Assembly: GCF_947493875.1 (NCBI RefSeq)
Contig: NZ_CANLSU010000002.1
Location: 62,001-126,000, forward strand
Length of the DNA: 64,000 nucleotides
Source of the DNA: an uncultured Marinococcus sp.
Lineage (GTDB): Bacteria; Bacillota; Bacilli; Bacillales; Marinococcaceae
Direction: 5' to 3'
Shown here: positions 1 to 64,000 of the stretch, piece by piece
Numbering within the stretch: the stretch's first letter is position 1
Layout: the number at the start of each line of letters is the position of its first letter
Notes under the pieces: generated by a model
What the model was told of the DNA's origin: nothing
The model's database searches: none
The model's input: the letters and a program-made list of their open reading frames with translations, nothing else
Program-made: the position numbers and the translations under genes

Positions 1-98
1 AGGATATAAGCAGAGCAGTCCCCGGGCAAGGGAGTCGAAAATTCTTTGCAGATAGTATATTAAGTTTTTTTAAGAATATTAAAGTGAGGGTGAAGCGG

Positions 99-1055
99 TT
101 GGCGTATTTGTTTTTACTCATTGGTTTTGCACTCCTGATTAAAGGCGCCGATTTTTTTGTTGATGGCGCCTCAAGCATTGCCGGCAATTTAAAGGTGTCC
201 CCGCTTTTAATCGGGCTGACGATTGTAGCCTTTGGCACAAGCTCTCCGGAAGCAACGGTGAGTGTCCTTGCCGCCTTGGACGGCAGTGCCGGTGTTGCTC
301 TCGGTAACGTAATTGGAAGCAATATTTTCAACATCACGCTTGTGATCGGTGTAACGGCATTAATTGCCCCGCTCGCCGTCGAAAATGAAACAGTGAGAAA
401 AGAGATTCCTTTCACACTGCTTGCGGGTGTGGCGCTTCTTATTCTAATGAGTGACACTGCTCTTCAGGCGCTTAGTGAAAATGTAATCACACGTAGTGAT
501 GGCTTTGTGTTCCTGTTGTTTTTCACCGTGTTTTTATATTATATATTTGAAGTGGCCCGAAGGAACCGGGCTGCCCAGTCAGAGAACCAAATGAGTGCTC
601 CGGCTGCCCCGTGGACAAAAAATATACTGCTGACCGTCGGCGGGCTCGCAGCCATCATTTTTGGCGGGGACCTGGTAGTCGACAGCGCGACTGAAATTGC
701 GCTTGCGTTTGGGATGAGTGAAACACTGGTTGGTTTGACTATCGTTGCTATTGGGACGTCCCTGCCGGAATTGATTACTTCCATTACGGCGGCGATTAAA
801 AAAGAAACAGACATAGCGATCGGCAATATTGTCGGAAGCAATATTTTCAACATTTTCTTTGTGCTCGGTGCCGCTTCCATAATCTCTCCGCTTGCAGTAG
901 AAAGCAAAATTTTTATGGACATTTCGCTTATGATCATCCTGACAGTGCTGCTGCTCGTTTTTTCGAGAACCAATTTCAGAATTGGCCGCCGGGAAGGCGC
1001 TGTTCTTGCAGCCGCATATATTATTTACCTGATTTATATTATTATCCGTAACTAA
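99..1055 (+). CDS. Calcium/sodium antiporter (CaCA family, YrbG-like)
   Basis: Integral membrane cation exchanger that would swap Ca2+ for Na+ or H+ across the plasma membrane. About ten hydrophobic segments are arranged as two inverted Na_Ca_ex halves, each with a family signature: GNVIGSNIFNI in the first half and GNIVGSNIFNI in the second, plus the paired PEAT and PELI alpha-repeat motifs that supply ion-binding acidic residues. An in-frame GTG at 84 has no ribosome site, while TTG at 99 sits 9 bases after GAGG, so I prefer 99 (about 318 residues, normal for the family). It is followed by a terminator and looks monocistronic. The exact ion pair cannot be read from sequence. Confidence 0.85.
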   Translation: MAYLFLLIGFALLIKGADFFVDGASSIAGNLKVSPLLIGLTIVAFGTSSPEATVSVLAALDGSAGVALGNVIGSNIFNITLVIGVTALIAPLAVENETVRKEIPFTLLAGVALLILMSDTALQALSENVITRSDGFVFLLFFTVFLYYIFEVARRNRAAQSENQMSAPAAPWTKNILLTVGGLAAIIFGGDLVVDSATEIALAFGMSETLVGLTIVAIGTSLPELITSITAAIKKETDIAIGNIVGSNIFNIFFVLGAASIISPLAVESKIFMDISLMIILTVLLLVFSRTNFRIGRREGAVLAAAYIIYLIYIIIRN

Positions 1056-1069
1056 ATAGAATGATTGAA

Positions 1070-1097
1070 CTGTCTGGGAGCTCCGGGCAGTTTTTTT
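1070..1097 (+). terminator. Intrinsic terminator after the antiporter gene
   Basis: A short GC-rich hairpin (arms 1070-1078 and 1082-1090, with some G-U pairs) is followed by seven T residues. Confidence 0.7.
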
Positions 1098-1128
1098 ATG
1101 CCATTTTCAGGTGCCTCCGGTTATAAAT

Positions 1129-1154
1129 GTTTACTATTTCCTGTTAGCAGGTAA
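1129..1154 (+). promoter_or_regulatory. Candidate sigma-B promoter of the SDR/lyxose isomerase pair
   Basis: GTTTAC at 1129-1134 and AGGTAA at 1149-1154 are separated by 14 bases, close to the Bacillus sigma-B consensus GTTTAA-N12-14-GGGTAT (5/6 and 4/6 matches). It lies 45 bases before the gene. The homologous B. subtilis ydaD-ydaE pair is known to be sigma-B controlled, which supports the call. Confidence 0.5.
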
Positions 1155-1199
1155 CTAAAAAAGTATTACCTTAACAATGAAAAAGGAGCACTGATATAA

Positions 1200-2616
<1,417 letters not shown>

Positions 2617-2631
2617 CCATATGCTTCATTC

Positions 2632-2664
2632 ATCCCTTCAGCCATATTGGCGGGAGGGATTTTG
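2632..2664 (+). terminator. Weak terminator after the lyxose isomerase gene
   Basis: ATCCCT at 2632-2637 pairs with AGGGAT at 2655-2660, followed by only a short T-rich stretch. Confidence 0.4.
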
Positions 2665-2757
2665 TTTATTTTATCCATAAAAATCCATTTCTTCCTATAA
2701 ACTATGAGGTGATTATTACGATAATAATAGTAAGACATCAGCTTAAGGAGGAAAACG

Positions 2758-4458
2758 GTGAAAGGATTTATACAAAAGCTTACGCTTGGCACAAAGCTGA
2801 ACATAATTATGGCTGCAGTTCTCATTGGTTTTTCTATTGTGATTGGTTTTATTACGTTCGACCAGATAAAAAAGGGCGTGGAAGAATCGGCTGTAGAAAA
2901 AGCGGTTTCCGACTTAAATTTAGGCTATGAATACATAAATAGTGAATACCCCGGGGAGTGGCGTATTGAAGATGGGAATTTAATAAAAGGGGAAACAACT
3001 ATCAGCGGAAACACCGATATTGTTGATTTTATCGGGGAAATGACCGGGGGCACCGTAACCATTTTCATGAATGATACCCGTGTAACGACCAATGTGATGC
3101 TTGAGGGAGAGCGTGCTGTCGGCACCCAGGCGTCAGAGGAAGTGGTGGAAACGGTGCTGCAGGATGAAGAAATGTATACAGGAGAAGCAGACGTAGTGGG
3201 AACAAGCTATCAAACAGCTTATGAACCTATTTATAACGAAGCGGGAGAGCCTGTCGGCATGTGGTACGTAGGCGCGTCGCAGGAAATACTGGATGAAATT
3301 ACCGGTAACGCACTCATTACCTTTTTGATTGCTTTAGTGATTGCCGGTATTGCAGCGATGGGCGGCGTATTTTTATTTTCACGAAGGATATCTAAAAGAC
3401 TCGGACGTGTGACAGGTGCGCTGACAGCAGCAGGCGAGGGAGATTTTACCACGAAGCTTTCGGATCCTTCAGATGATGAAATAGGCCGGCTGACAGCGGG
3501 ATACAATCAAATGCGGGAAAACTTGGGTGCATTGGTAAGACAAATCTTAACCACGTCTGAGCAGGTCGCAGCCTCCTCTGAACAGTTTAGTGCGAGTGCG
3601 GAGGAAACAAGCTCGGCTGCTGACGAAGTGTCCCGTGCAGTGCAGGAGGTGGCCGGCGGGGCGGAGCACCAGGCCCGCAGCGTGGGAGAAACAAAATCGC
3701 TGGTGGCAGATATTTCCGGCGGCATGGATCGTATATCGGGAAACATCCAGACAATTAATGAATCCTCGTCGATAAACGTCGAAACGGCGGAAAACGGGTC
3801 ACAGGTTATTCAGCAGACGCTCGGACAGATGTCGTTGATTCAGAACAAAACGAATCATACCGCAACGTTTATTCATCACCTGGAAAACAAGTCTGGTCAG
3901 ATAAATGACATTATTTCGCTGATTACCAATATTGCCAATCAGACCAACCTGCTGGCATTAAACGCAGCCATCGAAGCTGCACGCGCGGGAGAAAGCGGTC
4001 AGGGATTTGCCGTAGTGGCTGAGGAAGTGCGCAAGCTTGCCGAGCAATCCGGCAGTTCCGCGAGTCAGATTGGTTCGCTGATTAAGGATATCCAGGCAGA
4101 CATCCAGGAATCGGTTACGTCGATGGAGGACGGGAAAGAAGCCGTAGAAGGGGGTATCCGTCAGGTAAAGGAGGCGGAGAGTGCCTTTCAGTCGATTTCT
4201 GTATCGACGAAAGATATCGCCGTTCAGCTTGAAGAATCATCGGCAGCTGTGGAGCAGATGACAGCCCAGACAGAAGCATTGATGCATTCCGTGCAGGGGG
4301 TCGCAGACATCGCCGACCAGTCCATGGAGCATACACAAAGCGTAGCTGCTTCCTCTGAAGAGCAAAACGCTTCCATGCAGGAGATATCATCTGCATCAAA
4401 CACCCTTGCGCATATGGCAGAGGAGCTTGGGCGCTCCGTGCGCTCGTTTAAGGTTTAA
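2758..4458 (+). CDS. Methyl-accepting chemotaxis protein with extracytoplasmic Cache-type sensor
   Basis: Membrane chemoreceptor of 566 residues that would signal to CheA/CheW. Order of parts: TM1 at about residues 14-34, an outside sensor of about 150 residues that resembles a single Cache domain, TM2 at about 184-207, a HAMP linker, then the long coiled-coil signalling domain. The conserved hairpin tip region is present ([16 protein letters not shown] followed by [15 protein letters not shown]). The GTG start is set by AAGGAGG at 2744-2750. It stands alone with no che genes nearby. The ligand is unknown. Confidence 0.9.
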
Positions 4459-4463
4459 GACCT

Positions 4464-4502
4464 GAAAAAGAAGCACCGGAGGCTAAAGGTCCCTGTGCTT
4501 CT
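4464..4502 (-). terminator. Terminator of the minus-strand VOC gene
   Basis: AGAAGCAC (4469-4476) pairs with GTGCTTCT (4495-4502). On the minus strand the hairpin is followed by a T run. It overlaps the VOC stop codon. Confidence 0.6.
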
Positions 4503-5007
4503 ATGCATTCTCATAAGCCTTTTCAAGAGCGGAAATATTTATCTTTTTCATCTGAAGCATTGCTTTCATGACGCTGGCGGCTTTGGCAGGGTCAGCATCG
4601 GTCAAATACCTGCTTAGTATTTCCGGGAGCACCTGCCAGGAAACGCCGTATTTATCTTTCAGCCACCCGCACACCTGCGCCCTTTCATCACCTCCTGCAG
4701 AAAGCTGCTCCCAGTAGTAATCGACTTCCTTCTGGTCACTGCAGTTGACGATAAAAGAAATTGATTCATCAAACGTAAATGGCTGGTTCCCGCCGTTTAA
4801 AGCGATGAATTCCTGGCCTGCCAGGTCGAATTCAATCGTCAGTACGGTTCCTGCTGGCATGCCGTGAACGTCGTACCCTTCATTTGTGTAATACGCCACC
4901 CTTTTCACTTTGGAATCAGGAAAAATACCGGTGTAGAAATCCACGGCTTCTTCAGCATTATAGCTGAACCAAAGATGGGGCGTAATTTTTTGAATTTGAG
5001 TCATCAT
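4501..5007 (-). CDS. VOC-family (PhnB/glyoxalase-like) protein
   Basis: Small cytosolic protein of about 168 residues with the vicinal-oxygen-chelate fold of the PhnB/3-dmu-9_3-mt group. It shows the typical start (ITPHLWFSYNAEEAVDFY), the GT-VLTIEFDLAGQEF strand and the CGWLKDKYGVSWQVLP segment. The open frame extends to 5040, but a clear AAGGAGG site lies just before a double ATG at 5007/5004, so the upstream part with its run of arginines is probably not translated. No substrate can be assigned; members are often annotated only as VOC proteins. Confidence 0.8.
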   Translation of the reverse strand: MMTQIQKITPHLWFSYNAEEAVDFYTGIFPDSKVKRVAYYTNEGYDVHGMPAGTVLTIEFDLAGQEFIALNGGNQPFTFDESISFIVNCSDQKEVDYYWEQLSAGGDERAQVCGWLKDKYGVSWQVLPEILSRYLTDADPAKAASVMKAMLQMKKINISALEKAYENA

Positions 5008-5230
5008 CCTTCGCCTCCTTCTATGTAAATCATACCGCAATCCTCCAGGGAGTATTTCTTCCCGATTGCTTTTTTCGAAGCGGTTCTGTGGTTAGCAGGT
5101 ATGTGATACAGTCAAAGGAAAGAATAGCTGCAGGGCCTGAGAGGAAAAGCAGCTTCGCTTTTTCTTGCCGTCGCAGACTTAAAGATGGAGAATGAGCATT
5201 CATAAAAATGAAACAGAGGAGGATACATCC

Positions 5231-5701
5231 ATGCATATACGCAGGGTACAGTCCGAAGATTACTATGCGGTCAAGCAGGTGATTAACGAATGGTGGGGCG
5301 GAAGAGATATGGCTGGGAAGCTGCCGAAGTTTCTGTTTGACCATTTTCAGGAAACAAGCTTTATCGCAGAGGAAAAAGGCCAAATGACAGGGTTTCTTGT
5401 CGGGTTTTTGTCGCAGACAACAACGGACGGGGCCTATATACATTTTGCCGGTGTTCATCCGGATAACCGGGGAGAAGGAATTGCAGAAGGTCTGTATGAC
5501 GCTTTTTGTGACTGCGCACTTGATGAAGGCCGAAGCATCATCCAGGCGGTGACGTCGCCTGTCAATGAAGGATCAGTGGCTTTTCATCAGGCAATGGGGT
5601 TTACTCTGATAGCCGGTGATAAGACGGAGAACGGACTTCCGGTACATACTGACTATGATGGAGAAAAGCAGGATCGTATTCTTTTTGAAAAGCAGCTGTA
5701 A
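5231..5701 (+). CDS. GNAT-family N-acetyltransferase
   Basis: Acetyl-CoA dependent acyltransferase of 156 residues. The acetyl-CoA loop is seen in VHPDNRGEGIAEGLYD (R-G-E-G-I variant of the Q/RxxGxG/A motif), followed by the usual beta-strand and helix ending in VAFHQAMGFTL. An ATG at 5192 is in frame, but AGAGGAGG lies 8 bases before the ATG at 5231 and the family fold begins there, so I use 5231. The acceptor substrate is unknown. The gene is flanked by minus-strand genes and has its own terminator. Confidence 0.85.
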   Translation: MHIRRVQSEDYYAVKQVINEWWGGRDMAGKLPKFLFDHFQETSFIAEEKGQMTGFLVGFLSQTTTDGAYIHFAGVHPDNRGEGIAEGLYDAFCDCALDEGRSIIQAVTSPVNEGSVAFHQAMGFTLIAGDKTENGLPVHTDYDGEKQDRILFEKQL

Positions 5702-5704
5702 AGC

Positions 5705-5737
5705 AGCCGGCGTCTCTTTTTACGGAGCGCCGGCTTT
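5705..5737. terminator. Bidirectional hairpin between GNAT and rocB genes
   Basis: AGCCGGCG (5705-5712) pairs with CGCCGGCT (5728-5735). It can end both converging transcripts, though T runs are short. Confidence 0.55.
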
Positions 5738-5744
5738 CGCTTTC

Positions 5745-7418
5745 CTATTCTTTTATCGCGGCGAATTCACGCAGAATCCGGGTAGTGGTGTTCCGGATCA
5801 AGCCGGGCAGAACACGAAAGGAGTAAGGCTTGTATACCCTCTCGGTCCATTTATGTCCGTCTTTTCCGTACACCCCCATGTTGATGGAGGAGATATTCAG
5901 CTGTTTTATAGCATCGACTGGCACAGGATAAAGAGTGTCGCCCTCCGGTAAATTTTTTAAGAGCGGCTCCAGCTCCGCATCCGATTCCTGAATGGACAAA
6001 AAGCTGCCGTCGGACAAATAGGGAAAGAAATTACGCATCTCGAATATTTCTCCAGTACTGGCCGAACTGTCCCGAAGAATAGAGGAAAGTGATGCCTTCA
6101 ACTCCCGGTGCCGGCTATTGGCGTCTGTTAAATAATTGTGCGGCAGAAACGGCGGGGCGTAAAAGAAAATGATCTGCGGTGTTTTATCCGGGTCGAGCTC
6201 ACGCAATGCGTGCACTAATTCAAAGCTTCGCAGCCGGAGGTCCATGCCGGCGGTTTCAGCAAGCCTTGCCTGAATGGCTGCCTGTGTGTCGAGTCCCTTT
6301 TGTTCAAGCTCAATGCGGTAGTTCTCATACGTCTTAACGTCTATTTCCCAGGAAATATTTTTTGGAGGCAAGCCGGTGGTCTCAATGTATCTGTCATATT
6401 GAGAGGCAAAATACTGCTCCGATTCCTCGGCTGCCCGCCGCGCTGCCTGAAGCATTTGTTCGGTTACCTGTTCTGCGGTGGTTTCGTATAAAAAGTAATT
6501 AAAATACAGCCGGCTGCCTGAAGCAGTCTGAACAGTGTAGCTTTCCTTCGTATCACGCTGGTAAAGACATGTCGGGGGCAGAATCAGTTCCCCGGGAATA
6601 TGTTCGGTTAAATCATAATTGTTGTGGATGCGCTCTGTCAGTTTAGCGGCAACGAAATTAGGATCTACGCCGGCAAGCGTATCACCGACATGCACTTCGC
6701 GCCCAAAAACGAAAAAGGCAGGCAGCAGTTTTCCCGCAGTTCCTGTATAGATGTATTTTGTCGTATCTCCTTCATACAAAGGAGCGATAAAGTCGTTATT
6801 AATCGCGAGGAGGTACTGAAGGCCGTGAGAAAGCTTTAAATCACGAAGGACAGGCAGCGCGCCGATAAGGCCGCAATGCTCGCTTTCTTCATCGGGGTTC
6901 AGTAGAAGCAGAATATTGCCCTCAAGTTCTTCCGGATGCTCCGAGAAATAAAGCAGGTTCACGATATGTACAGCGATGCCGCTTTTCATATCGACGGACC
7001 CGCGTCCGAACATCCAGTCTCCACTTTGGGCGTCTGCCTGCACTTCAGGGTCATTTGTATAGCTTTGAAAGTAAGGAAGCAGTTCTTTTGGGGAACAGGC
7101 CTGGTGTTTAATATTTCCGTAGTCCTCAATCCCTACGGTGTCGATGTGGGAATGATAAAGAATCGTCTGAGCTGAAGCAGACGGGCCTTTGATAAAGGCA
7201 AACACGTTCTGGCGCCCGTGGGGGTCCCCGTGAACCGGCTCTATCCATAAGCGTTCCGGAAACTGTTGAAAATAAGGAAACGTATGCAGGATGCGGTAGA
7301 GCTCGTGGGCGATCGATACTTCGCCATCTGACGCGTTCACGCTGTTCCACTCCACCAGGTATTCTGTAAGGTACTCCGCCTGTTCTGCTGTAGTAAGAGC
7401 CTGTAAGTTTTCGTACAC
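5745..7418 (-). CDS. rocB: M20-family peptidase, arginine-utilization protein RocB
   Basis: A 557-residue zinc hydrolase-like protein matching RocB of B. subtilis in length and composition. M20 metal-site motifs are visible: YHSHIDTVG, GRGSVDMKSG and NPDEESEHCG. RocB belongs to the arginine catabolic regulon, although its exact reaction is not settled; deacylation or peptide cleavage is likely. The GTG start at 7418 is supported by GAGGTGAT upstream. It stands apart from rocD-rocA at 18-21 kb, and I see no sigma-54 promoter in front of it. Confidence 0.85.
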   Translation of the reverse strand: MYENLQALTTAEQAEYLTEYLVEWNSVNASDGEVSIAHELYRILHTFPYFQQFPERLWIEPVHGDPHGRQNVFAFIKGPSASAQTILYHSHIDTVGIEDYGNIKHQACSPKELLPYFQSYTNDPEVQADAQSGDWMFGRGSVDMKSGIAVHIVNLLYFSEHPEELEGNILLLLNPDEESEHCGLIGALPVLRDLKLSHGLQYLLAINNDFIAPLYEGDTTKYIYTGTAGKLLPAFFVFGREVHVGDTLAGVDPNFVAAKLTERIHNNYDLTEHIPGELILPPTCLYQRDTKESYTVQTASGSRLYFNYFLYETTAEQVTEQMLQAARRAAEESEQYFASQYDRYIETTGLPPKNISWEIDVKTYENYRIELEQKGLDTQAAIQARLAETAGMDLRLRSFELVHALRELDPDKTPQIIFFYAPPFLPHNYLTDANSRHRELKASLSSILRDSSASTGEIFEMRNFFPYLSDGSFLSIQESDAELEPLLKNLPEGDTLYPVPVDAIKQLNISSINMGVYGKDGHKWTERVYKPYSFRVLPGLIRNTTTRILREFAAIKE

Positions 7419-7591
7419 TGCTGATCACCTCGCCGCAATAATTGCTGTTGTCTTTTATTCTACTGCATGAATCTGTCAAAGTAAGCAAAGAAGTGAATTT
7501 TCCTGCGAAGGATTGTTTTATATCTCAAGGCCTGAGCTGTGCAGAAATGAGCAGGGTCGCCGTATAATAAACATATAAAGGAGGAAGATGC

Positions 7592-7879
7592 ATGACAGTA
7601 ACCATTAAAGCATTTCTGCAGGCACAGCCGGGAAAAGAAGAAGCTTTGAAAACAGAGCTGAAAAAGGCGCTGGCCCCGTCCCGGGCAGAAGCAGGCTGTA
7701 TAGAATATGTTCTGTATGAATCGGAAGCGCAGGACGGGGTATTTATCTTTTCCGAACAGTGGAAGGATGAAGAGGCCGTGCAGCAGCATATTCAGACTGA
7801 ACATTATCAGGCCTACCGGCAGAATACAGAAAATCTTGTCGTATCAAGAGAAGTGTATAAATTGAAACCAGTGGAATAA
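7592..7879 (+). CDS. Putative quinol monooxygenase (ABM domain, YgiN-like)
   Basis: A 95-residue antibiotic-biosynthesis-monooxygenase (ABM) fold protein. It shows the typical pattern of a first strand (VTIKAFLQAQPGKEEAL), the EAGCIEYVLYES segment and FSEQWKDEEAVQQHIQTEHY. Such proteins form dimers; some oxidise quinols, others bind heme or have unknown roles. AAAGGAGG lies 6 bases before the ATG. It is monocistronic with a strong terminator. The substrate cannot be inferred. Confidence 0.8.
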   Translation: MTVTIKAFLQAQPGKEEALKTELKKALAPSRAEAGCIEYVLYESEAQDGVFIFSEQWKDEEAVQQHIQTEHYQAYRQNTENLVVSREVYKLKPVE

Positions 7880-7884
7880 ACGAA

Positions 7885-7914
7885 AAGAAGCTGCTTGCCG
7901 GCAGCTTCTTTTTT
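7885..7914 (+). terminator. Terminator after the ABM gene
   Basis: Perfect 10-bp stem (7885-7894 with 7901-7910) followed by T residues; it can also serve the converging ASCH gene. Confidence 0.8.
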
Positions 7915-7926
7915 ATAGATGCTTCC

Positions 7927-8370
7927 TTACTTCACTACCTCGAACCGTTCGCAGACGACTGTCATATCCTCCCGGAATATTTCCCCGACCTCTTCGAGCG
8001 CTTCGGTAAAAAATTGTTCATGTGCCTTCCACCAGTACTCGTATGAACGGTCTCCTTCCCCTTCGGCTTCAGCAAATTCTTTGGGTACTTCGTTCATCGG
8101 CATAATTTTGACGCTGGTAGTCTGGATAATGCATACCGGATCGCCGGCTCTGTTTAAAACGACGCTGTAATCCCCTATCGAAGGAAGAGGTTCATTTTCA
8201 ATCTCATAAAACATGTAAGCCGAACATGTGGCCGTTTTGACTTCGGAAACGACAAGCTCTGCAAGTTCATCGGCATCTACGCCAAAGGACCAGGCCGTCA
8301 CCTGCTCGGGAGGGGTCTCGTTTCGCTGCTGCCAAAAGTTTTTCCAATAAGTATCTGCTGCCTGGTTCAT
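7927..8370 (-). CDS. ASCH-domain protein
   Basis: A 147-residue cytosolic protein with an ASCH domain, a PUA-like fold thought to bind RNA or nucleotides. Visible features are the TWxxFG-type segment (TAWSFGVDADELAELVV), KTATCSAYMFYE, the GDYSVVLNRAGDPVCIIQT strand pair and the C-terminal MTVVCERFEVV. The length is normal. Some ASCH proteins hydrolyse N4-acetylcytidine, but no specific role can be assigned here. The ATG follows GGGGAG. Confidence 0.8.
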   Translation of the reverse strand: MNQAADTYWKNFWQQRNETPPEQVTAWSFGVDADELAELVVSEVKTATCSAYMFYEIENEPLPSIGDYSVVLNRAGDPVCIIQTTSVKIMPMNEVPKEFAEAEGEGDRSYEYWWKAHEQFFTEALEEVGEIFREDMTVVCERFEVVK

Positions 8371-8552
8371 TGCAACTCCCCGTTTCTGTGATGGTCTTTC
8401 TTTTATTAAAACATACTTCCACCGGAATATATAACTTTGAAGAGCATATTAATAGAACCCTGCTGCAAATTTATTCGCGACATCTCCAAAAGTTTATGAT
8501 AAAAGTAAATAAGAAAGATTCATATCGTCATTACATTGGGAGGAAATCAGAA

Positions 8553-9401
8553 ATGAAGCTAATCGCTGTTGATTTAGACGGAACACTTATTAAAAAAGAT
8601 CGCTCCATTAGTGCAGAAAATGTAAGGGCTATAAAAGCCGCTCAGGAAGAGGGGGATATAGTAGCCGTCTGCTCCGGACGGTCTCTGCAGGATACTGAGG
8701 ATATTTTAAAGACTGCCGGCCTGGACTGCCCGATGATGGTCGGAAACGGGGCATGGACCTATCAGGACGGGAAAAGTATTGATCAGCTGGTGATGCCTGA
8801 AGAGATTACTGAGGAACTGCTTCCCGACCTTGAAAACGAAGGTTGGTACTACGAGATATACACAAATCAGGGAGTAATACTGCTTGAAGGCGGAAAGGAA
8901 CGGCTCAGGGCAGAGGTGCAGAAGGTACAGGAAGAGAACGAGGAGGTGACCACAGCCTGGGCGGAAGAGGAGATGGGCATCCAATACGCCCAGCACGGCA
9001 CGGGATATATGAAGGACTACCGTGATGTGGATCCGGCAACGGCAGGAATATACAAAATATTTGTATTGTCCTTTGATCAAAAAAGATTAAAAAATCTGCG
9101 GGATCGGATGTTCCCGCGTACAGACGTTTCTTTAACTTCCTCTGGGATTACAAAGCTTGAGATCGCGCACCCAAGCGTGAGCAAAGGGTATGCTCTGCGC
9201 CGCATGGCAGAAGAAATGGGTGTGCCGCTCGAAAACACAGCGGCAATTGGTGACAATTTGAATGATTTATCCATGTTTGACGTTGCCGGTACAAGTATTG
9301 CCATGGGAAATGCAGTGGAAGAAGTGATAGAAGCTGGGGATCATGTTACCAAAAGCTATATGGAAGACGGGGTAGCTTACGCAATTGAACACTATTTATA
9401 A
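8553..9401 (+). CDS. Cof-type HAD-IIB phosphatase
   Basis: Haloacid-dehalogenase hydrolase of 282 residues, probably a sugar-phosphate or nucleotide phosphatase in the cytosol. HAD motif I is DLDGTL near the N terminus, motif II is in the VCSGR region, and motif IV is AIGDNLNDLSMF, with the IIB cap between. The frame is open from 8370, but GGGAGG at 8538-8543 and the DLDGT motif fix the ATG at 8553. A paralogue lies at 37939-38814. The physiological substrate is unknown. Confidence 0.9.
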   Translation: MKLIAVDLDGTLIKKDRSISAENVRAIKAAQEEGDIVAVCSGRSLQDTEDILKTAGLDCPMMVGNGAWTYQDGKSIDQLVMPEEITEELLPDLENEGWYYEIYTNQGVILLEGGKERLRAEVQKVQEENEEVTTAWAEEEMGIQYAQHGTGYMKDYRDVDPATAGIYKIFVLSFDQKRLKNLRDRMFPRTDVSLTSSGITKLEIAHPSVSKGYALRRMAEEMGVPLENTAAIGDNLNDLSMFDVAGTSIAMGNAVEEVIEAGDHVTKSYMEDGVAYAIEHYL

Positions 9402-9417
9402 ACAGCGGAAAAGATGC

Positions 9418-9460
9418 AAAAAGCCAATAGCTCTCTTTAGAGTAGCCACTGGCTTTTTTT
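9418..9460. terminator. Bidirectional terminator between HAD and NlpC/P60 genes
   Basis: A nine-base-pair stem (AAAAAGCCA with TGGCTTTTT) with a secondary inner stem; T runs on both strands. Confidence 0.85.
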
Positions 9461-9471
9461 GCTGAAGTTGT

Positions 9472-10464
9472 TTAAATTTCGCCTGCTCCCATGTAGCGCG
9501 GTGCCCAGTAGGAGCTGTTCATGCTTGAGACAGTAACACCGGTGGAAGCGCCTGCGTGAATAAATTCGTTGTTTCCAGCGTAAATACCAGCATGGGAGGC
9601 ACCGCCCCGTGTATCAAAGAAAACAATGTCTCCTACGGACGGGCTTGAAACTTTTGTGCTTGCACTGTAAATAGAAGCCACAGTACGCGGCATGCTTTTG
9701 CCGTGCTTATCATATACGTAGTTAATAAAGCCGCTGCAGTCGAAGCCGCTAGGCGACTCCCCGCCCCAAACGTAAGGGGTGCCCATGTACTGCTTGGCTG
9801 TGCTGACGATGTCTGAACCAGTGCCTGTAGAAATGCCGGCTACCTGTTCATTGCTGCTCGAGCTGCTGGCAGAAGAACCATCGTAATCCATCAGAGCGCT
9901 CTGCGTAGACGGTCCTGCTACTCCGTAATAGCTGCCGGCAGGAGACGAGATGCCTGTTGCCGATTGAAAGTCCTTAACAGCCTGGAGCGTTTTAGGACCG
10001 AAACGGGAACCGGTGTAGCCCTCGAAGAAGCCGTGCTCCTTTAGTTTCTTTTGAAGAGCGTTTACGGAAGAATTGACATCTCCGTAGGACATTGACCCGT
10101 GGCTTCCAATGGAAGTGGAACTCGAACTGCCTGACGTGTTTGATGAGGAACTGGACCCAATAATGTCCATTAATGTTCCCTGAGTCGAAGGTCCTGCTAC
10201 GCCGTAATAGTTCCCGGCTGGAGATGAAATGCCTTCTGCTGATTGGAAATCCTTAACAGCCTGAAGGGTTTTAGGGCCGAAGCGGGAACCGGTATAACCT
10301 TCAAAGTAGCCTTCTTCTTTTAATGCTTCCTGAAGATCATTTACGGAGGAGTTGACATCACCATAGGATAAAGACCCATGATCATCAATTGCTGCGTCCG
10401 CTGCCTGAGGGCCTGCGAATAGTACTCCTGCTGTTACTGCTGTTCCAAATAAGTATTTTTTCAT
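9472..10464 (-). CDS. Secreted cell-wall hydrolase: two peptidoglycan-binding domains plus NlpC/P60
   Basis: Predicted exported gamma-D-glutamyl-meso-diaminopimelate endopeptidase of 330 residues. A signal peptide (residues 1 to about 24, ending in AxA) is followed by two nearly identical peptidoglycan-binding-1 domains (about 33-100 and 121-190, each with SRFGPKTLQAVKDFQSA), separated by serine-rich linkers, then NlpC/P60 (about 217-330). The catalytic Cys is in FDCSGF and the His in SHAGIY, with a third His in FIHAG. The ribosome site is weak. A candidate sigma-A promoter lies 190 bases upstream, giving a long leader. It should act in wall remodelling during growth. Confidence 0.92.
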   Translation of the reverse strand: MKKYLFGTAVTAGVLFAGPQAADAAIDDHGSLSYGDVNSSVNDLQEALKEEGYFEGYTGSRFGPKTLQAVKDFQSAEGISSPAGNYYGVAGPSTQGTLMDIIGSSSSSNTSGSSSSTSIGSHGSMSYGDVNSSVNALQKKLKEHGFFEGYTGSRFGPKTLQAVKDFQSATGISSPAGSYYGVAGPSTQSALMDYDGSSASSSSSNEQVAGISTGTGSDIVSTAKQYMGTPYVWGGESPSGFDCSGFINYVYDKHGKSMPRTVASIYSASTKVSSPSVGDIVFFDTRGGASHAGIYAGNNEFIHAGASTGVTVSSMNSSYWAPRYMGAGEI

Positions 10465-10655
10465 TATGTGTGTTCACTTGCTTTATGTATCATCCGCTGT
10501 CTTATATATGTAGGAGTATAATGATAAGTTTTTCGATATGATTACTGGATTTTATAAGTATAAGTAGTAGACAGGCTAATGGATGTAGCGAAGTGAAGCT
10601 GCACCTCCTAAATGTATTTTTGTGAGTCTTTAGTATGTGTTTTTCTATAAACCCA

Positions 10656-10684
10656 ATTCTATAAGAATGTGAGAGACAATTCAA
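10656..10684 (-). promoter_or_regulatory. Candidate sigma-A promoter of the NlpC/P60 gene
   Basis: On the minus strand TTGAAT (10684-10679) and TAGAAT (10661-10656) are separated by 17 bases. This would give an untranslated leader of roughly 185 bases. Confidence 0.45.
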
Positions 10685-10928
10685 TAATGTGCAAGTTTTG
10701 TAATATAGTTTTAATAAAAATGCTTTTATAAAAGTACTTTTGAAATAATCGAAGCAGAAAAACCCAACTGTTTTATTAATAGTTTGAATTTTTAATAAGT
10801 AATGCTAAAGACTGTTATTTAGGTAAAAAAGACTATGTATAAAAATGGCAGTGAACCAAAATACGACGTTTTTTAAATAAATATTAAGGGAAATGAGTAG
10901 AGTTCTTGAAGGTGTACAGTAATATACT

Positions 10929-10945
10929 TGTAACATTTTTGTAAT
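10929..10945 (+). promoter_or_regulatory. WalR-box-like direct repeat
   Basis: TGTAAC-N5-TGTAAT matches the WalR consensus TGTWAH-N5-TGTWAH exactly. It is about 465 bases upstream of the hydrolase start and in the opposite orientation, so function is uncertain. Confidence 0.3.
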
Positions 10946-11105
10946 ATAAAATGATAAATCATAATAAGTGTTAAATATACATGTTTTATTTTTGCAATAA
11001 TTCAGTAGTTATCCAAACGGCTTATTGATAAATGGGCCGTACAGGAACTGCATTTGGGTGTTCCGTCCTAAAGAGTGGGACGTCTTCGTTTTATGCACAG
11101 AAAAA

Positions 11106-11834
11106 TTAAAAAACGAGAAACTTTTTCAGGACGAATCGGTATCCTGTGTACAGGCATAGAAATGCAGTTAGTGCGATGGCCTGAAGCGTGATTAAATAAT
11201 ACGGCCACGGGCCGAACAAATCGTACGGGGAGGGCGACGCTGGTTTTTCCATTAAATACATGTAATTGGCGTCGGAAGAGAGATTTACCAAAAATGCCAA
11301 TGCGGCCGCAGCATTCAGGGCTCCCCAAACGACAAACAAGGAGCGAAAGGAGATAAAGGTACGCTTCACCACCACCTGATAAACAACGCCTGCCACAATC
11401 AGAGCGTGAGTAATAAAAAAGTGAAGAAACCGAAAATGAGGGAAGCCGTACCGTTCCATATCCGGAAATATTATAGTAAGTAAGGCGCTGGAGGTTCCGG
11501 CATAGAACGCGAAGGAAGTCCAAAAGCGGCTGCCGGTGATAAGCATAATAACAACTGCTATCCAGGCAAGATCGCTGACTTTAAGCGGAAGTGAAAAGCG
11601 AGTGTTCCAAATGCCGTTGGTAATATAAAAAAGCTGCAGGGCCAGCTGTCCAAGCAGAAAGGTGGAAATGATGAGCCACTTAATCGTCTGACGGGCCAGG
11701 GGCTCGCGCCGAAGGTAGTTCTGAAAAAGTATAATACCGGTGCAGGCAAGGGCAAGACAAACCCATACCATAAGCTGCCCGATACCAAAGGGTTCAAAGA
11801 CCGGACCGTCATGATTAAATCTCCACCACCACAT
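11106..11834 (-). CDS. TIGR02206/YwaF-family integral membrane protein
   Basis: A protein of about 242 residues with six or seven hydrophobic segments, typical of the TIGR02206 (YwaF) membrane family, whose function is not known. Characteristic stretches include the LPLKVSDLAW segment and the HFRFLHFFITH histidine-rich segment. The frame is open to 11939, but the N-terminal extension is hydrophilic and lacks a ribosome site, whereas GAGAGGGGG precedes the ATG at 11834. Monocistronic. Confidence 0.8.
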   Translation of the reverse strand: MWWWRFNHDGPVFEPFGIGQLMVWVCLALACTGIILFQNYLRREPLARQTIKWLIISTFLLGQLALQLFYITNGIWNTRFSLPLKVSDLAWIAVVIMLITGSRFWTSFAFYAGTSSALLTIIFPDMERYGFPHFRFLHFFITHALIVAGVVYQVVVKRTFISFRSLFVVWGALNAAAALAFLVNLSSDANYMYLMEKPASPSPYDLFGPWPYYLITLQAIALTAFLCLYTGYRFVLKKFLVF

Positions 11835-12064
11835 GTTTAATCCCCCTCTCGTTTTCCTTTTACCAGTATACGCGTTGCCAAAAGCTTCCCTCAAGGCCAG
11901 CTCTTTAAACAAATTACTCCAGGGCAGGCGTGGTTTCAATAGAAGAATGTAAAGAAAAACAAAGTATTCCGCTTCCTTTTTCCCGTTAAAGGATTGAAAT
12001 ATTAAGGCAATAGCGTTAAAATGCTAAATATTTCATAATTTAGAGAAAATAAAGGAGTGGAAGA

Positions 12065-13027
12065 ATGAACAGCCTGAATATATTCGTAAATAAGTATTTT
12101 GCTGTTTTTGTGTTAATTGTTGCATTTATTGCTTATCTGCTGCCGGATGTATTTGTAGGAATTACTGGTTACATAACTATTTTACTCGGGATCATAATGT
12201 TTGGAATGGGGCTTACGCTGAATCTCTCCGATTTCCGTATTGTGGCAAAAAAGCCGCTGCCGGTGCTGACCGGGGTGGTTGCGCAGTTTGTTATCATGCC
12301 GCTTGCTGCCTTTATCATTGCCCTGGTTCTGCAGCTTCCGCCGGAAATAGCGGCAGGTCTCGTGCTTGTAGGTGCGTGTCCGGGCGGTACAGCCTCAAAC
12401 GTTATGGTGTACCTGGCTAAAGGGGATCTCCCGGTCTCAGTGGCTATGACGACGGTGTCGACGCTGCTTGCGCCGCTGTTGACGCCAATTGCTCTTTTAG
12501 TGTTTGCAAATGAGTGGCTGCCGGTGGATCCGCTGGCAATGTTCTTATCCATTTTCCAGGTGATTATTGTACCTATCGCACTCGGTTTAATGATCAAACA
12601 GCTATTTCCAAAGACGGTGGAAAAAAGCGTTCAGGCGCTCCCGATCGTGTCCATGGCAGCCATTATTGCGATTGTGGCGGGAGTCGTCGGGGCAAACCAG
12701 GAAAACATTGCTGCAACCGGGCTGTTGGTTTTTGCAGCGGTGGTGCTTCATAACGGCTTTGGGCTGGCCCTTGGCTATGTCACGGCGAAGCTGGTGGGGC
12801 TGGACGAAACAAAACGGCGGGCCGTATCGATTGAGGTCGGAATGCAGAATTCCGGGCTTGGCACCCAGCTGGCAACGGTCCACTTCACACCGCTTGCTGC
12901 GCTTCCTAGCGCTATTTTCTCCGTCTGGCACAATATTTCGGGGCCGCTGCTCGTGTCCTGGTGGGGAAGGAAAAGCCAGAAGAAGGAAGAGGCTGTGAGG
13001 GAAAAGGAATGGAAGCATTATAAATAA
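12065..13027 (+). CDS. Bile acid:sodium symporter family protein (YocS-like)
   Basis: Sodium-coupled organic anion symporter of the BASS family, 320 residues, with about ten membrane segments. The two cross-over motifs are visible: GACPGGTASNVM in the first half and EVGMQNSGLGTQLA in the second, which hold the Na+ sites. It resembles the B. subtilis YocS group rather than a true bile-acid carrier; pantoate, pyruvate and sulfonate-type anions are known substrates in the family. AAGGAGTGG lies before the ATG. A strong terminator separates it from convergent trxA. Confidence 0.87.
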   Translation: MNSLNIFVNKYFAVFVLIVAFIAYLLPDVFVGITGYITILLGIIMFGMGLTLNLSDFRIVAKKPLPVLTGVVAQFVIMPLAAFIIALVLQLPPEIAAGLVLVGACPGGTASNVMVYLAKGDLPVSVAMTTVSTLLAPLLTPIALLVFANEWLPVDPLAMFLSIFQVIIVPIALGLMIKQLFPKTVEKSVQALPIVSMAAIIAIVAGVVGANQENIAATGLLVFAAVVLHNGFGLALGYVTAKLVGLDETKRRAVSIEVGMQNSGLGTQLATVHFTPLAALPSAIFSVWHNISGPLLVSWWGRKSQKKEEAVREKEWKHYK

Positions 13028-13031
13028 TAGA

Positions 13032-13066
13032 AAAAATCCCGTGCTCACAGTGAGCGCGGGATTTTT
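13032..13066. terminator. Bidirectional terminator between the BASS gene and trxA
   Basis: Near-perfect 16-bp stem with a 3-base loop and flanking A/T runs, able to stop both converging transcripts. Confidence 0.9.
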
Positions 13067-13077
13067 AAAACGGAAAA

Positions 13078-13392
13078 TTACATGTGTTTTTCAAGCAGGC
13101 CCTGGAGCTGATCCTTTGGCTGGAAGCCGACGATTTGTTCTACCATTTCGCCGTCCTTGAAAATCATGAGTGTTGGAATACTCATAACACCGTATTTACC
13201 GGCGGTTTCCTGATTTTCGTCAACGTTTAATTTAGCAATTTTGACGTTGTCGCCGATTTCTTCGTTAATTTCTTCGAGAACCGGAGCGATCATTTTGCAG
13301 GGTCCGCACCAAGGTGCCCAAAAGTCAGTTAGAACGACACCTTCGGAAATCTGTTGGGAAAAGTCCTGATCTGATACGTGTACAATAGCCAT
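13078..13392 (-). CDS. trxA: Thioredoxin
   Basis: Canonical 104-residue thioredoxin, a cytosolic disulfide reductant. The active site WCGPC has Cys29 and Cys32, and the cis-proline loop (SIPTLMIF) is present. Length and motifs are standard for the main TrxA of Bacillaceae. AAGGAGG lies 7-8 bases before the ATG. It is transcribed alone. Confidence 0.96.
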
Positions 13393-13595
13393 TTATGAGA
13401 ACCTCCTTCATTTCGCTTCATTGCGAGTATAGAGTAATCGTAGTACGAATAACCCTATTTGTCTAAAAGTATGCTTGAGCGGTTCAATTTTTTCAAGGGG
13501 AAGGAATGGATAATGAAGTGCACGGGAAAGAATATAAATAAGAAAATTCACAGAGAGTAAGTATTCGGAAGCATAAAGAAGAGAGGGGTTCACCT

Positions 13596-14186
13596 ATGGC
13601 AAATAATGATAGGGATAAAGAAATAAGAAGCTATTTTAGGGAAATGGATCGCAGTTTTTATATGGATACGGACAAAAGCCTTGCCAAGTGGGATCAGGCT
13701 TTATCGATTGGGCACGGGCAAACCATCTCTCAACCGTCGCTCGTATTGAAAATGACGCTGGAGCTGGATGTGGAGCCAGGCTCCCGGGTGCTCGAGATTG
13801 GTACAGGCTCCGGCTACCAGACCGCTCTGCTAGCAGCTTTCTCCGACTCTGTGTACACGGTCGAACGAATTCCGCCATTGCAGGAAAGGGCACAGGATCG
13901 CCTGTTGGAAGCAGGGTTTACAAACATTAATTACCGGCTGGGCGACGGCAGTAAAGGCTGGCCGGAGCATGCGCCGTACGACCGTATTATGGTAACGGCA
14001 GCAGCTGAAGCTGTGCCGGATTCCTTAGTGGATCAGCTGGCAGCTCCCGGGAAAATGATGGTGCCGGTAGGCGGCCGTATGGGGCAGGAACTGCTTCTCA
14101 TCGAAAAAAACCACCAGGGAGAAGTGAGCTCTCATGTAGTCGAATATGTAGCGTTCGTGCCGCTCGAGCAGGACGATAAAACGTGA
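13596..14186 (+). CDS. PCMT-family protein-L-isoaspartate O-methyltransferase-like protein
   Basis: SAM-dependent methyltransferase of 196 residues in the protein-L-isoaspartate methyltransferase family. The motif I glycine loop VLEIGTGSGYQTALLA binds SAM, followed by YTVERIPPL and the YDRIMVTAAAEAVPD and MMVPVG motifs of this family. The N-terminal ISQPSLV segment is also typical of repair methyltransferases. It would repair isoaspartyl damage, though substrate choice is inferred only from family. The ATG follows GAGAGGGG. Confidence 0.85.
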   Translation: MANNDRDKEIRSYFREMDRSFYMDTDKSLAKWDQALSIGHGQTISQPSLVLKMTLELDVEPGSRVLEIGTGSGYQTALLAAFSDSVYTVERIPPLQERAQDRLLEAGFTNINYRLGDGSKGWPEHAPYDRIMVTAAAEAVPDSLVDQLAAPGKMMVPVGGRMGQELLLIEKNHQGEVSSHVVEYVAFVPLEQDDKT

Positions 14187-14292
14187 GAAAACGTGGAAGG
14201 CGTAAAGGACCAGTCAATATGAGGGAGATTATGTGGGCGGTTTCCACTGTGTTACGCTTTACATGCACGTTATTTTAAAGAGGAGGTTTACT

Positions 14293-14616
14293 ATGCCAAC
14301 GGTTCACGTAAAAGGCTATGGTACATTTGAAGTAGAAGAAGGAAAAAAATTAGTGCTTGCACTTGAAGACAACGATGTTGATATTCTGCACCGCTGCGGC
14401 GGAAACGCCAGGTGCACCACCTGCAGGTGTGAAGTAAACGAAGGAGAGCTCGGGCCAAAGGAAGCTCCTGAAGCCGCGGTTCTCGAAAACAAAGACATTA
14501 CTGATGAAAATATCAGGCTCTCCTGTCAAAACCGGGTGTATTCCGACCTGACGGTAACACCAGTTATGACGGCCTCCAATTCTGATATGGAGCCGGGAAG
14601 ACGCCCGGTAGATTAA
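14293..14616 (+). CDS. [2Fe-2S] plant-type ferredoxin
   Basis: A 107-residue electron carrier. The cluster cysteines follow C-x5-C-x2-C (RCGGNARCTTC, with an additional Cys two residues later) and a distal Cys in LSCQNRV, as in adrenodoxin/plant-type ferredoxins. The frame is open from 14233, but AGAGGAGG just upstream and the beta-grasp start MPTVHVKGYGTF identify ATG 14293. The partner reductase and oxidase are not nearby. A strong terminator follows. Confidence 0.88.
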   Translation: MPTVHVKGYGTFEVEEGKKLVLALEDNDVDILHRCGGNARCTTCRCEVNEGELGPKEAPEAAVLENKDITDENIRLSCQNRVYSDLTVTPVMTASNSDMEPGRRPVD

Positions 14617-14630
14617 TAGAAATGAACACC

Positions 14631-14666
14631 AAAAGACTCTCCTGGCGGCTGCGGAGAGTCTTTTTT
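14631..14666 (+). terminator. Terminator after the ferredoxin gene
   Basis: Perfect 12-bp stem (14631-14642 with 14653-14664) followed by a T run. Confidence 0.88.
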
Positions 14667-14673
14667 ACATATG

Positions 14674-16002
14674 TTAAGCATCGGTTTTTTCATTCAAAAG
14701 CTCCTGGAAAGGAAGCGGTTTGTAATAATAATATCCCTGTCCCCATTTCACGTGTCGGGCCTGGTAAAAGGAATGCTGCTCAAAGGTTTCTATTCCTTCC
14801 ACTACAGAACGCATATTTAGGGAATAAGCCAGCTCAATAATCGCACTGACTATTTTTTTGTTCGCGGTGGAAGTCAAATTAGTGCTTAATTTTTTATCGA
14901 TTTTTAAAACATTAATCGGGAAACGGTGGAGAAGGTGAAAAGAAGCATAGCCGACACCGAAATCATCAATAGCAATACGGATTCCCATAGCCCGGAGCTC
15001 TTCCAGATTTTTCAGAACCTCCGGATTTTCGTCGATGAACAGCCGTTCTGTAATTTCTAGAATGAGGCGGGAGGGCGGAAAGCCTTTCTTTGTTAAAATG
15101 TCATATACATTTCCCGAAAAAGAAGGTTCATATAATTGGAGTGGCGATACATTGACGGAAAGGTCTATCGGTTTATTTTGTGAAAAGTAATACGCCAGTT
15201 CAGAACAGCTTTTTTCGAGCACCCATTTTCCGATTGTGGGAAGAGCGCTCGAGTTTTCGGCAATAGGCAGCCATACGTTTGGAGGTATTCTTCCGTAAAC
15301 CGGGTGGTCCCAGCGAAGCAGAGCTTCCACTCCGCCAATTTCTCCGTCTTTTAGATCCACCTGGGGCTGATAGTAAAGGGAAAGCTGCTCGTATAATTCT
15401 TCTTTTTGCAGTTCGTTACTAAGCATGAACTCCTGCTGGGCAAGATCGGCCTGATTATCGTTACTGATTATATAGCGGGAGTCCTTTTTATGCTTGGCCT
15501 GCATCAGCCTTCGTTTAGCAGTCTCAAGGAGCTCTTCATATGTGGCAGCTTCTTTGGGAAAATAAGCAAGTCCGATACGGAAATGAACGTACACATTATT
15601 ACCATTTAACGAAAAGGGGGAATTCCATAAGTGATACAGCATTTGTTCTACAGCTTTCGTAGAGCTGTATTCTTCATTTTCATCCTCCGGGTGGGGAAGG
15701 AGAACAGCAAACTCGTCCTGGCTCACACGTCCAATAATGGCTTCCTGCGGGAGCTCCTCGGAGAGAAAATGAGCAATTTTTTGAAGCAGGCTGTCGCCCT
15801 GCCCCCACCCGTACTGCTGGTTAATCATTTGCAGGTTTTCCACATCAATGTAGAAAAGGCTGCAGATAGCATATTCCTGCATTAAATGTTCGAACAACAT
15901 AGGGAACGAACGCTGATCATAGAGGCCGGTCAAAGGATCGCGGACTTTTCCTGCTCCATCTGCACTGTCTGACCGACCATAAAGGCCATGCTCTGCATCC
16001 AC
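14674..16002 (-). CDS. GGDEF-EAL part of a frameshifted GAF-GGDEF-EAL protein
   Basis: C-terminal part of a c-di-GMP protein. A GGDEF domain starts at DPLTGLYDQRSF; its signature is degenerate (SQDEF), so cyclase activity is unlikely. The EAL domain keeps EALLRW, VNVSP, EITE, IDDFG, LKIDKK and VEGIET, so phosphodiesterase activity is plausible. The first 19 codons from the GTG at 16002 are antisensical in composition and have no good ribosome site; the true upstream sequence is the GAF frame, which runs straight into DPLTGLY if one A is added to the four-base run at 15946-15949. This is a frameshift mutation, a sequencing error, or slippage. Confidence 0.75.
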   Translation of the reverse strand: MDAEHGLYGRSDSADGAGKVRDPLTGLYDQRSFPMLFEHLMQEYAICSLFYIDVENLQMINQQYGWGQGDSLLQKIAHFLSEELPQEAIIGRVSQDEFAVLLPHPEDENEEYSSTKAVEQMLYHLWNSPFSLNGNNVYVHFRIGLAYFPKEAATYEELLETAKRRLMQAKHKKDSRYIISNDNQADLAQQEFMLSNELQKEELYEQLSLYYQPQVDLKDGEIGGVEALLRWDHPVYGRIPPNVWLPIAENSSALPTIGKWVLEKSCSELAYYFSQNKPIDLSVNVSPLQLYEPSFSGNVYDILTKKGFPPSRLILEITERLFIDENPEVLKNLEELRAMGIRIAIDDFGVGYASFHLLHRFPINVLKIDKKLSTNLTSTANKKIVSAIIELAYSLNMRSVVEGIETFEQHSFYQARHVKWGQGYYYYKPLPFQELLNEKTDA

Positions 16003-16433
16003 TTTTCATCTCTTTCGGTGAATTCATATGGCTGGTCACTGATTAAACATAACGATCCGATAGAAGTGTTGTTATCGAGAGCGATAATAGTGCCTAAAAA
16101 GCTGCCGTTTCCATGCAATTGGGTGAAGGGATGGTTTTTGGCGATGGGATGATCAGCGAGAGCAGGGATGCGGATTGATTGGGTCAGTTCGGTTAAAGCT
16201 AACCGGCAGAGCGAATGATGAAAGGATTCAGTGTAGCCTTCAGGCACGTTCAAATGCGCCTGGTCCCATACCCGGTGGATGGTATTGGTATCATGGTCGT
16301 GAGTAGCGAAATACACCGTATGGGCCGGAAACATGCTTCCGATTAAACGCATCAAATGACTCATTGTTCTTTGGAGACGCAAATAATATTGGGTATCCTG
16401 ATGAAGGATATGATTCCCCTCCCTTCCTATCAC
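15930..16433 (-). CDS. GAF part of the frameshifted GAF-GGDEF-EAL protein
   Basis: N-terminal sensor part of the same gene, 167 residues as read. A GAF fold is indicated by the LAFADHP-like segment (IPALADHPIAKNHPF), GSFLGTIIALDNNTSIGSLCLISDQP and a terminal coiled helix (WMQSMAFMVGQTVQMEQEK). The frame stops at 15930 shortly after the helix, where a GGDEF domain would normally begin, and the GGDEF frame continues one base out of phase. The N terminus is uncertain: a strong GGAAGGGAGGGG site lies downstream of the GTG at 16433, with no standard start at correct spacing. Confidence 0.65.
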   Translation of the reverse strand: MIGREGNHILHQDTQYYLRLQRTMSHLMRLIGSMFPAHTVYFATHDHDTNTIHRVWDQAHLNVPEGYTESFHHSLCRLALTELTQSIRIPALADHPIAKNHPFTQLHGNGSFLGTIIALDNNTSIGSLCLISDQPYEFTERDEKWMQSMAFMVGQTVQMEQEKSAIL

Positions 16434-16531
16434 ATTTATTGTTCAACAGCTGAATAATTAAGTCGTAAGTACTATTATATACTCTAGTACCTTATTTGTA
16501 TATTTTAGAAAAAAATGGGAATGTCCAGCAT

Positions 16532-16569
16532 AAAAAAACGCTGGACAGCAAAGAATGCCTCCAGCGTTT
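16532..16569 (-). terminator. Terminator of the dicarboxylate carrier gene
   Basis: Perfect 10-bp stem (16536-16545 with 16560-16569) followed on the minus strand by seven T residues. Confidence 0.85.
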
Positions 16570-16573
16570 CGGA

Positions 16574-17806
16574 TTATGATTTTCCGGCAGCACTGCCTGT
16601 TTTTTCTGTTTTATTAATCAGCTTTGTTCCGACGAGATCGCCTGTAACATTTAAAGCGGTCGCGCCCATGCCGACAAGTACGTCAACAGCGGTTAAAAGT
16701 GCTACTGCTTCCATGGGAAGGCCGACCTGGGCAAAAACGGTGGCAATCATAATAATGCCGGCGCCCGGGACTCCGGCTGTACCGACCGTGGCAAGAGTCC
16801 CGACGATGACTATTTGCAGAATGGCCACAAAGCTAAGTGGCTCCCCGACGACATTTGCTGCGAAAACAGCGGAAACAGCGACCCGAATGGCAGCGCCGTC
16901 CATGTTAATCGTCGCTCCGAGAGGCAGGCTGAAGCCGTAGAGGCTCTGCTTTAACCCAAGGTCACGCGCAGCGTTTAATGTGAGAGGCAGCGTGCCGGAG
17001 CTGCTCTGGGTGACGAAGGCCGTAAGCATCGGGGTGCGCGCTTCCCGGAAGAAGGCGCCCAGATTAGTTTTGGCGGCTAAAAGAAAAACAATATAGAGCC
17101 CCAGCTGTACTGCAAGGGCAACGTACAGCACGATTATAAAGTTACCGAGGGAGAGAAGGGTATTTGCTCCCTGGCTGCCTACAATCTCAGCGATAATGGC
17201 AAAGATGCCAAATGGTATGAACTGTAAAATGCCTTTCATCACGGTGAGGGTAAGTTCGTTTAGAGCTTCTGCCCCGCGGTATAGACGCTCGCCTATTTCT
17301 TTATAGCTTGAGGAGGAACGCAGATAGGTTAATGCAATCCCAAAAGCAAAGGCGGTAAAAATAATGCCCAAAAGATTCATTTCGGTAAAGGCTACGGCAA
17401 TATTATCCGGGACAATGTTTAATATAACCTCTGTGACCCCAGGGTTATCAGGAGTCTCAAAGCTTTCGCTCCCATCCAGGGTAGTGCCGGTGCCAGGGTT
17501 GAAAAGGCTGGCAACAGAGGTGCCCACCACGATTGCTACAGCAGAGGTAAGAAGATAATAAATGAATACTTTTCCTCCCATCCGGCCGAGACCTCCGACA
17601 GTAGTCTGGTTGATCCCTACAATCAGCGTAAATAAAATCAATGGAACTATAATAAACTGAAGCAGTCGCAGCATAAGGTCGCCGATAGGGGCGAGCACGG
17701 AGGCACTTTCGCCAAAAATAAGTCCCACAGCGATACCGGCAATAAGAGCAGTTGTAATTTTGGCAATCAGTGAGACATCAAAGTAACGCTTTAACAGGTG
17801 TTTCAA
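16574..17806 (-). CDS. Dicarboxylate/amino acid:cation symporter (DAACS family)
   Basis: Sodium- or proton-coupled carrier of 410 residues for glutamate, aspartate or C4-dicarboxylates. Family hallmarks: the serine-rich re-entrant loop TQSSSGTLPLT, the transport motif SLPLGATINMDGAA in TM7 and the second loop VGTAGVPGAGIIM before TM8. Eight membrane helices plus two hairpins are expected. The start has an AGGAGG-like site. Its position next to arginine/proline catabolism and far from dctBD-type regulators suggests amino-acid use, but the substrate cannot be told apart. Confidence 0.88.
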   Translation of the reverse strand: MKHLLKRYFDVSLIAKITTALIAGIAVGLIFGESASVLAPIGDLMLRLLQFIIVPLILFTLIVGINQTTVGGLGRMGGKVFIYYLLTSAVAIVVGTSVASLFNPGTGTTLDGSESFETPDNPGVTEVILNIVPDNIAVAFTEMNLLGIIFTAFAFGIALTYLRSSSSYKEIGERLYRGAEALNELTLTVMKGILQFIPFGIFAIIAEIVGSQGANTLLSLGNFIIVLYVALAVQLGLYIVFLLAAKTNLGAFFREARTPMLTAFVTQSSSGTLPLTLNAARDLGLKQSLYGFSLPLGATINMDGAAIRVAVSAVFAANVVGEPLSFVAILQIVIVGTLATVGTAGVPGAGIIMIATVFAQVGLPMEAVALLTAVDVLVGMGATALNVTGDLVGTKLINKTEKTGSAAGKS

Positions 17807-17923
17807 TAGCTGGCCCTCCTTTATTAATGAATTCTTATCGGTTTAATCAACATGATAAAACTAAAGGAAACAGACAGTGTTGTCAAAATGAATGCTCAGA
17901 AAAGATGTAATGAATGTAAAGAT

Positions 17924-17954
17924 AAAAAAGAGTTTCCCCAAAGTGGGAAAACTC
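17924..17954 (-). terminator. Terminator of the rocD-rocA operon
   Basis: Stem 17930-17939 with 17945-17954 (one mismatch) followed on the minus strand by six T residues. Confidence 0.8.
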
Positions 17955-17989
17955 CTTTGTAAAAATATACTACAGCACCGACAGCAATA

Positions 17990-19537
17990 TTAAAGCATTT
18001 GGCTGATTGTTTTTGGATGGAGATGCTGAATCAGATAATCCGGGCCGCCGGCTTTGGCATCGGTACCGGACATTTTAAAGCCGCCAAATGGATGATAGCC
18101 AACGATGGCACCGGTGCAGTTGCGGTTGAAATACAGGTTGCCGACGTGGAAATGAAGCTTCGCGTATTCCAGCCGGTCGATGTTATTGGAGATGACCGCC
18201 CCGGTTAAGCCGTATTCGGTATTATTGGCAATATCAATGGCTTCTTCGTAGGAGGACGCTTTCGTAAAAGCAACGACCGGGCCGAAGATTTCCTCCTGCA
18301 TAATACGTGCTTTCGGGTCCAGGTCAGCAAAGACGGTCGGATCAATGAAGTAACCTTTGGAGTCGTCGCTCGTTCCTCCAGCCACAAGCCGGCCTTCCTG
18401 TTTGCCGATATCGATATAGCCGGTGATTTTATCGAATGCTTTCTGGTTGACCACAGGGCCCATGTAGTTGTCATAGGACGTCGGATCCCCGACAGACAAC
18501 GCTTTAGCCTTTTTCTCCACTTTGCTCAGGACGTCATCGTACACGTCCTGGTGAGCGACGACCCTGGAGCCTGCCGAGCATTTCTGGCCGGAAAAGCCAT
18601 AGGCAGAAGCGATAATGGCTTCAGCGGCCGTATCAAGGTCCGCTTCGCTGTCGACGACAATCGTGTCTTTGCCGCCCATTTCAACGATGACCCGCTTCAG
18701 GTGCTGCTGGCCTTCCTGAATCTCTGCTGCTTTTTTATAAATACGTGTGCCGGTTGCCCGGGAGCCGGTAAAGCTGATAAGCGCTGTTTTCGGATGATCC
18801 ACGAGGTGATCGCCGATTTCTTCCGGTTCACCGGGTACGAAGTTAATGACGCCGTCCGGCACGCCGGATTCAATTAAAATGTCGACAAACTTCGCGGCGA
18901 TCACAGGGGTCGGCTCGGCCGGCTTTAACAAAACGGTATTGCCTGTCACCAGCGGGGCGACCGTTGTCCCCACCATGATGGCGCAGGCGAAATTCCATGG
19001 TGGAATGGTAACGGCCACACCAAGCGGCTGGTAGACATACTGGTTGTATTCTCCCTCACGGCTGTTAATGGGCTTGCCGTTTTTCAGCTCGAGCATTTGG
19101 CGGGCATAGTATTCAACGAAATCAATGGCTTCGGCCACATCAGCATCTGCTTCCTTCCAGGGCTTGCCGCCTTCTTTGACGAGTGTGGCCGACAATTCGT
19201 GCTTCCGGCGGCGCATTTTTGCGGCTGCCCGGAACATGACTTCCGCACGGGCGTTGGCACTTGTCGTTCTCCAGGACCGAAACGCTTCGCTGGCAGCATC
19301 GAAGGCCTGATTAATTAAGGCGGGATTGGCTTTGGAGACTCGGCCAACCACTTCTTTTTTATTAGCAGGATTGATGGAAACAAGCTTTTCGCCCGTGATA
19401 ATCCGCTCGCCGCCAATAATCAGCGGGTAATCCTGACCGAGATGTTTTTCGACTTCTTTGATCGCGTCAGCAAATTCCTTGCGGTTCTGCTCATTCGTAA
19501 AATCCGTAAAGGGTTCATGACGGTAGGTTGTATACAT
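17990..19537 (-). CDS. rocA: 1-pyrroline-5-carboxylate dehydrogenase
   Basis: NAD-dependent aldehyde dehydrogenase of 515 residues that oxidises glutamate semialdehyde/P5C to glutamate, the last step of arginine, ornithine and proline catabolism. The catalytic Cys is residue 320 in GQKCSAGSR; the general-base Glu is in IVEMGGKD; the NAD-binding SFTGSRATG loop is present. Length and the [14 protein letters not shown] segment match the RocA/PutC type of Bacillus. It lies 17 bases downstream of rocD and shares its sigma-54-type promoter. Confidence 0.93.
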
Positions 19538-19554
19538 TTGAAAGCCTCCTATTA

Positions 19555-20760
19555 TTAAAGTTCAGCAAGCACTTCTTCAATTCGTTCAGCCGCCCAGTCG
19601 AGATCCTCCTTTGAAATAACGAGCGGCGGCGCGAATCGGATGACAGTTTCGTGTGTTTCTTTACAGAGAATTCCTTTGTCTTTTAACTGCTCACAGCAGG
19701 CACGCGCCGGAATGTCGAGCTCGATGCCGATAAACAGCCCTCTGCCTCTTACTTCTTTAATATGAGGGTTAGTGATAGCAGCGAGTTTTCGTTTGAAATG
19801 CTCTCCGAGTTCGAGTGAACGGGAGGCAAGCTGCTGCTCTTCGATCACTTCAAGAGAAGCAATTGCTACTGCGCAGGCGAGGGGGTTGCCGCCGAACGTA
19901 GATCCGTGGGACCCAGGGGTGAAAACGCCAAGGATATCCTCGTCGGCAGCTACGCATGATATAGGAAAAACGCCGCCGCCGAGTGCTTTTCCAAGAATGT
20001 AGATATCAGGAGTAACCCCCTCCCAGTCGCATGCGAACGTTTTACCGGCGCGCCCGAGGCCGGATTGAATTTCATCGGCGGCAAACAGCACCCGGTGGGT
20101 CCGGCACAGCTCGTACGCCTGCTGCAAAAATCCTTCAGGGGGTATTACAATCCCGGCTTCCCCCTGAATAGGCTCAACCAAAAACCCGGCTGTATGAGGG
20201 GTGATAGCTTTTTCAAGCGCCTTGAGATCTCCATACGGTACGATTTTAATACCCGGGAGCATCGGGCCGAAGCCCCGTTTGTATTCCTCTTCCGAAGAGA
20301 GGGACACAGCGCTCATCGTGCGTCCGTGAAAGTTTCCCTCGCATGCAATAATTTCCGCCCGTCCTTCCGGAATTCCTTTCGTTTCATAGCCCCAGCGGCG
20401 AATCGCTTTGACTGCTGTTTCTACTGCTTCAGCCCCGGTGTTCATGGGAAGCACCATGTTCTTGCTGGTTAAGGCTGACACTTTGTCATAAAAAGGAGCA
20501 AGCTGATCATTATGAAATGCCCGGGAGGTAAGCGTCACCCGGTCAGCCTGGTCTTTCAGGGCGTGAATAATTTTGGGGTGGCGGTGGCCCTGATTGACAG
20601 CAGAGTATGCACTCAGCATGTCAATATAGGAGCGGCCTTCCGGATCCTTCACCCATATGCCCTCCGCTTCAGTAATAACAATAGGAAGCGGTGTATAATT
20701 TCGGGCACCGTGTTTATCGTTTTGATCGATAATCTGACTCGAGGACATTATTTCTGCCAT
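19555..20760 (-). CDS. rocD: Ornithine--oxo-acid aminotransferase
   Basis: PLP enzyme of 401 residues converting ornithine plus 2-oxoglutarate to glutamate semialdehyde and glutamate. It shows the N-terminal [12 protein letters not shown] signature, the substrate loop YSAVNQGH, the [12 protein letters not shown] motif and the PLP lysine in [10 protein letters not shown]. First gene of an operon with rocA, which uses its product. The ATG is preceded by TAGGAGTGG. A canonical -24/-12 promoter at 20797-20813 indicates SigL control and a RocR-type activator, as in B. subtilis; no rocR lies in the window. Confidence 0.94.
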
Positions 20761-20796
20761 GCATACCCACTCCTAAAGTAAGGTTACTGTAAAAGT

Positions 20797-20813
20797 TGCA
20801 AGAACTGTGCCAA
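20797..20813 (-). promoter_or_regulatory. Sigma-54 (SigL) -24/-12 promoter of rocD-rocA
   Basis: On the minus strand TTGGCAC-N5-TTGCA fits the sigma-54 consensus exactly. It lies about 37-53 bases before the rocD ATG. Confidence 0.88.
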
Positions 20814-20871
20814 CTTCGGAAGAGCCCGCAGCAGGGAGCGGCTGGTGAAAAAGAGTGGGAGATGAAAAAAA

Positions 20872-20923
20872 TTTTGCACTCATTGATTAATTTTTTTGCA
20901 CTTTTTTGAAAATTGAATTGCAG
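20872..20923 (-). promoter_or_regulatory. Candidate enhancer: three TTGCA direct repeats with 22-bp period
   Basis: TTGCA cores have their G at 20876, 20898 and 20920, exactly 22 bases apart; the first two are longer (TTTTGCAC). They lie roughly 85-140 bases upstream of the sigma-54 start point, the usual place for enhancer-binding activators such as RocR. Confidence 0.5.
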
Positions 20924-20990
20924 TAATTATCCACAGAAAAATTCTGAAATAATGGAGGAAATAAAGAATAGATTTTAAATTAGAACATTA

Positions 20991-21006
20991 TGTGAATATT
21001 TTCACA
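20991..21006 (+). promoter_or_regulatory. Rex operator 1 upstream of the lactate permease
   Basis: TGTGAA-N4-TTCACA, a perfect inverted repeat matching the Rex (NADH-sensing repressor) site. It lies just upstream of the -35 element. Confidence 0.75.
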
Positions 21007-21012
21007 AACTTA

Positions 21013-21041
21013 TTGTGTGAACGGATTGCCTAAGGTATGCT
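21013..21041 (+). promoter_or_regulatory. Candidate sigma-A promoter of the lactate permease gene
   Basis: TTGTGT at 21013-21018 and TATGCT at 21036-21041 with 17-base spacing. It is flanked by two Rex-type operators, the second covering the start point. Confidence 0.55.
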
Positions 21042-21069
21042 CTATATGTGAAATGATTCACATATAGAG
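21040..21069 (+). promoter_or_regulatory. Rex operator 2: 13-bp perfect inverted repeat
   Basis: The core TGTGAA-N4-TTCACA is at 21047-21062, inside a longer perfect palindrome with 13-bp arms. It overlaps the likely transcription start of the lactate permease gene. Confidence 0.8.
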
Positions 21070-21092
21070 ATGGAGAGAAGGAAGGGATTTTC

Positions 21093-22700
21093 ATGTTTGT
21101 GGAAACGTACGATCCGTTTCAAAATATTGTTTTTTCTGCTCTGGCGGCTGCCATACCGATTTTGCTGTTTCTGGTATGCTTGACGCTTTTTAAAATGAAA
21201 GGCATCTATGCGGCTCTGCTTACGCTCGGCGTTACCTTTGTAATAGCAATGGGAGTTTTTGGCCTGCCACTTGCGCAGAGCGGCGGAGCAGTGACGGAAG
21301 GAATTGTGCAGGGGCTGTTTCCAATCGGTTATATTATTATCATGGCCGTGTGGCTGTATAAAGTATCAGTCGCTTCGGGGAAATTTCAGACAATCCAAAA
21401 CAGCATCGCTTCAATTTCCGCGGACCAGCGGGTGCAATTATTATTAATAGGTTTTTGTTTTAATGCCTTTCTGGAAGGCGCTGCTGGATTTGGTGTACCA
21501 ATTGCTATTTGTGCCGTGCTTCTCGTTCAACTCGGGTTTCAGCCACTTCAGGCAGCCATGCTTTGCCTGATCGCTAACGGCGCAGCCGGAGCTTTTGGTG
21601 CGATCGGAGTACCGGTTGGTATTATTGATACGCTTCAGCTTGAAGGGGTCACTGCCATGGACGTTTCACAGATGACCGCACTCACGCTTCCGTTAGTAAA
21701 CTTCAGCATTCCGTTCTTACTGATATTTCTTCTGGATGGATTAAAAGGCGTCAAAGAAACTCTCCCGGCGATTTTAGTGACGGCTGTAACATATACGGTG
21801 CTTCAGGCAGTGATTACGATTACTGCTGGTCCTGAGCTTGCCAATATTATTCCTTCCCTGGCAGCGATGGGGGCTCTTGCTATTCTCCAGCGGTTCTGGC
21901 GTCCGATTAATATTTTCCGCCTTGATGGTAACGTGTACGTGCAGGCTGAACCGAAAGCGAAAGGGTCGTGGAGAAAGGTAGTGTTTGCCTGGTCGCCGTT
22001 TTACCTGCTGACGATTTTTATCATGATATGGAGCTTTCCGGGATTTAAAGCACTTTTTGAAGACAATGGCATGCTTTCCCCTGCGGTGCTTGGTTTTATT
22101 CTTCCTGGAACATACAGCAGCTCCGCGGGCCAGGGAATTGTATTTAACCTGAACTTTATCGGGGCTACAGGTACAGCGATTCTGCTGGCGGTGCTCGTCA
22201 CAGTGCTGTTTGCCAAAAATATGAGCTGGTCCAGGGCGCAGGCAGAATTAATGCAGACGGTAAAAGAGCTGTGGCTGCCCATCGTCACCATTTGTGCCAT
22301 TCTTGCAGTAGCTAAGCTTGCTACCTATGGCGGGCTGACAATGGCTATGGGGGAAGCGGCTGCTATGACAGGAAACATTTTCCCGTTTCTCTCACCGGTG
22401 CTTGGCTGGATTGGAGTATTTATGACAGGATCGGTCGTAAATAATAATACACTTTTTGCTTCTATTCAAACAACGGCTGCCTCGGGAGTCGGTGTCGACG
22501 GGGCGCTTCTGGTAGCGGCGAACACAGCCGGGGGCGTAATGGCGAAGCTCATCTCTCCGCAGTCCATTGCCATTGCGACTGCCGCTGTAGGACAGACAGG
22601 TCAGGAAGGGCAATTAATGAAAATGACGCTTAAATACAGCCTGTACCTTTTGTTATTTGTCTGCCTGTGGACCTTTGGTCTAAGTCTATTTATTCATTAA
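21093..22700 (+). CDS. lctP: L-lactate permease
   Basis: Lactate:proton symporter of the LctP family, 535 residues with about 13 membrane helices. Family motifs include the NAFLEGAAGFGVPIAI loop, ANGAAGAFGAIGVPVG and the C-terminal VNNNTLFASIQTTAA stretch. It would import or export lactate at the plasma membrane. No ldh lies next to it, unlike the B. subtilis ldh-lctP operon, but control by NADH through Rex is retained as judged by two perfect operators. GAAGG precedes the ATG. Confidence 0.93.
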   Translation: MFVETYDPFQNIVFSALAAAIPILLFLVCLTLFKMKGIYAALLTLGVTFVIAMGVFGLPLAQSGGAVTEGIVQGLFPIGYIIIMAVWLYKVSVASGKFQTIQNSIASISADQRVQLLLIGFCFNAFLEGAAGFGVPIAICAVLLVQLGFQPLQAAMLCLIANGAAGAFGAIGVPVGIIDTLQLEGVTAMDVSQMTALTLPLVNFSIPFLLIFLLDGLKGVKETLPAILVTAVTYTVLQAVITITAGPELANIIPSLAAMGALAILQRFWRPINIFRLDGNVYVQAEPKAKGSWRKVVFAWSPFYLLTIFIMIWSFPGFKALFEDNGMLSPAVLGFILPGTYSSSAGQGIVFNLNFIGATGTAILLAVLVTVLFAKNMSWSRAQAELMQTVKELWLPIVTICAILAVAKLATYGGLTMAMGEAAAMTGNIFPFLSPVLGWIGVFMTGSVVNNNTLFASIQTTAASGVGVDGALLVAANTAGGVMAKLISPQSIAIATAAVGQTGQEGQLMKMTLKYSLYLLLFVCLWTFGLSLFIH

Positions 22701-22729
22701 ATCGGTTAGGCGAAATAAAAAAACACAGC

Positions 22730-22763
22730 AAAAAGGACCGGCTTTTCAGCTTCGGTCCTTTTT
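22730..22763. terminator. Bidirectional terminator between lctP and the EAL gene
   Basis: A 10-bp or longer stem (AAAAGGACCG with CGGTCCTTTT) with T runs on both strands. The EAL gene's stop codon lies in its loop. Confidence 0.88.
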
Positions 22764-23834
22764 ATTTCCCGGGCAATAAACAAGTTCATTCTGATCAGCC
22801 TGAAATGGGAGGGCTGCTTTTGGTTCTCCAATCAAGTATCCCTGGGCCAGGTCAAACCCAAGTTCGCGCACACAGTTTAATTCTTCAGAACGCTCGATTC
22901 CCTCGGCCAGTGTAATAATACCGTGGCTCCCCGCGCGTGAAATGATTTTTTCCAGCCGCTGCTGCTTTTTAAGTTCCCGATCACAATAGTCGACAAGCGA
23001 ACGGTCGATTTTTACGTAATGCGGCTGGAGCTCCTCCATAACGTCAATCGTCGAGTAGCCTGCCCCGAGATCATCTAGAGCTACGCGTACACCGTGCGAT
23101 TGAAAGATTTGAAAAATACGAAGCAGGTGTTCGAGATTATCAAACTTCTCTGTTTCCACCACTTCAAACACAAGGTCCTTCGTGGAAATACCTAAGCTCC
23201 GGGCTGTGGCAAATGTAGAAAGCAGACAGTGATCGGGATCATAGATTGAAGAGGGCAGAAAGTTAATAAACCGTTTGATGCCAGGCTTTAAATATTTGGC
23301 ACTTGTTTTAATAGACGCGATGCGCGCCCGATTGTCTAAAAGCGACTGCAGACCGCTCTGCTGGGAGAAAGAAAACAGCTGATCCGGCCGGAACTGGGCA
23401 GCTTCTGCCTGCGAACGCATGAGGAATTCGTATCCCATTACTTCACCGGTATTCAATTGAATAATCGGCTGCATGTGGTGAGTAAACTGCTGATTATTGA
23501 TAACGGTCATGAATGAGGGACGGGAAATCCGTTCTTTCAGCTGAGGAAAATTAATCATGTTTGCATGAGCCTGTTGATCTTTATCTGTCCAGGCACCTTT
23601 TAACCCGGCTAGGTCTTCGGGAAGGGCACGTTCAATGAAATCCAGAAAAGGACTGAGTGTCTGGACAGCAGAATAGTAATAATAAAGCGTATTATCCTGA
23701 ATGCAGGAATTGTAACCGTTCTGGAGCATATGATAACGAAGCTCACGGAGCACACTGAAGGATGTATGAGTGAACAACAGATACCCGGAAGATTCCAAAG
23801 CAGGCAGTGCTGTGCAACTGGAGCATTGATTCAT
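22746..23834 (-). CDS. EAL-domain protein with a Cys-containing N-terminal region
   Basis: Cytosolic protein of 362 residues. Residues 1 to about 105 are of unrecognised type and start with CSSC; residues about 110-345 form an EAL domain. The signature is GYEFLMR (EFL in place of EAL), with NFLPSS, EVVETE, ALDDLGAGYS, YVKIDRSLV and AEGIE intact, so metal-dependent c-di-GMP phosphodiesterase activity is likely. There is no GGDEF domain and no membrane segment. The N-terminal CxxC could bind a metal or sense redox, which is only an inference. Monocistronic. Confidence 0.85.
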   Translation of the reverse strand: MNQCSSCTALPALESSGYLLFTHTSFSVLRELRYHMLQNGYNSCIQDNTLYYYYSAVQTLSPFLDFIERALPEDLAGLKGAWTDKDQQAHANMINFPQLKERISRPSFMTVINNQQFTHHMQPIIQLNTGEVMGYEFLMRSQAEAAQFRPDQLFSFSQQSGLQSLLDNRARIASIKTSAKYLKPGIKRFINFLPSSIYDPDHCLLSTFATARSLGISTKDLVFEVVETEKFDNLEHLLRIFQIFQSHGVRVALDDLGAGYSTIDVMEELQPHYVKIDRSLVDYCDRELKKQQRLEKIISRAGSHGIITLAEGIERSEELNCVRELGFDLAQGYLIGEPKAALPFQADQNELVYCPGNKKDRS

Positions 23835-23927
23835 GATCTTAGGTCCTCCTATTCAAAACGTACGCTTGTATAGCTTTATTTCTCTCTATTTTATCGGGTT
23901 CCAAAAGAAATTGTTGAAAAAAACATA

Positions 23928-23963
23928 AAAAAAAACAGAGAAAAGGAGGATTTCCTTTCTCTG
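23928..23963 (-). terminator. Terminator of the BCCT transporter gene
   Basis: Stem 23936-23947 with 23953-23963 (one bulge), followed on the minus strand by a long T run. Confidence 0.85.
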
Positions 23964-23970
23964 CAGCGTA

Positions 23971-25545
23971 TTACTGTGCTTCTTTTTTTGTTTCACTTTC
24001 TATGGAAGAGGAGGCTGTAATTCCCTGATTTTGTGCCATTGCTTTGGCTGCTTTCGGCGCGAGCCAGAGTGTTGGCAGCAGAATAAGGGAAACAGGGACG
24101 GCTGTTACTACAATAAATGACTGCAGGGCGTCCACACTTCCTTCACCGATAAACAACAGACAGGCAGCTACGGCTCCCATAATAACCACCCAGAATACAC
24201 GAATGGCAGGATGAGGCTCTTCGCTGTCACTGACTACAATTGAAATTGTGTAGGACATAGAATCCGTCGTAGTCACCACAAAAAGAATAGTGACTAATAG
24301 AAAGCAGAAGGCGATAAAGGTTCCGAGCGGCAGCTGCTGTACGATAGCCATCATCGAAGCTGGCATGCCTGATTCAAACAGGGCGTCTGAAACTGATCCC
24401 GGATTATTTAATTCATAAAAGATGCCCGAGCCGCCAACGATGGTAAACCAGAAGTTTGTTACGAGCGGGGCGATAATAGACACGGCGAGGATCAGCTGCC
24501 GGATCGTTCTGCCACGGGAAATTCTCGTGATGAAAATAGCCATCATCGGCCCATAGCCTAAAAACCATCCCCAGAAAAAGACCGTCCATAAACCGAGCCA
24601 CTCATTGCTTCCGCGAAAGCTGCTCATCTGTGCAAATTCCTGCGTGTACACTCCAAATGAAGAGATAAAGGCGTCTAAAATGAAACCGCCCGGACCAATA
24701 AGCAATATAAATAAAATCAAAACGATCGTAAACCATACGTTAAACCGGCTCAAAAGCTGAATCCCTTTATGAATACCGGTGACGGCGGATATAGAAGCAA
24801 TAGCTACAAGCCCGGCAATAATCATAAACTGGGTCGGGTAATTATTGGGGATCCCCATGAGGGTCTCAAAACCGTAGCCTGCCTGAGTGCCTAAAAAGCC
24901 AATAGGACCAATAGTACCGGCAGCGACCGAAACGATCGAACACACATCCACGATGGTACCAAGCGGACTGTGAACAGCGATTTTTTCGCCGAAGACCGGA
25001 TAAAGGAGCGTCCGCGGACGAAGAGGCATGCCTTTATCATAATGAGCATGCATTAACACTATGGTGCTCAGTGTTCCGAGAATAGCCCAGGCGAGAAAGC
25101 CCCAGTGTAGAAAGCTTTGAGCGAGCGCAGGCTGTACTGCTTCGGAGGAGCTGCTTTCAAGCCCGGAGAATACCGGGGGAAGATCCATAAAATGATAAAT
25201 AGGCTCCGCTGCGGCCCAGAAAACACCACCGCCAGCCAGCAGGGTACACATAATGATGGAAAGCCATTTAAAATAGCTGAATTCCGGTACGGCTAAATTT
25301 CCAAGGCGTACATGTCCGTATTTCGAAAAGCCGATGTAGAGTCCGATGAAAAAAGTGGCAAGTAAAAGAATCTGCCAAAAGGCTCCGAAAAAGACAACAG
25401 CCCAGTTAAAGGTGGTCGTGACAAACTGGCCGACAGCTCCAGCGTTAATAAGAGAAAAAACGACAAATAAAATCAACAGTCCACCGCTTAAAAGCGTGAC
25501 CGGCCAGTCATTGTTTTTCCAATGATTTGGGGGTTGTGAAGACAC
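23971..25545 (-). CDS. BCCT-family osmolyte/quaternary-amine transporter
   Basis: Twelve-helix carrier of 524 residues in the betaine/carnitine/choline family. The family signature around TM8 reads WTVFFWGWFLGYGP followed by FITRISRGRTIRQ. The Trp-box differs from the WxWWISWSPF of well-known betaine carriers, and TM3 has AGGGVFWAAAEP rather than the GMGIG motif of Na+-coupled glycine-betaine carriers. A compatible solute or related zwitterion is likely, but the substrate and coupling ion are open. The GTG start follows AGTAGGA. A 22-bp palindrome lies about 200 bases upstream. Confidence 0.88.
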   Translation of the reverse strand: MSSQPPNHWKNNDWPVTLLSGGLLILFVVFSLINAGAVGQFVTTTFNWAVVFFGAFWQILLLATFFIGLYIGFSKYGHVRLGNLAVPEFSYFKWLSIIMCTLLAGGGVFWAAAEPIYHFMDLPPVFSGLESSSSEAVQPALAQSFLHWGFLAWAILGTLSTIVLMHAHYDKGMPLRPRTLLYPVFGEKIAVHSPLGTIVDVCSIVSVAAGTIGPIGFLGTQAGYGFETLMGIPNNYPTQFMIIAGLVAIASISAVTGIHKGIQLLSRFNVWFTIVLILFILLIGPGGFILDAFISSFGVYTQEFAQMSSFRGSNEWLGLWTVFFWGWFLGYGPMMAIFITRISRGRTIRQLILAVSIIAPLVTNFWFTIVGGSGIFYELNNPGSVSDALFESGMPASMMAIVQQLPLGTFIAFCFLLVTILFVVTTTDSMSYTISIVVSDSEEPHPAIRVFWVVIMGAVAACLLFIGEGSVDALQSFIVVTAVPVSLILLPTLWLAPKAAKAMAQNQGITASSSIESETKKEAQ

Positions 25546-25743
25546 AAATATTCCTACTTTCTTTTATATATGGAGTAAAGATTTATGCAGGCAGAGAAAC
25601 GCCGGGACAGGGGGAGCGGTTTTCAGCAGCCGGACACAAAGAACATATCTTAGTAGAACCGATGGGCTTCGTCAATAAAAAAGCCCACAATTTTAGTAAA
25701 AGCCTTGGCTTTGAAGGTGAAAAATCACTTTTTAATAGTTCCT

Positions 25744-25765
25744 CCTTCTGTATTAATACAGAAGG
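25744..25765. repeat. 22-bp perfect palindrome, possible operator
   Basis: CCTTCTGTATT and its exact reverse complement meet with no spacer. It sits between two divergent genes, about 200 bases from each start. Whether it is an operator or an RNA hairpin is not clear. Confidence 0.5.
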
Positions 25766-25870
25766 GATTTGAAGAATAGTTTATTTAAAAGAGAAAAACT
25801 ATTTAAACAAGGGATGCGGAGCCTCTATTAAAGAAGGAAATAAAAATTTCAAAAAATTATTATAAAACAG

Positions 25871-25899
25871 TTGACGAAAAATACATACTGTTATAATAT
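25871..25899 (+). promoter_or_regulatory. Promoter of the isocitrate lyase gene with shared ACTGTTATAATA element
   Basis: TTGACG (25871-25876) and an extended -10 TGTTATAAT (TATAAT 25892-25897, spacing 15; or TAATAT 25894-25899, spacing 17). ACTGTTATAATA (25887-25898) recurs before malate synthase. An inverted copy TATAACAG follows at 25923-25930, just past the likely start, as expected for a repressor site. Confidence 0.6.
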
Positions 25900-25984
25900 A
25901 GTCTCAACAAAGCAAATTGTACTATAACAGAAAGCGCAGCTGCATTTCCAATTTGTTTAATCTGAAGAAAAAGGAGAGAGACAT

Positions 25985-27268
25985 ATGATTCGTCAGGAAG
26001 ATGTAAAGCAGATGGAAGAAGCCTGGGAGAACGAGGAACGGTGGAAAGGGATTACACGCCCCTACTCGGCAGAGGATGTGCTGAAGCTTCGTGGCTCGAT
26101 CAAAGTAGAATATACACTCGCTGATATGGGAGCAAATCGTCTTTGGAATTTAATGCAGGAGGACCCGTTCGTCCGGGCGCTTGGTGCCCTTACAGGCAAT
26201 CAGGCTGTACAGCAGGTGAAAGCAGGATTGAAAGCAATTTATTTAAGCGGCTGGCAGGTTGCCGCTGACGCTAACCTCTCCGGCCATATGTATCCGGATC
26301 AGAGCTTATATCCCGCCAACAGTGTTCCGCACGTAGTGCAGCGTATCAACCAGGCACTGCAGCGGGCGGATCAGATTGAACATCTCGAAGGAAACGATGA
26401 AACAAACTTTTTTGCTCCAATCGTAGCTGACGGAGAAGCAGGATTTGGCGGCCGGCTGAACGTGTTTGAATTAACCAAATCGATGATCGAGGCAGGAGCC
26501 GCGGGTGTTCATTTTGAAGACCAGCTTGCATCCGAAAAGAAGTGCGGTCACCTGGGCGGAAAGGTATTAATACCGACAAGCACGGCTATTCAAAATCTCA
26601 TTTCGGCAAGACTTGCAGCAGACGTGATGGGAGTGCCGACAATTATCGTGGCCAGAACCGATGCAAACGCGGCCGATCTGCTTACAAGCGACATCGACGC
26701 CTATGATCACTCATTTATCCGAAGCAACGAACGGACCGAGGAAGGCTTTTACCGCACAAACAACGGGCTGGACCAGGCGATTGCAAGGGGACTTGCTTAC
26801 GCACCGTACGCCGATCTTGTCTGGTGCGAAACCTCTGAACCAAACCTTGAGGAAGCACAGAAATTTGCAGATGCGATTCACGAAAAATTCCCGGGAAAAA
26901 TGCTTGCCTACAATTGCTCGCCTTCCTTTAACTGGAAAGCAAAGCTGAGTGACGAAGAAATTGAAACCTTCCAGGAGCGGCTTGGCGAGATGGGCTACAA
27001 GTTTCAGTTTGTTACTCTGGCCGGCTTCCATGCTCTTAACAACAGCATGTTTGAACTGGCTGGCGGCTATAAAGAACGCGGCATGGGAGCTTATTCCGAG
27101 CTTCAGCAAAAGGAATTTGCCAACGAAGACCATGGCTACACAGCAACGCGTCACCAACGTGAGGTTGGTACAGGATACTTCGACCAGGTAGCAACTACCA
27201 TTTCAAGCGGAAAATCATCCACGACAGCGATGAAGGGATCGACAGAATCGAGTCAGTTCAGCCGTTAA
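25985..27268 (+). CDS. aceA: Isocitrate lyase
   Basis: Glyoxylate-shunt enzyme of 427 residues that splits isocitrate into succinate and glyoxylate. The catalytic KKCGH motif has Cys187; other conserved parts are [25 protein letters not shown] and YNCSPSFNW. Length is normal for bacterial enzymes. AAGGAGAGAG precedes the ATG. Malate synthase G lies nearby in opposite orientation and shares a promoter element. Together they allow growth on acetate or fatty acids. Confidence 0.96.
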
Positions 27269-27298
27269 TTATTAAAAAATCATGAGGAGGTTTTTCCA

Positions 27299-27433
27299 AT
27301 GAGAGAAACGACGATGGAGTATCAAAGAGAAATACCGACAATGATTTGCAGCGACTGCGGAAGCGAAATGACAGAGCATCAGGAAACACCAATGATCCAG
27401 TGTGATCACTGCTTAAGCAAAATCGAAGAATAG
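27299..27433 (+). CDS. Small zinc-ribbon protein (YhfH-like)
   Basis: A 44-residue protein translated from GAGGAGG eight bases upstream of its ATG. It has two CxxC knuckles (ICSDCG and QCDHCL) spaced 15 residues apart, the pattern of small zinc ribbons such as YhfH of Bacillus, which it resembles in size and layout. It begins 30 bases after the isocitrate lyase stop and is followed by the operon terminator, so the two are co-transcribed. The function is unknown. Confidence 0.75.
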   Translation: MRETTMEYQREIPTMICSDCGSEMTEHQETPMIQCDHCLSKIEE

Positions 27434-27446
27434 CAGAAAAGATACG

Positions 27447-27483
27447 GCCGGTGCCCCGCGTTACAGCAGGGCGCCGGCTTTTT
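27447..27483 (+). terminator. Terminator of the aceA operon
   Basis: GC-rich 10-bp stem (27447-27456 with 27469-27478) followed by five T residues. Confidence 0.9.
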
Positions 27484-27524
27484 CTGTATACATATGTAAT
27501 AGAACGGCCTGAATGCGGGTGTGC

Positions 27525-27566
27525 AAAAAAGACCCTCAGGCTTTCCGCTTTAGGGAAAGCCTGAGG
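27525..27566 (-). terminator. Terminator of the malate synthase gene
   Basis: Perfect 13-bp stem (27534-27546 with 27554-27566) followed on the minus strand by a T run. Confidence 0.9.
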
Positions 27567-27580
27567 ATGGAGAAAGGAGG

Positions 27581-29761
27581 CTATTTGGCTTCTGCTTTTA
27601 AACGATCCTTAGCTTCTCTGCGGCGTCTGTGCAAAATAGGCTCGGTGTAGCCGTTTGGCTGGTTGTATCCCTGGAATACTAAATCGCAAGCGGCCTGAAA
27701 GGCGGTTGACTGCTCAAAATCCGGACTCATCGGGCGGTATTCGGGATCGTGGGCATTTTGTTCATCTACAACAGCGGCCATTCGTTTGAATGTTTCCATT
27801 ACCTGCTGCCTGGAGCAAATGTGATGATGAAGCCAGTTGGCAATGTGCTGGCTGGAGATGCGAAGCGTTGCCCGGTCTTCCATAAGTGCAACGTTGTTGA
27901 TATCCGGCACCTTAGAGCAGCCGATACCAAGCTCGACCCAGCGTACAACATATCCAAGAATACCCTGAGCGTTATTATCGAGCTCCTCCTGCACCTCGGC
28001 GGAGGACCAGTCAGCATTAGCGGCAGTGGGTATAGTTAAAATAGAATCAAGATGAGATTCAGATAACTGCTTTAAATCCTTTTGAACCTTCGGAACATCA
28101 ACCTGGTGATAATGAAGAGCATGCAGCGTGGCCGCCGTTGGAGACGGTACCCAGGCGGTGGACGCCCCAGCTTTTAATTGCCCGTCTTTCTGATCCATCA
28201 TGGCTGCCAGCTGCTCGGGCATGGCCCACATGCCTTTACCGATCTGGGCACGCTGTTCAAAACCGGTGGCAAGTCCGGTCTGTACGTTTGATTTTTCGTA
28301 GCTTCCGAGCCAGGCAGAGGTTTTCATTTCGCCTTTCCTGATCATCGCTCCTGCCTCCATGGAGGTATGAATTTCATCTCCGGTCCGGTCCAGGAAGCCT
28401 GTATTAATGAACATTACCCGGTCTTTTACTTCCCTGATGCAGGCCTTCAGGTTTATCGTTGTTCTTCGTTCCTCGTCCATAACGCCTATTTTCAAGGTGT
28501 GGCGTTCGAGGTGGAGCATATCTTCAATCCGGTCAAACAGCTTGTTTGCAAAGGCAGCTTCTTTAGAACCATGCATTTTTGGCTTAACAATATAGATGGA
28601 ACCTTCGCGGGAGTTTCCGTATTTTCCGTTTCCAAGCAGGTCGTGTTTGGAGATAAGGCTCGTAATGACGCCATCCATAATGCCTTCAGGAATTTCTTCT
28701 TCCCTTTCATTTAATATGGCATCGGTTGTCATCAAATGGCCGACGTTCCGGTTCAGCATCAGAGAGCGGCCTGACAGAGTAAATTCTTCGCCGAAAGGAG
28801 ACGTATAGCTGCGGTCCGGATTCATAATGCGTGTCACTGTTTTATCGCCTTTTTGAAACCGGGCGTTAATATCTCCTTTAATGAGACCGAGCCAGTTGCG
28901 GTAAACCAGTGTTTTATCTTCAGCATCTACAGCAGCTACAGAATCCTCGCAATCCATAATAGTTGTAAGCGCAGACTCTACAGCCACATCTTTTACTCCG
29001 GCCGGGTCGGTTTTACCAATCGGGTGACTATAGTCAATTTGAATTTCGATATGCAGCCGGTGGTGCTTTAAAAGCACAGCTACCGGACGGGCGCTTGCGC
29101 CCTGGTAGCCTGAGAATTGTTCAGGACGTTGAAGCTGCCCCTTGCTGCCATCCTGAAAGGATATTTCGAGGCCCCCGTTTTCAATAGAATAGCTGACCGC
29201 GTCCTTGTGGGAACGGCTGCGAAGTGGAAAGTATTCGTCCAAAAATTGCTTAGCATAAGCAACAACCTTTTCCCCGCGTACAGGATTGTAGGGTTGCTGC
29301 TGCTCCGCTCCGTCCTCTTCATTGATGATATCGCTTCCATATAAAGCATCGTAAAGGCTTCCCCAGCGGGCATTAGCTGCGTTAATGGCAAAGCGTTCGT
29401 TGCTGATGGGGACGACAAGCTGCGGCCCGGCCTGCATGGAAATCTCTTCGTCCGTGTGTTCCGTGGCAATTTGAAAATCATCCGGCTCTGGTTCAAGGTA
29501 GCCGATTCTTTCAAGAAATGTTCGGTACTGATCCGGGTCCCGCTGAGGGTGAGCCTGATGCCATTCGTGAATCTGGTTCTGCAGATTGTCTCTCGTGTGC
29601 AGAAGCACTTCGTTTTCAGGGGTCAGATCATGAACTATCTGACCGAATTCCTGCCAAAACTGCTTTTGTTCCAGTCCGGAGCCGGGAAGGACTTCTTCAT
29701 TAATAAATTGATATAAAGAAGGGTGCACATGAAGTCTGCCTGCCGATCGGTACGTGTTCAT
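27581..29761 (-). CDS. glcB: Malate synthase G
   Basis: Condenses glyoxylate and acetyl-CoA to malate. At 726 residues it is the large monomeric G isoform, not the shorter A isoform. Recognisable parts are [51 protein letters not shown] and the GWPEQ-like [12 protein letters not shown] segment. AAGGAGG lies before the ATG. It forms the glyoxylate shunt with the nearby isocitrate lyase; shared promoter motifs suggest one regulator. Confidence 0.95.
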
Positions 29762-30151
29762 ATTATTCCTCCTTCAAGGTAAGAGAACAGAAAAAGCTGC
29801 TCCCAGAATATAATACCATTGTATTATAACAGTTATATAAATATCAACACTGTTATATAAAATTATAAAACTTCGTCAAACAAAATTTTTTTTAGTATAG
29901 TGAAAGCATTGTGAATTAAATTTAAGAAACGTATTTTATGATTGTACCCACAATGGCATTGGGAGTAGTATTTCCCGTTGGAATATTTGTGATGGAGTGA
30001 AATTAGAAATAACCAGGTCTTATGCTGAGGCTGATAGCGAAATGAGGTATACATGGGCCTGGAAACGGGATAGAATAACTAATGTATACAGAAGCTGTGA
30101 AATTGTATGCGGATGCAAGATCCAATTCAAGCAGAAAGGTGTTCCTTCTAT
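29762..30151. other. Divergent region upstream of malate synthase and the MFS gene
   Basis: About 390 bases. The malate synthase side contains the ACTGTTATAATA element, its inverted partner and a candidate promoter. The half nearer the MFS gene (about 29880-30130) shows no feature I can support. Confidence 0.6.
29822..29879 (-). promoter_or_regulatory. Promoter/operator region of malate synthase with shared ACTGTTATAATA element
   Basis: On the minus strand TTGACG (29879-29874) and TATAAC (29857-29852) are 16 apart. TATAACAG reads across the -10, and ACTGTTATAATA occurs at 29833-29822 with an extended -10 (TGTTATAAT). The last element is identical to the one in the isocitrate lyase promoter. 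Confidence 0.55.
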
Positions 30152-31354
30152 ATGATTCAGAATCCTAAAGGAAAAGAGCGGATCGGTCTGGCGCTGATTC
30201 TTAGTATGCTTGCAATTCTCGGGCCGCTCAATATTGATATGTATCTGCCAAGCTTCCCGGGAATAGCGGCAGATTTAAACGCCCGTGCCTCCATGGTGCA
30301 GCTTAGTTTAACTGCCTGTCTTGTTGGTCTTGCAGTCGGTCAGGTGATCGTCGGCCCGATTAGTGATGCAAAAGGGAGAAGAAAGCCGCTGCTGGTTTCT
30401 ATTACGCTGTTTGCGGCTGCTTCGTTTATTTGTGCAATTGCACCGAATATATACATATTGATTGCTGCAAGGCTGCTGCAGGGCTTAACTGCTTCTGCCG
30501 GCATTGTCGTTTCAAGGGCGGTGGTGAGAGACATTTTCAGTGGAAAGGAACTGACCCAGTTCTTTTCACTGTTGATGGTTATTAACGCCATCGCCCCTAT
30601 GGCCGCTCCGATGATTGGAGGCGCCATTTTACTCCTCCCATTTTCAGAGTGGTCGACAATTTTCCTTTTTCTCGCGGTCGTCGGGCTTGCCATCGTAATT
30701 ACCATCGGTTTTCGGCTTGAAGAGACCCTTCCGGAAGAAAAAAGAACGCCGAGCTCACTCAAATATACGATCCGCACCATTGGTGATTTGTGGAAGGATC
30801 GTTCTTTTATCGGGTACGCATTAACGCTTGGCTTCGTGCACGGGGGCAGCTTCGCCTACGTTTCCGGCACGCCATTTGTGTATCAGGAGATTTACGGGGT
30901 CTCAGCCCAGGTGTTCAGTGTATTATTTGGCATTAATGGCCTGGCTATTATCACCGGCAGTTTTTTAATCGGCCGGCTGGCCGGCATTATTGCTGAACGA
31001 AAACTACTTCGCACGGCGGTGATCACGGCAGTAAGTGCGAGTTCTTTTCTTCTCGCGATGACAATCATTGAAGGCCCGCTCGCGCTGCTCGTCATCCCTA
31101 TTTTCATTTACATGACAGCGATGGGGATGGTGCTGACAAGCTCGTTTACGCTGGCGATTGCCAAACAGGGCCACCGGGCAGGAAGTGCAAGTGCGCTGCT
31201 CGGCATGCTTCCGCTTTTGATAGGTTCAATAGTTTCCCCGCTTGCCGGCATTGATGAAACGACAGCCGTGCCGATGGGAGCTATTATGTTTATTACGACC
31301 GTATTTGGACTGACGGCGTTCAGCACGCTCAGTGAACGCCCGCAGAAAAAATAA
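30152..31354 (+). CDS. Bcr/CflA-family multidrug efflux MFS transporter
   Basis: Twelve-helix drug:proton antiporter of about 400 residues. Bcr/CflA marks include GPLNIDMYLPSFP in TM1, the loop GPISDAKGRRKPLL after TM2 and RLLQGLTASAGIVVSRAVVRD in TM4. The open frame begins at 30107, but AAAGGTG is placed for ATG 30152, which starts close to TM1. Substrates are unknown; family members export bicyclomycin, chloramphenicol or sulfonamides. Monocistronic with a strong terminator. Confidence 0.88.
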   Translation: MIQNPKGKERIGLALILSMLAILGPLNIDMYLPSFPGIAADLNARASMVQLSLTACLVGLAVGQVIVGPISDAKGRRKPLLVSITLFAAASFICAIAPNIYILIAARLLQGLTASAGIVVSRAVVRDIFSGKELTQFFSLLMVINAIAPMAAPMIGGAILLLPFSEWSTIFLFLAVVGLAIVITIGFRLEETLPEEKRTPSSLKYTIRTIGDLWKDRSFIGYALTLGFVHGGSFAYVSGTPFVYQEIYGVSAQVFSVLFGINGLAIITGSFLIGRLAGIIAERKLLRTAVITAVSASSFLLAMTIIEGPLALLVIPIFIYMTAMGMVLTSSFTLAIAKQGHRAGSASALLGMLPLLIGSIVSPLAGIDETTAVPMGAIMFITTVFGLTAFSTLSERPQKK

Positions 31355-31357
31355 AAT

Positions 31358-31393
31358 AAAGCCGGTACGCTGTGTTGGAAGCGTACCGGCTTT
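31358..31393. terminator. Bidirectional terminator between MFS and DUF896 genes
   Basis: Perfect 13-bp stem (31358-31370 with 31381-31393), with a better T run on the minus strand. Confidence 0.88.
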
Positions 31394-31408
31394 GTATAGC
31401 AAAGCATT

Positions 31409-31621
31409 TTAGGATTGAATGTTTTTTAATTTTTCCGGTGTTACATCGTTACCTTCCGGATCCTGCACGGTGGTGGTGAGCAGTGTCTCTTCCATCGACC
31501 CGCGGATCATTTGAAGGTACTCTTCACGAAGCTGCTTCTGCTCCAGCTGCTCTTGTGCAGTCAGTCCCTGATTTACTTTTTTTCTCGCCAGTTCGTTAAT
31601 GCGAGGAAGCGTTGCGATCAT
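31409..31621 (-). CDS. DUF896 family small protein (YnzC-like)
   Basis: A 70-residue cytosolic protein of DUF896. The family pattern is clear: PRINELARKKVNQGLT-EEQ near the N terminus and the LREEYLQMIRG helix. Structures in the family show a three-helix fold; function is not established, although B. subtilis YnzC is in an SOS operon. No LexA box is visible here; instead a near-palindrome lies upstream at 31641-31665. Confidence 0.88.
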   Translation of the reverse strand: MIATLPRINELARKKVNQGLTAQEQLEQKQLREEYLQMIRGSMEETLLTTTVQDPEGNDVTPEKLKNIQS

Positions 31622-31640
31622 GTGAATTCCCCTTTCGCTT

Positions 31641-31665
31641 TATACCCATACATGTATATGGTATA
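31641..31665. repeat. Imperfect palindrome upstream of the DUF896 gene
   Basis: TATACC at 31641-31646 and GGTATA at 31660-31665 flank the palindromic core ATACATGTAT. The arms are one base out of symmetry. Possible operator; no regulator known. Confidence 0.3.
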
Positions 31666-31722
31666 AAAATAGTATAGCAGAAGCCTGCTGCATATGCAAA
31701 CCACAAGCAGCAGGCGGAGCTC

Positions 31723-32316
31723 TTAATGCTTCAATTCCTGAAATTTAGTGACGGCCTCCACACGATTGCTTACTTCAAGCTTATCAAATATAACAGAAAT
31801 ATAGTTTCTCACAGTACCATTGGTAAGAGACAGCTGCCGGGCTATGGCCGTGGTGCTTTTTCCCTCTGCGATTAACGCAAGTACTTCTTCTTCACGTTTG
31901 GTAAGCGTGGCGGCATTGTTATATGCAAGATCCACCAGATCAGGGGAATAGACCTTTCTGCCGCTCATAATAATACGGATAGACTGGGCCAGTTCTTCGC
32001 TCGGGCTGTCCTTTAAAAGATAGCCGCTGATTCCTGCTTTTCGTGCCCGCTCAAAATAACCGGTGCGTGCGAAGGTGGTAAGAATAATAATTTTGCACGT
32101 ACTTTCCTTTAACTCCTCAGCAGCCTCTAACCCGCTTTTTACCGGCATTTCAATGTCCATAATACATATATCAGGCTGTTCTTTATCAATAAGGGCCAAG
32201 GCTTCCTGTCCATTTTCTGCTTTACCGACGACTTCCATATCTTCTTCTAAATCGAGAAGAGAACCAAGGGCTCCTAAAAGCATCTGCTGATCCTCCACGA
32301 TCACTATTCTTATCAT
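31723..32316 (-). CDS. desR: Response regulator DesR (NarL/LuxR type)
   Basis: A 197-residue DNA-binding response regulator. The receiver has the acidic pair ED at residues 8-9, the phospho-acceptor Asp54 in CIMDIEMP and the K in LLKDSP; a LuxR-type HTH ends the protein (LTKREEEVLALIAEGKSTTAIA). It is the last gene of des-desK-desR, 17 bases after desK, the order known from B. subtilis, where phospho-DesR turns on des in the cold. A DesR-type palindrome lies upstream of des. Confidence 0.92.
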   Translation of the reverse strand: MIRIVIVEDQQMLLGALGSLLDLEEDMEVVGKAENGQEALALIDKEQPDICIMDIEMPVKSGLEAAEELKESTCKIIILTTFARTGYFERARKAGISGYLLKDSPSEELAQSIRIIMSGRKVYSPDLVDLAYNNAATLTKREEEVLALIAEGKSTTAIARQLSLTNGTVRNYISVIFDKLEVSNRVEAVTKFQELKH

Positions 32317-32333
32317 AGCGGGCGGCCTCTCCT

Positions 32334-33455
32334 TTATTTAATTTGTTGAACGACCAGAGGTACTTGAATATCAAGCTTTGTGCCTTCGGAAGAATAATAG
32401 TTAAACTGGCCGTTGATGAAGCCGAGGCGTTCTTTAATGCCCTGCAGGCCGCTTTCGGACCAGGATTTCTGATCGGAGGAAATGCCTTTGCCATCATCTT
32501 CGACTGTGAGGGAAAGGCTGGTTGTAGATTGATCGATCGTAATATAACAGTTTGCTGCTTCACTGTGTTTGACAACATTGGTCACAGCTTCCTTTAAGCA
32601 CATGCTAAGCACGTTCTCAATGAGAGGAGGAGCTTCGTGAAAGCTGGCGCTGCCCTTTACATGAAGAGTAATACCTGCAGCCTGAAGAATTTCCTCCACG
32701 CGCAGAAGTTCGTCGCTCAACTTCGCACCTTTCATATCGGATACGAGCTCACGAACTTCTTTTAAAGCGGTGCGGGCGGTCTGATGAATATCAGTTAATT
32801 CCGCCTGGGTCCGTTCAGGTTTAGTATCTATTAATTTTCCGGCGAGTTCACTTTTCAAACCAATTAACGAAAGCTTCTGTCCAAGAGTATCGTGCAGATC
32901 TCTGGCAATACGCTGCCGTTCTTCGAGAACAACGAGCTGGGAGATGCGTTGGTTCGCTTCGTGAAGCTCAGTTTCAAGCTTTTCGCGTTTGTTTCGGTTG
33001 TAGATATTAAAAGGAAGAAGAATAACCCCGATGACACTGATGGCAATAAAGGGAAGCTGCATCATAAACAGCTCGTTTTGAACGTAAAAGCCGATGACAA
33101 CAGCGGCCAGGGTAGTAAGAAGGTGGAGAATGTACAGGGTAAGGAAGCCTGCCTTATGCTGAATATTACCAATAAAGAAGGCTAAAAACAGGGAAAAATA
33201 AACATAACCAAAATAAAGGGTCATGCCGATACTGATAAGCATTTCAATGCCCACAGATAAATAAACCGTCCAGCCCTTTTTAATAAAGGATAAACGATAG
33301 GTCGTAAAAAACAGAAGAATCATAAAGACACCAAGGATAATTTCAAAATACGTGGCAGACCGGATAATAAAATAAAAGGGGAGCAAGCAAAAAATGATCC
33401 ATGCGTACAGGCTGAGGCCGGTGCTCTTTGGGAATATATCGAACCAGTTTTGCAT
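32334..33455 (-). CDS. desK: Thermosensor histidine kinase DesK
   Basis: A 373-residue membrane kinase with four or five N-terminal helices (to about residue 155), a coiled linker, the HisKA_3 dimerisation helix with the phospho-acceptor at His188 (RDLHDTLGQ) and an HATPase domain (LKEAVTNVVKHSEA, VEDDGKGI, GLQGIKERL). The histidine number equals that of B. subtilis DesK. It senses membrane thickness or fluidity and phosphorylates or dephosphorylates DesR. AAAAGGAG lies upstream of the ATG. Confidence 0.93.
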   Translation of the reverse strand: MQNWFDIFPKSTGLSLYAWIIFCLLPFYFIIRSATYFEIILGVFMILLFFTTYRLSFIKKGWTVYLSVGIEMLISIGMTLYFGYVYFSLFLAFFIGNIQHKAGFLTLYILHLLTTLAAVVIGFYVQNELFMMQLPFIAISVIGVILLPFNIYNRNKREKLETELHEANQRISQLVVLEERQRIARDLHDTLGQKLSLIGLKSELAGKLIDTKPERTQAELTDIHQTARTALKEVRELVSDMKGAKLSDELLRVEEILQAAGITLHVKGSASFHEAPPLIENVLSMCLKEAVTNVVKHSEAANCYITIDQSTTSLSLTVEDDGKGISSDQKSWSESGLQGIKERLGFINGQFNYYSSEGTKLDIQVPLVVQQIK

Positions 33456-33503
33456 AAACGGGCTCCTTTTTCATGAGGCGTCGTATTTCTTTAAATTAAG
33501 TAT

Positions 33504-33538
33504 AACAAACCCCTCTCCGTAACAGAGAAGGGTTTGTT
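33504..33538 (-). terminator. Hairpin between des and desK
   Basis: A 13-14 bp stem directly after the des stop without a long T run. It may partially terminate or stabilise des mRNA, leaving lower desKR expression. Confidence 0.6.
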
Positions 33539-33539
33539 G

Positions 33540-34583
33540 TTAAGATTTTTTATCGGACGGGGAGGCTAACGGCTCTTTTGCCTGTCTTTTGCTCCGGATG
33601 TTCGCTTCTTTAAAGCTGACAAACGTATTGTTTGCTTCATCGTACAAACGGAACCGAATAGAGGTGAGGCTTGTACCCAGAGTGATTTTTGTAGCCTGCT
33701 GCAGTGGTTCAATGTTTTCATGGGTTTTTGCCAGATTATAGTTCGGTACACGCGGGCTGAGATGATGCACGTGATGGTAGCCGATATTGCCGGTAATCCA
33801 CTGAAGCACTTTTGGAAGCTCGTAGTAAGAGCTTCCGTCTACTGCAGCCTTTACAAAGTCCCATTTATCTTCGTTTTCAAAGTAGGAGTCTTCAAACGTG
33901 TGTTGGACGTAAAATAACCAGATGCCGAGAAACCCTGCTGTAAAAAGCATAGGAATCTGAATGGTGAAAAAGGCAGCCCAGCCGACAAGCCAGATTAACA
34001 AAGCGTAAATAACTACAATAGAAATATTCGTGAAATACGTGTTCAGGCGTTCTTTTCGTTTGGCACCTTTACGGTTGAAGCGGTTTTCGACAAGAAACAG
34101 ATAAAATGGCCCTAAAAAGAAAAGCACGAATGGGTTGCGATATAAGCGGTAGCTGAGTCGCAGCCATCTGCCGGCGTTTTGATATTCGTCGACGGTCATA
34201 ACCCAAACATCTCCGGTGCCCCGTTTATCGAGGTTGCCGCTCGTGGAGTGGTGAATCATATGGCTTCTTTTCCATTTTGCATAAGAGAAGTGAGTAATGA
34301 TCCCGGTTAATGTGCCGATTCGATCATTCGCCTTACTGCTTTTAAAAAATGAACCGTGCGTGCAGTCGTGAAAGATAATAAATGTACGGACGACAAAGCC
34401 TCCGGCAATAATTGCGAGGGCGACAGTAATAAAAGGAGAAATGGAATACGCTGCATACGCAAGCGCCCATAGGGCCAGTAAAGGAAGAATGGAGTTGCAC
34501 AGCTGAATAATGCTTGCTTTATGGTCAGAATGAGCGTATGGGGCAGCGCTCTTTTTCAATTGCATTTGTTCTTGTCTGCTCAT
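33540..34583 (-). CDS. des: Membrane fatty-acid desaturase (Des)
   Basis: Acyl-lipid desaturase of 347 residues that adds a cis double bond to phospholipid acyl chains and fluidises the membrane. The three di-iron histidine boxes are HDCTHGSF, HMIHHSTSG and HVHHLSP, set among four to six membrane helices. GGGAG precedes the ATG. It is first in the des-desK-desR set and so autoregulated through temperature sensing. A desaturase is also common in electron-poor cold response of bacilli using ferredoxin or flavodoxin. Confidence 0.93.
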   Translation of the reverse strand: MSRQEQMQLKKSAAPYAHSDHKASIIQLCNSILPLLALWALAYAAYSISPFITVALAIIAGGFVVRTFIIFHDCTHGSFFKSSKANDRIGTLTGIITHFSYAKWKRSHMIHHSTSGNLDKRGTGDVWVMTVDEYQNAGRWLRLSYRLYRNPFVLFFLGPFYLFLVENRFNRKGAKRKERLNTYFTNISIVVIYALLIWLVGWAAFFTIQIPMLFTAGFLGIWLFYVQHTFEDSYFENEDKWDFVKAAVDGSSYYELPKVLQWITGNIGYHHVHHLSPRVPNYNLAKTHENIEPLQQATKITLGTSLTSIRFRLYDEANNTFVSFKEANIRSKRQAKEPLASPSDKKS

Positions 34584-34676
34584 GGTTAATCGCTCCCTGT
34601 TTTATCGGGTATGTCTCTATTAATAGGGTATAAAATTTTGACTCCGGCTGTAAGTCATAGACGTCAGGGAGAAAAA

Positions 34677-34690
34677 ATGACAAATGTCAT
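34677..34690. promoter_or_regulatory. Candidate DesR operator upstream of des
   Basis: ATGACA-AA-TGTCAT is a perfect 6-bp inverted repeat about 95 bases upstream of des. A weaker related site (GTCATAGACGTCA) lies at 34654-34666. Tandem sites agree with activation by DesR dimers. Confidence 0.5.
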
Positions 34691-34757
34691 ATACGGGTTG
34701 AAATAAGTGAAAAATACGAAATATGTATAAAATCAGCCGGAAAACTCCGGGCAGACT

Positions 34758-34791
34758 AAAGCCTCTGAACGTTCAGGTGTTCAGAGGCTTT
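34758..34791. terminator. Hairpin at the end of the STAS/RsbR-like gene
   Basis: Perfect 13-bp stem (34758-34770 with 34779-34791) with short T tails on both sides. Confidence 0.75.
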
Positions 34792-34796
34792 GGCTT

Positions 34797-35639
34797 TTAT
34801 AAAGCGTAGTTTGCCTGCAGTGCGTGGGTCAGCTCGGAAACGATATCAATGTCTTTAAAGCTGATGCCAAGTTGGACGGCAGTCTGGGCCATCTCTGGTC
34901 GCATGCCGCACAGCGTAGTTTTCACGCCGACGAGCTTTAAGGCGGTGGCAAGCTGCATAATGCGCTGAGCGACAAACGTAGTGATATCACGAACGCCCGA
35001 AAGGTCAATGTACAGCCTCGTTAATTCGCTTTCGGTGCATTGCTTTAACGTATGCTCCACAATCACCTGGCCCCGCTGTTCATCGATATGGCCAATGAGC
35101 GGAAGCAGACCGGTTTTCTTTTGAATCAAAATGATCGGGGAGGAAAGCTCCAGAATCATAGCTTCTTTCAGCTGCATCTGTTCGTTCATATGATAAATGG
35201 CTTCCTTCATGAACGCCCGCCCGGCGTAATCGAAAGCCTGGAGTGCCTTGCGCTGCCAGTCGAGCACATGATCGACCGGAATTGCTTCCTCATACTGGTG
35301 AACAAACAGGCGGATCTGTTCTAAAATGGCGTTGCGGTAATAGGTGAATTCTTCCTGGATAGTGAGCATCGGCTGCCACATTTCTTTATTCTCTTCCACA
35401 ATGGCACTGATTTTTTCTTCAAAATGCTCGTAAAATTGAGTTTCTTCTTCCCGGAATACATGCACAAGCTCCTGGGCAAAAACCTTTTTCATTTCTTCGA
35501 GTTTTTGATTTGTATAATCATCAGAAGCATTGCCAGAAGAGGAATCGGAAGACCATGTGCCACGCATGGTGTCTATATGTTCAATCAAATAATCATATAA
35601 GGAGCCGTCAGCTTTTTCCTGATTAAATTGCACGGGCAT
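34797..35639 (-). CDS. RsbR-family STAS protein (stressosome component)
   Basis: A 280-residue cytosolic protein with an N-terminal helical sensor of about 150 residues and a C-terminal STAS domain (from SSPIILIQKKTGLLPLIGHID). The STAS part has the layout of RsbR paralogues: YIDLSGVRDITTFVAQRI, with a threonine in the helix cap, and LCGMRPEMAQTAVQLGI. Such proteins form the stressosome with RsbS and RsbT and feed the sigma-B cascade. It is a lone gene here, as the RsbR paralogues are in B. subtilis. The signal sensed is unknown. Confidence 0.87.
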   Translation of the reverse strand: MPVQFNQEKADGSLYDYLIEHIDTMRGTWSSDSSSGNASDDYTNQKLEEMKKVFAQELVHVFREEETQFYEHFEEKISAIVEENKEMWQPMLTIQEEFTYYRNAILEQIRLFVHQYEEAIPVDHVLDWQRKALQAFDYAGRAFMKEAIYHMNEQMQLKEAMILELSSPIILIQKKTGLLPLIGHIDEQRGQVIVEHTLKQCTESELTRLYIDLSGVRDITTFVAQRIMQLATALKLVGVKTTLCGMRPEMAQTAVQLGISFKDIDIVSELTHALQANYAL

Positions 35640-35711
35640 TATTCCTCCAAAGTAAAAGTATGGTGCAGAATGGTCTAATTATAGAGTCTGGAAGAGAAAG
35701 TCACAAGCCCT

Positions 35712-36563
35712 TTATCTGTATTCATACCACATAATCCCCATGGTTTCTGCTCCGCCGTGAACACCGATCACCGGACTGAGAGGGCAAAGATGAATGGAGA
35801 GCCCGGGGGAAAGCTCCTGCAGCTCTTTTTTCCATGCCTCTGCTTTACCTTTTGTTGTTGTATAAATAATGCTCAGGTCTTCGACCCGCGAGGATGCTAT
35901 GGCATCTTGAGCAATCTGCAGAAGCCGATTTTCGGCCCGTTTTCGTGTGCGAATTTTTTCAAAAGGAACAATTTGGCCCCGTTCAAAGGTAAGAAGAGGA
36001 TGAATCTTCAAGAGCGTTCCAAGAATCAGCTTTCCGCGGGAGATCCTTCCCCCTTTATGTGCCTGTTCAAGGCTTCCGAGGAGCAGGTAGCCTTTGGCAT
36101 GCCCTGCCATCTCTGTTAACCGCTGCTGTATTTCCTCCGGCGTACTTCCTTCCTCTGCTAATTGTGATCCTCTCGTCAGCAGGGGGCGAATGCTGCCGGC
36201 ACCCATCCCTGAATCCACTGTGAAGAGCGGAAATCCGGTCGTTTCTGCCGCGAGCTGGGCAGTTTGAAGAGTACCGCTCAGGTGACTGCTGATATGTATG
36301 GCGATTCCTGCGTCATAAGAACCCTTTAATTGTTCAAACAGTTCGGAAAAGCTTCCCACAGAAGGCTGGCTGGTTGTAGGGAAAGCTTCTTCATGCGGCA
36401 GGCGCTTATAAAATTCCTCCGTGGTAATCTCGACATTTTCTTTATAGCTTTCATTTTCAAACACAACAGATAAGGGAATAATATGAATATTATACTTTGC
36501 GGCTGTTTCCGGATCGATAGAACTGGTGCTGTCTGTGATCCAGGCTATACGCTGTGTCATCAT
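35712..36563 (-). CDS. DegV family fatty-acid-binding protein
   Basis: A protein of about 283 residues with the DegV fold, which binds a fatty acid between two domains and can act as FakB in the fatty-acid kinase pathway. The start WITDSTSSIDPE, the PTTSQPSVGSF loop and HISSHLSGT motif are diagnostic. The open frame begins at 36578, but AAGAGGTGG supports the double ATG at 36563/36560. A perfect cre site lies 23-36 bases upstream of it. No fakA is next to it. Confidence 0.88.
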   Translation of the reverse strand: MMTQRIAWITDSTSSIDPETAAKYNIHIIPLSVVFENESYKENVEITTEEFYKRLPHEEAFPTTSQPSVGSFSELFEQLKGSYDAGIAIHISSHLSGTLQTAQLAAETTGFPLFTVDSGMGAGSIRPLLTRGSQLAEEGSTPEEIQQRLTEMAGHAKGYLLLGSLEQAHKGGRISRGKLILGTLLKIHPLLTFERGQIVPFEKIRTRKRAENRLLQIAQDAIASSRVEDLSIIYTTTKGKAEAWKKELQELSPGLSIHLCPLSPVIGVHGGAETMGIMWYEYR

Positions 36564-36585
36564 CCACCTCTTTTTCATGTTAATT

Positions 36586-36604
36586 TGATAACGTTTTCAC
36601 TATA
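36586..36604 (-). promoter_or_regulatory. Catabolite-responsive element (cre) next to the degV -10 box
   Basis: TGAAAACGTTATCA (36599-36586, minus) matches the CcpA consensus TGWAANCGNTNWCA at every position. A candidate -10 TATAGT lies at 36604-36599. The position at the start point suggests repression by CcpA. Confidence 0.6.
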
Positions 36605-36704
36605 CAGATTCTGAGGCGGGATTTCGAATGAAACCCCGCCGGCTCCGTATAAAAACATTGGTAAAGAAAAACATGCCCGGGCCCGTGCAGGTGCCAGAAC
36701 ATGT

Positions 36705-37643
36705 TTAGTTAAAAAACAGGGCAATTAGGGAAAATCCAATTACGACAGTGAACAAAATCGTCATATGATTCAATGAAAAAATAAACATAGTAGTTGCCCA
36801 TTTTTTGCTGTCCATCCGCCGGTAGCATATAAAGCTTGCTGCAAGCCAGGCTGCGCTTAATACAAAGGATACACCAACGATAAAGCTGCTGACAGGAAGG
36901 AAAAGAAAGCTCGATAGGGTCAGCAGAACAAGGTAAACGTTTGTCTGAATATAAGTCCGCCGGTTTCCCTTGATTACTGGAAGCATTGGGATATCTGCTG
37001 CTTTATACTCGTCGTGTCTTCGTATAGCGATAGCATAGAAGTGAGGCATCTGCCATAGAACCATAATAACGAAAAGGCCGAGAGCTGCCGGGTGGAAAAA
37101 ATCATTAGAAATAGCAGCCCAGCCGATAAGCGGGGGCACTGCTCCGGAAATACTTCCGATTTCTGTATTGTAAATCGTGCGCCGCTTGCTCCACATCGTA
37201 TATGGAACAACATAAAAGAATAAACCTATAAAGCCGAAGAAGGCTGCGAGCGGTGAAGCCGCATATAAAAAGCCCAATCCTGCAAGTGTCATAACAATTC
37301 CCAGTATAAGTGCATTTTTTAGCTGCATCCGGCCAGTCGCCGTAGGGCGGTTTTTCGTCCGGTCCATAATCTTATCGATATCGCGGTCGTATAAGTTGTT
37401 AAACGTGCCGGCGGCGCCGATAACAAGACCCGAGCCGAGCGTGGCAAGGACTATCGCTCCGATTTTATCGGAAAAAGCGATGTTGTGAATATATAAAGCA
37501 AGGGTAATCCCTGCAAACATAACGATTAAATTGGATTTGATAATACCTGTTTTAATCGTTTCCGCCAGTACTTTACGAAGTGCCTGTTTCGGGGCAGCGA
37601 GGGATCCTTGTTGAACCGTGCGTTCGATATTTTCCGATTTCAT
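36705..37643 (-). CDS. ctaB: Protoheme IX farnesyltransferase (heme O synthase)
   Basis: UbiA-type prenyltransferase of about 312 residues with nine helices that farnesylates heme B to heme O for terminal oxidases. The two Asp-rich motifs are NNLYDRDIDKIMDRTKNRPT and RRHDEYKAADIPMLP. The frame opens at 37667, but a GGGGGGAA site precedes ATG 37643. No ctaA or cta oxidase genes are adjacent, unlike many bacilli. Confidence 0.92.
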   Translation of the reverse strand: MKSENIERTVQQGSLAAPKQALRKVLAETIKTGIIKSNLIVMFAGITLALYIHNIAFSDKIGAIVLATLGSGLVIGAAGTFNNLYDRDIDKIMDRTKNRPTATGRMQLKNALILGIVMTLAGLGFLYAASPLAAFFGFIGLFFYVVPYTMWSKRRTIYNTEIGSISGAVPPLIGWAAISNDFFHPAALGLFVIMVLWQMPHFYAIAIRRHDEYKAADIPMLPVIKGNRRTYIQTNVYLVLLTLSSFLFLPVSSFIVGVSFVLSAAWLAASFICYRRMDSKKWATTMFIFSLNHMTILFTVVIGFSLIALFFN

Positions 37644-37906
37644 TTTATTCCCCCCAACCGTGTTCATCCGATACTAATGTATCACATATGTCGTAAAAAT
37701 TAGAGATATTGACGAAAAAGTTCGCTATCTTGTCAATTGTTTGTGAACGATTCATGACAAATTATTGTATAAATGTACTTCGTACTTTCAGCAAACAAAA
37801 TTATATTCTCACATTAACGGCGTATTGGCAAGTGTTACTTCCCGGCTCGAGCCGGCAGAGCAACCATGAAAATGATGGTCTCTGCACTTATTCCGGGCTG
37901 CCCGTA

Positions 37907-37931
37907 CAAAAGCCGTCCGGCAGGGGACGGC
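37907..37931 (-). terminator. Terminator of the minus-strand HAD gene
   Basis: GCCGTCC (37912-37918) pairs with GGACGGC (37925-37931); TTTT follows on the minus strand. Confidence 0.7.
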
Positions 37932-37938
37932 ATGAGTA

Positions 37939-38814
37939 TCAGCTGCTTTTCGTTTTTAATTCATGGAGCATTTCATGCACAGCATGAGCGACTCCGTGTT
38001 CGGTATTTGTTTTTGTGGAAAAACCACATGCCTTTTTAATTTCCGGAACGGCATTGCCCATGGCAACGCTTCGTCCTGCCATCTGGAGCATATTTAAATC
38101 GTTAAAATTATCCCCAAGAGCCATAACATCCTCAAGGGAGATCCCCCGCTCCAGCGCAAACTCCTGAAGTGCAAAGCCTTTTTGGGCCCGTACGTGGTTT
38201 AATTCAAGGTTGCCCATGCCTGAAGAAGTAAGAGCGAGCTCGTTATCACCCCGGAGATCGTATTTCATCTGTTCGAGCACGGAAGCCTCTGAAGAAAAGG
38301 CGAGCATTTTATACACATCGATGTCCTCGTAGTCGAGTATTGAGAAGAAATCATCGGTGAACTGGAAATTTTCATCCTCAAGCCGGCGCTCAGCATACTG
38401 CTGTGCTGCAGCTCTCGTCAGCTCGGGGTGCGCGGTCTGCAGCATTCCCACAACCACATTCATATACGCTTCTCTTGAAGGCGCAAAGATACCATGACTG
38501 GTAAAAAGTTCAATATAAGAACCGGCAGCGTGATTCACGGTTAAAATCCTCTCACAGGAGCTTTCTGTGATTGGGGCAGAACGCTGTATTTCCTGCCGGT
38601 TTTTGTAAGTGACGGCCCCGTTCATGCTGATAATTGGGTAGGAAAGGCCGGCGGACTCCAATGGCCTGTGTGCTGCTTCGTAGGTCCTCCCTGTGGCGAT
38701 GACAATATCAATGCCGTGTGCCGAAGCACTCTGCAGAGCTTCGGCGTTGTCTTTACTGATTTCTCCATTCTGATCCAGCAATGTACCGTCCATATCCGTT
38801 GCAATTAGTTTCAT
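37939..38814 (-). CDS. Cof-type HAD-IIB phosphatase
   Basis: A 291-residue hydrolase with motif I DMDGTLLD at residues 7-14, IATGRTYE (motif II), and the acidic motif IV LGDNFNDLNML near the C terminus. It is a paralogue of the protein at 8553-9401, with the same cap class. It probably dephosphorylates sugar phosphates or flavin/nucleotide intermediates; the substrate is unknown. GGAGGAG lies upstream of the ATG. It is transcribed away from nasB. Confidence 0.9.
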   Translation of the reverse strand: MKLIATDMDGTLLDQNGEISKDNAEALQSASAHGIDIVIATGRTYEAAHRPLESAGLSYPIISMNGAVTYKNRQEIQRSAPITESSCERILTVNHAAGSYIELFTSHGIFAPSREAYMNVVVGMLQTAHPELTRAAAQQYAERRLEDENFQFTDDFFSILDYEDIDVYKMLAFSSEASVLEQMKYDLRGDNELALTSSGMGNLELNHVRAQKGFALQEFALERGISLEDVMALGDNFNDLNMLQMAGRSVAMGNAVPEIKKACGFSTKTNTEHGVAHAVHEMLHELKTKSS

Positions 38815-39043
38815 TTCTTCTCCTCCGATATGCGTTCGATCTGTTGATCCGTCTTAATTGGTATCTTCTATTATCGAACACTTTATCTGAGTCATCAACT
38901 TTTTTGTTTTCAGCAGGAAGATTGGCATCATAAAAACATCGACAGCTTATCTTACAAGGTAATTGAAGAATTCGTAAGGTTTCTACAAACTGATAGTAGC
39001 TTGTAAAGATTTCGGAAAACATATTTCGCTCTGCGGGAGGGCG

Positions 39044-41413
39044 GTGCCTGACATGAAAAAGCAGCATGTAGTCATTATAGGAGGAGGGCTTGCAGCTATC
39101 CGGTTAATGGAACAACTGCGTGAACGGTCGGCCCGGGTGCATATTTCTATTTTCAGTAAAGAAAAAACGCTGCCGTACAACCGGATCCAGCTTTCCTCCT
39201 ATTTAAATGGAGAAATAACAGAGGACGATTTAACAACCTATACAAATAAATGGTTCCGCCGGAACAATATATCCTTTCATCCGGGAGAAACGGTGCAGAA
39301 TGTGTTAAAGGATGAAAAGAAAATCATAACAGCCAGCGGAGAGCACTCCTATGACCATTTAGTTTTTGCCACGGGGTCATCGCCGCTGATTCCACCGGTG
39401 GAAGGGGTAGAAAAAGAAGGAGTATTTCCTTTTCGCACGCTTGAGGACTGCCGCAGGCTCGTTAAAGCAGCTGGGCAGAAGCGTCGGATTCTGGTTATCG
39501 GAGGCGGCCTGCTAGGACTCGAAGCGGCTAACGGACTGAGCCGTTTCGATGCAGAAGTGACGGTCATACAGCGGGCGGACAATATTATGGACCGCCAGCT
39601 TGATCGGCAGTCTGCCGCCATGCTGCAGGGAAAGCTGGAACGGCGCGGCGTAAAATTTTTGCTGAGTAAAGACGTTACTTCCATTTTGGGACTCCGGAAG
39701 GTATCAGGAATTGCTTTTGGGGACGGGACACACATGGAAGCAGATATGGTCGTATTTGCGATCGGTATTCGTCCGCAGCTGAAGCTTGCAGAAGCGTCCG
39801 GTATTGAAACGAACCGTGGGATCATTGTGAATGATCGAATGGAGACGAGTGAAAAGCACATATACGCGATAGGCGAATGTATCGAACATGACGGCCGGAC
39901 CTATGGTCTGGTGCAGCCGGTGAACGAACAGGCGGATGTGCTGGCCAGGCGTTTGAGCGGTGAGCATAAAGCCTATTATAAAGGTTCAAGTACCTCGGCA
40001 AAGCTGAAAATATCCGGAGTGGAATTGTTTTCTGTCGGCTCTCTGATCGAGGACGACGCTACAAAGTCATGGGTGCTCCATGATGAAGAAAACGAGCTTT
40101 ATAAAAAGATTGTTTTTCGCCATAAAACGGTCCAGGGAGCTGTTCTTTACGGCAATACAACCAACAGCGATCTGTTAAAGAGCCTGGTGATGACGGACAA
40201 ACCAATCAACGCTTCGGAGAAAAAACAGCTGCTGTCAGCAAGCAGTGAGCCGGCCGGCTTTCTGCTGCAGATGCCGGGTTCTGACACGGTATGTGCCTGT
40301 AATAATGTAAATAAAAATACGATTATCCAGGCCGTTCAGGAAAAAGAACTAACCACGCTGGATGAAGTGAAAACCTGTACGGGGGCTTCTACCTCCTGTG
40401 GGGGCTGCAGCAGCATGGCAGAGGGTCTGCTGAATCTTGCCCGTGAATGGAAAGTGGAGGCGGAAAATAAAACAGAAGCGCTGTGCGGGTGCACGGGGCT
40501 TGACCACCCGACGCTGATTAACCGGCTGATGGAAGTAAAACCATCGACGCCCGAAGAAGCGATGGATGCTTTAAACTGGAAAACGCCCGAAGGCTGCGAA
40601 ATGTGCCGGCCTGCCATTGCTTACTATCTCTATATGATTCAAATGAAGCAGGGAGAGCTTTCAAGCAACGAAACACTGCCGTTCACCTATTCGCCGTACA
40701 TTTCCCTCGAAGCGGATGGCACCTATACCCTGCAGCCGATCATGAAAGCAGGGATTATTTCTCCTGATCTGATCAAAAATCTAAATACTGTTATCGAAAA
40801 ATACCAGTTGAGCTATTTTCATATTACAGCTGACGGACGCATACAGCTTCCATATGTCGAAGACGAAGATGTGGTGGAAGTATGTGACAGCCTGGATATT
40901 CCTCTTCTTAACTTTCCAGGTTTTCAGATGACGGCTGTACAGAGTGTATTCAAAGACCGGATCCGGGAGCGTCATAACCCCGGGATGGTACCATACGCCC
41001 TGGAGCTTGAGGAGCCGGTGGAAGCTGTTCCTTTTCCTGACACGCTCCGTTTTGTCATGCTGGAGGGATTTTCCATTCTTGAAGGAAATCACGTTGATGC
41101 CGGCCTGCTTAAAATGGAAGACAAGTGGGAGTTTCACATTCATTTTGAGGAAAAGTCTGTACTGTTGTTTTCAGCTCCCACCTTTATGGAAATAAAAGAA
41201 TACATTTGGGCGCTTCTTCAATATTACCGGGAAACGGCGTTTTTTAAGGAATCATTTGCCCGGTGGTGCGGACGTATGACGATCATCCATATTCGGGAAG
41301 GATTGTTTGATCCGGATACCAGAGAGCAGCTGCTCCACCAGTTAAGTACTTGTTTGAAAAAGCCGCTGCCGTATCATTTTTCGATTCCAGAAGGGAGTAC
41401 AGTTCATGAATGA
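39044..41413 (+). CDS. nasB: Assimilatory nitrate reductase electron-transfer subunit (NasB)
   Basis: A 789-residue flavoprotein that passes electrons from NAD(P)H to the catalytic subunit NasC. Order: FAD/NAD(P) pyridine-nucleotide reductase domain (residues about 5-310; IGGGLAAIRL, VIGGGLLGLEAA), two BFD-like [2Fe-2S] domains (CACNN...CTGASTSCGGC and CGCTG...CEMC), then a C-terminal region related to the nitrite/sulfite reductase ferredoxin half. That last region lacks the siroheme cysteines, so it is not a nitrite reductase. The start is GTG 39044 or ATG 39053. It overlaps nasC by eight bases. Confidence 0.88.
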   Translation: MPDMKKQHVVIIGGGLAAIRLMEQLRERSARVHISIFSKEKTLPYNRIQLSSYLNGEITEDDLTTYTNKWFRRNNISFHPGETVQNVLKDEKKIITASGEHSYDHLVFATGSSPLIPPVEGVEKEGVFPFRTLEDCRRLVKAAGQKRRILVIGGGLLGLEAANGLSRFDAEVTVIQRADNIMDRQLDRQSAAMLQGKLERRGVKFLLSKDVTSILGLRKVSGIAFGDGTHMEADMVVFAIGIRPQLKLAEASGIETNRGIIVNDRMETSEKHIYAIGECIEHDGRTYGLVQPVNEQADVLARRLSGEHKAYYKGSSTSAKLKISGVELFSVGSLIEDDATKSWVLHDEENELYKKIVFRHKTVQGAVLYGNTTNSDLLKSLVMTDKPINASEKKQLLSASSEPAGFLLQMPGSDTVCACNNVNKNTIIQAVQEKELTTLDEVKTCTGASTSCGGCSSMAEGLLNLAREWKVEAENKTEALCGCTGLDHPTLINRLMEVKPSTPEEAMDALNWKTPEGCEMCRPAIAYYLYMIQMKQGELSSNETLPFTYSPYISLEADGTYTLQPIMKAGIISPDLIKNLNTVIEKYQLSYFHITADGRIQLPYVEDEDVVEVCDSLDIPLLNFPGFQMTAVQSVFKDRIRERHNPGMVPYALELEEPVEAVPFPDTLRFVMLEGFSILEGNHVDAGLLKMEDKWEFHIHFEEKSVLLFSAPTFMEIKEYIWALLQYYRETAFFKESFARWCGRMTIIHIREGLFDPDTREQLLHQLSTCLKKPLPYHFSIPEGSTVHE

Positions 41414-43559
41414 TTTCGGGTCCAATTACGGACGGACAATAGAGCCGACAGTTCTCGAAGAAAACCGGCATCAGGCTCAGTGCCCTTTCTGCAGCATGCA
41501 GTGTAAAAAGGAAGTAGTGGAGCAGATTACTACAAAAGGCATCAAATATAAAACCGTCGGTGTGGATAATCCCACCACGCACGGCCGGTTATGTGTCAAA
41601 GGTCACTCAGCCTACCAGCATGCGATTCATGAAGACCGGATTACAACTCCGATGAAAAAAGTGAACGGCCGGTTTAAATCTATTGAATGGGACGAAGCCC
41701 TGGATATTATTGAACAGCGAACGAAGGATATTCAGCAGACCTCCAGCAAAAATGCTTTATCGGTCTACGGCGGAGGCTCGCTTACGAATGAAGAATCCTA
41801 TCTGCTCGGCAAGTTCGCCCGGGTCGGACTGCAGACAAAATACATCGATTACAACGGCCGGTTCTGCATGTCTTCTGCTGCCTCAGCGGCGACAAAGACG
41901 TTCGGGGTCGACCGCGGGTTTACCAACGGCATTGAGGAAATTCCAAACGCAAAATGCATCATACTCGCCGGCACTAATATTGCCGAATGCCAGCCGACCA
42001 TCATGCCGTATTTTGAAGAGGCAAAACAAAACGGAGCCTTTATTATTGTGATCGATCCGCGAGTGACAGAAACAGCTAAAATGGCAGACCTGCATCTGCA
42101 GCTGAAGCCCGGGGAGGACTGGTCTTTAACGACCGCGCTTTTAAAAGTGATTTTTGATAAAAATCTGCAGAATAAAGAATTTCTGCAAAACCGCACAGAA
42201 GGCGCTGAAGAGCTTGAAGCGTACGTGCGCCAGTACAGCGTAGACGAGCTTGCGAAACGGGCAGATGTGCCCCGGGGCGATATTGAGCAGGCGGCTACGA
42301 TATTTGCCGAAGCGGGTACAGGCATGATATTTACCGCCCGGGGGGTGGAACAGCAGATTGATGGGCATCAGGCTGTCCGTCATTTTATTAACCTGGCACT
42401 AATCTGCGGCCACATCGGCAAACCAGGTTCAGGATACGGGGCGATCACCGGTCAGGCAAACGGCCAGGGGGGCCGGGAGCACGGTCAAAAATCTGATCAG
42501 CTTCCGGGCTACCGCTCGATTGAAGATCCGAAAGCCAGGGAGCATATGGCGGCGGTTTGGAATGTGAACGAGAAGGATTTGCCCGGAAAAGGTGTTTCCG
42601 CCTACGAAATGATGCAGAAAACGCAGAACGGGGAAATTAAAGGAATGTTTTTAGTAGGATCCAATCCTATCGCTTCGAACCCGAATGCCTCTATTGTGAA
42701 GCAGGGACTGGAAGCACTTGATTTTTTAGTGGTCGTGGATTTATTTATCTCGGAAACGGCCGAATATGCCGATCTGGTTCTCCCGTCGACTGCGTATATT
42801 GAAGACGAAGGAACGCTTACAAATATGGAAGGGCGGGTGACCTGGAGACAGGGAGACCGCCCGGCTCCCGGCCAGGCAAAGCACGATTGGGAGATTTTAT
42901 CGCTGATTGCTGCGCGTCTTGGCAAAGAGAAATGGTTCAGCTACCGCTCGGCGAAAGATATTTTCGAAGAGCTGCGTTTTGCTTCGAAAGGAGGGCCGGC
43001 TGATTATTACGGAATCACGTATGAACGGATTAAAAAGGAAAACGGCGTCTTCTGGCCATGCCCTTCTCCGGAAGAACAGGGAAGGCAGCGACTGTTTGAT
43101 GAGTCGTTTGTGCATGACAGCGGCAGGGCCCGCTGCTTTACTCCGGAATACGGGGAAGAAATTATTAAAGAACGGCTGTCGGAGGCAAGGCCGCTGTATT
43201 TGACGACTGGAAGGGTTATGTCCCATTATCTGACCGGGGTTCAGACAGGAAAAAGCGCCAAATTAAATGCCCGTTATTTTGAATCATTCGTCGAAATTCA
43301 TCCTGAAACAGCAGAAAAGTATGGCATTAAAGAAAACGACCTTGTCACCCTGGAATCTCTGCAGGGCTCTATTGTGGTTAGAAACCAGTGGTCGGAAAAC
43401 ATCCGGAAGGATACCATTTTCGTACCTTTTCACTGGGCGGGCAAACAGAACGTGAACCGGCTGATTGCGGGTACGCTGGACCCGGTCTGCCAGATGCCTG
43501 GCTTCAAGCTGGCAGCTGTGTCCATGAAGCCGGCAGAAGCCCAAAAACAAAAAGTATAA
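41406..43559 (+). CDS. nasC: Assimilatory nitrate reductase catalytic subunit (NasC)
   Basis: Molybdopterin-bis-MGD oxidoreductase of 717 residues reducing nitrate to nitrite in the cytosol. The N-terminal [4Fe-4S] site is CPFCSMQC with a distal Cys in GRLCVKG, and the Mo ligand is Cys154 in NGRFCMSSAA. Large Mo-pterin domain and C-terminal dinucleotide-binding domain (TGRVMSHYLTG) are complete. Its ATG lies inside the end of nasB, indicating translational coupling with the electron donor. Confidence 0.93.
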   Translation: MNDFGSNYGRTIEPTVLEENRHQAQCPFCSMQCKKEVVEQITTKGIKYKTVGVDNPTTHGRLCVKGHSAYQHAIHEDRITTPMKKVNGRFKSIEWDEALDIIEQRTKDIQQTSSKNALSVYGGGSLTNEESYLLGKFARVGLQTKYIDYNGRFCMSSAASAATKTFGVDRGFTNGIEEIPNAKCIILAGTNIAECQPTIMPYFEEAKQNGAFIIVIDPRVTETAKMADLHLQLKPGEDWSLTTALLKVIFDKNLQNKEFLQNRTEGAEELEAYVRQYSVDELAKRADVPRGDIEQAATIFAEAGTGMIFTARGVEQQIDGHQAVRHFINLALICGHIGKPGSGYGAITGQANGQGGREHGQKSDQLPGYRSIEDPKAREHMAAVWNVNEKDLPGKGVSAYEMMQKTQNGEIKGMFLVGSNPIASNPNASIVKQGLEALDFLVVVDLFISETAEYADLVLPSTAYIEDEGTLTNMEGRVTWRQGDRPAPGQAKHDWEILSLIAARLGKEKWFSYRSAKDIFEELRFASKGGPADYYGITYERIKKENGVFWPCPSPEEQGRQRLFDESFVHDSGRARCFTPEYGEEIIKERLSEARPLYLTTGRVMSHYLTGVQTGKSAKLNARYFESFVEIHPETAEKYGIKENDLVTLESLQGSIVVRNQWSENIRKDTIFVPFHWAGKQNVNRLIAGTLDPVCQMPGFKLAAVSMKPAEAQKQKV

Positions 43560-43571
43560 TAGATGTAATGA

Positions 43572-43603
43572 AACGCTGCCGGCATCGGCAGTGTTCTTTT
43601 TTT
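43572..43603 (+). terminator. Terminator of nasB-nasC
   Basis: A 10-bp stem (one mismatch, 43572-43581 with 43586-43595) followed by a T run. Confidence 0.88.
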
Positions 43604-43631
43604 GTACCGCGATGGTGTCTATTTAATAAAT

Positions 43632-43676
43632 AAAAAACCAGCCTCCGTACCGGTTGTGAACGGCACGGGGGCTGGT
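43632..43676 (-). terminator. Terminator of narK
   Basis: Long stem from ACCAGCC (43637-43643) to GGCTGGT (43670-43676), with inner pairs; six T residues follow on the minus strand. Confidence 0.85.
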
Positions 43677-43715
43677 CGGGGTTTGTGGCTGACATGGCAG
43701 GCAGTGGCCTCTACA

Positions 43716-43780
43716 GCCCGCGGAGCGTTCCTCTGGCAGAGACAAACGCTCCGCGGGCCGGCCTGGTAAACCAGGACCGG
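43716..43780. repeat. Two adjacent GC-rich inverted repeats in the narK 3' region
   Basis: A perfect 14-bp inverted repeat (43716-43729 with 43745-43758) is followed at once by a second one (CCGG/CCTGGT arms, about 43758-43780). Neither has a T run. They may be a dispersed palindromic (REP/BOX-like) element or mRNA 3' stabilisers. Confidence 0.5.
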
Positions 43781-43788
43781 GCCCTCAC

Positions 43789-45330
43789 TCAGCGGTCTTT
43801 ATCAGAAACCTGACTGGCATAGGAAACGGCTTCCTTCGAGCGGATGGCCGCTCCTTTTGCTTTTTCCTTAAGCAGCTGATCTTCCTTCGAGAGATAATAG
43901 TCGTCGGCGAAGGAATTCTCCGGTTCTTCGAGTGTAAAGTAGCATATGATAAAGCTTATAAAAGCTCCTCCGGCCAGGATAAAGAAAAACTGACTTGGGG
44001 TGACGAACGTATAGAGCGTTAAATAGACACTTGCACCGATGCTTCCATATGCTCCGGTCATACCGGCCACCTGGCCGGTGACCCGTTTTTTTACCATTGG
44101 AACCATTGCAAAGGTGGCACCTTCGCCTCCCTGCACAAATAACGAAGTAAGAACTGTCATGAGAACAGCCAGTATGACCGGCCAGCCGGAGTTGATCATG
44201 CCCATGCCGCACATGCCAATCACAATACCGAACATATAAACGAGCATTACCTTGCGCCGGCTTCCAAGGCGGTCGGATAGTACACCGCCGAGCGGACGGG
44301 CAAGCAGGTTTACAAAGGCAAATGAAGCTGCAATCAGACCGGCTGTAGACGGCGTAAGAGAGAAGGTGAGCTGGAAAAACATAGGGAGCATGGATACAAT
44401 CGCAAGTTCAGCGCCAAAGTTGGCGAAATAAGTACTGTTCAGAGCCCCGACATTTTTGAAGTTGTATTGATCGTCTTTTGCTATACCTTGTTTAATAATA
44501 GGAACGTTTACTTTTATGATCATGTAGATCTGATAAATCAACACGAGCCCTACAGCGATGAAAATACCGTACACAATAGAAGTGGAAATAAAGCCCATAT
44601 CGAAGACTCTCCAGGCACTAAGAGCCACAGCGCCTCCGACAGGTATAGTCCAAAACATCAGTTGAGCCATATCCTTCCAGGAGCTCACTTCCATGGCGCC
44701 GGAGCGTTTCGGCTTAATAAGCGTATGGCCTTCCGGCGTGTCGCGGACGTTTAAGTAAAAAACAATACCATAAATAAAGCAGACAACCCCGGTGAAAGCA
44801 ACCGCATATCTCCAGCTGTCATCGCCGCCGATAAGAGTGATGGCGAGCCACGGAAGAATGATAGCCCCCGCTGCTGAACCAAAATTGCCCCAGCCGCCGT
44901 AGATTCCTTCAGCAAAGCCCACATGCTTGGGTGGAAACCATTCTGCGATCATGCGGATACCGACAACGAAGCTTGCGCCAATACTTCCGAGTACAAGCCG
45001 GCTGATGGCAAGCTGCGCCCAGGTGCTGCCGAATGCAAAGATAAATGTAGGCACCGCCATAATAATCAATAGTGTGGAAAAGACGACCCGCGGGCCAAAG
45101 CGGTCGAGCAGCGAGCCGATAATGATTCGCGCCGGGATAGTCAGGGCTACGTTCATGATTCCGAGGGCGGCGATATGTTCAGTCGTCAGCCAACCAAGGT
45201 CAGCCATCATGGTGGTCGCAAGCGGAGCCATATTGTACCAGGCGAAAAATGAGATGAAGAACGCAAACCAGCAGAAGTGAAGAATTTTAATGCGTTCATC
45301 CTGAAAGCGAAAAAGGTCTTTAATAGTCAA
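43789..45330 (-). CDS. narK: Nitrate/nitrite MFS transporter
   Basis: Nitrate importer of the nitrate-nitrite-porter branch of the MFS, 513 residues with 12 helices. The family signature YGGWGNFGSAAGAII in TM5 and a related glycine-rich motif (MTGAYGSIGASVY) in TM11 are visible, with conserved arginines in TM2 (IPARIIIG) and TM8 regions. It is longer than B. subtilis NasA, with a charged C-terminal tail. The TTG start is set by AGGAGG. Location in the assimilation cluster argues for uptake. Confidence 0.88.
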   Translation of the reverse strand: MTIKDLFRFQDERIKILHFCWFAFFISFFAWYNMAPLATTMMADLGWLTTEHIAALGIMNVALTIPARIIIGSLLDRFGPRVVFSTLLIIMAVPTFIFAFGSTWAQLAISRLVLGSIGASFVVGIRMIAEWFPPKHVGFAEGIYGGWGNFGSAAGAIILPWLAITLIGGDDSWRYAVAFTGVVCFIYGIVFYLNVRDTPEGHTLIKPKRSGAMEVSSWKDMAQLMFWTIPVGGAVALSAWRVFDMGFISTSIVYGIFIAVGLVLIYQIYMIIKVNVPIIKQGIAKDDQYNFKNVGALNSTYFANFGAELAIVSMLPMFFQLTFSLTPSTAGLIAASFAFVNLLARPLGGVLSDRLGSRRKVMLVYMFGIVIGMCGMGMINSGWPVILAVLMTVLTSLFVQGGEGATFAMVPMVKKRVTGQVAGMTGAYGSIGASVYLTLYTFVTPSQFFFILAGGAFISFIICYFTLEEPENSFADDYYLSKEDQLLKEKAKGAAIRSKEAVSYASQVSDKDR

Positions 45331-45444
45331 AAGGAGAACCTCCTAAGATTAGGTGATTATTTTTGGTTTTTTTCAAAAAACAATTGAAAGTTAACGCGCG
45401 TGTACTTATTTCTCAGGAAGTTCGCCGATGCGGCCGAAGAAGTT

Positions 45445-45771
45445 TTATTTTAAAAGCAAATAAACGGTGTTGTTTTCAATTTTTGTATCATAGGAGATGG
45501 TACAGCCTTCATCCGGCCCCTGGGCCTCTCCATCGTTCAGGCTGATTTTCCAGTCGTGAAGCGGACAGAAGACGTGCTCTCCACTGACAATCCCCTGGGA
45601 AAGGGGGCCTCCTCTGTGAGGGCATTTATTTTCCAGGGCGAAAATGGTGTCGTCTTTGGTCTTGAAAATGGCTATGGAAGTTTCTTCAATGAGCACTTCT
45701 TTAGGAATATCGACCGTAATTTCCTCAACGGTGGCCACTGCTACTTCTTTTTGTTTATCTACGCTATTCAT
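45445..45771 (-). CDS. nirD: Nitrite reductase small subunit, Rieske type (NasE/NirD)
   Basis: A 108-residue Rieske-like subunit of the assimilatory NAD(P)H nitrite reductase. The [2Fe-2S] ligands are in CPHRGGPLSQG and CPLHDW. It starts from GGGAGG and lies 18 bases after nirB. In B. subtilis nomenclature this is nasE. It is needed for electron flow or assembly of the large subunit. Confidence 0.93.
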   Translation of the reverse strand: MNSVDKQKEVAVATVEEITVDIPKEVLIEETSIAIFKTKDDTIFALENKCPHRGGPLSQGIVSGEHVFCPLHDWKISLNDGEAQGPDEGCTISYDTKIENNTVYLLLK

Positions 45772-45789
45772 CTCTGTTCCTCCCTCAAA

Positions 45790-48219
45790 TTAAACGAGCT
45801 CCACTTTACGCTGTTCAAAAAGCTCCTGCTTTTTCTTTTCGTTATACGTAAGTTCCTTCCACGGGTCTTCACCTTTATGCTCGAGGGACACTTCCATGCG
45901 CTCAATTAAGTTTGCCCGTGCCTCTTCATCTTCGAGGACGACTGCTTTTACATGATCAAGGCCGACACGTTCGATCCAGTGAGAGGTGCGCTCGAGGTAG
46001 TGGGCGGACTCCCGGTAATATTGGAGAAAAGCGCTGATAGACTCCAGCAGCTCGTCATCGCTGTTCATTTTTCCGAGCAGGTCGCCGCCCCTGAGGTCCA
46101 CGCCGCCATTTCCGCCGACGTACATTTCCCAGTGACCTTCAAGGCCGACAATTCCAATATCTTTGATGCCGGACTCCGCGCAGTTTCTCGGGCAGGCCGA
46201 AACGGCCATTTTCACCTTGTGGGGAGTGTTGAGCCGTTCGTATTTTCGCTCGATGGTCATACCCATCCCGATGGAATCCTGGGTGCCGAAACGGCAGAAG
46301 TCTTCACCGACGCATGTTTTTACGGTACGTATACTTTTCCCGTAAGCATGGCCGGAAGGCATGTCGAGTTCGCCCCATATGGACGGGAGGTCTTCTTTTT
46401 TGACACCAAGCATGTCAATACGCTGGCCGCCTGTCATTTTAAGCAGCGGCACTTCATACTTTTCTGCGACATCGGCAATTTTCCGGAGCTGCTCTGAATT
46501 AGTGACGCCCCCATACATTCTTGGAACAACGGAGTAGGTGCCGTCGTTTTGAATGTTGGCGTGCACACGTTCATTGATAAAACGGGAGGCGTAGTCGTCC
46601 TCATACTCTTTTGGTTTCGAGACGCTCAAGTAGTAGTTCAGGGCCGGACGGCACTTGGAGCAGCCTTCAGGCTCCTTCCATCCGAGCACGTTCATCACTT
46701 CGCGGGTATGAGTGAGCTGCTTTGTTTTTATTTCTTCAATGACCTGCTCATGGGAGAGGTCGGTACATCCGCACAGCGGCTCCACTTCGGCACCGGCAGC
46801 TTCGTCGCCGAGCGTGGCATTCAGCAGGTCGGAAACGAGCGGTTTACAGCCGCCGCAGGAGCGCGAAGCGTTCGTATGCTGTTTAATCTCGTTGACGGAA
46901 GTCAGTCCTTTGTCATTAATGGCAGAAACGATATCGCCTTTACAGACTCCGTTGCACCCGCAGACCGTTTCTTCGTCCGCCATGTCTGCGACGGGACTCT
47001 CCACCGGTGCATTGCTTTCGGAGGGGAGGATGAGCCCTTTGCCAACGTCGGAGATGTCTTCTTTTTTATTGATCAGATTCAAAAGCTTCGGCGAATCGGA
47101 GGTATCTCCGAATAAAACAGCTCCGACAACCTTGTTATCACGGATGTTCACTTTCTTATAAACGCCGTCAAAATCGTCATGAACAAGCACAGATTTTAAA
47201 TCGTCCGCTTCTCCAAATTCACCTGCTGAAAAGACATCCACCCCTGAAACCTTTAATTTGGTTGAGGTAAGAGAGCCCTGGTAGCCGGTCCCTGCCGGTT
47301 CTTTGGATACGAGCCGCTCAGCCAGAATTTTTCCCTGTTCATATAACGGGGCTACGAGGCCGTAAGCGATCCCGTTATGCTCTGCGCATTCGCCAACGGC
47401 GTATACATCCGGAGCGCTCGTTTCAAGAAAATCGTTCACGACAATCGCGCGGTTTGTCTCCAGACCGGAGTTTTCTGCAAGACTAATATTCGGACGGATG
47501 CCGACAGCGATAACAATGAGATCGGCGTAAAGTGATTCCCCGTCTTTAAAATGAAGGCCCTGCACGCGTTTGCGGCCGAAAATCTGTTCTGTCTGCTTTT
47601 CCATATGGAATCGCATGCCCTGGCTTTCAAGCTCACGCTTTAGCATTTTGGAGGCGTTTGGATCAAGCTGGCGTTCCATTAACTGATCCTGAAGGTGAAT
47701 CACTTCTGTTTCCATATTTAGATTCAGCAGGCCCCGGGCGGCCTCAAGACCCAGCAGTCCGCCGCCAATAACAGCTGCTTTTTCATATTTTTTGGATGCT
47801 TCAATCATTGTTTCGGTATCTTTTATATCCCGGAAGGAAATTACTCCTTCTTTGTCAGAGCCGGGGATAGGGGGCATAAAAGGGTTGGATCCGGTAGCGA
47901 CGATCAGATGGTCATACGTACATACTATCCCCTCGGCACTTTCCACCTGTTTGTTGTTCGTATCAATGTGCGTGACTTCATCGCCTGCATAAAGCGTAAT
48001 ATTATGTTCTTCATACCAGTCATAATCATTTAAAACGATGTCTTCTAATTCGCTGTCTCCCTGAAGAACAGAGGAGAGCAGAATGCGGTTGTAGTTTGGG
48101 TATGGCTCTTTGCCGAAAACTGTAATTTCAAAGCGCTCCGGCTCCTGCTTTAAAATTTCTTCAATAGTATACATGCCGGCCATGCCATTGCCGATCAGTA
48201 CGAGACGTTCTTTACTCAT
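45790..48219 (-). CDS. nirB: Assimilatory nitrite reductase large subunit (NasD/NirB)
   Basis: An 809-residue enzyme that reduces nitrite to ammonium with NAD(P)H. Order: FAD/NAD reductase domain (IGNGMAGMYTIEE; VIGGGLLGLEAARG), two BFD [2Fe-2S] motifs (CGCNGVC...CGGC; CGCTD...CSKC), and the siroheme/[4Fe-4S] half with ligands Cys636, Cys642, Cys676 and Cys680 (CVGEDFC and CPRNC). All cofactor ligands are kept, unlike the related NasB. It forms an operon with nasF upstream and nirD downstream. Confidence 0.95.
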   Translation of the reverse strand: MSKERLVLIGNGMAGMYTIEEILKQEPERFEITVFGKEPYPNYNRILLSSVLQGDSELEDIVLNDYDWYEEHNITLYAGDEVTHIDTNNKQVESAEGIVCTYDHLIVATGSNPFMPPIPGSDKEGVISFRDIKDTETMIEASKKYEKAAVIGGGLLGLEAARGLLNLNMETEVIHLQDQLMERQLDPNASKMLKRELESQGMRFHMEKQTEQIFGRKRVQGLHFKDGESLYADLIVIAVGIRPNISLAENSGLETNRAIVVNDFLETSAPDVYAVGECAEHNGIAYGLVAPLYEQGKILAERLVSKEPAGTGYQGSLTSTKLKVSGVDVFSAGEFGEADDLKSVLVHDDFDGVYKKVNIRDNKVVGAVLFGDTSDSPKLLNLINKKEDISDVGKGLILPSESNAPVESPVADMADEETVCGCNGVCKGDIVSAINDKGLTSVNEIKQHTNASRSCGGCKPLVSDLLNATLGDEAAGAEVEPLCGCTDLSHEQVIEEIKTKQLTHTREVMNVLGWKEPEGCSKCRPALNYYLSVSKPKEYEDDYASRFINERVHANIQNDGTYSVVPRMYGGVTNSEQLRKIADVAEKYEVPLLKMTGGQRIDMLGVKKEDLPSIWGELDMPSGHAYGKSIRTVKTCVGEDFCRFGTQDSIGMGMTIERKYERLNTPHKVKMAVSACPRNCAESGIKDIGIVGLEGHWEMYVGGNGGVDLRGGDLLGKMNSDDELLESISAFLQYYRESAHYLERTSHWIERVGLDHVKAVVLEDEEARANLIERMEVSLEHKGEDPWKELTYNEKKKQELFEQRKVELV

Positions 48220-48269
48220 AGATGAATCCTCCTCAAATAATTTAAATAATTCTGATATTTTTCGTCGGT

Positions 48270-49445
48270 TTAAATGCCGGCTGGTGTTTTCACAGGAAAC
48301 GAAGTAAGGCTGTTTAACTGTTCCGTCATTTTTTCAGGCGGCAATGAAGGATCTATATAAAAAACATCTGCTTCATTTGAAGGGAAAGCCTCCTTATCAA
48401 AAATAATGTACACCGGAGAAATGGTTGTACGCTGTTCACTTATCATCCGGTCGATGCCCGGCTTCAGCCTCTGATAGGAAACATAATCTGGAACAAAAAC
48501 GGTATCGATGAGTTTTTCGTCAAGAAGCCGGGAAAGAGCGTGTTCGGTGTTTGGTGAAAGGTGTCCGGTATCAACCGGCTGATTCGTATGGCAAATGGCC
48601 GCCTGCTCGTTCTGCAGATAATCTGTAAAATTCTGAAGCTCTGGGTGTCCGGCGGTGAAGGCTGCAATACTCCGCCTCGTTTTTCTCTCAGGGTCGAACC
48701 ACTGTGTTCTGGTGTGCATCTCTGTAACAGCACCGACTACAATAATTGCGGGATTTGCAATCTGTTCTTTGTGAACTGTTTCTTTAAGGCTGGCGAGCGA
48801 AGCGGCGGTTGACTGCTGTCTGCCATAGGTGCCCCACTGCACAATAAGCACCGGTTCCCCGGGCGAACGTCCGTGCTGGATCAGCTGTTCCGCGATCCAG
48901 CCGGCATGTTTGACCCCCATATAAAAAACGATCGTATCAGAACCAGCAGCAAGACCGCCCCATTGAATGTCGGGCATTCCGTCCTGCTGTTTGCCGTGCC
49001 CGGTCACTACGGTATAGGAACGGGAATAGTCCCGATGGGTTAAAGGGACACCTGCATAAGCTGGAGCGGCGCTTCCGGAAGTGACGCCCGGAATGATTTC
49101 AAAGCGGATCTGATGCTTTTGAAGCTCTTCGGCTTCTTCTCCGACTCTTCCAAAGACTCCCGGGTCCCCTCCTTTCAAACGGACGACCCGGCTGCCGCGT
49201 CTGGCGTGAACCCGAAGCTCATGGTGAATGTCCTGCTGCCGGAGTGTATGCTGGCACGGCTGCTTGCCGCAATAGATAAGTTTCGCATCGGGAGAAGCCT
49301 GCAGCAGGAGCCCGGGATGGGCCAGACGATCATAAATGACCACATCTGCCTGTTGTAATTTACGCAGGCCCTTAGATGTGATTAATTCAGGATCACCCGG
49401 CCCGGCGCCTACAAATGAAACGATTCCAGTATGATTGCTGCCCAT
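48270..49445 (-). CDS. nasF: Uroporphyrinogen-III C-methyltransferase (NasF) with C-terminal extension
   Basis: SAM-dependent enzyme making precorrin-2 for siroheme, the cofactor of NirB. Residues 1 to about 245 form the SUMT domain (VGAGPGDPELIT, VVRLKGGDPGVFGR, PGVTSGSAAPAYAGVPLTHR). The last 140 or so residues resemble a shortened HemD-like tail; B. subtilis NasF has a longer one. It is the first gene of nasF-nirB-nirD and lies 51 bases before nirB. AAAGAGGTG precedes the ATG. Confidence 0.9.
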   Translation of the reverse strand: MGSNHTGIVSFVGAGPGDPELITSKGLRKLQQADVVIYDRLAHPGLLLQASPDAKLIYCGKQPCQHTLRQQDIHHELRVHARRGSRVVRLKGGDPGVFGRVGEEAEELQKHQIRFEIIPGVTSGSAAPAYAGVPLTHRDYSRSYTVVTGHGKQQDGMPDIQWGGLAAGSDTIVFYMGVKHAGWIAEQLIQHGRSPGEPVLIVQWGTYGRQQSTAASLASLKETVHKEQIANPAIIVVGAVTEMHTRTQWFDPERKTRRSIAAFTAGHPELQNFTDYLQNEQAAICHTNQPVDTGHLSPNTEHALSRLLDEKLIDTVFVPDYVSYQRLKPGIDRMISEQRTTISPVYIIFDKEAFPSNEADVFYIDPSLPPEKMTEQLNSLTSFPVKTPAGI

Positions 49446-49612
49446 GCTGCACCTCTTTCCTTTTAATATGTACCTGGAGTAGTTATTTTTTTGATTACGA
49501 GTTTTATTCTAGGTAAAGCCGGGAGGTAATTCAGCATGTGTGAAAGAAAATATGACGCTCTTTTTTCTTTATTCGTACTTTAAAACTTTGGCATACGTAC
49601 ACAGACGAAAAT

Positions 49613-49618
49613 TTCATA
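49613..49618 (-). promoter_or_regulatory. Candidate -10 of the nasF-nirB-nirD promoter
   Basis: TATGAA on the minus strand, with no good -35. The implied start near 49606 puts the TnrA box centre at about -49, the position used by TnrA as activator. Confidence 0.45.
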
Positions 49619-49646
49619 AATAAAAGTGCGAAAAACTCATTATTTT

Positions 49647-49663
49647 TGTAAGAAAATATAACA
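49647..49663. promoter_or_regulatory. TnrA box upstream of nasF
   Basis: TGTAAGAAAATATAACA matches the TnrA/GlnR consensus TGTNANAWWWTNTNACA at every defined position. Confidence 0.85.
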
Positions 49664-49770
49664 ACGAGTTCTGCGGCACTGAAAAAAAGGAAAAAACTAA
49701 CCCTTCGTTAAAAATATGAATCGGAAATATAGGTATTTAGAACTTTTTTTAAGAATAAATCCCTTAAAAA

Positions 49771-49796
49771 GTTTAAAACGGTGAAGTAAAAGGTAA
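49771..49796 (+). promoter_or_regulatory. Candidate sigma-B promoter ahead of the gas-vesicle region
   Basis: GTTTAA (49771-49776, perfect -35) and AGGTAA (49791-49796) with 14-base spacing, the same layout as the site at 1129-1154. The start point would be near 49806. Confidence 0.5.
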
Positions 49797-49849
49797 GTCG
49801 AATAAAGAAGATATTCAATTTAATTTAGATGAGAAAGCGAGTGTTAGTC

Positions 49850-49918
49850 ATGATTCGTACAATTTTAATGGTTATTGGAGCTATTGTTGTGATTGGAGCA
49901 ATTCTCTCCTTAATTTAA
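49850..49918 (+). CDS. 22-residue hydrophobic (single-helix) peptide
   Basis: Reads as one short membrane helix (MIRTILMVIGAIVVIGAILS and two more residues). The ribosome site is weak (AAGCGAG) and a GTG nine bases upstream is an alternative start. A sigma-B-like promoter lies just upstream and a large hairpin just downstream. It recalls small stress-induced membrane peptides such as the Lmo0937 type, but is shorter. It could also be a leader peptide of the gas-vesicle operon. Expression is unproven. Confidence 0.45.
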   Translation: MIRTILMVIGAIVVIGAILSLI

Positions 49919-49944
49919 GAAGAAATTGCTCAAGCGATTACATT

Positions 49945-50034
49945 AAAAACCCTCTCCAGCCAGCGAATTCATGACTGTCTGTTTCCAGCTATTCATTGGA
50001 AAAGCATGAAGCCTTTGGCCGGATGAGGGTTTTT
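49945..50034 (+). terminator. Nested long hairpin before the gas-vesicle genes (terminator or attenuator)
   Basis: Outer 10-bp helix 49945-49954 with 50025-50034 (ending in five T), then 49955-49957 with 50021-50023 and 49959-49961 with 50017-50019, 49968-49973 with 50005-50010, and 49982-49987 with 49997-50002. Stacked nested helices over 90 bases are more than a plain terminator needs. Confidence 0.65.
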
Positions 50035-50043
50035 GCGTATAGA
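50015..50043 (+). promoter_or_regulatory. Candidate sigma-A promoter of the gas-vesicle operon inside the hairpin
   Basis: TTGGCC (50015-50020) and TATAGA (50038-50043) with 17-base spacing. The start would be near 50050, 25 bases before the first gene. It overlaps the right arm of the nested hairpin. Confidence 0.4.
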
Positions 50044-50074
50044 TTAAATTTTCACATAAGAAAGGTGAGTTACA

Positions 50075-51064
50075 ATGACCGACGCTAAAGATAAAGTTAC
50101 GTACGGATTGATGGCCGCCGGCAGTCTTATTGGCGGTGCACTTCCTCTAATAACTAAAGGGACGAAAAATAAACTTCAATCTTCGGAAGAATCTTCCGGG
50201 GAAGAAAATACTGATGAAACAGCTGAGAACCAGGAAGCAGGAAAAAAAGCTCCCCGGCTCAAACAGACAGCAAAGAAGCCTGCGATTAAAGTAAAGCAGG
50301 CGTCAGACAACGTAAAAGAATCAGAAAAGCAAATGCAGGGGAACCTGAAAAACAAGAAGAAAAGCGCTGAAGATAACGTAAAAAAAGCGGGTGCCCAGGC
50401 TAAAGATACCGTTACAGGGAAAGCTAAAGGAGCCGGGCAGGCAGCTGAAGCAAGTAAAGTTGTTTATAAAGGAAACGAAAAGGTAAAAGAAACTAAAAGC
50501 AGGATAAACGGAATTAAGAATACTGTTGGCGAAAAAGTAGAAAAAACCGGCATGAAAATACAGAATCAAAAAAATGCCCACAGCAGTGTTAATAAAGCTG
50601 AAGAAGAAGCAGAGCAGCCAGCCCGGGAAACGAAGAGCAACGCTCCGAAAAAGGCAAAAAAGGTGTCTAAAAAGACCGCACGCCGTCTTATAGACGCAAC
50701 AGGTCTTGAACAGAGCGCGGCTTCAGCAGAGCCGGGGGTGGAAAACGCGGAAGAGTCCACGTTAACGCAGGAATTTGAGCGCCGCCCGGAAGCAGAAGCT
50801 GCTGCCTATCAATCCGGCAGACAGAACGGAAGTAACATGAACCACAGCCTGAACGATGTAATGGATACCGTGAACGATTTCTTTGAGAGCTATGTAGCCG
50901 AGCCCCAGCGGATTACTTCCACAGAAAAGCAGGAGGGCCAATGGCTTGTAGAAATAGAAGCATTAAATAAAGAAGGAAGAAAATCAAAGAAAGAAACGTA
51001 TCAGGTGCAGGTGGATGATCATTTAGAGGTAGCCTCCTATAAGCGGGTAGACGGAAATAAATAA
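50075..51064 (+). CDS. Gas-vesicle cluster protein: Lys-rich LEA-like region fused to a GvpO domain
   Basis: A 329-residue protein. A short glycine-rich hydrophobic stretch (YGLMAAGSLIGGALPLI) comes first; residues about 30-250 are Lys/Ala/Glu-rich and low in complexity, resembling LEA-type amphipathic or disordered sequence; residues about 258-329 match the GvpO family (DVMDTVNDFFES then RITSTEKQEGQW and a strand-rich end). The two later GvpO-domain genes share this C-terminal pattern. It is in the place of gvpP of Priestia megaterium, but equivalence is not certain. AGAAAGGTGAG precedes the ATG. The role is unknown. Confidence 0.75.
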   Translation: MTDAKDKVTYGLMAAGSLIGGALPLITKGTKNKLQSSEESSGEENTDETAENQEAGKKAPRLKQTAKKPAIKVKQASDNVKESEKQMQGNLKNKKKSAEDNVKKAGAQAKDTVTGKAKGAGQAAEASKVVYKGNEKVKETKSRINGIKNTVGEKVEKTGMKIQNQKNAHSSVNKAEEEAEQPARETKSNAPKKAKKVSKKTARRLIDATGLEQSAASAEPGVENAEESTLTQEFERRPEAEAAAYQSGRQNGSNMNHSLNDVMDTVNDFFESYVAEPQRITSTEKQEGQWLVEIEALNKEGRKSKKETYQVQVDDHLEVASYKRVDGNK

Positions 51065-51089
51065 TGCTTCGGTTTGAGGAGACCAAATT

Positions 51090-52064
51090 ATGGCAAAAAA
51101 GATTTTACTAACTGAAGGCGGAAAATATGTCGATGGTTCAGAGCCAAAGGTAAGAAAGACGTTCTCCGTGCCGGACGAAGCCTGGAAGAAAACTCACTTT
51201 TCTTCATATTCCAAAGCAGAATCATCTGATGACAATTTATCCAGAAAGCAATCAACTGAGGAAGAAAAGAATGCCCAGGATAAAGAATCGTTTTTGGATA
51301 AGGTGAAAGACAGCGGTCAAAAAGCAGCCAAATGGGTTTCATTAAAAAAAACGAAGAAATATTTTGATGAAAAAACAGAGAATACGGTTATTGAGCCGGT
51401 TAAAGAGACCGCAGAAGAAATTTCTGACTTGAACCCTGTGGAAACAACGAAAAATATGATTCAGGGAAACGCCAAAGAAGAACTCGCAAAAACCGCTGCA
51501 AAGGGAATAAAAAATAATCCTCAGGCTGCCAACGCTGTAGCTGCTGCCTATATGGGGAAAAAGTTTTTTAACACTCTGGAAAGCGCCCGTTTGGCAAAGG
51601 AACATGCCCAGGAGAAAGTACAGGAAACAAAGCAGGCTTTGGAAGGAAAGGGAGAAGAAGCCCAGGAAAAACTGCAGAAAGCTGTTGAACAGGCTAAAGA
51701 AAAAGGCCAGGAAGCCCAGGGAAAACTGGGTGAAGCTACAGGGCAGCTGCAGGAAAACATTCAGGGAGGCTCCAATAAGTCCGGGAAAGGGGGCGGTAAA
51801 ATCCTTCGGTCGCTGCCCGAAAAAGGTTTGAGCGATCTAAAAGGAATGGAAGATATCAAGGGACCGTCGAACATCAAAAGTTACAGCGAGTCCAGGTTAA
51901 GAAGCTATGACGAGGTCAAGGGCGTTGATGATATTAAAGGCATAAGCGAACTGAAAGGCTTATCTGACATCAAGAGCTACAAGGAATCGAAGCTGAAAAG
52001 CTACGATGATATCAAAGGTATCAACGCCATTAAAGGAACAGAAAATATTAAGCATTATGATTAA
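51090..52064 (+). CDS. Gas-vesicle cluster repeat protein (LEA-like middle, GxxDIK hexapeptide C terminus)
   Basis: A 324-residue hydrophilic protein with no membrane helix. The middle (about 165-230) has 11-residue-like amphipathic repeats rich in Glu, Lys, Gln and Ala (AQEKVQETKQ, EEAQEKLQKAVEQAKEKGQE). The last 83 residues are built of tandem six-residue units of the form G-x-x-D/N/E-I/L-K (GLSDLK, GMEDIK, GVDDIK, GISELK, GLSDIK, GINAIK, GTENIK), interrupted twice by a longer IKSYxESxLxSYD unit, a 32-residue higher period. It ends 13 bases before gvpA. It sits where P. megaterium has gvpQ. Shell-binding or clustering is possible but unproven. Confidence 0.72.
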   Translation: MAKKILLTEGGKYVDGSEPKVRKTFSVPDEAWKKTHFSSYSKAESSDDNLSRKQSTEEEKNAQDKESFLDKVKDSGQKAAKWVSLKKTKKYFDEKTENTVIEPVKETAEEISDLNPVETTKNMIQGNAKEELAKTAAKGIKNNPQAANAVAAAYMGKKFFNTLESARLAKEHAQEKVQETKQALEGKGEEAQEKLQKAVEQAKEKGQEAQGKLGEATGQLQENIQGGSNKSGKGGGKILRSLPEKGLSDLKGMEDIKGPSNIKSYSESRLRSYDEVKGVDDIKGISELKGLSDIKSYKESKLKSYDDIKGINAIKGTENIKHYD

Positions 52065-52077
52065 GGAGTGAAAGATT

Positions 52078-52347
52078 ATGGCAACAATTGAAAAAAGTAC
52101 AGATTCTTCCAGCTTGGCAGAGGTTATTGACCGTATACTAGATAAAGGTATTGTTATCGACCTGTACGCTCGTATTTCTGTTGTAGGAATTGAACTGATT
52201 ACAATTGAAGCACGTATCGTTATTGCAAGTGTTGATACTTGGCTCCGTTACGCTGAAGCAGTCGGACTGCTCCGCGACGATGTCCAGGGCGAAATCGATG
52301 AAGATGCAGACTCTAATGAGCGTGCCGGGCAGTTAAACTTTGCTTAA
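52078..52347 (+). CDS. gvpA: Gas vesicle major structural protein GvpA
   Basis: The 89-residue shell subunit that assembles into the ribs of the gas-filled cylinder. The conserved amphiphilic core is present: [20 protein letters not shown], then [20 protein letters not shown] and [13 protein letters not shown]. It is the only typical gvpA in the window. GGAGTGA lies upstream of the ATG. A strong intercistronic hairpin right after the stop probably raises its mRNA level over the downstream accessory genes. Confidence 0.96.
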
Positions 52348-52356
52348 ATTTCTCTA

Positions 52357-52388
52357 ATCCCGTCATGCGTATGACTGCATGGCGGGAT
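52357..52388 (+). terminator. Hairpin after gvpA (partial terminator or 3' stabiliser)
   Basis: A 12-bp stem with one mismatch (52357-52368 with 52377-52388) and only a weak T-rich tail. This fits partial termination that leaves gvpA in excess. Confidence 0.7.
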
Positions 52389-52422
52389 ATATTTCTATTG
52401 TAAGAAGAAAGCGGGGAGCACT

Positions 52423-52689
52423 ATGAAAGAAGTCATGGAATCACTGAACGATTTTTTTGAAGAAAATTTAAAGCCTCCGTTTCGCATTACTTCGGTTTCG
52501 GAAGAAGAGTACGGCTGGTTTGCAGAAGTGGAAGTAATCGAAGAAGATGAGTATATGCAAAAGTACGGACATGATCAGCTTCTGGGCGTTTATGAAGTGA
52601 AGCTGAACAACAATCAGCAGGTAGGATCGTTTGAACGTGTTAACCTTAGACCGAGAAGTGCCCACGTTGAAACGGCAGAGAGGAGATAG
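52423..52689 (+). CDS. GvpO-family gas vesicle protein, short form
   Basis: An 88-residue protein consisting almost only of a GvpO domain: ESLNDFFEENLKPPFRITSV, then GWFAEVEVIEEDEYMQKYG and the DQLLGVYEVKLN and FERVNLRPRS end. It is in the position of gvpR of P. megaterium. GvpO proteins are required for gas vesicle formation in haloarchaea, with an uncertain role in assembly or regulation. It shares the YMQKYGxDQLxGxYE segment with the next gene, showing a tandem duplication. Confidence 0.85.
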   Translation: MKEVMESLNDFFEENLKPPFRITSVSEEEYGWFAEVEVIEEDEYMQKYGHDQLLGVYEVKLNNNQQVGSFERVNLRPRSAHVETAERR

Positions 52690-52695
52690 GTACTG

Positions 52696-53133
52696 ATGGC
52701 GGCCAAACAATCTACGGCAAAAACAGAAGAAAAAACAGAAGAGAGTCAGGGGCAGGAGTCGAAAGAACAAATTAAACGCCCGGCCAAATCAGACTCTTCA
52801 AACACGTCTTCACAAAAGTCCTCCGGGCAAAATGAAAAAGCGGACGACAAAGCGTCGTTTGCACCTATTGAAAGTGATATGTTCGAAACCATCCGTTCGT
52901 TTTTCGAAGAAACGATGAACTCACCTGTACGCGTTACAGCTATTATGGATGCCGGAGACAGCTGGAAAATTGAAGTAGAACTAGTAGAAGAGAAGGAATA
53001 CACGCAAAAATACGGAAGAGACCAGTTGATTGGGATTTATGAAGCTACGATGAACAAGGATCAAAAAATAACTTCCTATCAAAGGATGAACACTCGCCCG
53101 AGAAGTACTCCTTTTGAGAAAAAAGAGAGGTAA
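52696..53133 (+). CDS. GvpO-family gas vesicle protein with charged N-terminal tail
   Basis: A 145-residue protein: residues 1 to about 58 are a low-complexity Glu/Lys/Ser/Gln tail, and the rest is a GvpO domain (IRSFFEETMNSPVRVTAIM, EVELVEEKEYTQKYGRDQLI, MNTRPRS). It begins six bases after the previous gene with AGAGGAGAT upstream. It is the third GvpO domain in the operon. Tail-like extensions also occur on GvpN and on the protein at 50075, suggesting a common disordered tether in this cluster. Confidence 0.83.
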   Translation: MAAKQSTAKTEEKTEESQGQESKEQIKRPAKSDSSNTSSQKSSGQNEKADDKASFAPIESDMFETIRSFFEETMNSPVRVTAIMDAGDSWKIEVELVEEKEYTQKYGRDQLIGIYEATMNKDQKITSYQRMNTRPRSTPFEKKER

Positions 53134-53139
53134 AAAAAT

Positions 53140-54216
53140 ATGGCTACTACTAACGAAAGAAAGCAGCAGACTCAGAAAAAGTCATCCAACACATCAGGGA
53201 GCTCCCGGACAAACCAGCAAAAAAACAGCTCTCAGAACAACAGAGGACAGTCAAAAAAGATCAATACACCTGCTAACACGAAATCAAAACAAACGACCTC
53301 TGAAGACCAGCAGCAGTCCAAGCAGCAAAAGATCAGCACTATTAATAAAATCGTAGAGACTGATGAGATGCAGTCGATTCTGGAGCGTTCCGAGAAGTAT
53401 TTAACCTCCGGGTACCCTGTACACTTTACAGGCGCAGCCGGAGTAGGCAAAACTACCCTTTCCTTTCAGCTTGCACGCCGGTTTAACCAGCCTGTTACGC
53501 TGTTAAACGGGAATGAAAGCCTTTCGAACACGGATCTTCTCGGCGGAAGAATCGGCTATACTAGTGACAAATTAATTGATAATTACGTCCGGAAGGTATA
53601 TAAGCGCGAAGACCATATTACGGAACGGTGGAGCACCGGTCGTCTGCTCGAAGCGGTAAAAAATGGCCATACGCTTATTTACGATGAATTCACCCGTTCG
53701 CTGCCGTCTACAAATAATTTGTTTCTTTCCGTTCTTGAAGAGGGCATACTGCCGCTTTACGGCACACAGCGAAATGAAAGCTTTATTACCGTACACCCGA
53801 ATTTTAAAGCAATTTTCACAAGCAATCCGGAAGAATATGCCGGTGTGCATAAATCCCAGGACGCCCTTCTTGATAGAATGATTACAATTCCGGTGGAGGA
53901 CCCTAATAAGGAAGCCCAGGTTTCTATCCTGACTGAAAGAGCTTCCATTAGTGAAAAAGAAGCCGAAACCGTTATTAAAGCACTGGACTGGGCGAAATCT
54001 ACGAGCAGGGAAAATGATACGCATGTGCCAAGCTTCCGTCTCGCTGTTATGACTGCGATGTTAAGCTCGGAGCATGATGTTAAAATAGATGTAAAAAACG
54101 ACGATTTTCAACAGCTGTTTTTTGATGTGATGGGACATTATTTCCTGGAAAATATTCAGGGAGAAGATGTCAGCGAAGCACAAAAAAGAATGAAGGAAGA
54201 GTTGAAAAAGGTCTAG
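53140..54216 (+). CDS. gvpN: Gas vesicle AAA+ ATPase GvpN
   Basis: A 358-residue MoxR/NorQ-type AAA+ ATPase that helps enlarge or complete gas vesicles. Residues 1 to about 65 are a Ser/Gln/Lys-rich low-complexity tail absent from short GvpN proteins. Walker A is GAAGVGKTT at about residue 97-105, Walker B is LIYDEFTRS, and sensor 1 is AIFTSNPEEYAG. AGAGGTAA precedes the ATG, six bases after the previous stop. It acts in the cytosol on nascent vesicles. Confidence 0.95.
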   Translation: MATTNERKQQTQKKSSNTSGSSRTNQQKNSSQNNRGQSKKINTPANTKSKQTTSEDQQQSKQQKISTINKIVETDEMQSILERSEKYLTSGYPVHFTGAAGVGKTTLSFQLARRFNQPVTLLNGNESLSNTDLLGGRIGYTSDKLIDNYVRKVYKREDHITERWSTGRLLEAVKNGHTLIYDEFTRSLPSTNNLFLSVLEEGILPLYGTQRNESFITVHPNFKAIFTSNPEEYAGVHKSQDALLDRMITIPVEDPNKEAQVSILTERASISEKEAETVIKALDWAKSTSRENDTHVPSFRLAVMTAMLSSEHDVKIDVKNDDFQQLFFDVMGHYFLENIQGEDVSEAQKRMKEELKKV

Positions 54217-54229
54217 GAGGCAAGTAACC

Positions 54230-54979
54230 GTGGGAATTTATATGTTTGGGGTTATTGAAACTACTGAAAAGCCAACCTTCGGCAGCGTGGAACTTGAGGG
54301 CAAAGAACGAAAAATCTATACCCTCCAGCGCGGACAGGAGGCGATGGTGGTAGCGGAAGCTCCGATGCAGATTTATGATCCAACGAGGAAAAACCTGCGG
54401 GCTCATCAAGATACAGTGGCCAGAGTAATGGAAGAATACGATGTCATTCCGATGAGTTTTGGGAACGTCCTTGAGGACCAAAAAGAAGTCTTTGCTTTAA
54501 TGGAAAAGCTGAAGGATCAATTTGACGAAATTTTTCCGAAGATCCGCGGCAAAATGGAAGTGGGGCTTAAAATCATCGGAAAAAAAGAATGGCTGAATGA
54601 ACAAATCCGTCAGGAGCCGGGGATGGAAGACCTGCGCAAAAAAACGGATACGAAAGGTAAAAACGCCAGCTATTACGAGCGGATGCAGCTCGGGGAATCG
54701 GCTCAGAAATTCATGATAAGGCTGCACGAGCGCTTTGAAGAAGAAGTCTTCCAGCCGCTCGCACAGATTGCCAACGCAGCTAAAAGCAACGAAGTGATCA
54801 ACGAGCGGATGCTGTTGAATGCCGCTTTTCTAATAGATAAAGAAAATGAAGAAGATTTTGATGCAAAAGTAAACGAGATCTTTAATGAATGGAACGAACA
54901 CGCTGATTTCAAGTATACGGGTCCGTGGCCGGCATACAACTTTATTGACCTGAAAATAAAAGCGGGGAACAGCGTATGA
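54230..54979 (+). CDS. gvpF: Gas vesicle protein GvpF
   Basis: A 249-residue GvpF/GvpL-family protein; GvpF is thought to bind GvpA and act in early assembly or chaperoning. Typical segments are the YMFGVIE start, VIPMSFGNV, a long helical middle (KSNEVINERMLLNAAFLIDKE) and the C-terminal FKYTGPWPAYNFIDLKI. The GTG start follows TAGGAGG. Its end overlaps gvpG by four bases (ATGA). Confidence 0.94.
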   Translation: MGIYMFGVIETTEKPTFGSVELEGKERKIYTLQRGQEAMVVAEAPMQIYDPTRKNLRAHQDTVARVMEEYDVIPMSFGNVLEDQKEVFALMEKLKDQFDEIFPKIRGKMEVGLKIIGKKEWLNEQIRQEPGMEDLRKKTDTKGKNASYYERMQLGESAQKFMIRLHERFEEEVFQPLAQIANAAKSNEVINERMLLNAAFLIDKENEEDFDAKVNEIFNEWNEHADFKYTGPWPAYNFIDLKIKAGNSV

Positions 54980-55233
54980 TTCATAAATTATTTACCTGGC
55001 CGCTTGATACGGTCGTCTGGGCGGGTAAAAAAGTAAAGGAAGAGGCGGATAAAGAATATTTTGATGTCCGCCAGATTCAAAAAAAACTCGCCAATCTGCA
55101 GATCATGTATGAAATGGAAGAGATTTCTGAAGAGGCCTTCACTGAGCAGGAGGAAGAGCTGCTGCAGCGGTATCGCAGAGCGAAGCAGATTGAACAGGAA
55201 GAATTACGGGAAGAGTTAGAGGAAAAGGATTAA
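54976..55233 (+). CDS. gvpG: Gas vesicle protein GvpG
   Basis: An 85-residue, highly charged helical protein starting with the conserved FTWPLDTVVWAGKKVKEEAD segment, followed by a coiled-coil part (QIQKKLANLQIMYEMEEISEEAF). GvpG is one of the essential minor proteins between GvpF and GvpL. The ATG overlaps the gvpF stop, so translation is coupled. Confidence 0.92.
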   Translation: MIHKLFTWPLDTVVWAGKKVKEEADKEYFDVRQIQKKLANLQIMYEMEEISEEAFTEQEEELLQRYRRAKQIEQEELREELEEKD

Positions 55234-55248
55234 AGGAGTGAACCGGCA

Positions 55249-56109
55249 GTGCAGACAAATTCGGGCGCACCGGCTCTTTTGTATTTGTATGCCTTGATCC
55301 CCACGAGTGAATATGAGGAAGCTCCTATGGAGCCGATGGAAGGCATGGAGCCGGACAATAATATCAGCTTTATCGAACATGGCAGTATCACTGCAGTAGT
55401 TACTCATGTTCCAGAGGAAGAATTTTCCCAGGAAAAACTGCAGAAGAATGTAGAAAAAATGGAATGGCTGCAGGCTAAAGCCTTTCACCATCATGAAACG
55501 ATGAACCAGCTGCATGATCGCTATACCACGATTCCGTTAAAATTCGGCACGATTTTTGAACAGGAAGCAAACCTTGCGGAAATGATTGAAAAGTACCACG
55601 AGAGTGTAACGGCCCAGCTTTCTTATTTGAAGGGCAAAGAAGAATGGAACGTCAAAACTTACGCTGATCAGCAGTTGTTCACTGAAGCCGTCGTCCAGAA
55701 CAGCGAAGAAATTCAGGCGAAAGAGGCAGAGCTTGAAGCGATGCCGGCTGGCCGGCGCTTTTTTGAAAAAAAGAAAATGGATCAGTTTATTGAAGCGCAG
55801 GCAGACGAGCAGATTGAGAGGCACTGTCAATCGTTTCATGATGAGTTAACTGCCTGGAGTGAAGGCACGGAAATAAAAAAGAATTGGGAGAAACGCGTCA
55901 CAGACCGGGAAAAAGAAATGGCATGGAACGCAGTATACCTGATTCACTCGAAAGACCGGGAAGCGTTTATTCAATTAATTGAACAGCGCCAGGAAAAAGA
56001 AGAAGCAGAAGAGACCGGGATGGAGTTAGAGTGTACAGGCCCGTGGCCGGCATTTCATTTTTCAGGCCTGACAGACAGGAGGGAGCAAAATGCCCCAGGA
56101 CACTCTTAA
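55249..56109 (+). CDS. gvpL: Gas vesicle protein GvpL
   Basis: A 286-residue GvpF/GvpL-family paralogue. Features: LLYLYALIPTSEY start, TTIPLKFGTIF, an extended glutamate/lysine-rich helical middle, and the same C-terminal TGPWPAFHFSGL motif as GvpF. GvpL interacts with many accessory Gvp proteins in haloarchaea. GTG start with AAAGGAGTGA. Its last 20 bases overlap gvpS. Confidence 0.93.
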   Translation: MQTNSGAPALLYLYALIPTSEYEEAPMEPMEGMEPDNNISFIEHGSITAVVTHVPEEEFSQEKLQKNVEKMEWLQAKAFHHHETMNQLHDRYTTIPLKFGTIFEQEANLAEMIEKYHESVTAQLSYLKGKEEWNVKTYADQQLFTEAVVQNSEEIQAKEAELEAMPAGRRFFEKKKMDQFIEAQADEQIERHCQSFHDELTAWSEGTEIKKNWEKRVTDREKEMAWNAVYLIHSKDREAFIQLIEQRQEKEEAEETGMELECTGPWPAFHFSGLTDRREQNAPGHS

Positions 56110-56323
56110 AAACCGGGAAGTTTCCCTGCTCGACGTCTTGGACTCCGTGCTGGATAAAGGGGTCGTGCTTCAGGGTGATTTAACGATATCCATTGCTGGG
56201 ATTGACCTTGTTTATTTGGATTTACGCGTACTAATCGCTTCTGTAGAAACCCTGCGACAGTCGGAATTGAAGACGCAGAAAGAGTTTGTTTCTAATTCTT
56301 CAGAAACTTCCCAAGTCGAATAA
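56090..56323 (+). CDS. gvpS: Gas vesicle protein GvpS (GvpA/J-like)
   Basis: A 77-residue GvpA-like protein: SLLDVLDSVLDKGVVLQGDL, TISIAGIDLVYLDLRVLIAS, VETL. GvpS is a minor component specific to Bacillus-type clusters and probably a nucleation or tip factor. It overlaps gvpL and uses an AGGAGG site within it. Confidence 0.9.
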   Translation: MPQDTLKNREVSLLDVLDSVLDKGVVLQGDLTISIAGIDLVYLDLRVLIASVETLRQSELKTQKEFVSNSSETSQVE

Positions 56324-56339
56324 AGGAGACTGAAAACAG

Positions 56340-56645
56340 ATGGAAAATAATAACCCGCAAGTAACAGAAGCCCAGCAGCCGACCGGGCGCATATCACTGG
56401 ATCCGGACAAAGCAGAAGAAGGACTCACACAGCTGGTGATGACGGTGGTGGAGCTGCTGCGTGAGCTGGTGGAACGCCAGGCGATGCGAAGAGTCGAAGG
56501 CGGCGATTTAACAGAGGAACAAGTCGAGCAGCTTGGTGTAGCGCTCATGCAGCTGGAAGACAAGATGGAAGAAATGAAGGAAATCTTTGGCCTTACGACA
56601 GAAGATTTGAACATTGACCTTGGACCTTTAGGGAACTTGCTGTAA
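56340..56645 (+). CDS. gvpK: Gas vesicle protein GvpK
   Basis: A 101-residue protein of the GvpK family, with the typical GLTQLVMTVVELLRELVERQ stretch and the AMRRVEGGDLTEEQVEQLG motif. It is an essential minor assembly protein. AAAGGAGA precedes the ATG, 16 bases after gvpS. Confidence 0.93.
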   Translation: MENNNPQVTEAQQPTGRISLDPDKAEEGLTQLVMTVVELLRELVERQAMRRVEGGDLTEEQVEQLGVALMQLEDKMEEMKEIFGLTTEDLNIDLGPLGNLL

Positions 56646-56679
56646 GCTTCAAAATAGGCTTGAAAGAAGGGAATATATT

Positions 56680-57045
56680 ATGGCTGAACAACCTGTACAG
56701 CGCTCAGCACCTGATCACCTGGAGAGACCGTCCGGCGGTCTTGTTGATATTCTGGAAACAGTACTGGATAAAGGTGTCGTTATTGCAGGGGACATTAAAG
56801 TAAATATTGCAGACGTGGAACTGCTGACTATCAAAATCCGTCTGGTCGTTGCCTCGGTGGATAAAGCAAAAGAAATGGGCATCGACTGGTGGGAAACAGA
56901 CCCGCATTATTCTTCCAATGCTAAAAGGCTTGAAGAAGAAAATCAGCGTCTGCTTGAGCGCGTAGAGCAGCTCGAAGATAACCAGCAGGCGGAAAGCGAA
57001 GAGCAGCAGGCGGACACACAGAATAAAAACAAAGCCGAAAAGTGA
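56680..57045 (+). CDS. gvpJ: Gas vesicle protein GvpJ
   Basis: A 121-residue GvpA-like protein with GLVDILETVLDKGVVIAGDI, KVNIADVELLTIKIRLVVAS and the GvpJ-type extension WWETDP, followed by a glutamine/glutamate-rich coiled tail. GvpJ is thought to form the conical caps. It starts from AAGAAGGGA, 34 bases after gvpK. Confidence 0.92.
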   Translation: MAEQPVQRSAPDHLERPSGGLVDILETVLDKGVVIAGDIKVNIADVELLTIKIRLVVASVDKAKEMGIDWWETDPHYSSNAKRLEEENQRLLERVEQLEDNQQAESEEQQADTQNKNKAEK

Positions 57046-57056
57046 GGTGAACGCAC

Positions 57057-57284
57057 GTGATTTTCCGTGATTTGTCTAAAGACATTGGCCAACTGGTACG
57101 GGATCTGCAGAACCAGGACAAGTCGCAGGTTCAACGCACCGAAGAGCGCACGTTTGGAAAAGACGAAAACGCACCGAAGCTTCGGATGGAATATAACATG
57201 AAAGCACGAACGCTTCCGTCGAAGGAAGAAATGGAAGAATACCGAAAAGAAATCAAGCAGCGGGACAGGGATCGTCTGGAATAA
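57057..57284 (+). CDS. 75-residue charged protein of unknown function in the gas-vesicle operon
   Basis: A small hydrophilic protein starting at GTG 57057 with GAGGTGAAC upstream, 11 bases after gvpJ. The N-terminal half is helical (FRDLSKDIGQLVRDLQNQDK); the C-terminal part is rich in Glu, Lys and Arg and probably a charged helix. It occupies the gvpT position of the Priestia megaterium cluster, but I recognise no family. Tight spacing says it belongs to the operon. Confidence 0.65.
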   Translation: MIFRDLSKDIGQLVRDLQNQDKSQVQRTEERTFGKDENAPKLRMEYNMKARTLPSKEEMEEYRKEIKQRDRDRLE

Positions 57285-57381
57285 ACAGGTGCTGTCCTGC
57301 ATCAAAGCTTTTCCGGGAAGGCCTGTTTTTCTCCGGGAAAGCAGTACATAGCCATATCAATTTATAAAGGAGTTTGGAGAC

Positions 57382-57837
57382 ATGGCAAAAGATAAAAAGC
57401 GGCGGAGATTTTTAAAGAAGAAAAATATTGACGAATCCACGTTGAAGGATCGGTTAAGCCGCCTGAATCCACGGGCGAAGAAATACGCGAAAGACCCAAA
57501 AGAAACAGAAAAACTGCTGCAGCAGGCGAGAGAGAAAGCGGATGATAACCAGAGTCCGCTGAAAAATGTATGGCAGGAGCTGCAGCTGATGCTCGAGATG
57601 CTTCGTGCCTGGTGGAAAAAAGATTATCAGCATGCGCCCTACAAATCGATTGTAGCCATCATTGCGGGACTGATTTATTTCGTTTCCCCGATCGATTTGA
57701 TTCCGGACTTTCTTCCGGGCGGCTTGATTGATGATGCAGCGGTTATTTCATTTGTTTTCAAGCAGGTGCATAAAGACCTCGATGACTTTAAAGAATGGAA
57801 GCTCCAGCGTGACAATACGATTGACGCAGATGAATAG
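57382..57837 (+). CDS. DUF1232 (YkvA-type) membrane protein at the end of the gas-vesicle cluster
   Basis: A 151-residue protein. A basic N terminus (KKRRRFLKKKN) leads to a helical part and the DUF1232 core VAIIAGLIYFVSPIDLIPDF followed by LPGGLIDDAAVISFVF, which gives one or two membrane segments. AAAGGAG lies upstream. It is 97 bases after the previous gene, with an imperfect hairpin between (57307-57342), so it may be co-transcribed or independent. It sits in the gvpU position, but DUF1232 proteins are common outside gas-vesicle clusters. Confidence 0.8.
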   Translation: MAKDKKRRRFLKKKNIDESTLKDRLSRLNPRAKKYAKDPKETEKLLQQAREKADDNQSPLKNVWQELQLMLEMLRAWWKKDYQHAPYKSIVAIIAGLIYFVSPIDLIPDFLPGGLIDDAAVISFVFKQVHKDLDDFKEWKLQRDNTIDADE

Positions 57838-57842
57838 GAACC

Positions 57843-57884
57843 AAAAAGCTCCAGCCGGGTGCATAGCGCCTGCTGGAGCTTTGT
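57843..57884. terminator. Bidirectional terminator closing the gas-vesicle region and aroK
   Basis: Perfect 11-bp stem (57845-57855 with 57872-57882) with flanking A and T residues. Confidence 0.82.
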
Positions 57885-57888
57885 TACT

Positions 57889-58434
57889 TTATTCGTATAA
57901 TTTCCAGGCTGTTTTTAGTGAGTTAGTAATATAATCTGCTATTTCTTCCGGGGAATCTTTATCTATAGTGACTTTGGAATGGTGGCTGGCATAAGCCGTC
58001 TGTCTGCTGTAAAATAACTCTTCGATATCTTTGAGCGAACGTCCCTGAAGAACAGGACGGTCTGCCATGAGCAGATGAATTCGTTCCTTCCAGGCGTCCC
58101 ACGGCATATCCAGGTAAAAAACGGTGCAGTTGCTTAAGCAAACATCCCGAATTTCCTCCTGCATGAAGGCGCCCCCGCCAAGAGAAATAACCTTAAGGCT
58201 TTGATTGGCATACTTTTTTACAAGCTCTTTCTCTTTCTCCCTGAAGGCTGGCTCCCCGAGTAATTTGAATACATTTGGTACAGGCATTTGAAACTCTTTT
58301 TCAATCTGTTCATCGATATCAATGAAGGACCTGTATAAGTTTTGGGCGACCAATTTGCCGATGGTTGTTTTACCGACTCCCATAAAGCCTATCAATACTA
58401 TGCTTTTTTCACGTAGAGATTTTTCTTTTATCAT
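57889..58434 (-). CDS. aroK: Shikimate kinase
   Basis: A 181-residue P-loop kinase that phosphorylates shikimate in aromatic amino acid synthesis. The Walker A is GFMGVGKTTIG, the shikimate-binding DIDEQIE and ISLGGGAFM motifs are present, and the lid region holds RPVLQGRS. The ribosome site is weak. It is followed on the opposite side by a membrane protein and aroD, making a small shikimate-related group. Confidence 0.9.
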   Translation of the reverse strand: MIKEKSLREKSIVLIGFMGVGKTTIGKLVAQNLYRSFIDIDEQIEKEFQMPVPNVFKLLGEPAFREKEKELVKKYANQSLKVISLGGGAFMQEEIRDVCLSNCTVFYLDMPWDAWKERIHLLMADRPVLQGRSLKDIEELFYSRQTAYASHHSKVTIDKDSPEEIADYITNSLKTAWKLYE

Positions 58435-58527
58435 GAGATATCTGCACTCTTTCGTTAATAAAATGAGGTAGTCAGCGAAATGTACCGTGATTATAATACA
58501 GTTTTCACCAAAAGTAAAAAACCGGCG

Positions 58528-59877
58528 CTACATAAGAAGCTGCAGAATATAGGCAAAGCACATCGTAAACAGCATGTATCCAATTACAAATGGCAGGTTC
58601 CACAGACCCAGCCGGTATGGGTTGGTTTGAAGATGGTACCCGACAATGGAAACAGAGATATTAAACGGGCTGAACATAATCGGGCTGAGGCTGCATACAA
58701 TTAAAACAAGAGCCAGCGGCATTGTCTGAAGATCTGCAAGAGAAGGTGCAATGATTTCTGCGAGCAGAATAACAGAAACCAGCGGGTGAAAGCCGATAAA
58801 GCTGGAAACAAGAAAATAAGCACCAATCAGCAGGTAAAAGATAAAAATCTGCTGATGCATGGAAGTGAAAAGATGCTGCAGGAGGCTGAATAACGAAGTC
58901 TCCGCAAGCATTTGGACGAACAAACCGGCGCTTAAAAACATGAAAAAGAAATTAGCCATTCCTTTTGTCCTTGTCTTCCATTGATTAAAAGCAATAAACG
59001 TATATCTTCGCAGACGTTTAATAAAAGTGGCCCATAAAAAAGATACAGGGGCAATAAACAAAACAAGCGTGAATAAATAATCGAAGCTCGACCAATGATT
59101 AACAAAACTCACACAGGTTACAAGCACCACTAAGAGAAGGAGTAACTGCTTAATCTTTCTGCCTGCGGTGCCTGATTGATTAGTTTGAGTGCCTGCAGGC
59201 TGCAGCCGCAGTTTAGGGTATTTGAAAGAGGCCGTCAGAATATCGAATAAAATGACTATAATAACGATCGTTATAATGAATGGAAAAATAAAAATGTAAT
59301 TCTGCCCGGTTACATTTAAAGCTGTAATGACCATAATTTCAAGCGGACTCCAGGCGAGACACAAAGCATAAGCCCGGAGTAAATTCTGCGTGTAAAACTT
59401 CGCTTTTATTTTTTGAGGGAGCGAGGTGAAGGTTCGGTCCAGAGTGCGCATAAGAACGGCAAACGTAGCAATGTTTAAAAACAACCCCAGCACGTGACAT
59501 ACAAAAAAACTTCTTCTGTACAGCTGTATGACGGTGTCCGCACCCTGTTCCATAAATTTTCGAAGTCCGTGATCGTATTTTCCCACCCGGATGAGTGAGT
59601 TGAGAAAGGGAAGCATAAAAAAGAATGAAAGAATGCCGAGCATTGTCTGAAACGATAAAAAATAATCCTGCCAGGAGGCACTGGTCTGGAAAAATACAAA
59701 CGTTCCAATAGTATAGAAGGCTACGCCTGAATAAAAGAACAGTCCTTTCGCAAAAAACAGGGAAACAAATATAACAATATTTGCGAGAATGCCGATGAAT
59801 AAAGAAAAGTTTGGTATATGTAAAAATTGTGAAAGTACATACGAGAGGATTAATAGAGAATAAATGCATAAACGCAA
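58528..59877 (-). CDS. Polytopic membrane protein of unknown function, transporter-like
   Basis: About 449 residues with 11-12 hydrophobic helices. I do not recognise a family with certainty; the AWSPLEIMVITALNVTG stretch in the middle and a similar loop near the end (SPIMFSPFNISVSIVG) look like the paired substrate loops of the ion-transporter superfamily. The frame starts at ATG 59913 without a ribosome site; TTGGGGG before TTG 59877 gives a better start that begins with the first helix. It lies between aroK and aroD, so shikimate- or quinate-type transport is a guess only. Confidence 0.6.
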   Translation of the reverse strand: MRLCIYSLLILSYVLSQFLHIPNFSLFIGILANIVIFVSLFFAKGLFFYSGVAFYTIGTFVFFQTSASWQDYFLSFQTMLGILSFFFMLPFLNSLIRVGKYDHGLRKFMEQGADTVIQLYRRSFFVCHVLGLFLNIATFAVLMRTLDRTFTSLPQKIKAKFYTQNLLRAYALCLAWSPLEIMVITALNVTGQNYIFIFPFIITIVIIVILFDILTASFKYPKLRLQPAGTQTNQSGTAGRKIKQLLLLLVVLVTCVSFVNHWSSFDYLFTLVLFIAPVSFLWATFIKRLRRYTFIAFNQWKTRTKGMANFFFMFLSAGLFVQMLAETSLFSLLQHLFTSMHQQIFIFYLLIGAYFLVSSFIGFHPLVSVILLAEIIAPSLADLQTMPLALVLIVCSLSPIMFSPFNISVSIVGYHLQTNPYRLGLWNLPFVIGYMLFTMCFAYILQLLM

Positions 59878-60009
59878 CTGTTGTTCCCCCAATTTCCGGT
59901 TGATGGCATCCAAGAGTATGATAGCATATTAGTTACATATACGAAGGCAATCTATACATTTAATATTGCAAGAGAGACGTTAATACTAATCATTTGAGCG
60001 GGGGAGCAT

Positions 60010-60786
60010 ATGACAAGCCACAGCCATCAAACACTGCAAATAGGAAATAAATCGTACAGTACCTCGCAGCCAATGATCTGTGTCCCTTTAACTGAGACAA
60101 CGGCAGAAGACTTAGAGGGAGAACTGAAAGCGATAAATACTGCGCAGGCAGACGCCATTGAATGGCGGGCAGATCACTTTGAAGACTTAAAAAATAAACA
60201 AGCCGTAAGCGGGGTGCTGCAGATGCTGAAGCGGCAGGCCCCGGAATGTGTGCTTTTATTTACTGTTCGTTCTGCACAGGAGGGCGGCGCTGATAGACAT
60301 TTGACTGATAAAGAAACGGTGGAAATCATTTATGCGGCAGTGCATTCGGGAAATACAGATATAGTGGATATAGAAGGAAGAATGAGCAGCGAGCATATAG
60401 CCTTCGTTCGTCAAATAACCCGGGAGCATGACGTGAAATTATTAATCTCCCATCACGACTTTTCAAAAACGCCTGAGGCTCATGATTTGTTCCGCTGGGG
60501 GGAGGCGGCAGAAAAGCACGGGGCAGACGTTGTAAAAATGGCAGTCATGCCAAACCACAAATCAGACGTGCTGACTCTATTAGGAGCCCTTGTGGAATGG
60601 AGTGAAAGGCTGAATATCTGTACAGCTGCTATGTCTATGGGATCTGAGGGGCTGGCTTCCCGCCTGGTCGGCCATACATTTGGCTCTATGATGGTATTTG
60701 CTTCCGGGAAAAAAAGCTCTGCCCCTGGACAAATACCGCTTGAGGAAGCGCGTCTGGTGATTGATATTGTTAACAAATACTCTTAA
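60010..60786 (+). CDS. aroD: 3-dehydroquinate dehydratase, type I
   Basis: A 258-residue Schiff-base class I dehydratase that converts 3-dehydroquinate to 3-dehydroshikimate. The substrate motif EWRADHFED, the catalytic His in LISHHDFSKTP, the Schiff-base Lys in DVVKMAVMP and the AMSMGSEGLASRL motif are all present. GCGGGGGAG precedes the ATG. It has its own terminator. Confidence 0.95.
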   Translation: MTSHSHQTLQIGNKSYSTSQPMICVPLTETTAEDLEGELKAINTAQADAIEWRADHFEDLKNKQAVSGVLQMLKRQAPECVLLFTVRSAQEGGADRHLTDKETVEIIYAAVHSGNTDIVDIEGRMSSEHIAFVRQITREHDVKLLISHHDFSKTPEAHDLFRWGEAAEKHGADVVKMAVMPNHKSDVLTLLGALVEWSERLNICTAAMSMGSEGLASRLVGHTFGSMMVFASGKKSSAPGQIPLEEARLVIDIVNKYS

Positions 60787-60868
60787 GACTCCTCTTTAGT
60801 GCCCGCTTATTGAACTGCAGATGAAATTAATCAGTGTGAATCAGTAATAAAAGTTGAAATGTCTGTAG

Positions 60869-60905
60869 AAAAACCCGTATCATTTAATATAGATACGGGT
60901 TTTTA
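60869..60905 (+). terminator. Strong hairpin downstream of aroD
   Basis: Perfect 13-bp stem (60869-60881 with 60892-60904) ending in T residues. Confidence 0.85.
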
Positions 60906-60944
60906 CGTATGATCAGGTCTTATACATAAGGAGGGTGGAGACTG

Positions 60945-61289
60945 ATGGAAGACATTCGCCAGCTTGAGGAGGATTTATTAAAGCCGAGTATCCGTCGGTC
61001 GGCTGTGGAAGTGAGCCGGCTGCTGGCAGAGGATTGCCAGGAAATCGGAGCCTCCGGCCGTATTTTTACCCGGGAGGATGTAATTTTTGGTCTGGAGGAG
61101 GAGCGCCCTGTTCATAGAACGGTGGCTGATTATAAAACAAAACCGCTTTCGGAGCATTTATATTTAGCAACCTATACCGTGACGAGCGAGCTGGGAACTT
61201 CACTGCGGAGTTCCATATGGCGGAAGACGGCTTCCAGCTGGGAGCTTGTTTTTCATCAGGGGACGCCCAAAAAAGCAAATCAACCGTAG
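60945..61289 (+). CDS. DUF4440 / NTF2-like protein
   Basis: A 114-residue protein of the SnoaL/NTF2-like fold. Characteristic parts are the first helix (IRQLEEDLLKPSIRRSAVEVSRLLAEDCQEIGASG), the strand pair around YLATYTVTSE and the C-terminal SIWRKTASSWELVFHQGTP. No catalytic residues can be assigned; many relatives are uncharacterised. AAGGAGGGTG sits before the ATG. Followed closely by the VOC gene. Confidence 0.82.
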   Translation: MEDIRQLEEDLLKPSIRRSAVEVSRLLAEDCQEIGASGRIFTREDVIFGLEEERPVHRTVADYKTKPLSEHLYLATYTVTSELGTSLRSSIWRKTASSWELVFHQGTPKKANQP

Positions 61290-61359
61290 AAGCAGGACAC
61301 AGGAGCTGTTTTCAGCACGAGTGCAGCGAGCTTGCAGAAGGGCAGTAGAGGTGAACAAT

Positions 61360-61965
61360 ATGGAATTATTCCATTACCATTTTTGGACGACAGAGGTAGA
61401 GGAAACAGAAGCTTTTTACAGCAGTCACGGCTTTGAAGTGGTGGGACGCTTTGCCCTGGAAAATTATCGCATTAAGCGGTACGATCCGCCGCTTGAGTGG
61501 GATGATTTCCGCGATAAAGGGTTAACGTTCCGGATGATAGAAATGAGTCTCGGTCAGGTGCGGGTTACCTTTGGCGCAGGGAGAATGAATACGTTCGGCT
61601 ACTTTGGCTATCGTGTAAACCAGAAAGAGCATACCGGTATTCTCCGGCGCGCAAAGGAGCACGGATGGGGTATTAATAAAAAAGAACGGAGAACCTTTCT
61701 TCAGCCGTCCACCGGACCGAAGATTCAGCTTGATTGGGCTGAGGAGCTTCCTATCGGCGGAAAAGAAGAGCTGCAGTCTGTCCTTATTACGAGTCCGGAG
61801 CCGTATGATTCGAATGACTGGCTGACCGTTCTGGGCGAAAAAGCATTAGTGCCTGTCTGGCAGGAAAAGCGTGCATTTGAACTTGAAAAAGTAGTTATTC
61901 AGGGAGCGGAAAGGATGGAGACGGTACAGGATCCAAACGGTGTCCATCTGGAATTCCGTACTTAA
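61360..61965 (+). CDS. VOC-family protein
   Basis: A 201-residue protein with two VOC/glyoxalase-like halves: it starts ELFHYHFWTTEVEETEAFYS and ends ERMETVQDPNGVHLEFRT. The frame opens at 61246, but GAGGTGAAC lies before ATG 61360, where the domain begins. The ligand is unknown. It follows the DUF4440 gene by 70 bases and could be in one operon with it. Confidence 0.8.
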   Translation: MELFHYHFWTTEVEETEAFYSSHGFEVVGRFALENYRIKRYDPPLEWDDFRDKGLTFRMIEMSLGQVRVTFGAGRMNTFGYFGYRVNQKEHTGILRRAKEHGWGINKKERRTFLQPSTGPKIQLDWAEELPIGGKEELQSVLITSPEPYDSNDWLTVLGEKALVPVWQEKRAFELEKVVIQGAERMETVQDPNGVHLEFRT

Positions 61966-61984
61966 CGGAAGGAAGCAGAGCATA

Positions 61985-62062
61985 ATGAAATACGTAATTG
62001 GAACGGTTCTGGGATTTGCTTTGTTTGCAGTAAAGCCCAGAACGGCAAAAAGCAGGGAATAG
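61985..62062 (+). CDS. Possible 25-residue peptide
   Basis: A short hydrophobic N-terminal half (YVIGTVLGFALFAV) followed by a basic tail. GGAAGGAAGC lies 7-10 bases before the ATG. It fits the gap between two tightly spaced genes. Without homologues it is a weak call. Confidence 0.35.
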   Translation: MKYVIGTVLGFALFAVKPRTAKSRE

Positions 62063-62076
62063 GGAGCGAATACATC

Positions 62077-62439
62077 GTGGAGTCGTCATTTCGTCAATTA
62101 ATTATTGTTATTTTAGCTATACTGTCGGCTGTGCGCCTGGTCTTCTTTTTTGTGCTGGATCAGCCGCTTATCGATGCAATGATGCCGCTTGCGTTCATGG
62201 TTTACTGGATGCTCATTTTATCGATAGCGGACAGCAGACAGTTATGGAGCGCAAAACGCGAGCTGATTACCATTCTGGTGGCGACAGCTCCGGTATTGAT
62301 TGTTTCCTTTATCGGGGTCGTAACGGAAACGCATGCGATCTTTCTTCCATTGTTTACGAATTCGATGCTTTTAATGGTTCTTATGCCTATTGTTTATAAG
62401 TATGGGTTGAAACCAGACGATCCTGATAAAAAAAATTAG
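62077..62439 (+). CDS. Small membrane protein, unknown function
   Basis: A 120-residue protein with four predicted helices and a short charged C terminus (GLKPDDPDKKN). The GTG start at 62077 follows GGGAGCGA. No recognised domain. The next gene begins 13 bases later, so the two are co-transcribed. Confidence 0.7.
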   Translation: MESSFRQLIIVILAILSAVRLVFFFVLDQPLIDAMMPLAFMVYWMLILSIADSRQLWSAKRELITILVATAPVLIVSFIGVVTETHAIFLPLFTNSMLLMVLMPIVYKYGLKPDDPDKKN

Positions 62440-62452
62440 AGGAGACCGGGTA

Positions 62453-62890
62453 ATGGTGTTTCGAGCGAAAGGAAGCAGGCTGCTGTCCGCATTTGCGATC
62501 ATAGCTATCGTACTGCTGGGATATTCTATTTTTCAGGCTCTGTTTATGTATAACGGAGGGCCGGGGACTATTCTGCGGGCTGTGATCGATGCGGTTATTA
62601 TCATTTTAGTAACACAGATTGTATTTTTCACAAAATATGAATTGCACGAAGAGCATCTGGCAGTCCACGCCTCTCTTTTAATCCGGCTGCGTATTCCCTA
62701 TGATTCCATTCAACGGGTGGAAGAGGTGCCCGGATGGATTAAGGGGGCGACGCCGGAAAGGCTGAAGGTTGTCTACCAGGAGGGGCGTCAGCAGCATATT
62801 ACACCGAAGGACGAAGCATTGTTCCTCGAGAAGCTGGCTGCGAAAAACAAAAATATTGAAATGCCAAAGGAAGGACGGTTCACACGGTGA
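62453..62890 (+). CDS. Bacterial PH-domain membrane protein (YyaB-like)
   Basis: A 145-residue protein with two N-terminal helices and a C-terminal bacterial PH-like domain (YELHEEHLAVHASLLIRLRIPYDSI, then RLKVVYQEGRQQHITPKDE). The layout agrees with YyaB-like PH proteins. AGAGGAGACC precedes the ATG. It is coupled to the small membrane protein upstream. Function unknown. Confidence 0.78.
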   Translation: MVFRAKGSRLLSAFAIIAIVLLGYSIFQALFMYNGGPGTILRAVIDAVIIILVTQIVFFTKYELHEEHLAVHASLLIRLRIPYDSIQRVEEVPGWIKGATPERLKVVYQEGRQQHITPKDEALFLEKLAAKNKNIEMPKEGRFTR

Positions 62891-62900
62891 ACTGTCCTTT

Positions 62901-62999
62901 TTATAATTTGTCGTAAAATTTACGAAGGAAATAAAACCCAATAGAAGCTAAAACCGTTCCGGCAATAATTATCGTTATGATAAAAAGTGCTGTAGGCAC
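62901..62999 (-). CDS. 32-residue single-helix membrane protein
   Basis: A GTG start preceded by a very strong GGAGGGAGG site seven bases upstream. The product is one hydrophobic helix (residues about 4-24, ALFIITIIIAGTVLASIGFYF) followed by a basic tail (LRKFYDKL), a typical small inner-membrane protein with the tail inside. It lies convergent to the PH-domain gene. No family is recognised. Confidence 0.6.
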   Translation of the reverse strand: MPTALFIITIIIAGTVLASIGFYFLRKFYDKL

Positions 63000-63111
63000 G
63001 AATCTTCCTCCCTCCGCTGCAGATTCCCGCTGTTATAAGTATTTACCCCGGGAGGCATAACCGCAAGCGTCATTATTTGAAAAGCGAAGCCTGAAGATTT
63101 TATTCAATAAA

Positions 63112-63141
63112 TAAAAAAGCACTGGCCTGAAAACCAGTGCT
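63112..63141 (-). terminator. Terminator of the glutaredoxin-like gene
   Basis: AGCACTGG (63118-63125) pairs with CCAGTGCT (63134-63141); six T follow on the minus strand. Confidence 0.85.
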
Positions 63142-63154
63142 GAAGTCATTAACA

Positions 63155-63424
63155 TTAATTGCTTTGGCCGGATATTCCGACTGTAGTAGCAAGCGTTTTT
63201 ATTTTTTTGAGGTTTGGACCGACCACCTGATATCTTTTGTCGTTCGTAATAATAATAGTAATAGGAACGAATTTTTCATTTAACGCACCGAACTCCTGGT
63301 TTGCCTGTGGATCGTTTACGATATCCTTTTCAATATAAGAAATGCGGTTTTCCTGAAACCAGCCTTTCACTTTTGCACAGGAGGAGCAGTTGGGCTGGGT
63401 GAAAATCTGGACTTCATAGTTCAT
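63155..63424 (-). CDS. Glutaredoxin-family (thioredoxin-like) protein
   Basis: An 89-residue redox protein with a CSSC active site (QPNCSSCAKVKGWF), then YIEKDIVNDPQANQEF and the cis-proline region KFVPITII. It resembles NrdH/YtnI-like glutaredoxins. GGAGG is placed for ATG 63424 rather than 63430. The partner is unknown; no ribonucleotide reductase gene is nearby. Confidence 0.85.
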   Translation of the reverse strand: MNYEVQIFTQPNCSSCAKVKGWFQENRISYIEKDIVNDPQANQEFGALNEKFVPITIIITNDKRYQVVGPNLKKIKTLATTVGISGQSN

Positions 63425-63564
63425 ATACATTCCTCCAATTGGGCGTAGGTGTACCGCGACGCCTTCGTATTTATACGATTATGATAGTATACTAAAGTGC
63501 AGGAGAACGCAATGAAGACGGCAAAGGCCCCGGATGTAAAAAATAAAGGATTATCGCCTTATAA

Positions 63565-63576
63565 GAACATACGTTT
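63565..63576 (+). promoter_or_regulatory. LexA-box-like site upstream of dinB
   Basis: GAAC-ATAC-GTTT differs by one base from the Bacillus SOS core GAAC-N4-GTTC. It overlaps the -35 element of the dinB promoter, as expected for repression. Confidence 0.45.
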
Positions 63577-63603
63577 GTGAAAAAAGGCGGTGTCCGCTAT
63601 AAT
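63575..63603 (+). promoter_or_regulatory. Sigma-A promoter of dinB
   Basis: TTGTGA (63575-63580) and a perfect TATAAT (63598-63603), 17 bases apart, 41 bases before the start codon. Confidence 0.75.
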
Positions 63604-63643
63604 AGAAGGAACAGAGAACTGCGCGTATAAGGGGGCGTAGGAA

Positions 63644-64000
63644 ATGAAGCAGGATGAGCAGAATCTCCGGAAAATTATTCATATTGATATGGATGCTTTT
63701 TTTGCGTCTATTGAACAGCGCGACCAGCCCCATTTGCGGAACAAGCCTCTGGTAGTCGGAGGTTCGCCCTGGTCAAGGGGTGTAGTGGCTACGTGCTCTT
63801 ATGAAGCGAGGCCCTACGGTATTCATTCAGCTATGTCTTCCTATGAAGCCTATCGCAGGTGTCCGGAGGCTATATTTATTAAAGGGAATATGGAAAAATA
63901 CCGGGAGGTCTCGCGTGAAATAATGGCCATCTTCCATGACTGCACAGATTTGGTGGAGCCTCTGTCTCTGGATGAGGCTTATCTTGATGTGACAGAAAAC
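63644..64000 (+). CDS. dinB: DNA polymerase IV (Y family), 5' part only
   Basis: The first 119 codons of a translesion polymerase; the gene runs past the window end. The N terminus reads [18 protein letters not shown], with catalytic Asp residues in the first motif, then [18 protein letters not shown] and the second catalytic block [14 protein letters not shown], all diagnostic of Pol IV. GGGGG precedes the ATG by about nine bases. A LexA-like box and a good promoter suggest SOS induction. Confidence 0.93.

What the first reader, a model, noticed from the sequence alone, without database searches (positions are those of the whole stretch)
51090..52064. Gas-vesicle operon protein with GxxDIK hexapeptide tandem repeats and an LEA-like middle
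The last 83 residues are a regular array of six-residue units (GLSDLK, GMEDIK, GVDDIK, GISELK, GLSDIK, GINAIK, GTENIK) with a 32-residue higher period marked by IKSYxESxLxSYD. The middle carries 11-residue-type amphipathic repeats as in LEA proteins. The gene ends 13 bases before gvpA. Bacillus-type clusters lack the repeat protein GvpC that stiffens vesicles in cyanobacteria and haloarchaea. A repeat protein next to gvpA could be an analogous outer scaffold, or a tether that bundles vesicles or protects them in salt.
Basis: partly seen in the sequence, partly recalled or inferred. Interest (0 to 1): 0.75.

Follow-up and report, generated by a model that had tools for sequence, protein, structure and literature searches.

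The report
Gas-vesicle protein GvpQ with hexapeptide tail
A gene just before the main gas-vesicle shell gene of a salt-tolerant Bacillus relative encodes a long form of a little-studied gas-vesicle protein (GvpQ) whose six-residue repeat tail turns up almost only beside gas-vesicle genes, which points to a role on or around the vesicle shell.

Summary
The observation mostly holds. Window 51090-52064 encodes 324 aa ending in a hexad array ([GS]xx[DN][IV]K; lag-6 z 6.5, lag-32 z 9.6), 13 nt before gvpA. The middle is one amphipathic helix; 11-residue identity repeats are not significant. It is not an orphan but a long, divergent GvpQ (NCBIfam NF041670, E 5e-14, below the curated cut-off) in a Marinococcus gas-vesicle operon. 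The tail marks the family: 97 of 397 genomes of the order match it, all 97 carry gas-vesicle genes, 0 of 284 genomes without them match. Two lines tie GvpQ to the GvpA shell: a hairpin follows gvpA in 16 of 21 loci and is rare after most other gvp genes, leaving Q-A as a leading unit; and all 48 distinct GvpA C-termini read from GvpQ-bearing loci carry a 16-36-residue extension, against 7-12 in five without GvpQ, while two genomes of another genus, also without GvpQ, have a GvpA with a long LEA-like tail. Best guess: a dispensable shell-surface protein docking through many weak hexad contacts. Scaffold, bundler and GvpA holdase cannot be told apart here. It does not match GvpC.

The parts
51090..52064 (+). 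gvpQ homologue, 324 aa
   Evidence: NCBIfam GvpQ E 5.1e-14, 52.6 bits, under cut-off 100; directly upstream of gvpA; matches in 19 of 199 genomes, the own genome counted; 3 named Marinococcus species
51519..51767 (+). amphipathic helix, residues 144-226
   Evidence: hydrophobic period 3.6; AF2 helix 144-226, block pLDDT 40-68; dN/dS 0.035 for 156-226
51825..52061 (+). hexad tail, residues 246-324, 12 units, two of them of eight residues
   Evidence: unit count from L041, whose tail is identical; dN/dS 0.059; AF2 of the tail alone pLDDT 46, no stable fold
50075..51064 (+). GvpP by position, 329 aa
   Evidence: relatives in L026, L027, L041-L043; no hit to the GvpT/GvpP model and no profile match to the B. 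megaterium-like GvpP, so the name rests on position
50096..50152 (+). hydrophobic Gly/Ala-rich segment of this GvpP, similar to the N-terminus of GvpQ in five other loci
   Evidence: hhalign probability 92, E 7e-7 on small alignments; 0 of 200 local column shuffles reach the score
50849..51052 (+). GvpR/GvpO-like domain at the C-terminus of this GvpP
   Evidence: BLASTP to gvpR1 E 9e-13 and to gvpR2 E 2e-7
52078..52347 (+). gvpA (shell protein), 89 aa
   Evidence: PF00741 E 7.7e-15; NCBIfam GvpA
52273..52344 (+). C-terminal extension of GvpA, 24 residues, net charge -6
52357..52388 (+). hairpin with T-rich tail directly after gvpA
   Evidence: 13 bp stem, -21.0 kcal/mol; position kept in relatives, sequence not
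52423..52689 (+). gvpR1 (GvpO family)
   Evidence: PF05800 E 3.1e-6
52696..53133 (+). gvpR2 (GvpO family)
   Evidence: PF05800 E 4.8e-6
53140..57045 (+). gvpN, F, G, L, S, K, J
   Evidence: order and synteny; S and J match PF00741; N, F, G, L, K named from order and recall, not scanned against families here
57057..57284 (+). small protein labelled T in my scripts; not recognised as GvpT
   Evidence: no GvpT hit; no GvpT/GvpP-model hit in the window in the whole-genome search
57382..57837 (+). DUF1232 protein, labelled U in my scripts; not GvpU
   Evidence: PF06803 E 3.5e-12; no GvpU in the whole genome at E 0.01

Best explanation
The gene encodes a long, divergent GvpQ. GvpQ is most likely a non-essential protein of the vesicle surface, made together with the shell protein GvpA. 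Its C-terminal hexads act as many weak, interchangeable binding sites that dock on the regularly repeated C-terminal extension of GvpA. Its amphipathic helix then forms an outer layer that coats, spaces, bundles or tethers vesicles; in some species a hydrophobic N-terminal segment is added. Shown here: homology, tail specificity, the hairpin that sets Q-A apart, matching changes in GvpA C-termini, purifying selection. Inferred: location on the vesicle, outward position of the GvpA extension, direct contact of hexads with it, and the mechanical or spatial outcome.
For: Tail profile hits 97 of 397 genomes, all with gas-vesicle genes, none of 284 without (13 of the 97 supplied rows of the profile, so 84 did not). 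In 33 pairs that I took from the cut printed lists the tail ends 64-241 nt before the GvpA motif; 30 of 30 fetched loci hold a gvpA 1-124 nt away. Hairpin of -14 kcal/mol or better after gvpA in 16 of 21 loci (four of them Marinococcus); in the control run 11 of 18 gvpA ends against 0 of 16 Q, 0 of 16 R1, 0 of 13 N, 0 of 16 F, 2 of 16 G, 1 of 15 L, 0 of 15 S, 0 of 15 K, 2 of 15 J ends. All 48 distinct GvpA C-termini read from Q-bearing loci begin RD and run 16-36 residues after GLL; five from loci without Q run 7-12; Q-less loci form two groups on the tree. L089 and L090, with no GvpQ found, have a GvpA with a tail of about 185-210 residues in 11-residue repeats (z 11.1, 10.8). Q and the GvpA extension occur without any GvpU in the genome at E 0.01 in G000, G004, G011, G052 and G757, so the extension cannot be there for GvpU alone. 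dN/dS 0.059 in the tail against 0.229 in the linker.
Against: GvpAPQ are described as redundant for vesicle formation in E. coli (PMC11223475). The hexad tail is neutral in the window (net 0) although the GvpA extension is acidic (-6), so simple charge pairing is not the rule. Q-less and Q-bearing clusters may be separate cluster lineages; only two groups support the correlation. A hairpin also follows 3 of 7 T-labelled ends and 1 of 1 DUF1232 end, as expected for operon ends, and is missing or weak after gvpA in 5 of 21 loci. No structure was predicted with confidence. The B. megaterium vesicle structure was solved on the operon without gvpQ, so nothing direct is known.
Confidence: 0.4

Rival explanations
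1. Soluble holdase: GvpQ is a flexible, LEA-like helper made just before GvpA that keeps the hydrophobic GvpA subunits soluble until they join the shell; the hexads bind free GvpA, not the vesicle.
For: Gene order Q then A on a leading unit; helix and low-confidence tail; weak amphipathic-helix profile hits of other GvpQs (apolipoprotein, phasin, all below cut-off). The full B. megaterium cluster is not in the list of those giving detectable vesicles in E. coli while the version without gvpA-Q is (PMC10344784 passages), as if A-P-Q can hold the process back.
Against: Vesicles form without GvpQ; the E. coli result is confounded by the extra gvpA and by expression; GvpA with a LEA-like tail in cis (L089, L090) would carry its helper into the shell.
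Confidence: 0.25
2. Spatial organiser: GvpQ with GvpP (and GvpT/GvpU where present) clusters vesicles or tethers them to the membrane, as reported for GvpU and GvpT in B. megaterium.
For: In G017, G154 and G179 genes for GvpU and GvpT/GvpP-family proteins lie just before gvpQ. A hydrophobic segment like that of the window's GvpP stands at the N-terminus of GvpQ in five loci. The window's genome has no GvpU at E 0.01 and no GvpT/GvpP-model hit in the operon, leaving room for GvpP/GvpQ. Clustering by GvpU/GvpT through the GvpA C-terminus is reported (PMC10903477, PMC11445434).
Against: Q occurs together with GvpU and GvpT in some genomes (G107, G195), so it would be partly redundant there; one group could not confirm the GvpU effect (PMC11223475); segment hydropathy is only 1.2-1.8, and L030 has the segment in Q plus separate GvpT/GvpP-family genes, so it is no simple replacement of GvpP.
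Confidence: 0.2
3. Dose or switch regulator of vesicle production with no structural role.
For: Full cluster with A-P-Q not among those with detectable vesicles in E. coli; the authors mention possible cis-regulators among cluster genes.
Against: No regulatory or DNA-binding family hit; unit number varies from 4 to 14 in 36 of 41 distinct proteins, unusual for a switch.
Confidence: 0.1

Closest known systems
GvpQ (NCBIfam NF041670; short form in the B. megaterium-like cluster of G107/L056, 155 aa, 168.5 bits)
   Same: gene directly before gvpA/B; helical body; hexads up to the C-terminus
   Different: the window protein is twice as long, has a conserved N-terminal 41 residues, 12 tail units instead of 6-7, and scores 52.6 bits against a cut-off of 100
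GvpC of cyanobacteria and haloarchaea
   Same: non-essential repeat protein encoded beside gvpA; proposed outer position by analogy; GvpC repeats of 32-38 residues (PMC10903477)
   Different: no PF01304 match; hexads, not 33-residue helical repeats; tail has no Phe and two Arg, so no Arg/Leu/Phe binding pattern
GvpT and GvpU clustering proteins of B. megaterium
   Same: gas-vesicle accessory proteins of Bacillota, dispensable, thought to act through the GvpA C-terminus; in three genomes encoded just before gvpQ
   Different: GvpQ sequences do not match their models
LEA group 3, apolipoprotein and phasin type amphipathic helices
   Same: long charged amphipathic helix without Cys
   Different: no family hit above cut-off; no significant 11-residue identity repeat

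Membership tests
GvpQ | significant similarity to the GvpQ profile | tested here: met
   E 5.1e-14, residues 134-266 against positions 6-134 of 137, three stretches
GvpQ | score over NCBI's curated equivalog cut-off (100 bits) | tested here: not met
   52.6 bits; hence filed as divergent homologue, not as curated equivalog
GvpQ | gene directly upstream of gvpA/gvpB | tested here: met
   18 of 18 Q-bearing stretches (15 other genomes, 3 Marinococcus; the 19th stretch, L025, is the partial second cluster without Q). A GvpP matching the window's was found in only 5 of the 18
GvpQ | C-terminal hexads | tested here: met
   present in the B. megaterium-like GvpQ of L056
GvpC | match to the PF01304 33-residue repeat | tested here: not met
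   no hit in hmmscan of Pfam at E 0.1
GvpC | periodic Arg/Leu/Phe face that binds GvpA helix 2 | tested here: not met
   tail has 0 Phe and 2 Arg by reading; feature described in PMC10903477
GvpC | found on vesicles and strengthens them | not testable with these tools
   needs purified vesicles
LEA group 3 | 11-residue repeats | tested here: not met
   lag 11 not significant (z 2.1), while the GvpA tails of L089 and L090 give z 11.1 and 10.8 as a contrast
hexapeptide beta-helix | strict six-residue rungs predicted as a fold | tested here: inconclusive
   208 of 215 steps are six residues but units of 7-8 occur, and AF2 gives no strands at pLDDT 46

The most novel reading that the evidence does not exclude
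GvpQ is the Bacillales answer to GvpC, invented separately: an outer coat protein that clicks onto the extended C-terminus of every GvpA through an array of hexapeptide docking motifs, with another genus of the family having welded a helical coat onto GvpA itself.
Probability: 0.25. Interest if true: 0.8.

Novelty: new variant of a known kind. Interest (0 to 1): 0.5.

Why it matters
GvpQ has a name but no stated function in the passages I could find, and the B. megaterium operon widely used for engineered vesicles leaves it out. A short, modular motif that tracks the shell protein's C-terminus gives a direct test of whether Bacillales vesicles have an outer coat and, if binding is shown, a small tag for decorating B. 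megaterium-type vesicles.

Tried and rejected
Rejected: GvpC membership (no PF01304 match). A PF01304 search of 80 of the 113 gas-vesicle genomes rang in none, but no control genome rang either, so genome-wide absence is not shown. Rejected: LEA membership of the middle. Rejected as leading idea: rigid hexapeptide solenoid (7- and 8-residue units; no fold). An 18-residue super-period seen by eye in L032 and L033 was not tested; Marinococcus has 32. PDB sequence search: tail profile one chance hit, E 0.84, whole protein none; plasmids searched with the L056 GvpQ, none. The models were too weak for fold searches, so none was run. Phylum sample: 3 of 249 genomes hit the tail profile, one the window's own, two spurious (G201, with three stops and on another contig than its gvp genes; G368, no gvp gene, E 0.0015); 8 of 249 have gas-vesicle genes, the own genome included. 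A GvpQ-profile search of 398 phylum genomes gave 11 genomes: the own, one over the cut-off (G107), and nine at E 5e-5 to 1e-3 that were not followed.

Corrected on checking: which looked only downstream of gvpJ, I first took L039 for a locus without GvpU. The whole-genome search shows GvpU just before gvpQ in G154 (L039), G179 and G017. Of 14 genomes searched, 5 have no GvpU at all at E 0.01 and 3 more (G021, G025, G145) only weaker matches on other contigs than their gvp genes. GvpT/GvpP-model matches over the cut-off occur in 5 of 14; weak matches occur in all 14 and in 4 control genomes, so they say little. L030 (G017) does have such genes next to Q, so I no longer say that GvpQ with the hydrophobic segment replaces GvpP.

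Limits: the order tally rests on one profile at E 0.01; one secondary hit (G728 C2, E 0.009) lies on another contig than that genome's gvp genes. Of the 16 gas-vesicle genomes without a tail hit, 14 were read and 2 (G065, G114) not: 5 (L093, L096, L099, L101, L102) have a diverged GvpQ before gvpA, 9 none found by phmmer at E 0.01 (in L094 only J and K were found). GvpA C-termini were picked by a motif pattern, so a GvpA outside it would be missed; L116 (outside the order) was printed but left out of the length count, and L108-L115 gave none. In one search the rows of L025, L041, L043 and weak matches were dropped and the window was not included. The tree uses GvpF, L, K, G of 33 loci, midpoint rooted. 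In one search the parser found 4 or more units in 36 of 41 distinct proteins; for L031 it took a wrong ORF, L027, L093, L096, L099 are irregular, L101 and L102 were not picked up. The P and Q segment alignments have 4 and 5 rows, L029 and L040 being close relatives; the same test of Q segments, or of the window-type GvpP, against the short and B. megaterium-like GvpP gave no match.

Full report
What is there. The ORF at 51090-52064 codes for 324 residues and ends 13 nt before gvpA. Its last 79 residues are a hexad array; 10 hexads fit [GS]xx[DENAS][ILVM]K where shuffles give 0.28 on average and 3 at most, with strong identity at lag 6 and lag 32. The central part is a single amphipathic helix by hydrophobic period (3.6) and by AlphaFold2 (residues 144-226), everything at low confidence (mean pLDDT 42). 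An 11-residue repeat is not supported by identity. Across four Marinococcus sequences the tail and the helix are under strong purifying selection (dN/dS 0.059 and 0.035) while the linker 42-100 is loose (0.229) (species).

What it is. NCBIfam names the core GvpQ at E 5e-14, under its cut-off of 100 bits. The operon reads P-Q-A-R-R-N-F-G-L-S-K-J plus two small ORFs (some names by order only), close to gvpAPQBRNFGLSKJTU of B. megaterium (order quoted in PMC9501494). The last two ORFs are not GvpT and GvpU by model; the last is a DUF1232 protein, and the whole genome has no GvpU at E 0.01. In a B. megaterium-like genome (G107, L056) the order A-P-Q-A is seen (P by model) and its 155-aa GvpQ (168.5 bits) also ends in hexads. 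So the finding is a long version of a known protein, and the tail is a feature of the family. I found no text on this tail or on a function of GvpQ: 'GvpQ' occurs in 2 papers with 'gas vesicle' in the held library, both naming the gene only in the passages seen; one search added no statement on it. The library lacks most subscription papers, the original 1998 description among them.

How specific is the tail. In the own genome the tail has no second copy (next hit E 0.12). With an in-register profile of 30 positions, 97 of 397 genomes of the order match; 113 of the same 397 have gas-vesicle proteins; all 97 are among the 113 and none among the other 284. Thirteen of the 97 supplied rows of that profile. 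In 33 pairs taken from the printed lists, which are cut, the tail ends 64-241 nt before the GvpA motif, and all 30 loci fetched by the search contain gvpA next to the tail. Of the 16 gas-vesicle genomes without a hit I read 14: five carry a diverged GvpQ, nine none that I could find. In a sample of 249 phylum genomes, seven genomes besides the own have gas-vesicle genes and none has the tail beside them. Over 41 distinct proteins (249 six-residue units) the unit is [GS]-x-x-[DN]-[IV]-K: K at position 6 in 95%, I or V at position 5 in 88%, D or N at position 4 in 60%; 208 of 215 steps are exactly six residues, and arrays reach 14 units.

Link to the shell. First, transcription: a stable hairpin with a T-rich tail lies right after gvpA at 52357-52388. 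At -14 kcal/mol or better it is found after gvpA in 16 of 21 loci with differing sequence. In the control run it follows 11 of 18 gvpA ends, but 0 of 16 Q, 0 of 16 R1, 0 of 1 R2, 0 of 3 P, 0 of 13 N, 0 of 16 F, 2 of 16 G, 1 of 15 L, 0 of 15 S, 0 of 15 K and 2 of 15 J ends; it also follows 3 of 7 T-labelled and 1 of 1 DUF1232 ends, the operon ends. Q-A thus forms a leading unit that can be made in larger amounts than the assembly factors; that it is so made is inference. Second, GvpA: all 48 distinct C-termini read from Q-bearing loci continue RD... for 16-36 residues after GLL, while five from loci without GvpQ have 7-12, mostly acidic; two loci of another genus of the same family lack GvpQ and have a GvpA with a tail of about 185-210 residues in 11-residue repeats. 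A tree of four other Gvp proteins puts the Q-less loci in two groups, so the coupling rests on two events. GvpU and GvpT are said to act on the elongated GvpA C-terminus (PMC10903477 passage); yet five of 14 genomes searched (G000, G004, G011, G052, G757) have Q and, in their loci, the extension, but no GvpU at E 0.01. In G017, G154 and G179 genes for GvpU and GvpT/GvpP-family proteins stand just before gvpQ, which links Q to the clustering proteins by neighbourhood. Third, shared segments: a hydrophobic segment like that of the window's GvpP stands at the N-terminus of GvpQ in five loci (hhalign E 7e-7; 0 of 200 shuffles), though it does not match the B. megaterium-like GvpP, and one of these loci also has separate GvpT/GvpP-family genes. 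In Marinococcus this GvpP also ends in a GvpR-like domain.

Mechanism. My preferred reading is a surface protein that docks by many weak hexad contacts on the GvpA array and uses its helix to coat, space or tether vesicles (0.4). A holdase for GvpA (0.25) and a spatial organiser (0.2) remain close rivals. The one functional hint is that the full B. megaterium cluster is not in the list of those giving detectable vesicles in E. coli, whereas the version without gvpA-Q is (PMC10344784 passages); this shows an effect of the A-P-Q stretch at most and is confounded by gvpA and expression. GvpAPQ are called redundant for formation (PMC11223475).

Verdict.

Noticed in passing
L089 6145-6912; L090 4517-5494: GvpA with a C-terminal tail of about 185-210 residues made of 11-residue LEA-like repeats, in two genomes of one genus of the same family; no GvpQ found there.
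   Followed up: partly
L025 3413-5461 (own genome, contig C15): A second, partial gas-vesicle cluster with L, S, K, J and the small T-labelled ORF, no gvpA; a resolvase-like gene lies about 1.2 kb away (by reading).
   Followed up: no
window 50849-51052: The GvpP of Marinococcus ends in a GvpR/GvpO-like domain, so the operon holds three such domains.
   Followed up: partly
L030, L035, L039 (G017, G179, G154): GvpT/GvpP-family and GvpU genes stand before gvpQ and not at the operon end, a rearranged order.
   Followed up: no
L028, L029, L030, L031, L040: GvpQ N-terminus carries a hydrophobic segment like that of the window's GvpP.
   Followed up: partly
L036, L038, L039, L089, L090: No gvpN found by the window query although the rest of the cluster is present; GvpN is called necessary for elongation in B. 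megaterium.
   Followed up: no
window 43789-49445, minus strand: Nitrate transporter-like, nitrite reductase-like and uroporphyrinogen methyltransferase-like genes lie next to the operon (by reading, names recalled).
   Followed up: no
window 57382-57837: DUF1232 protein at the operon end where B. megaterium has GvpU.
   Followed up: no
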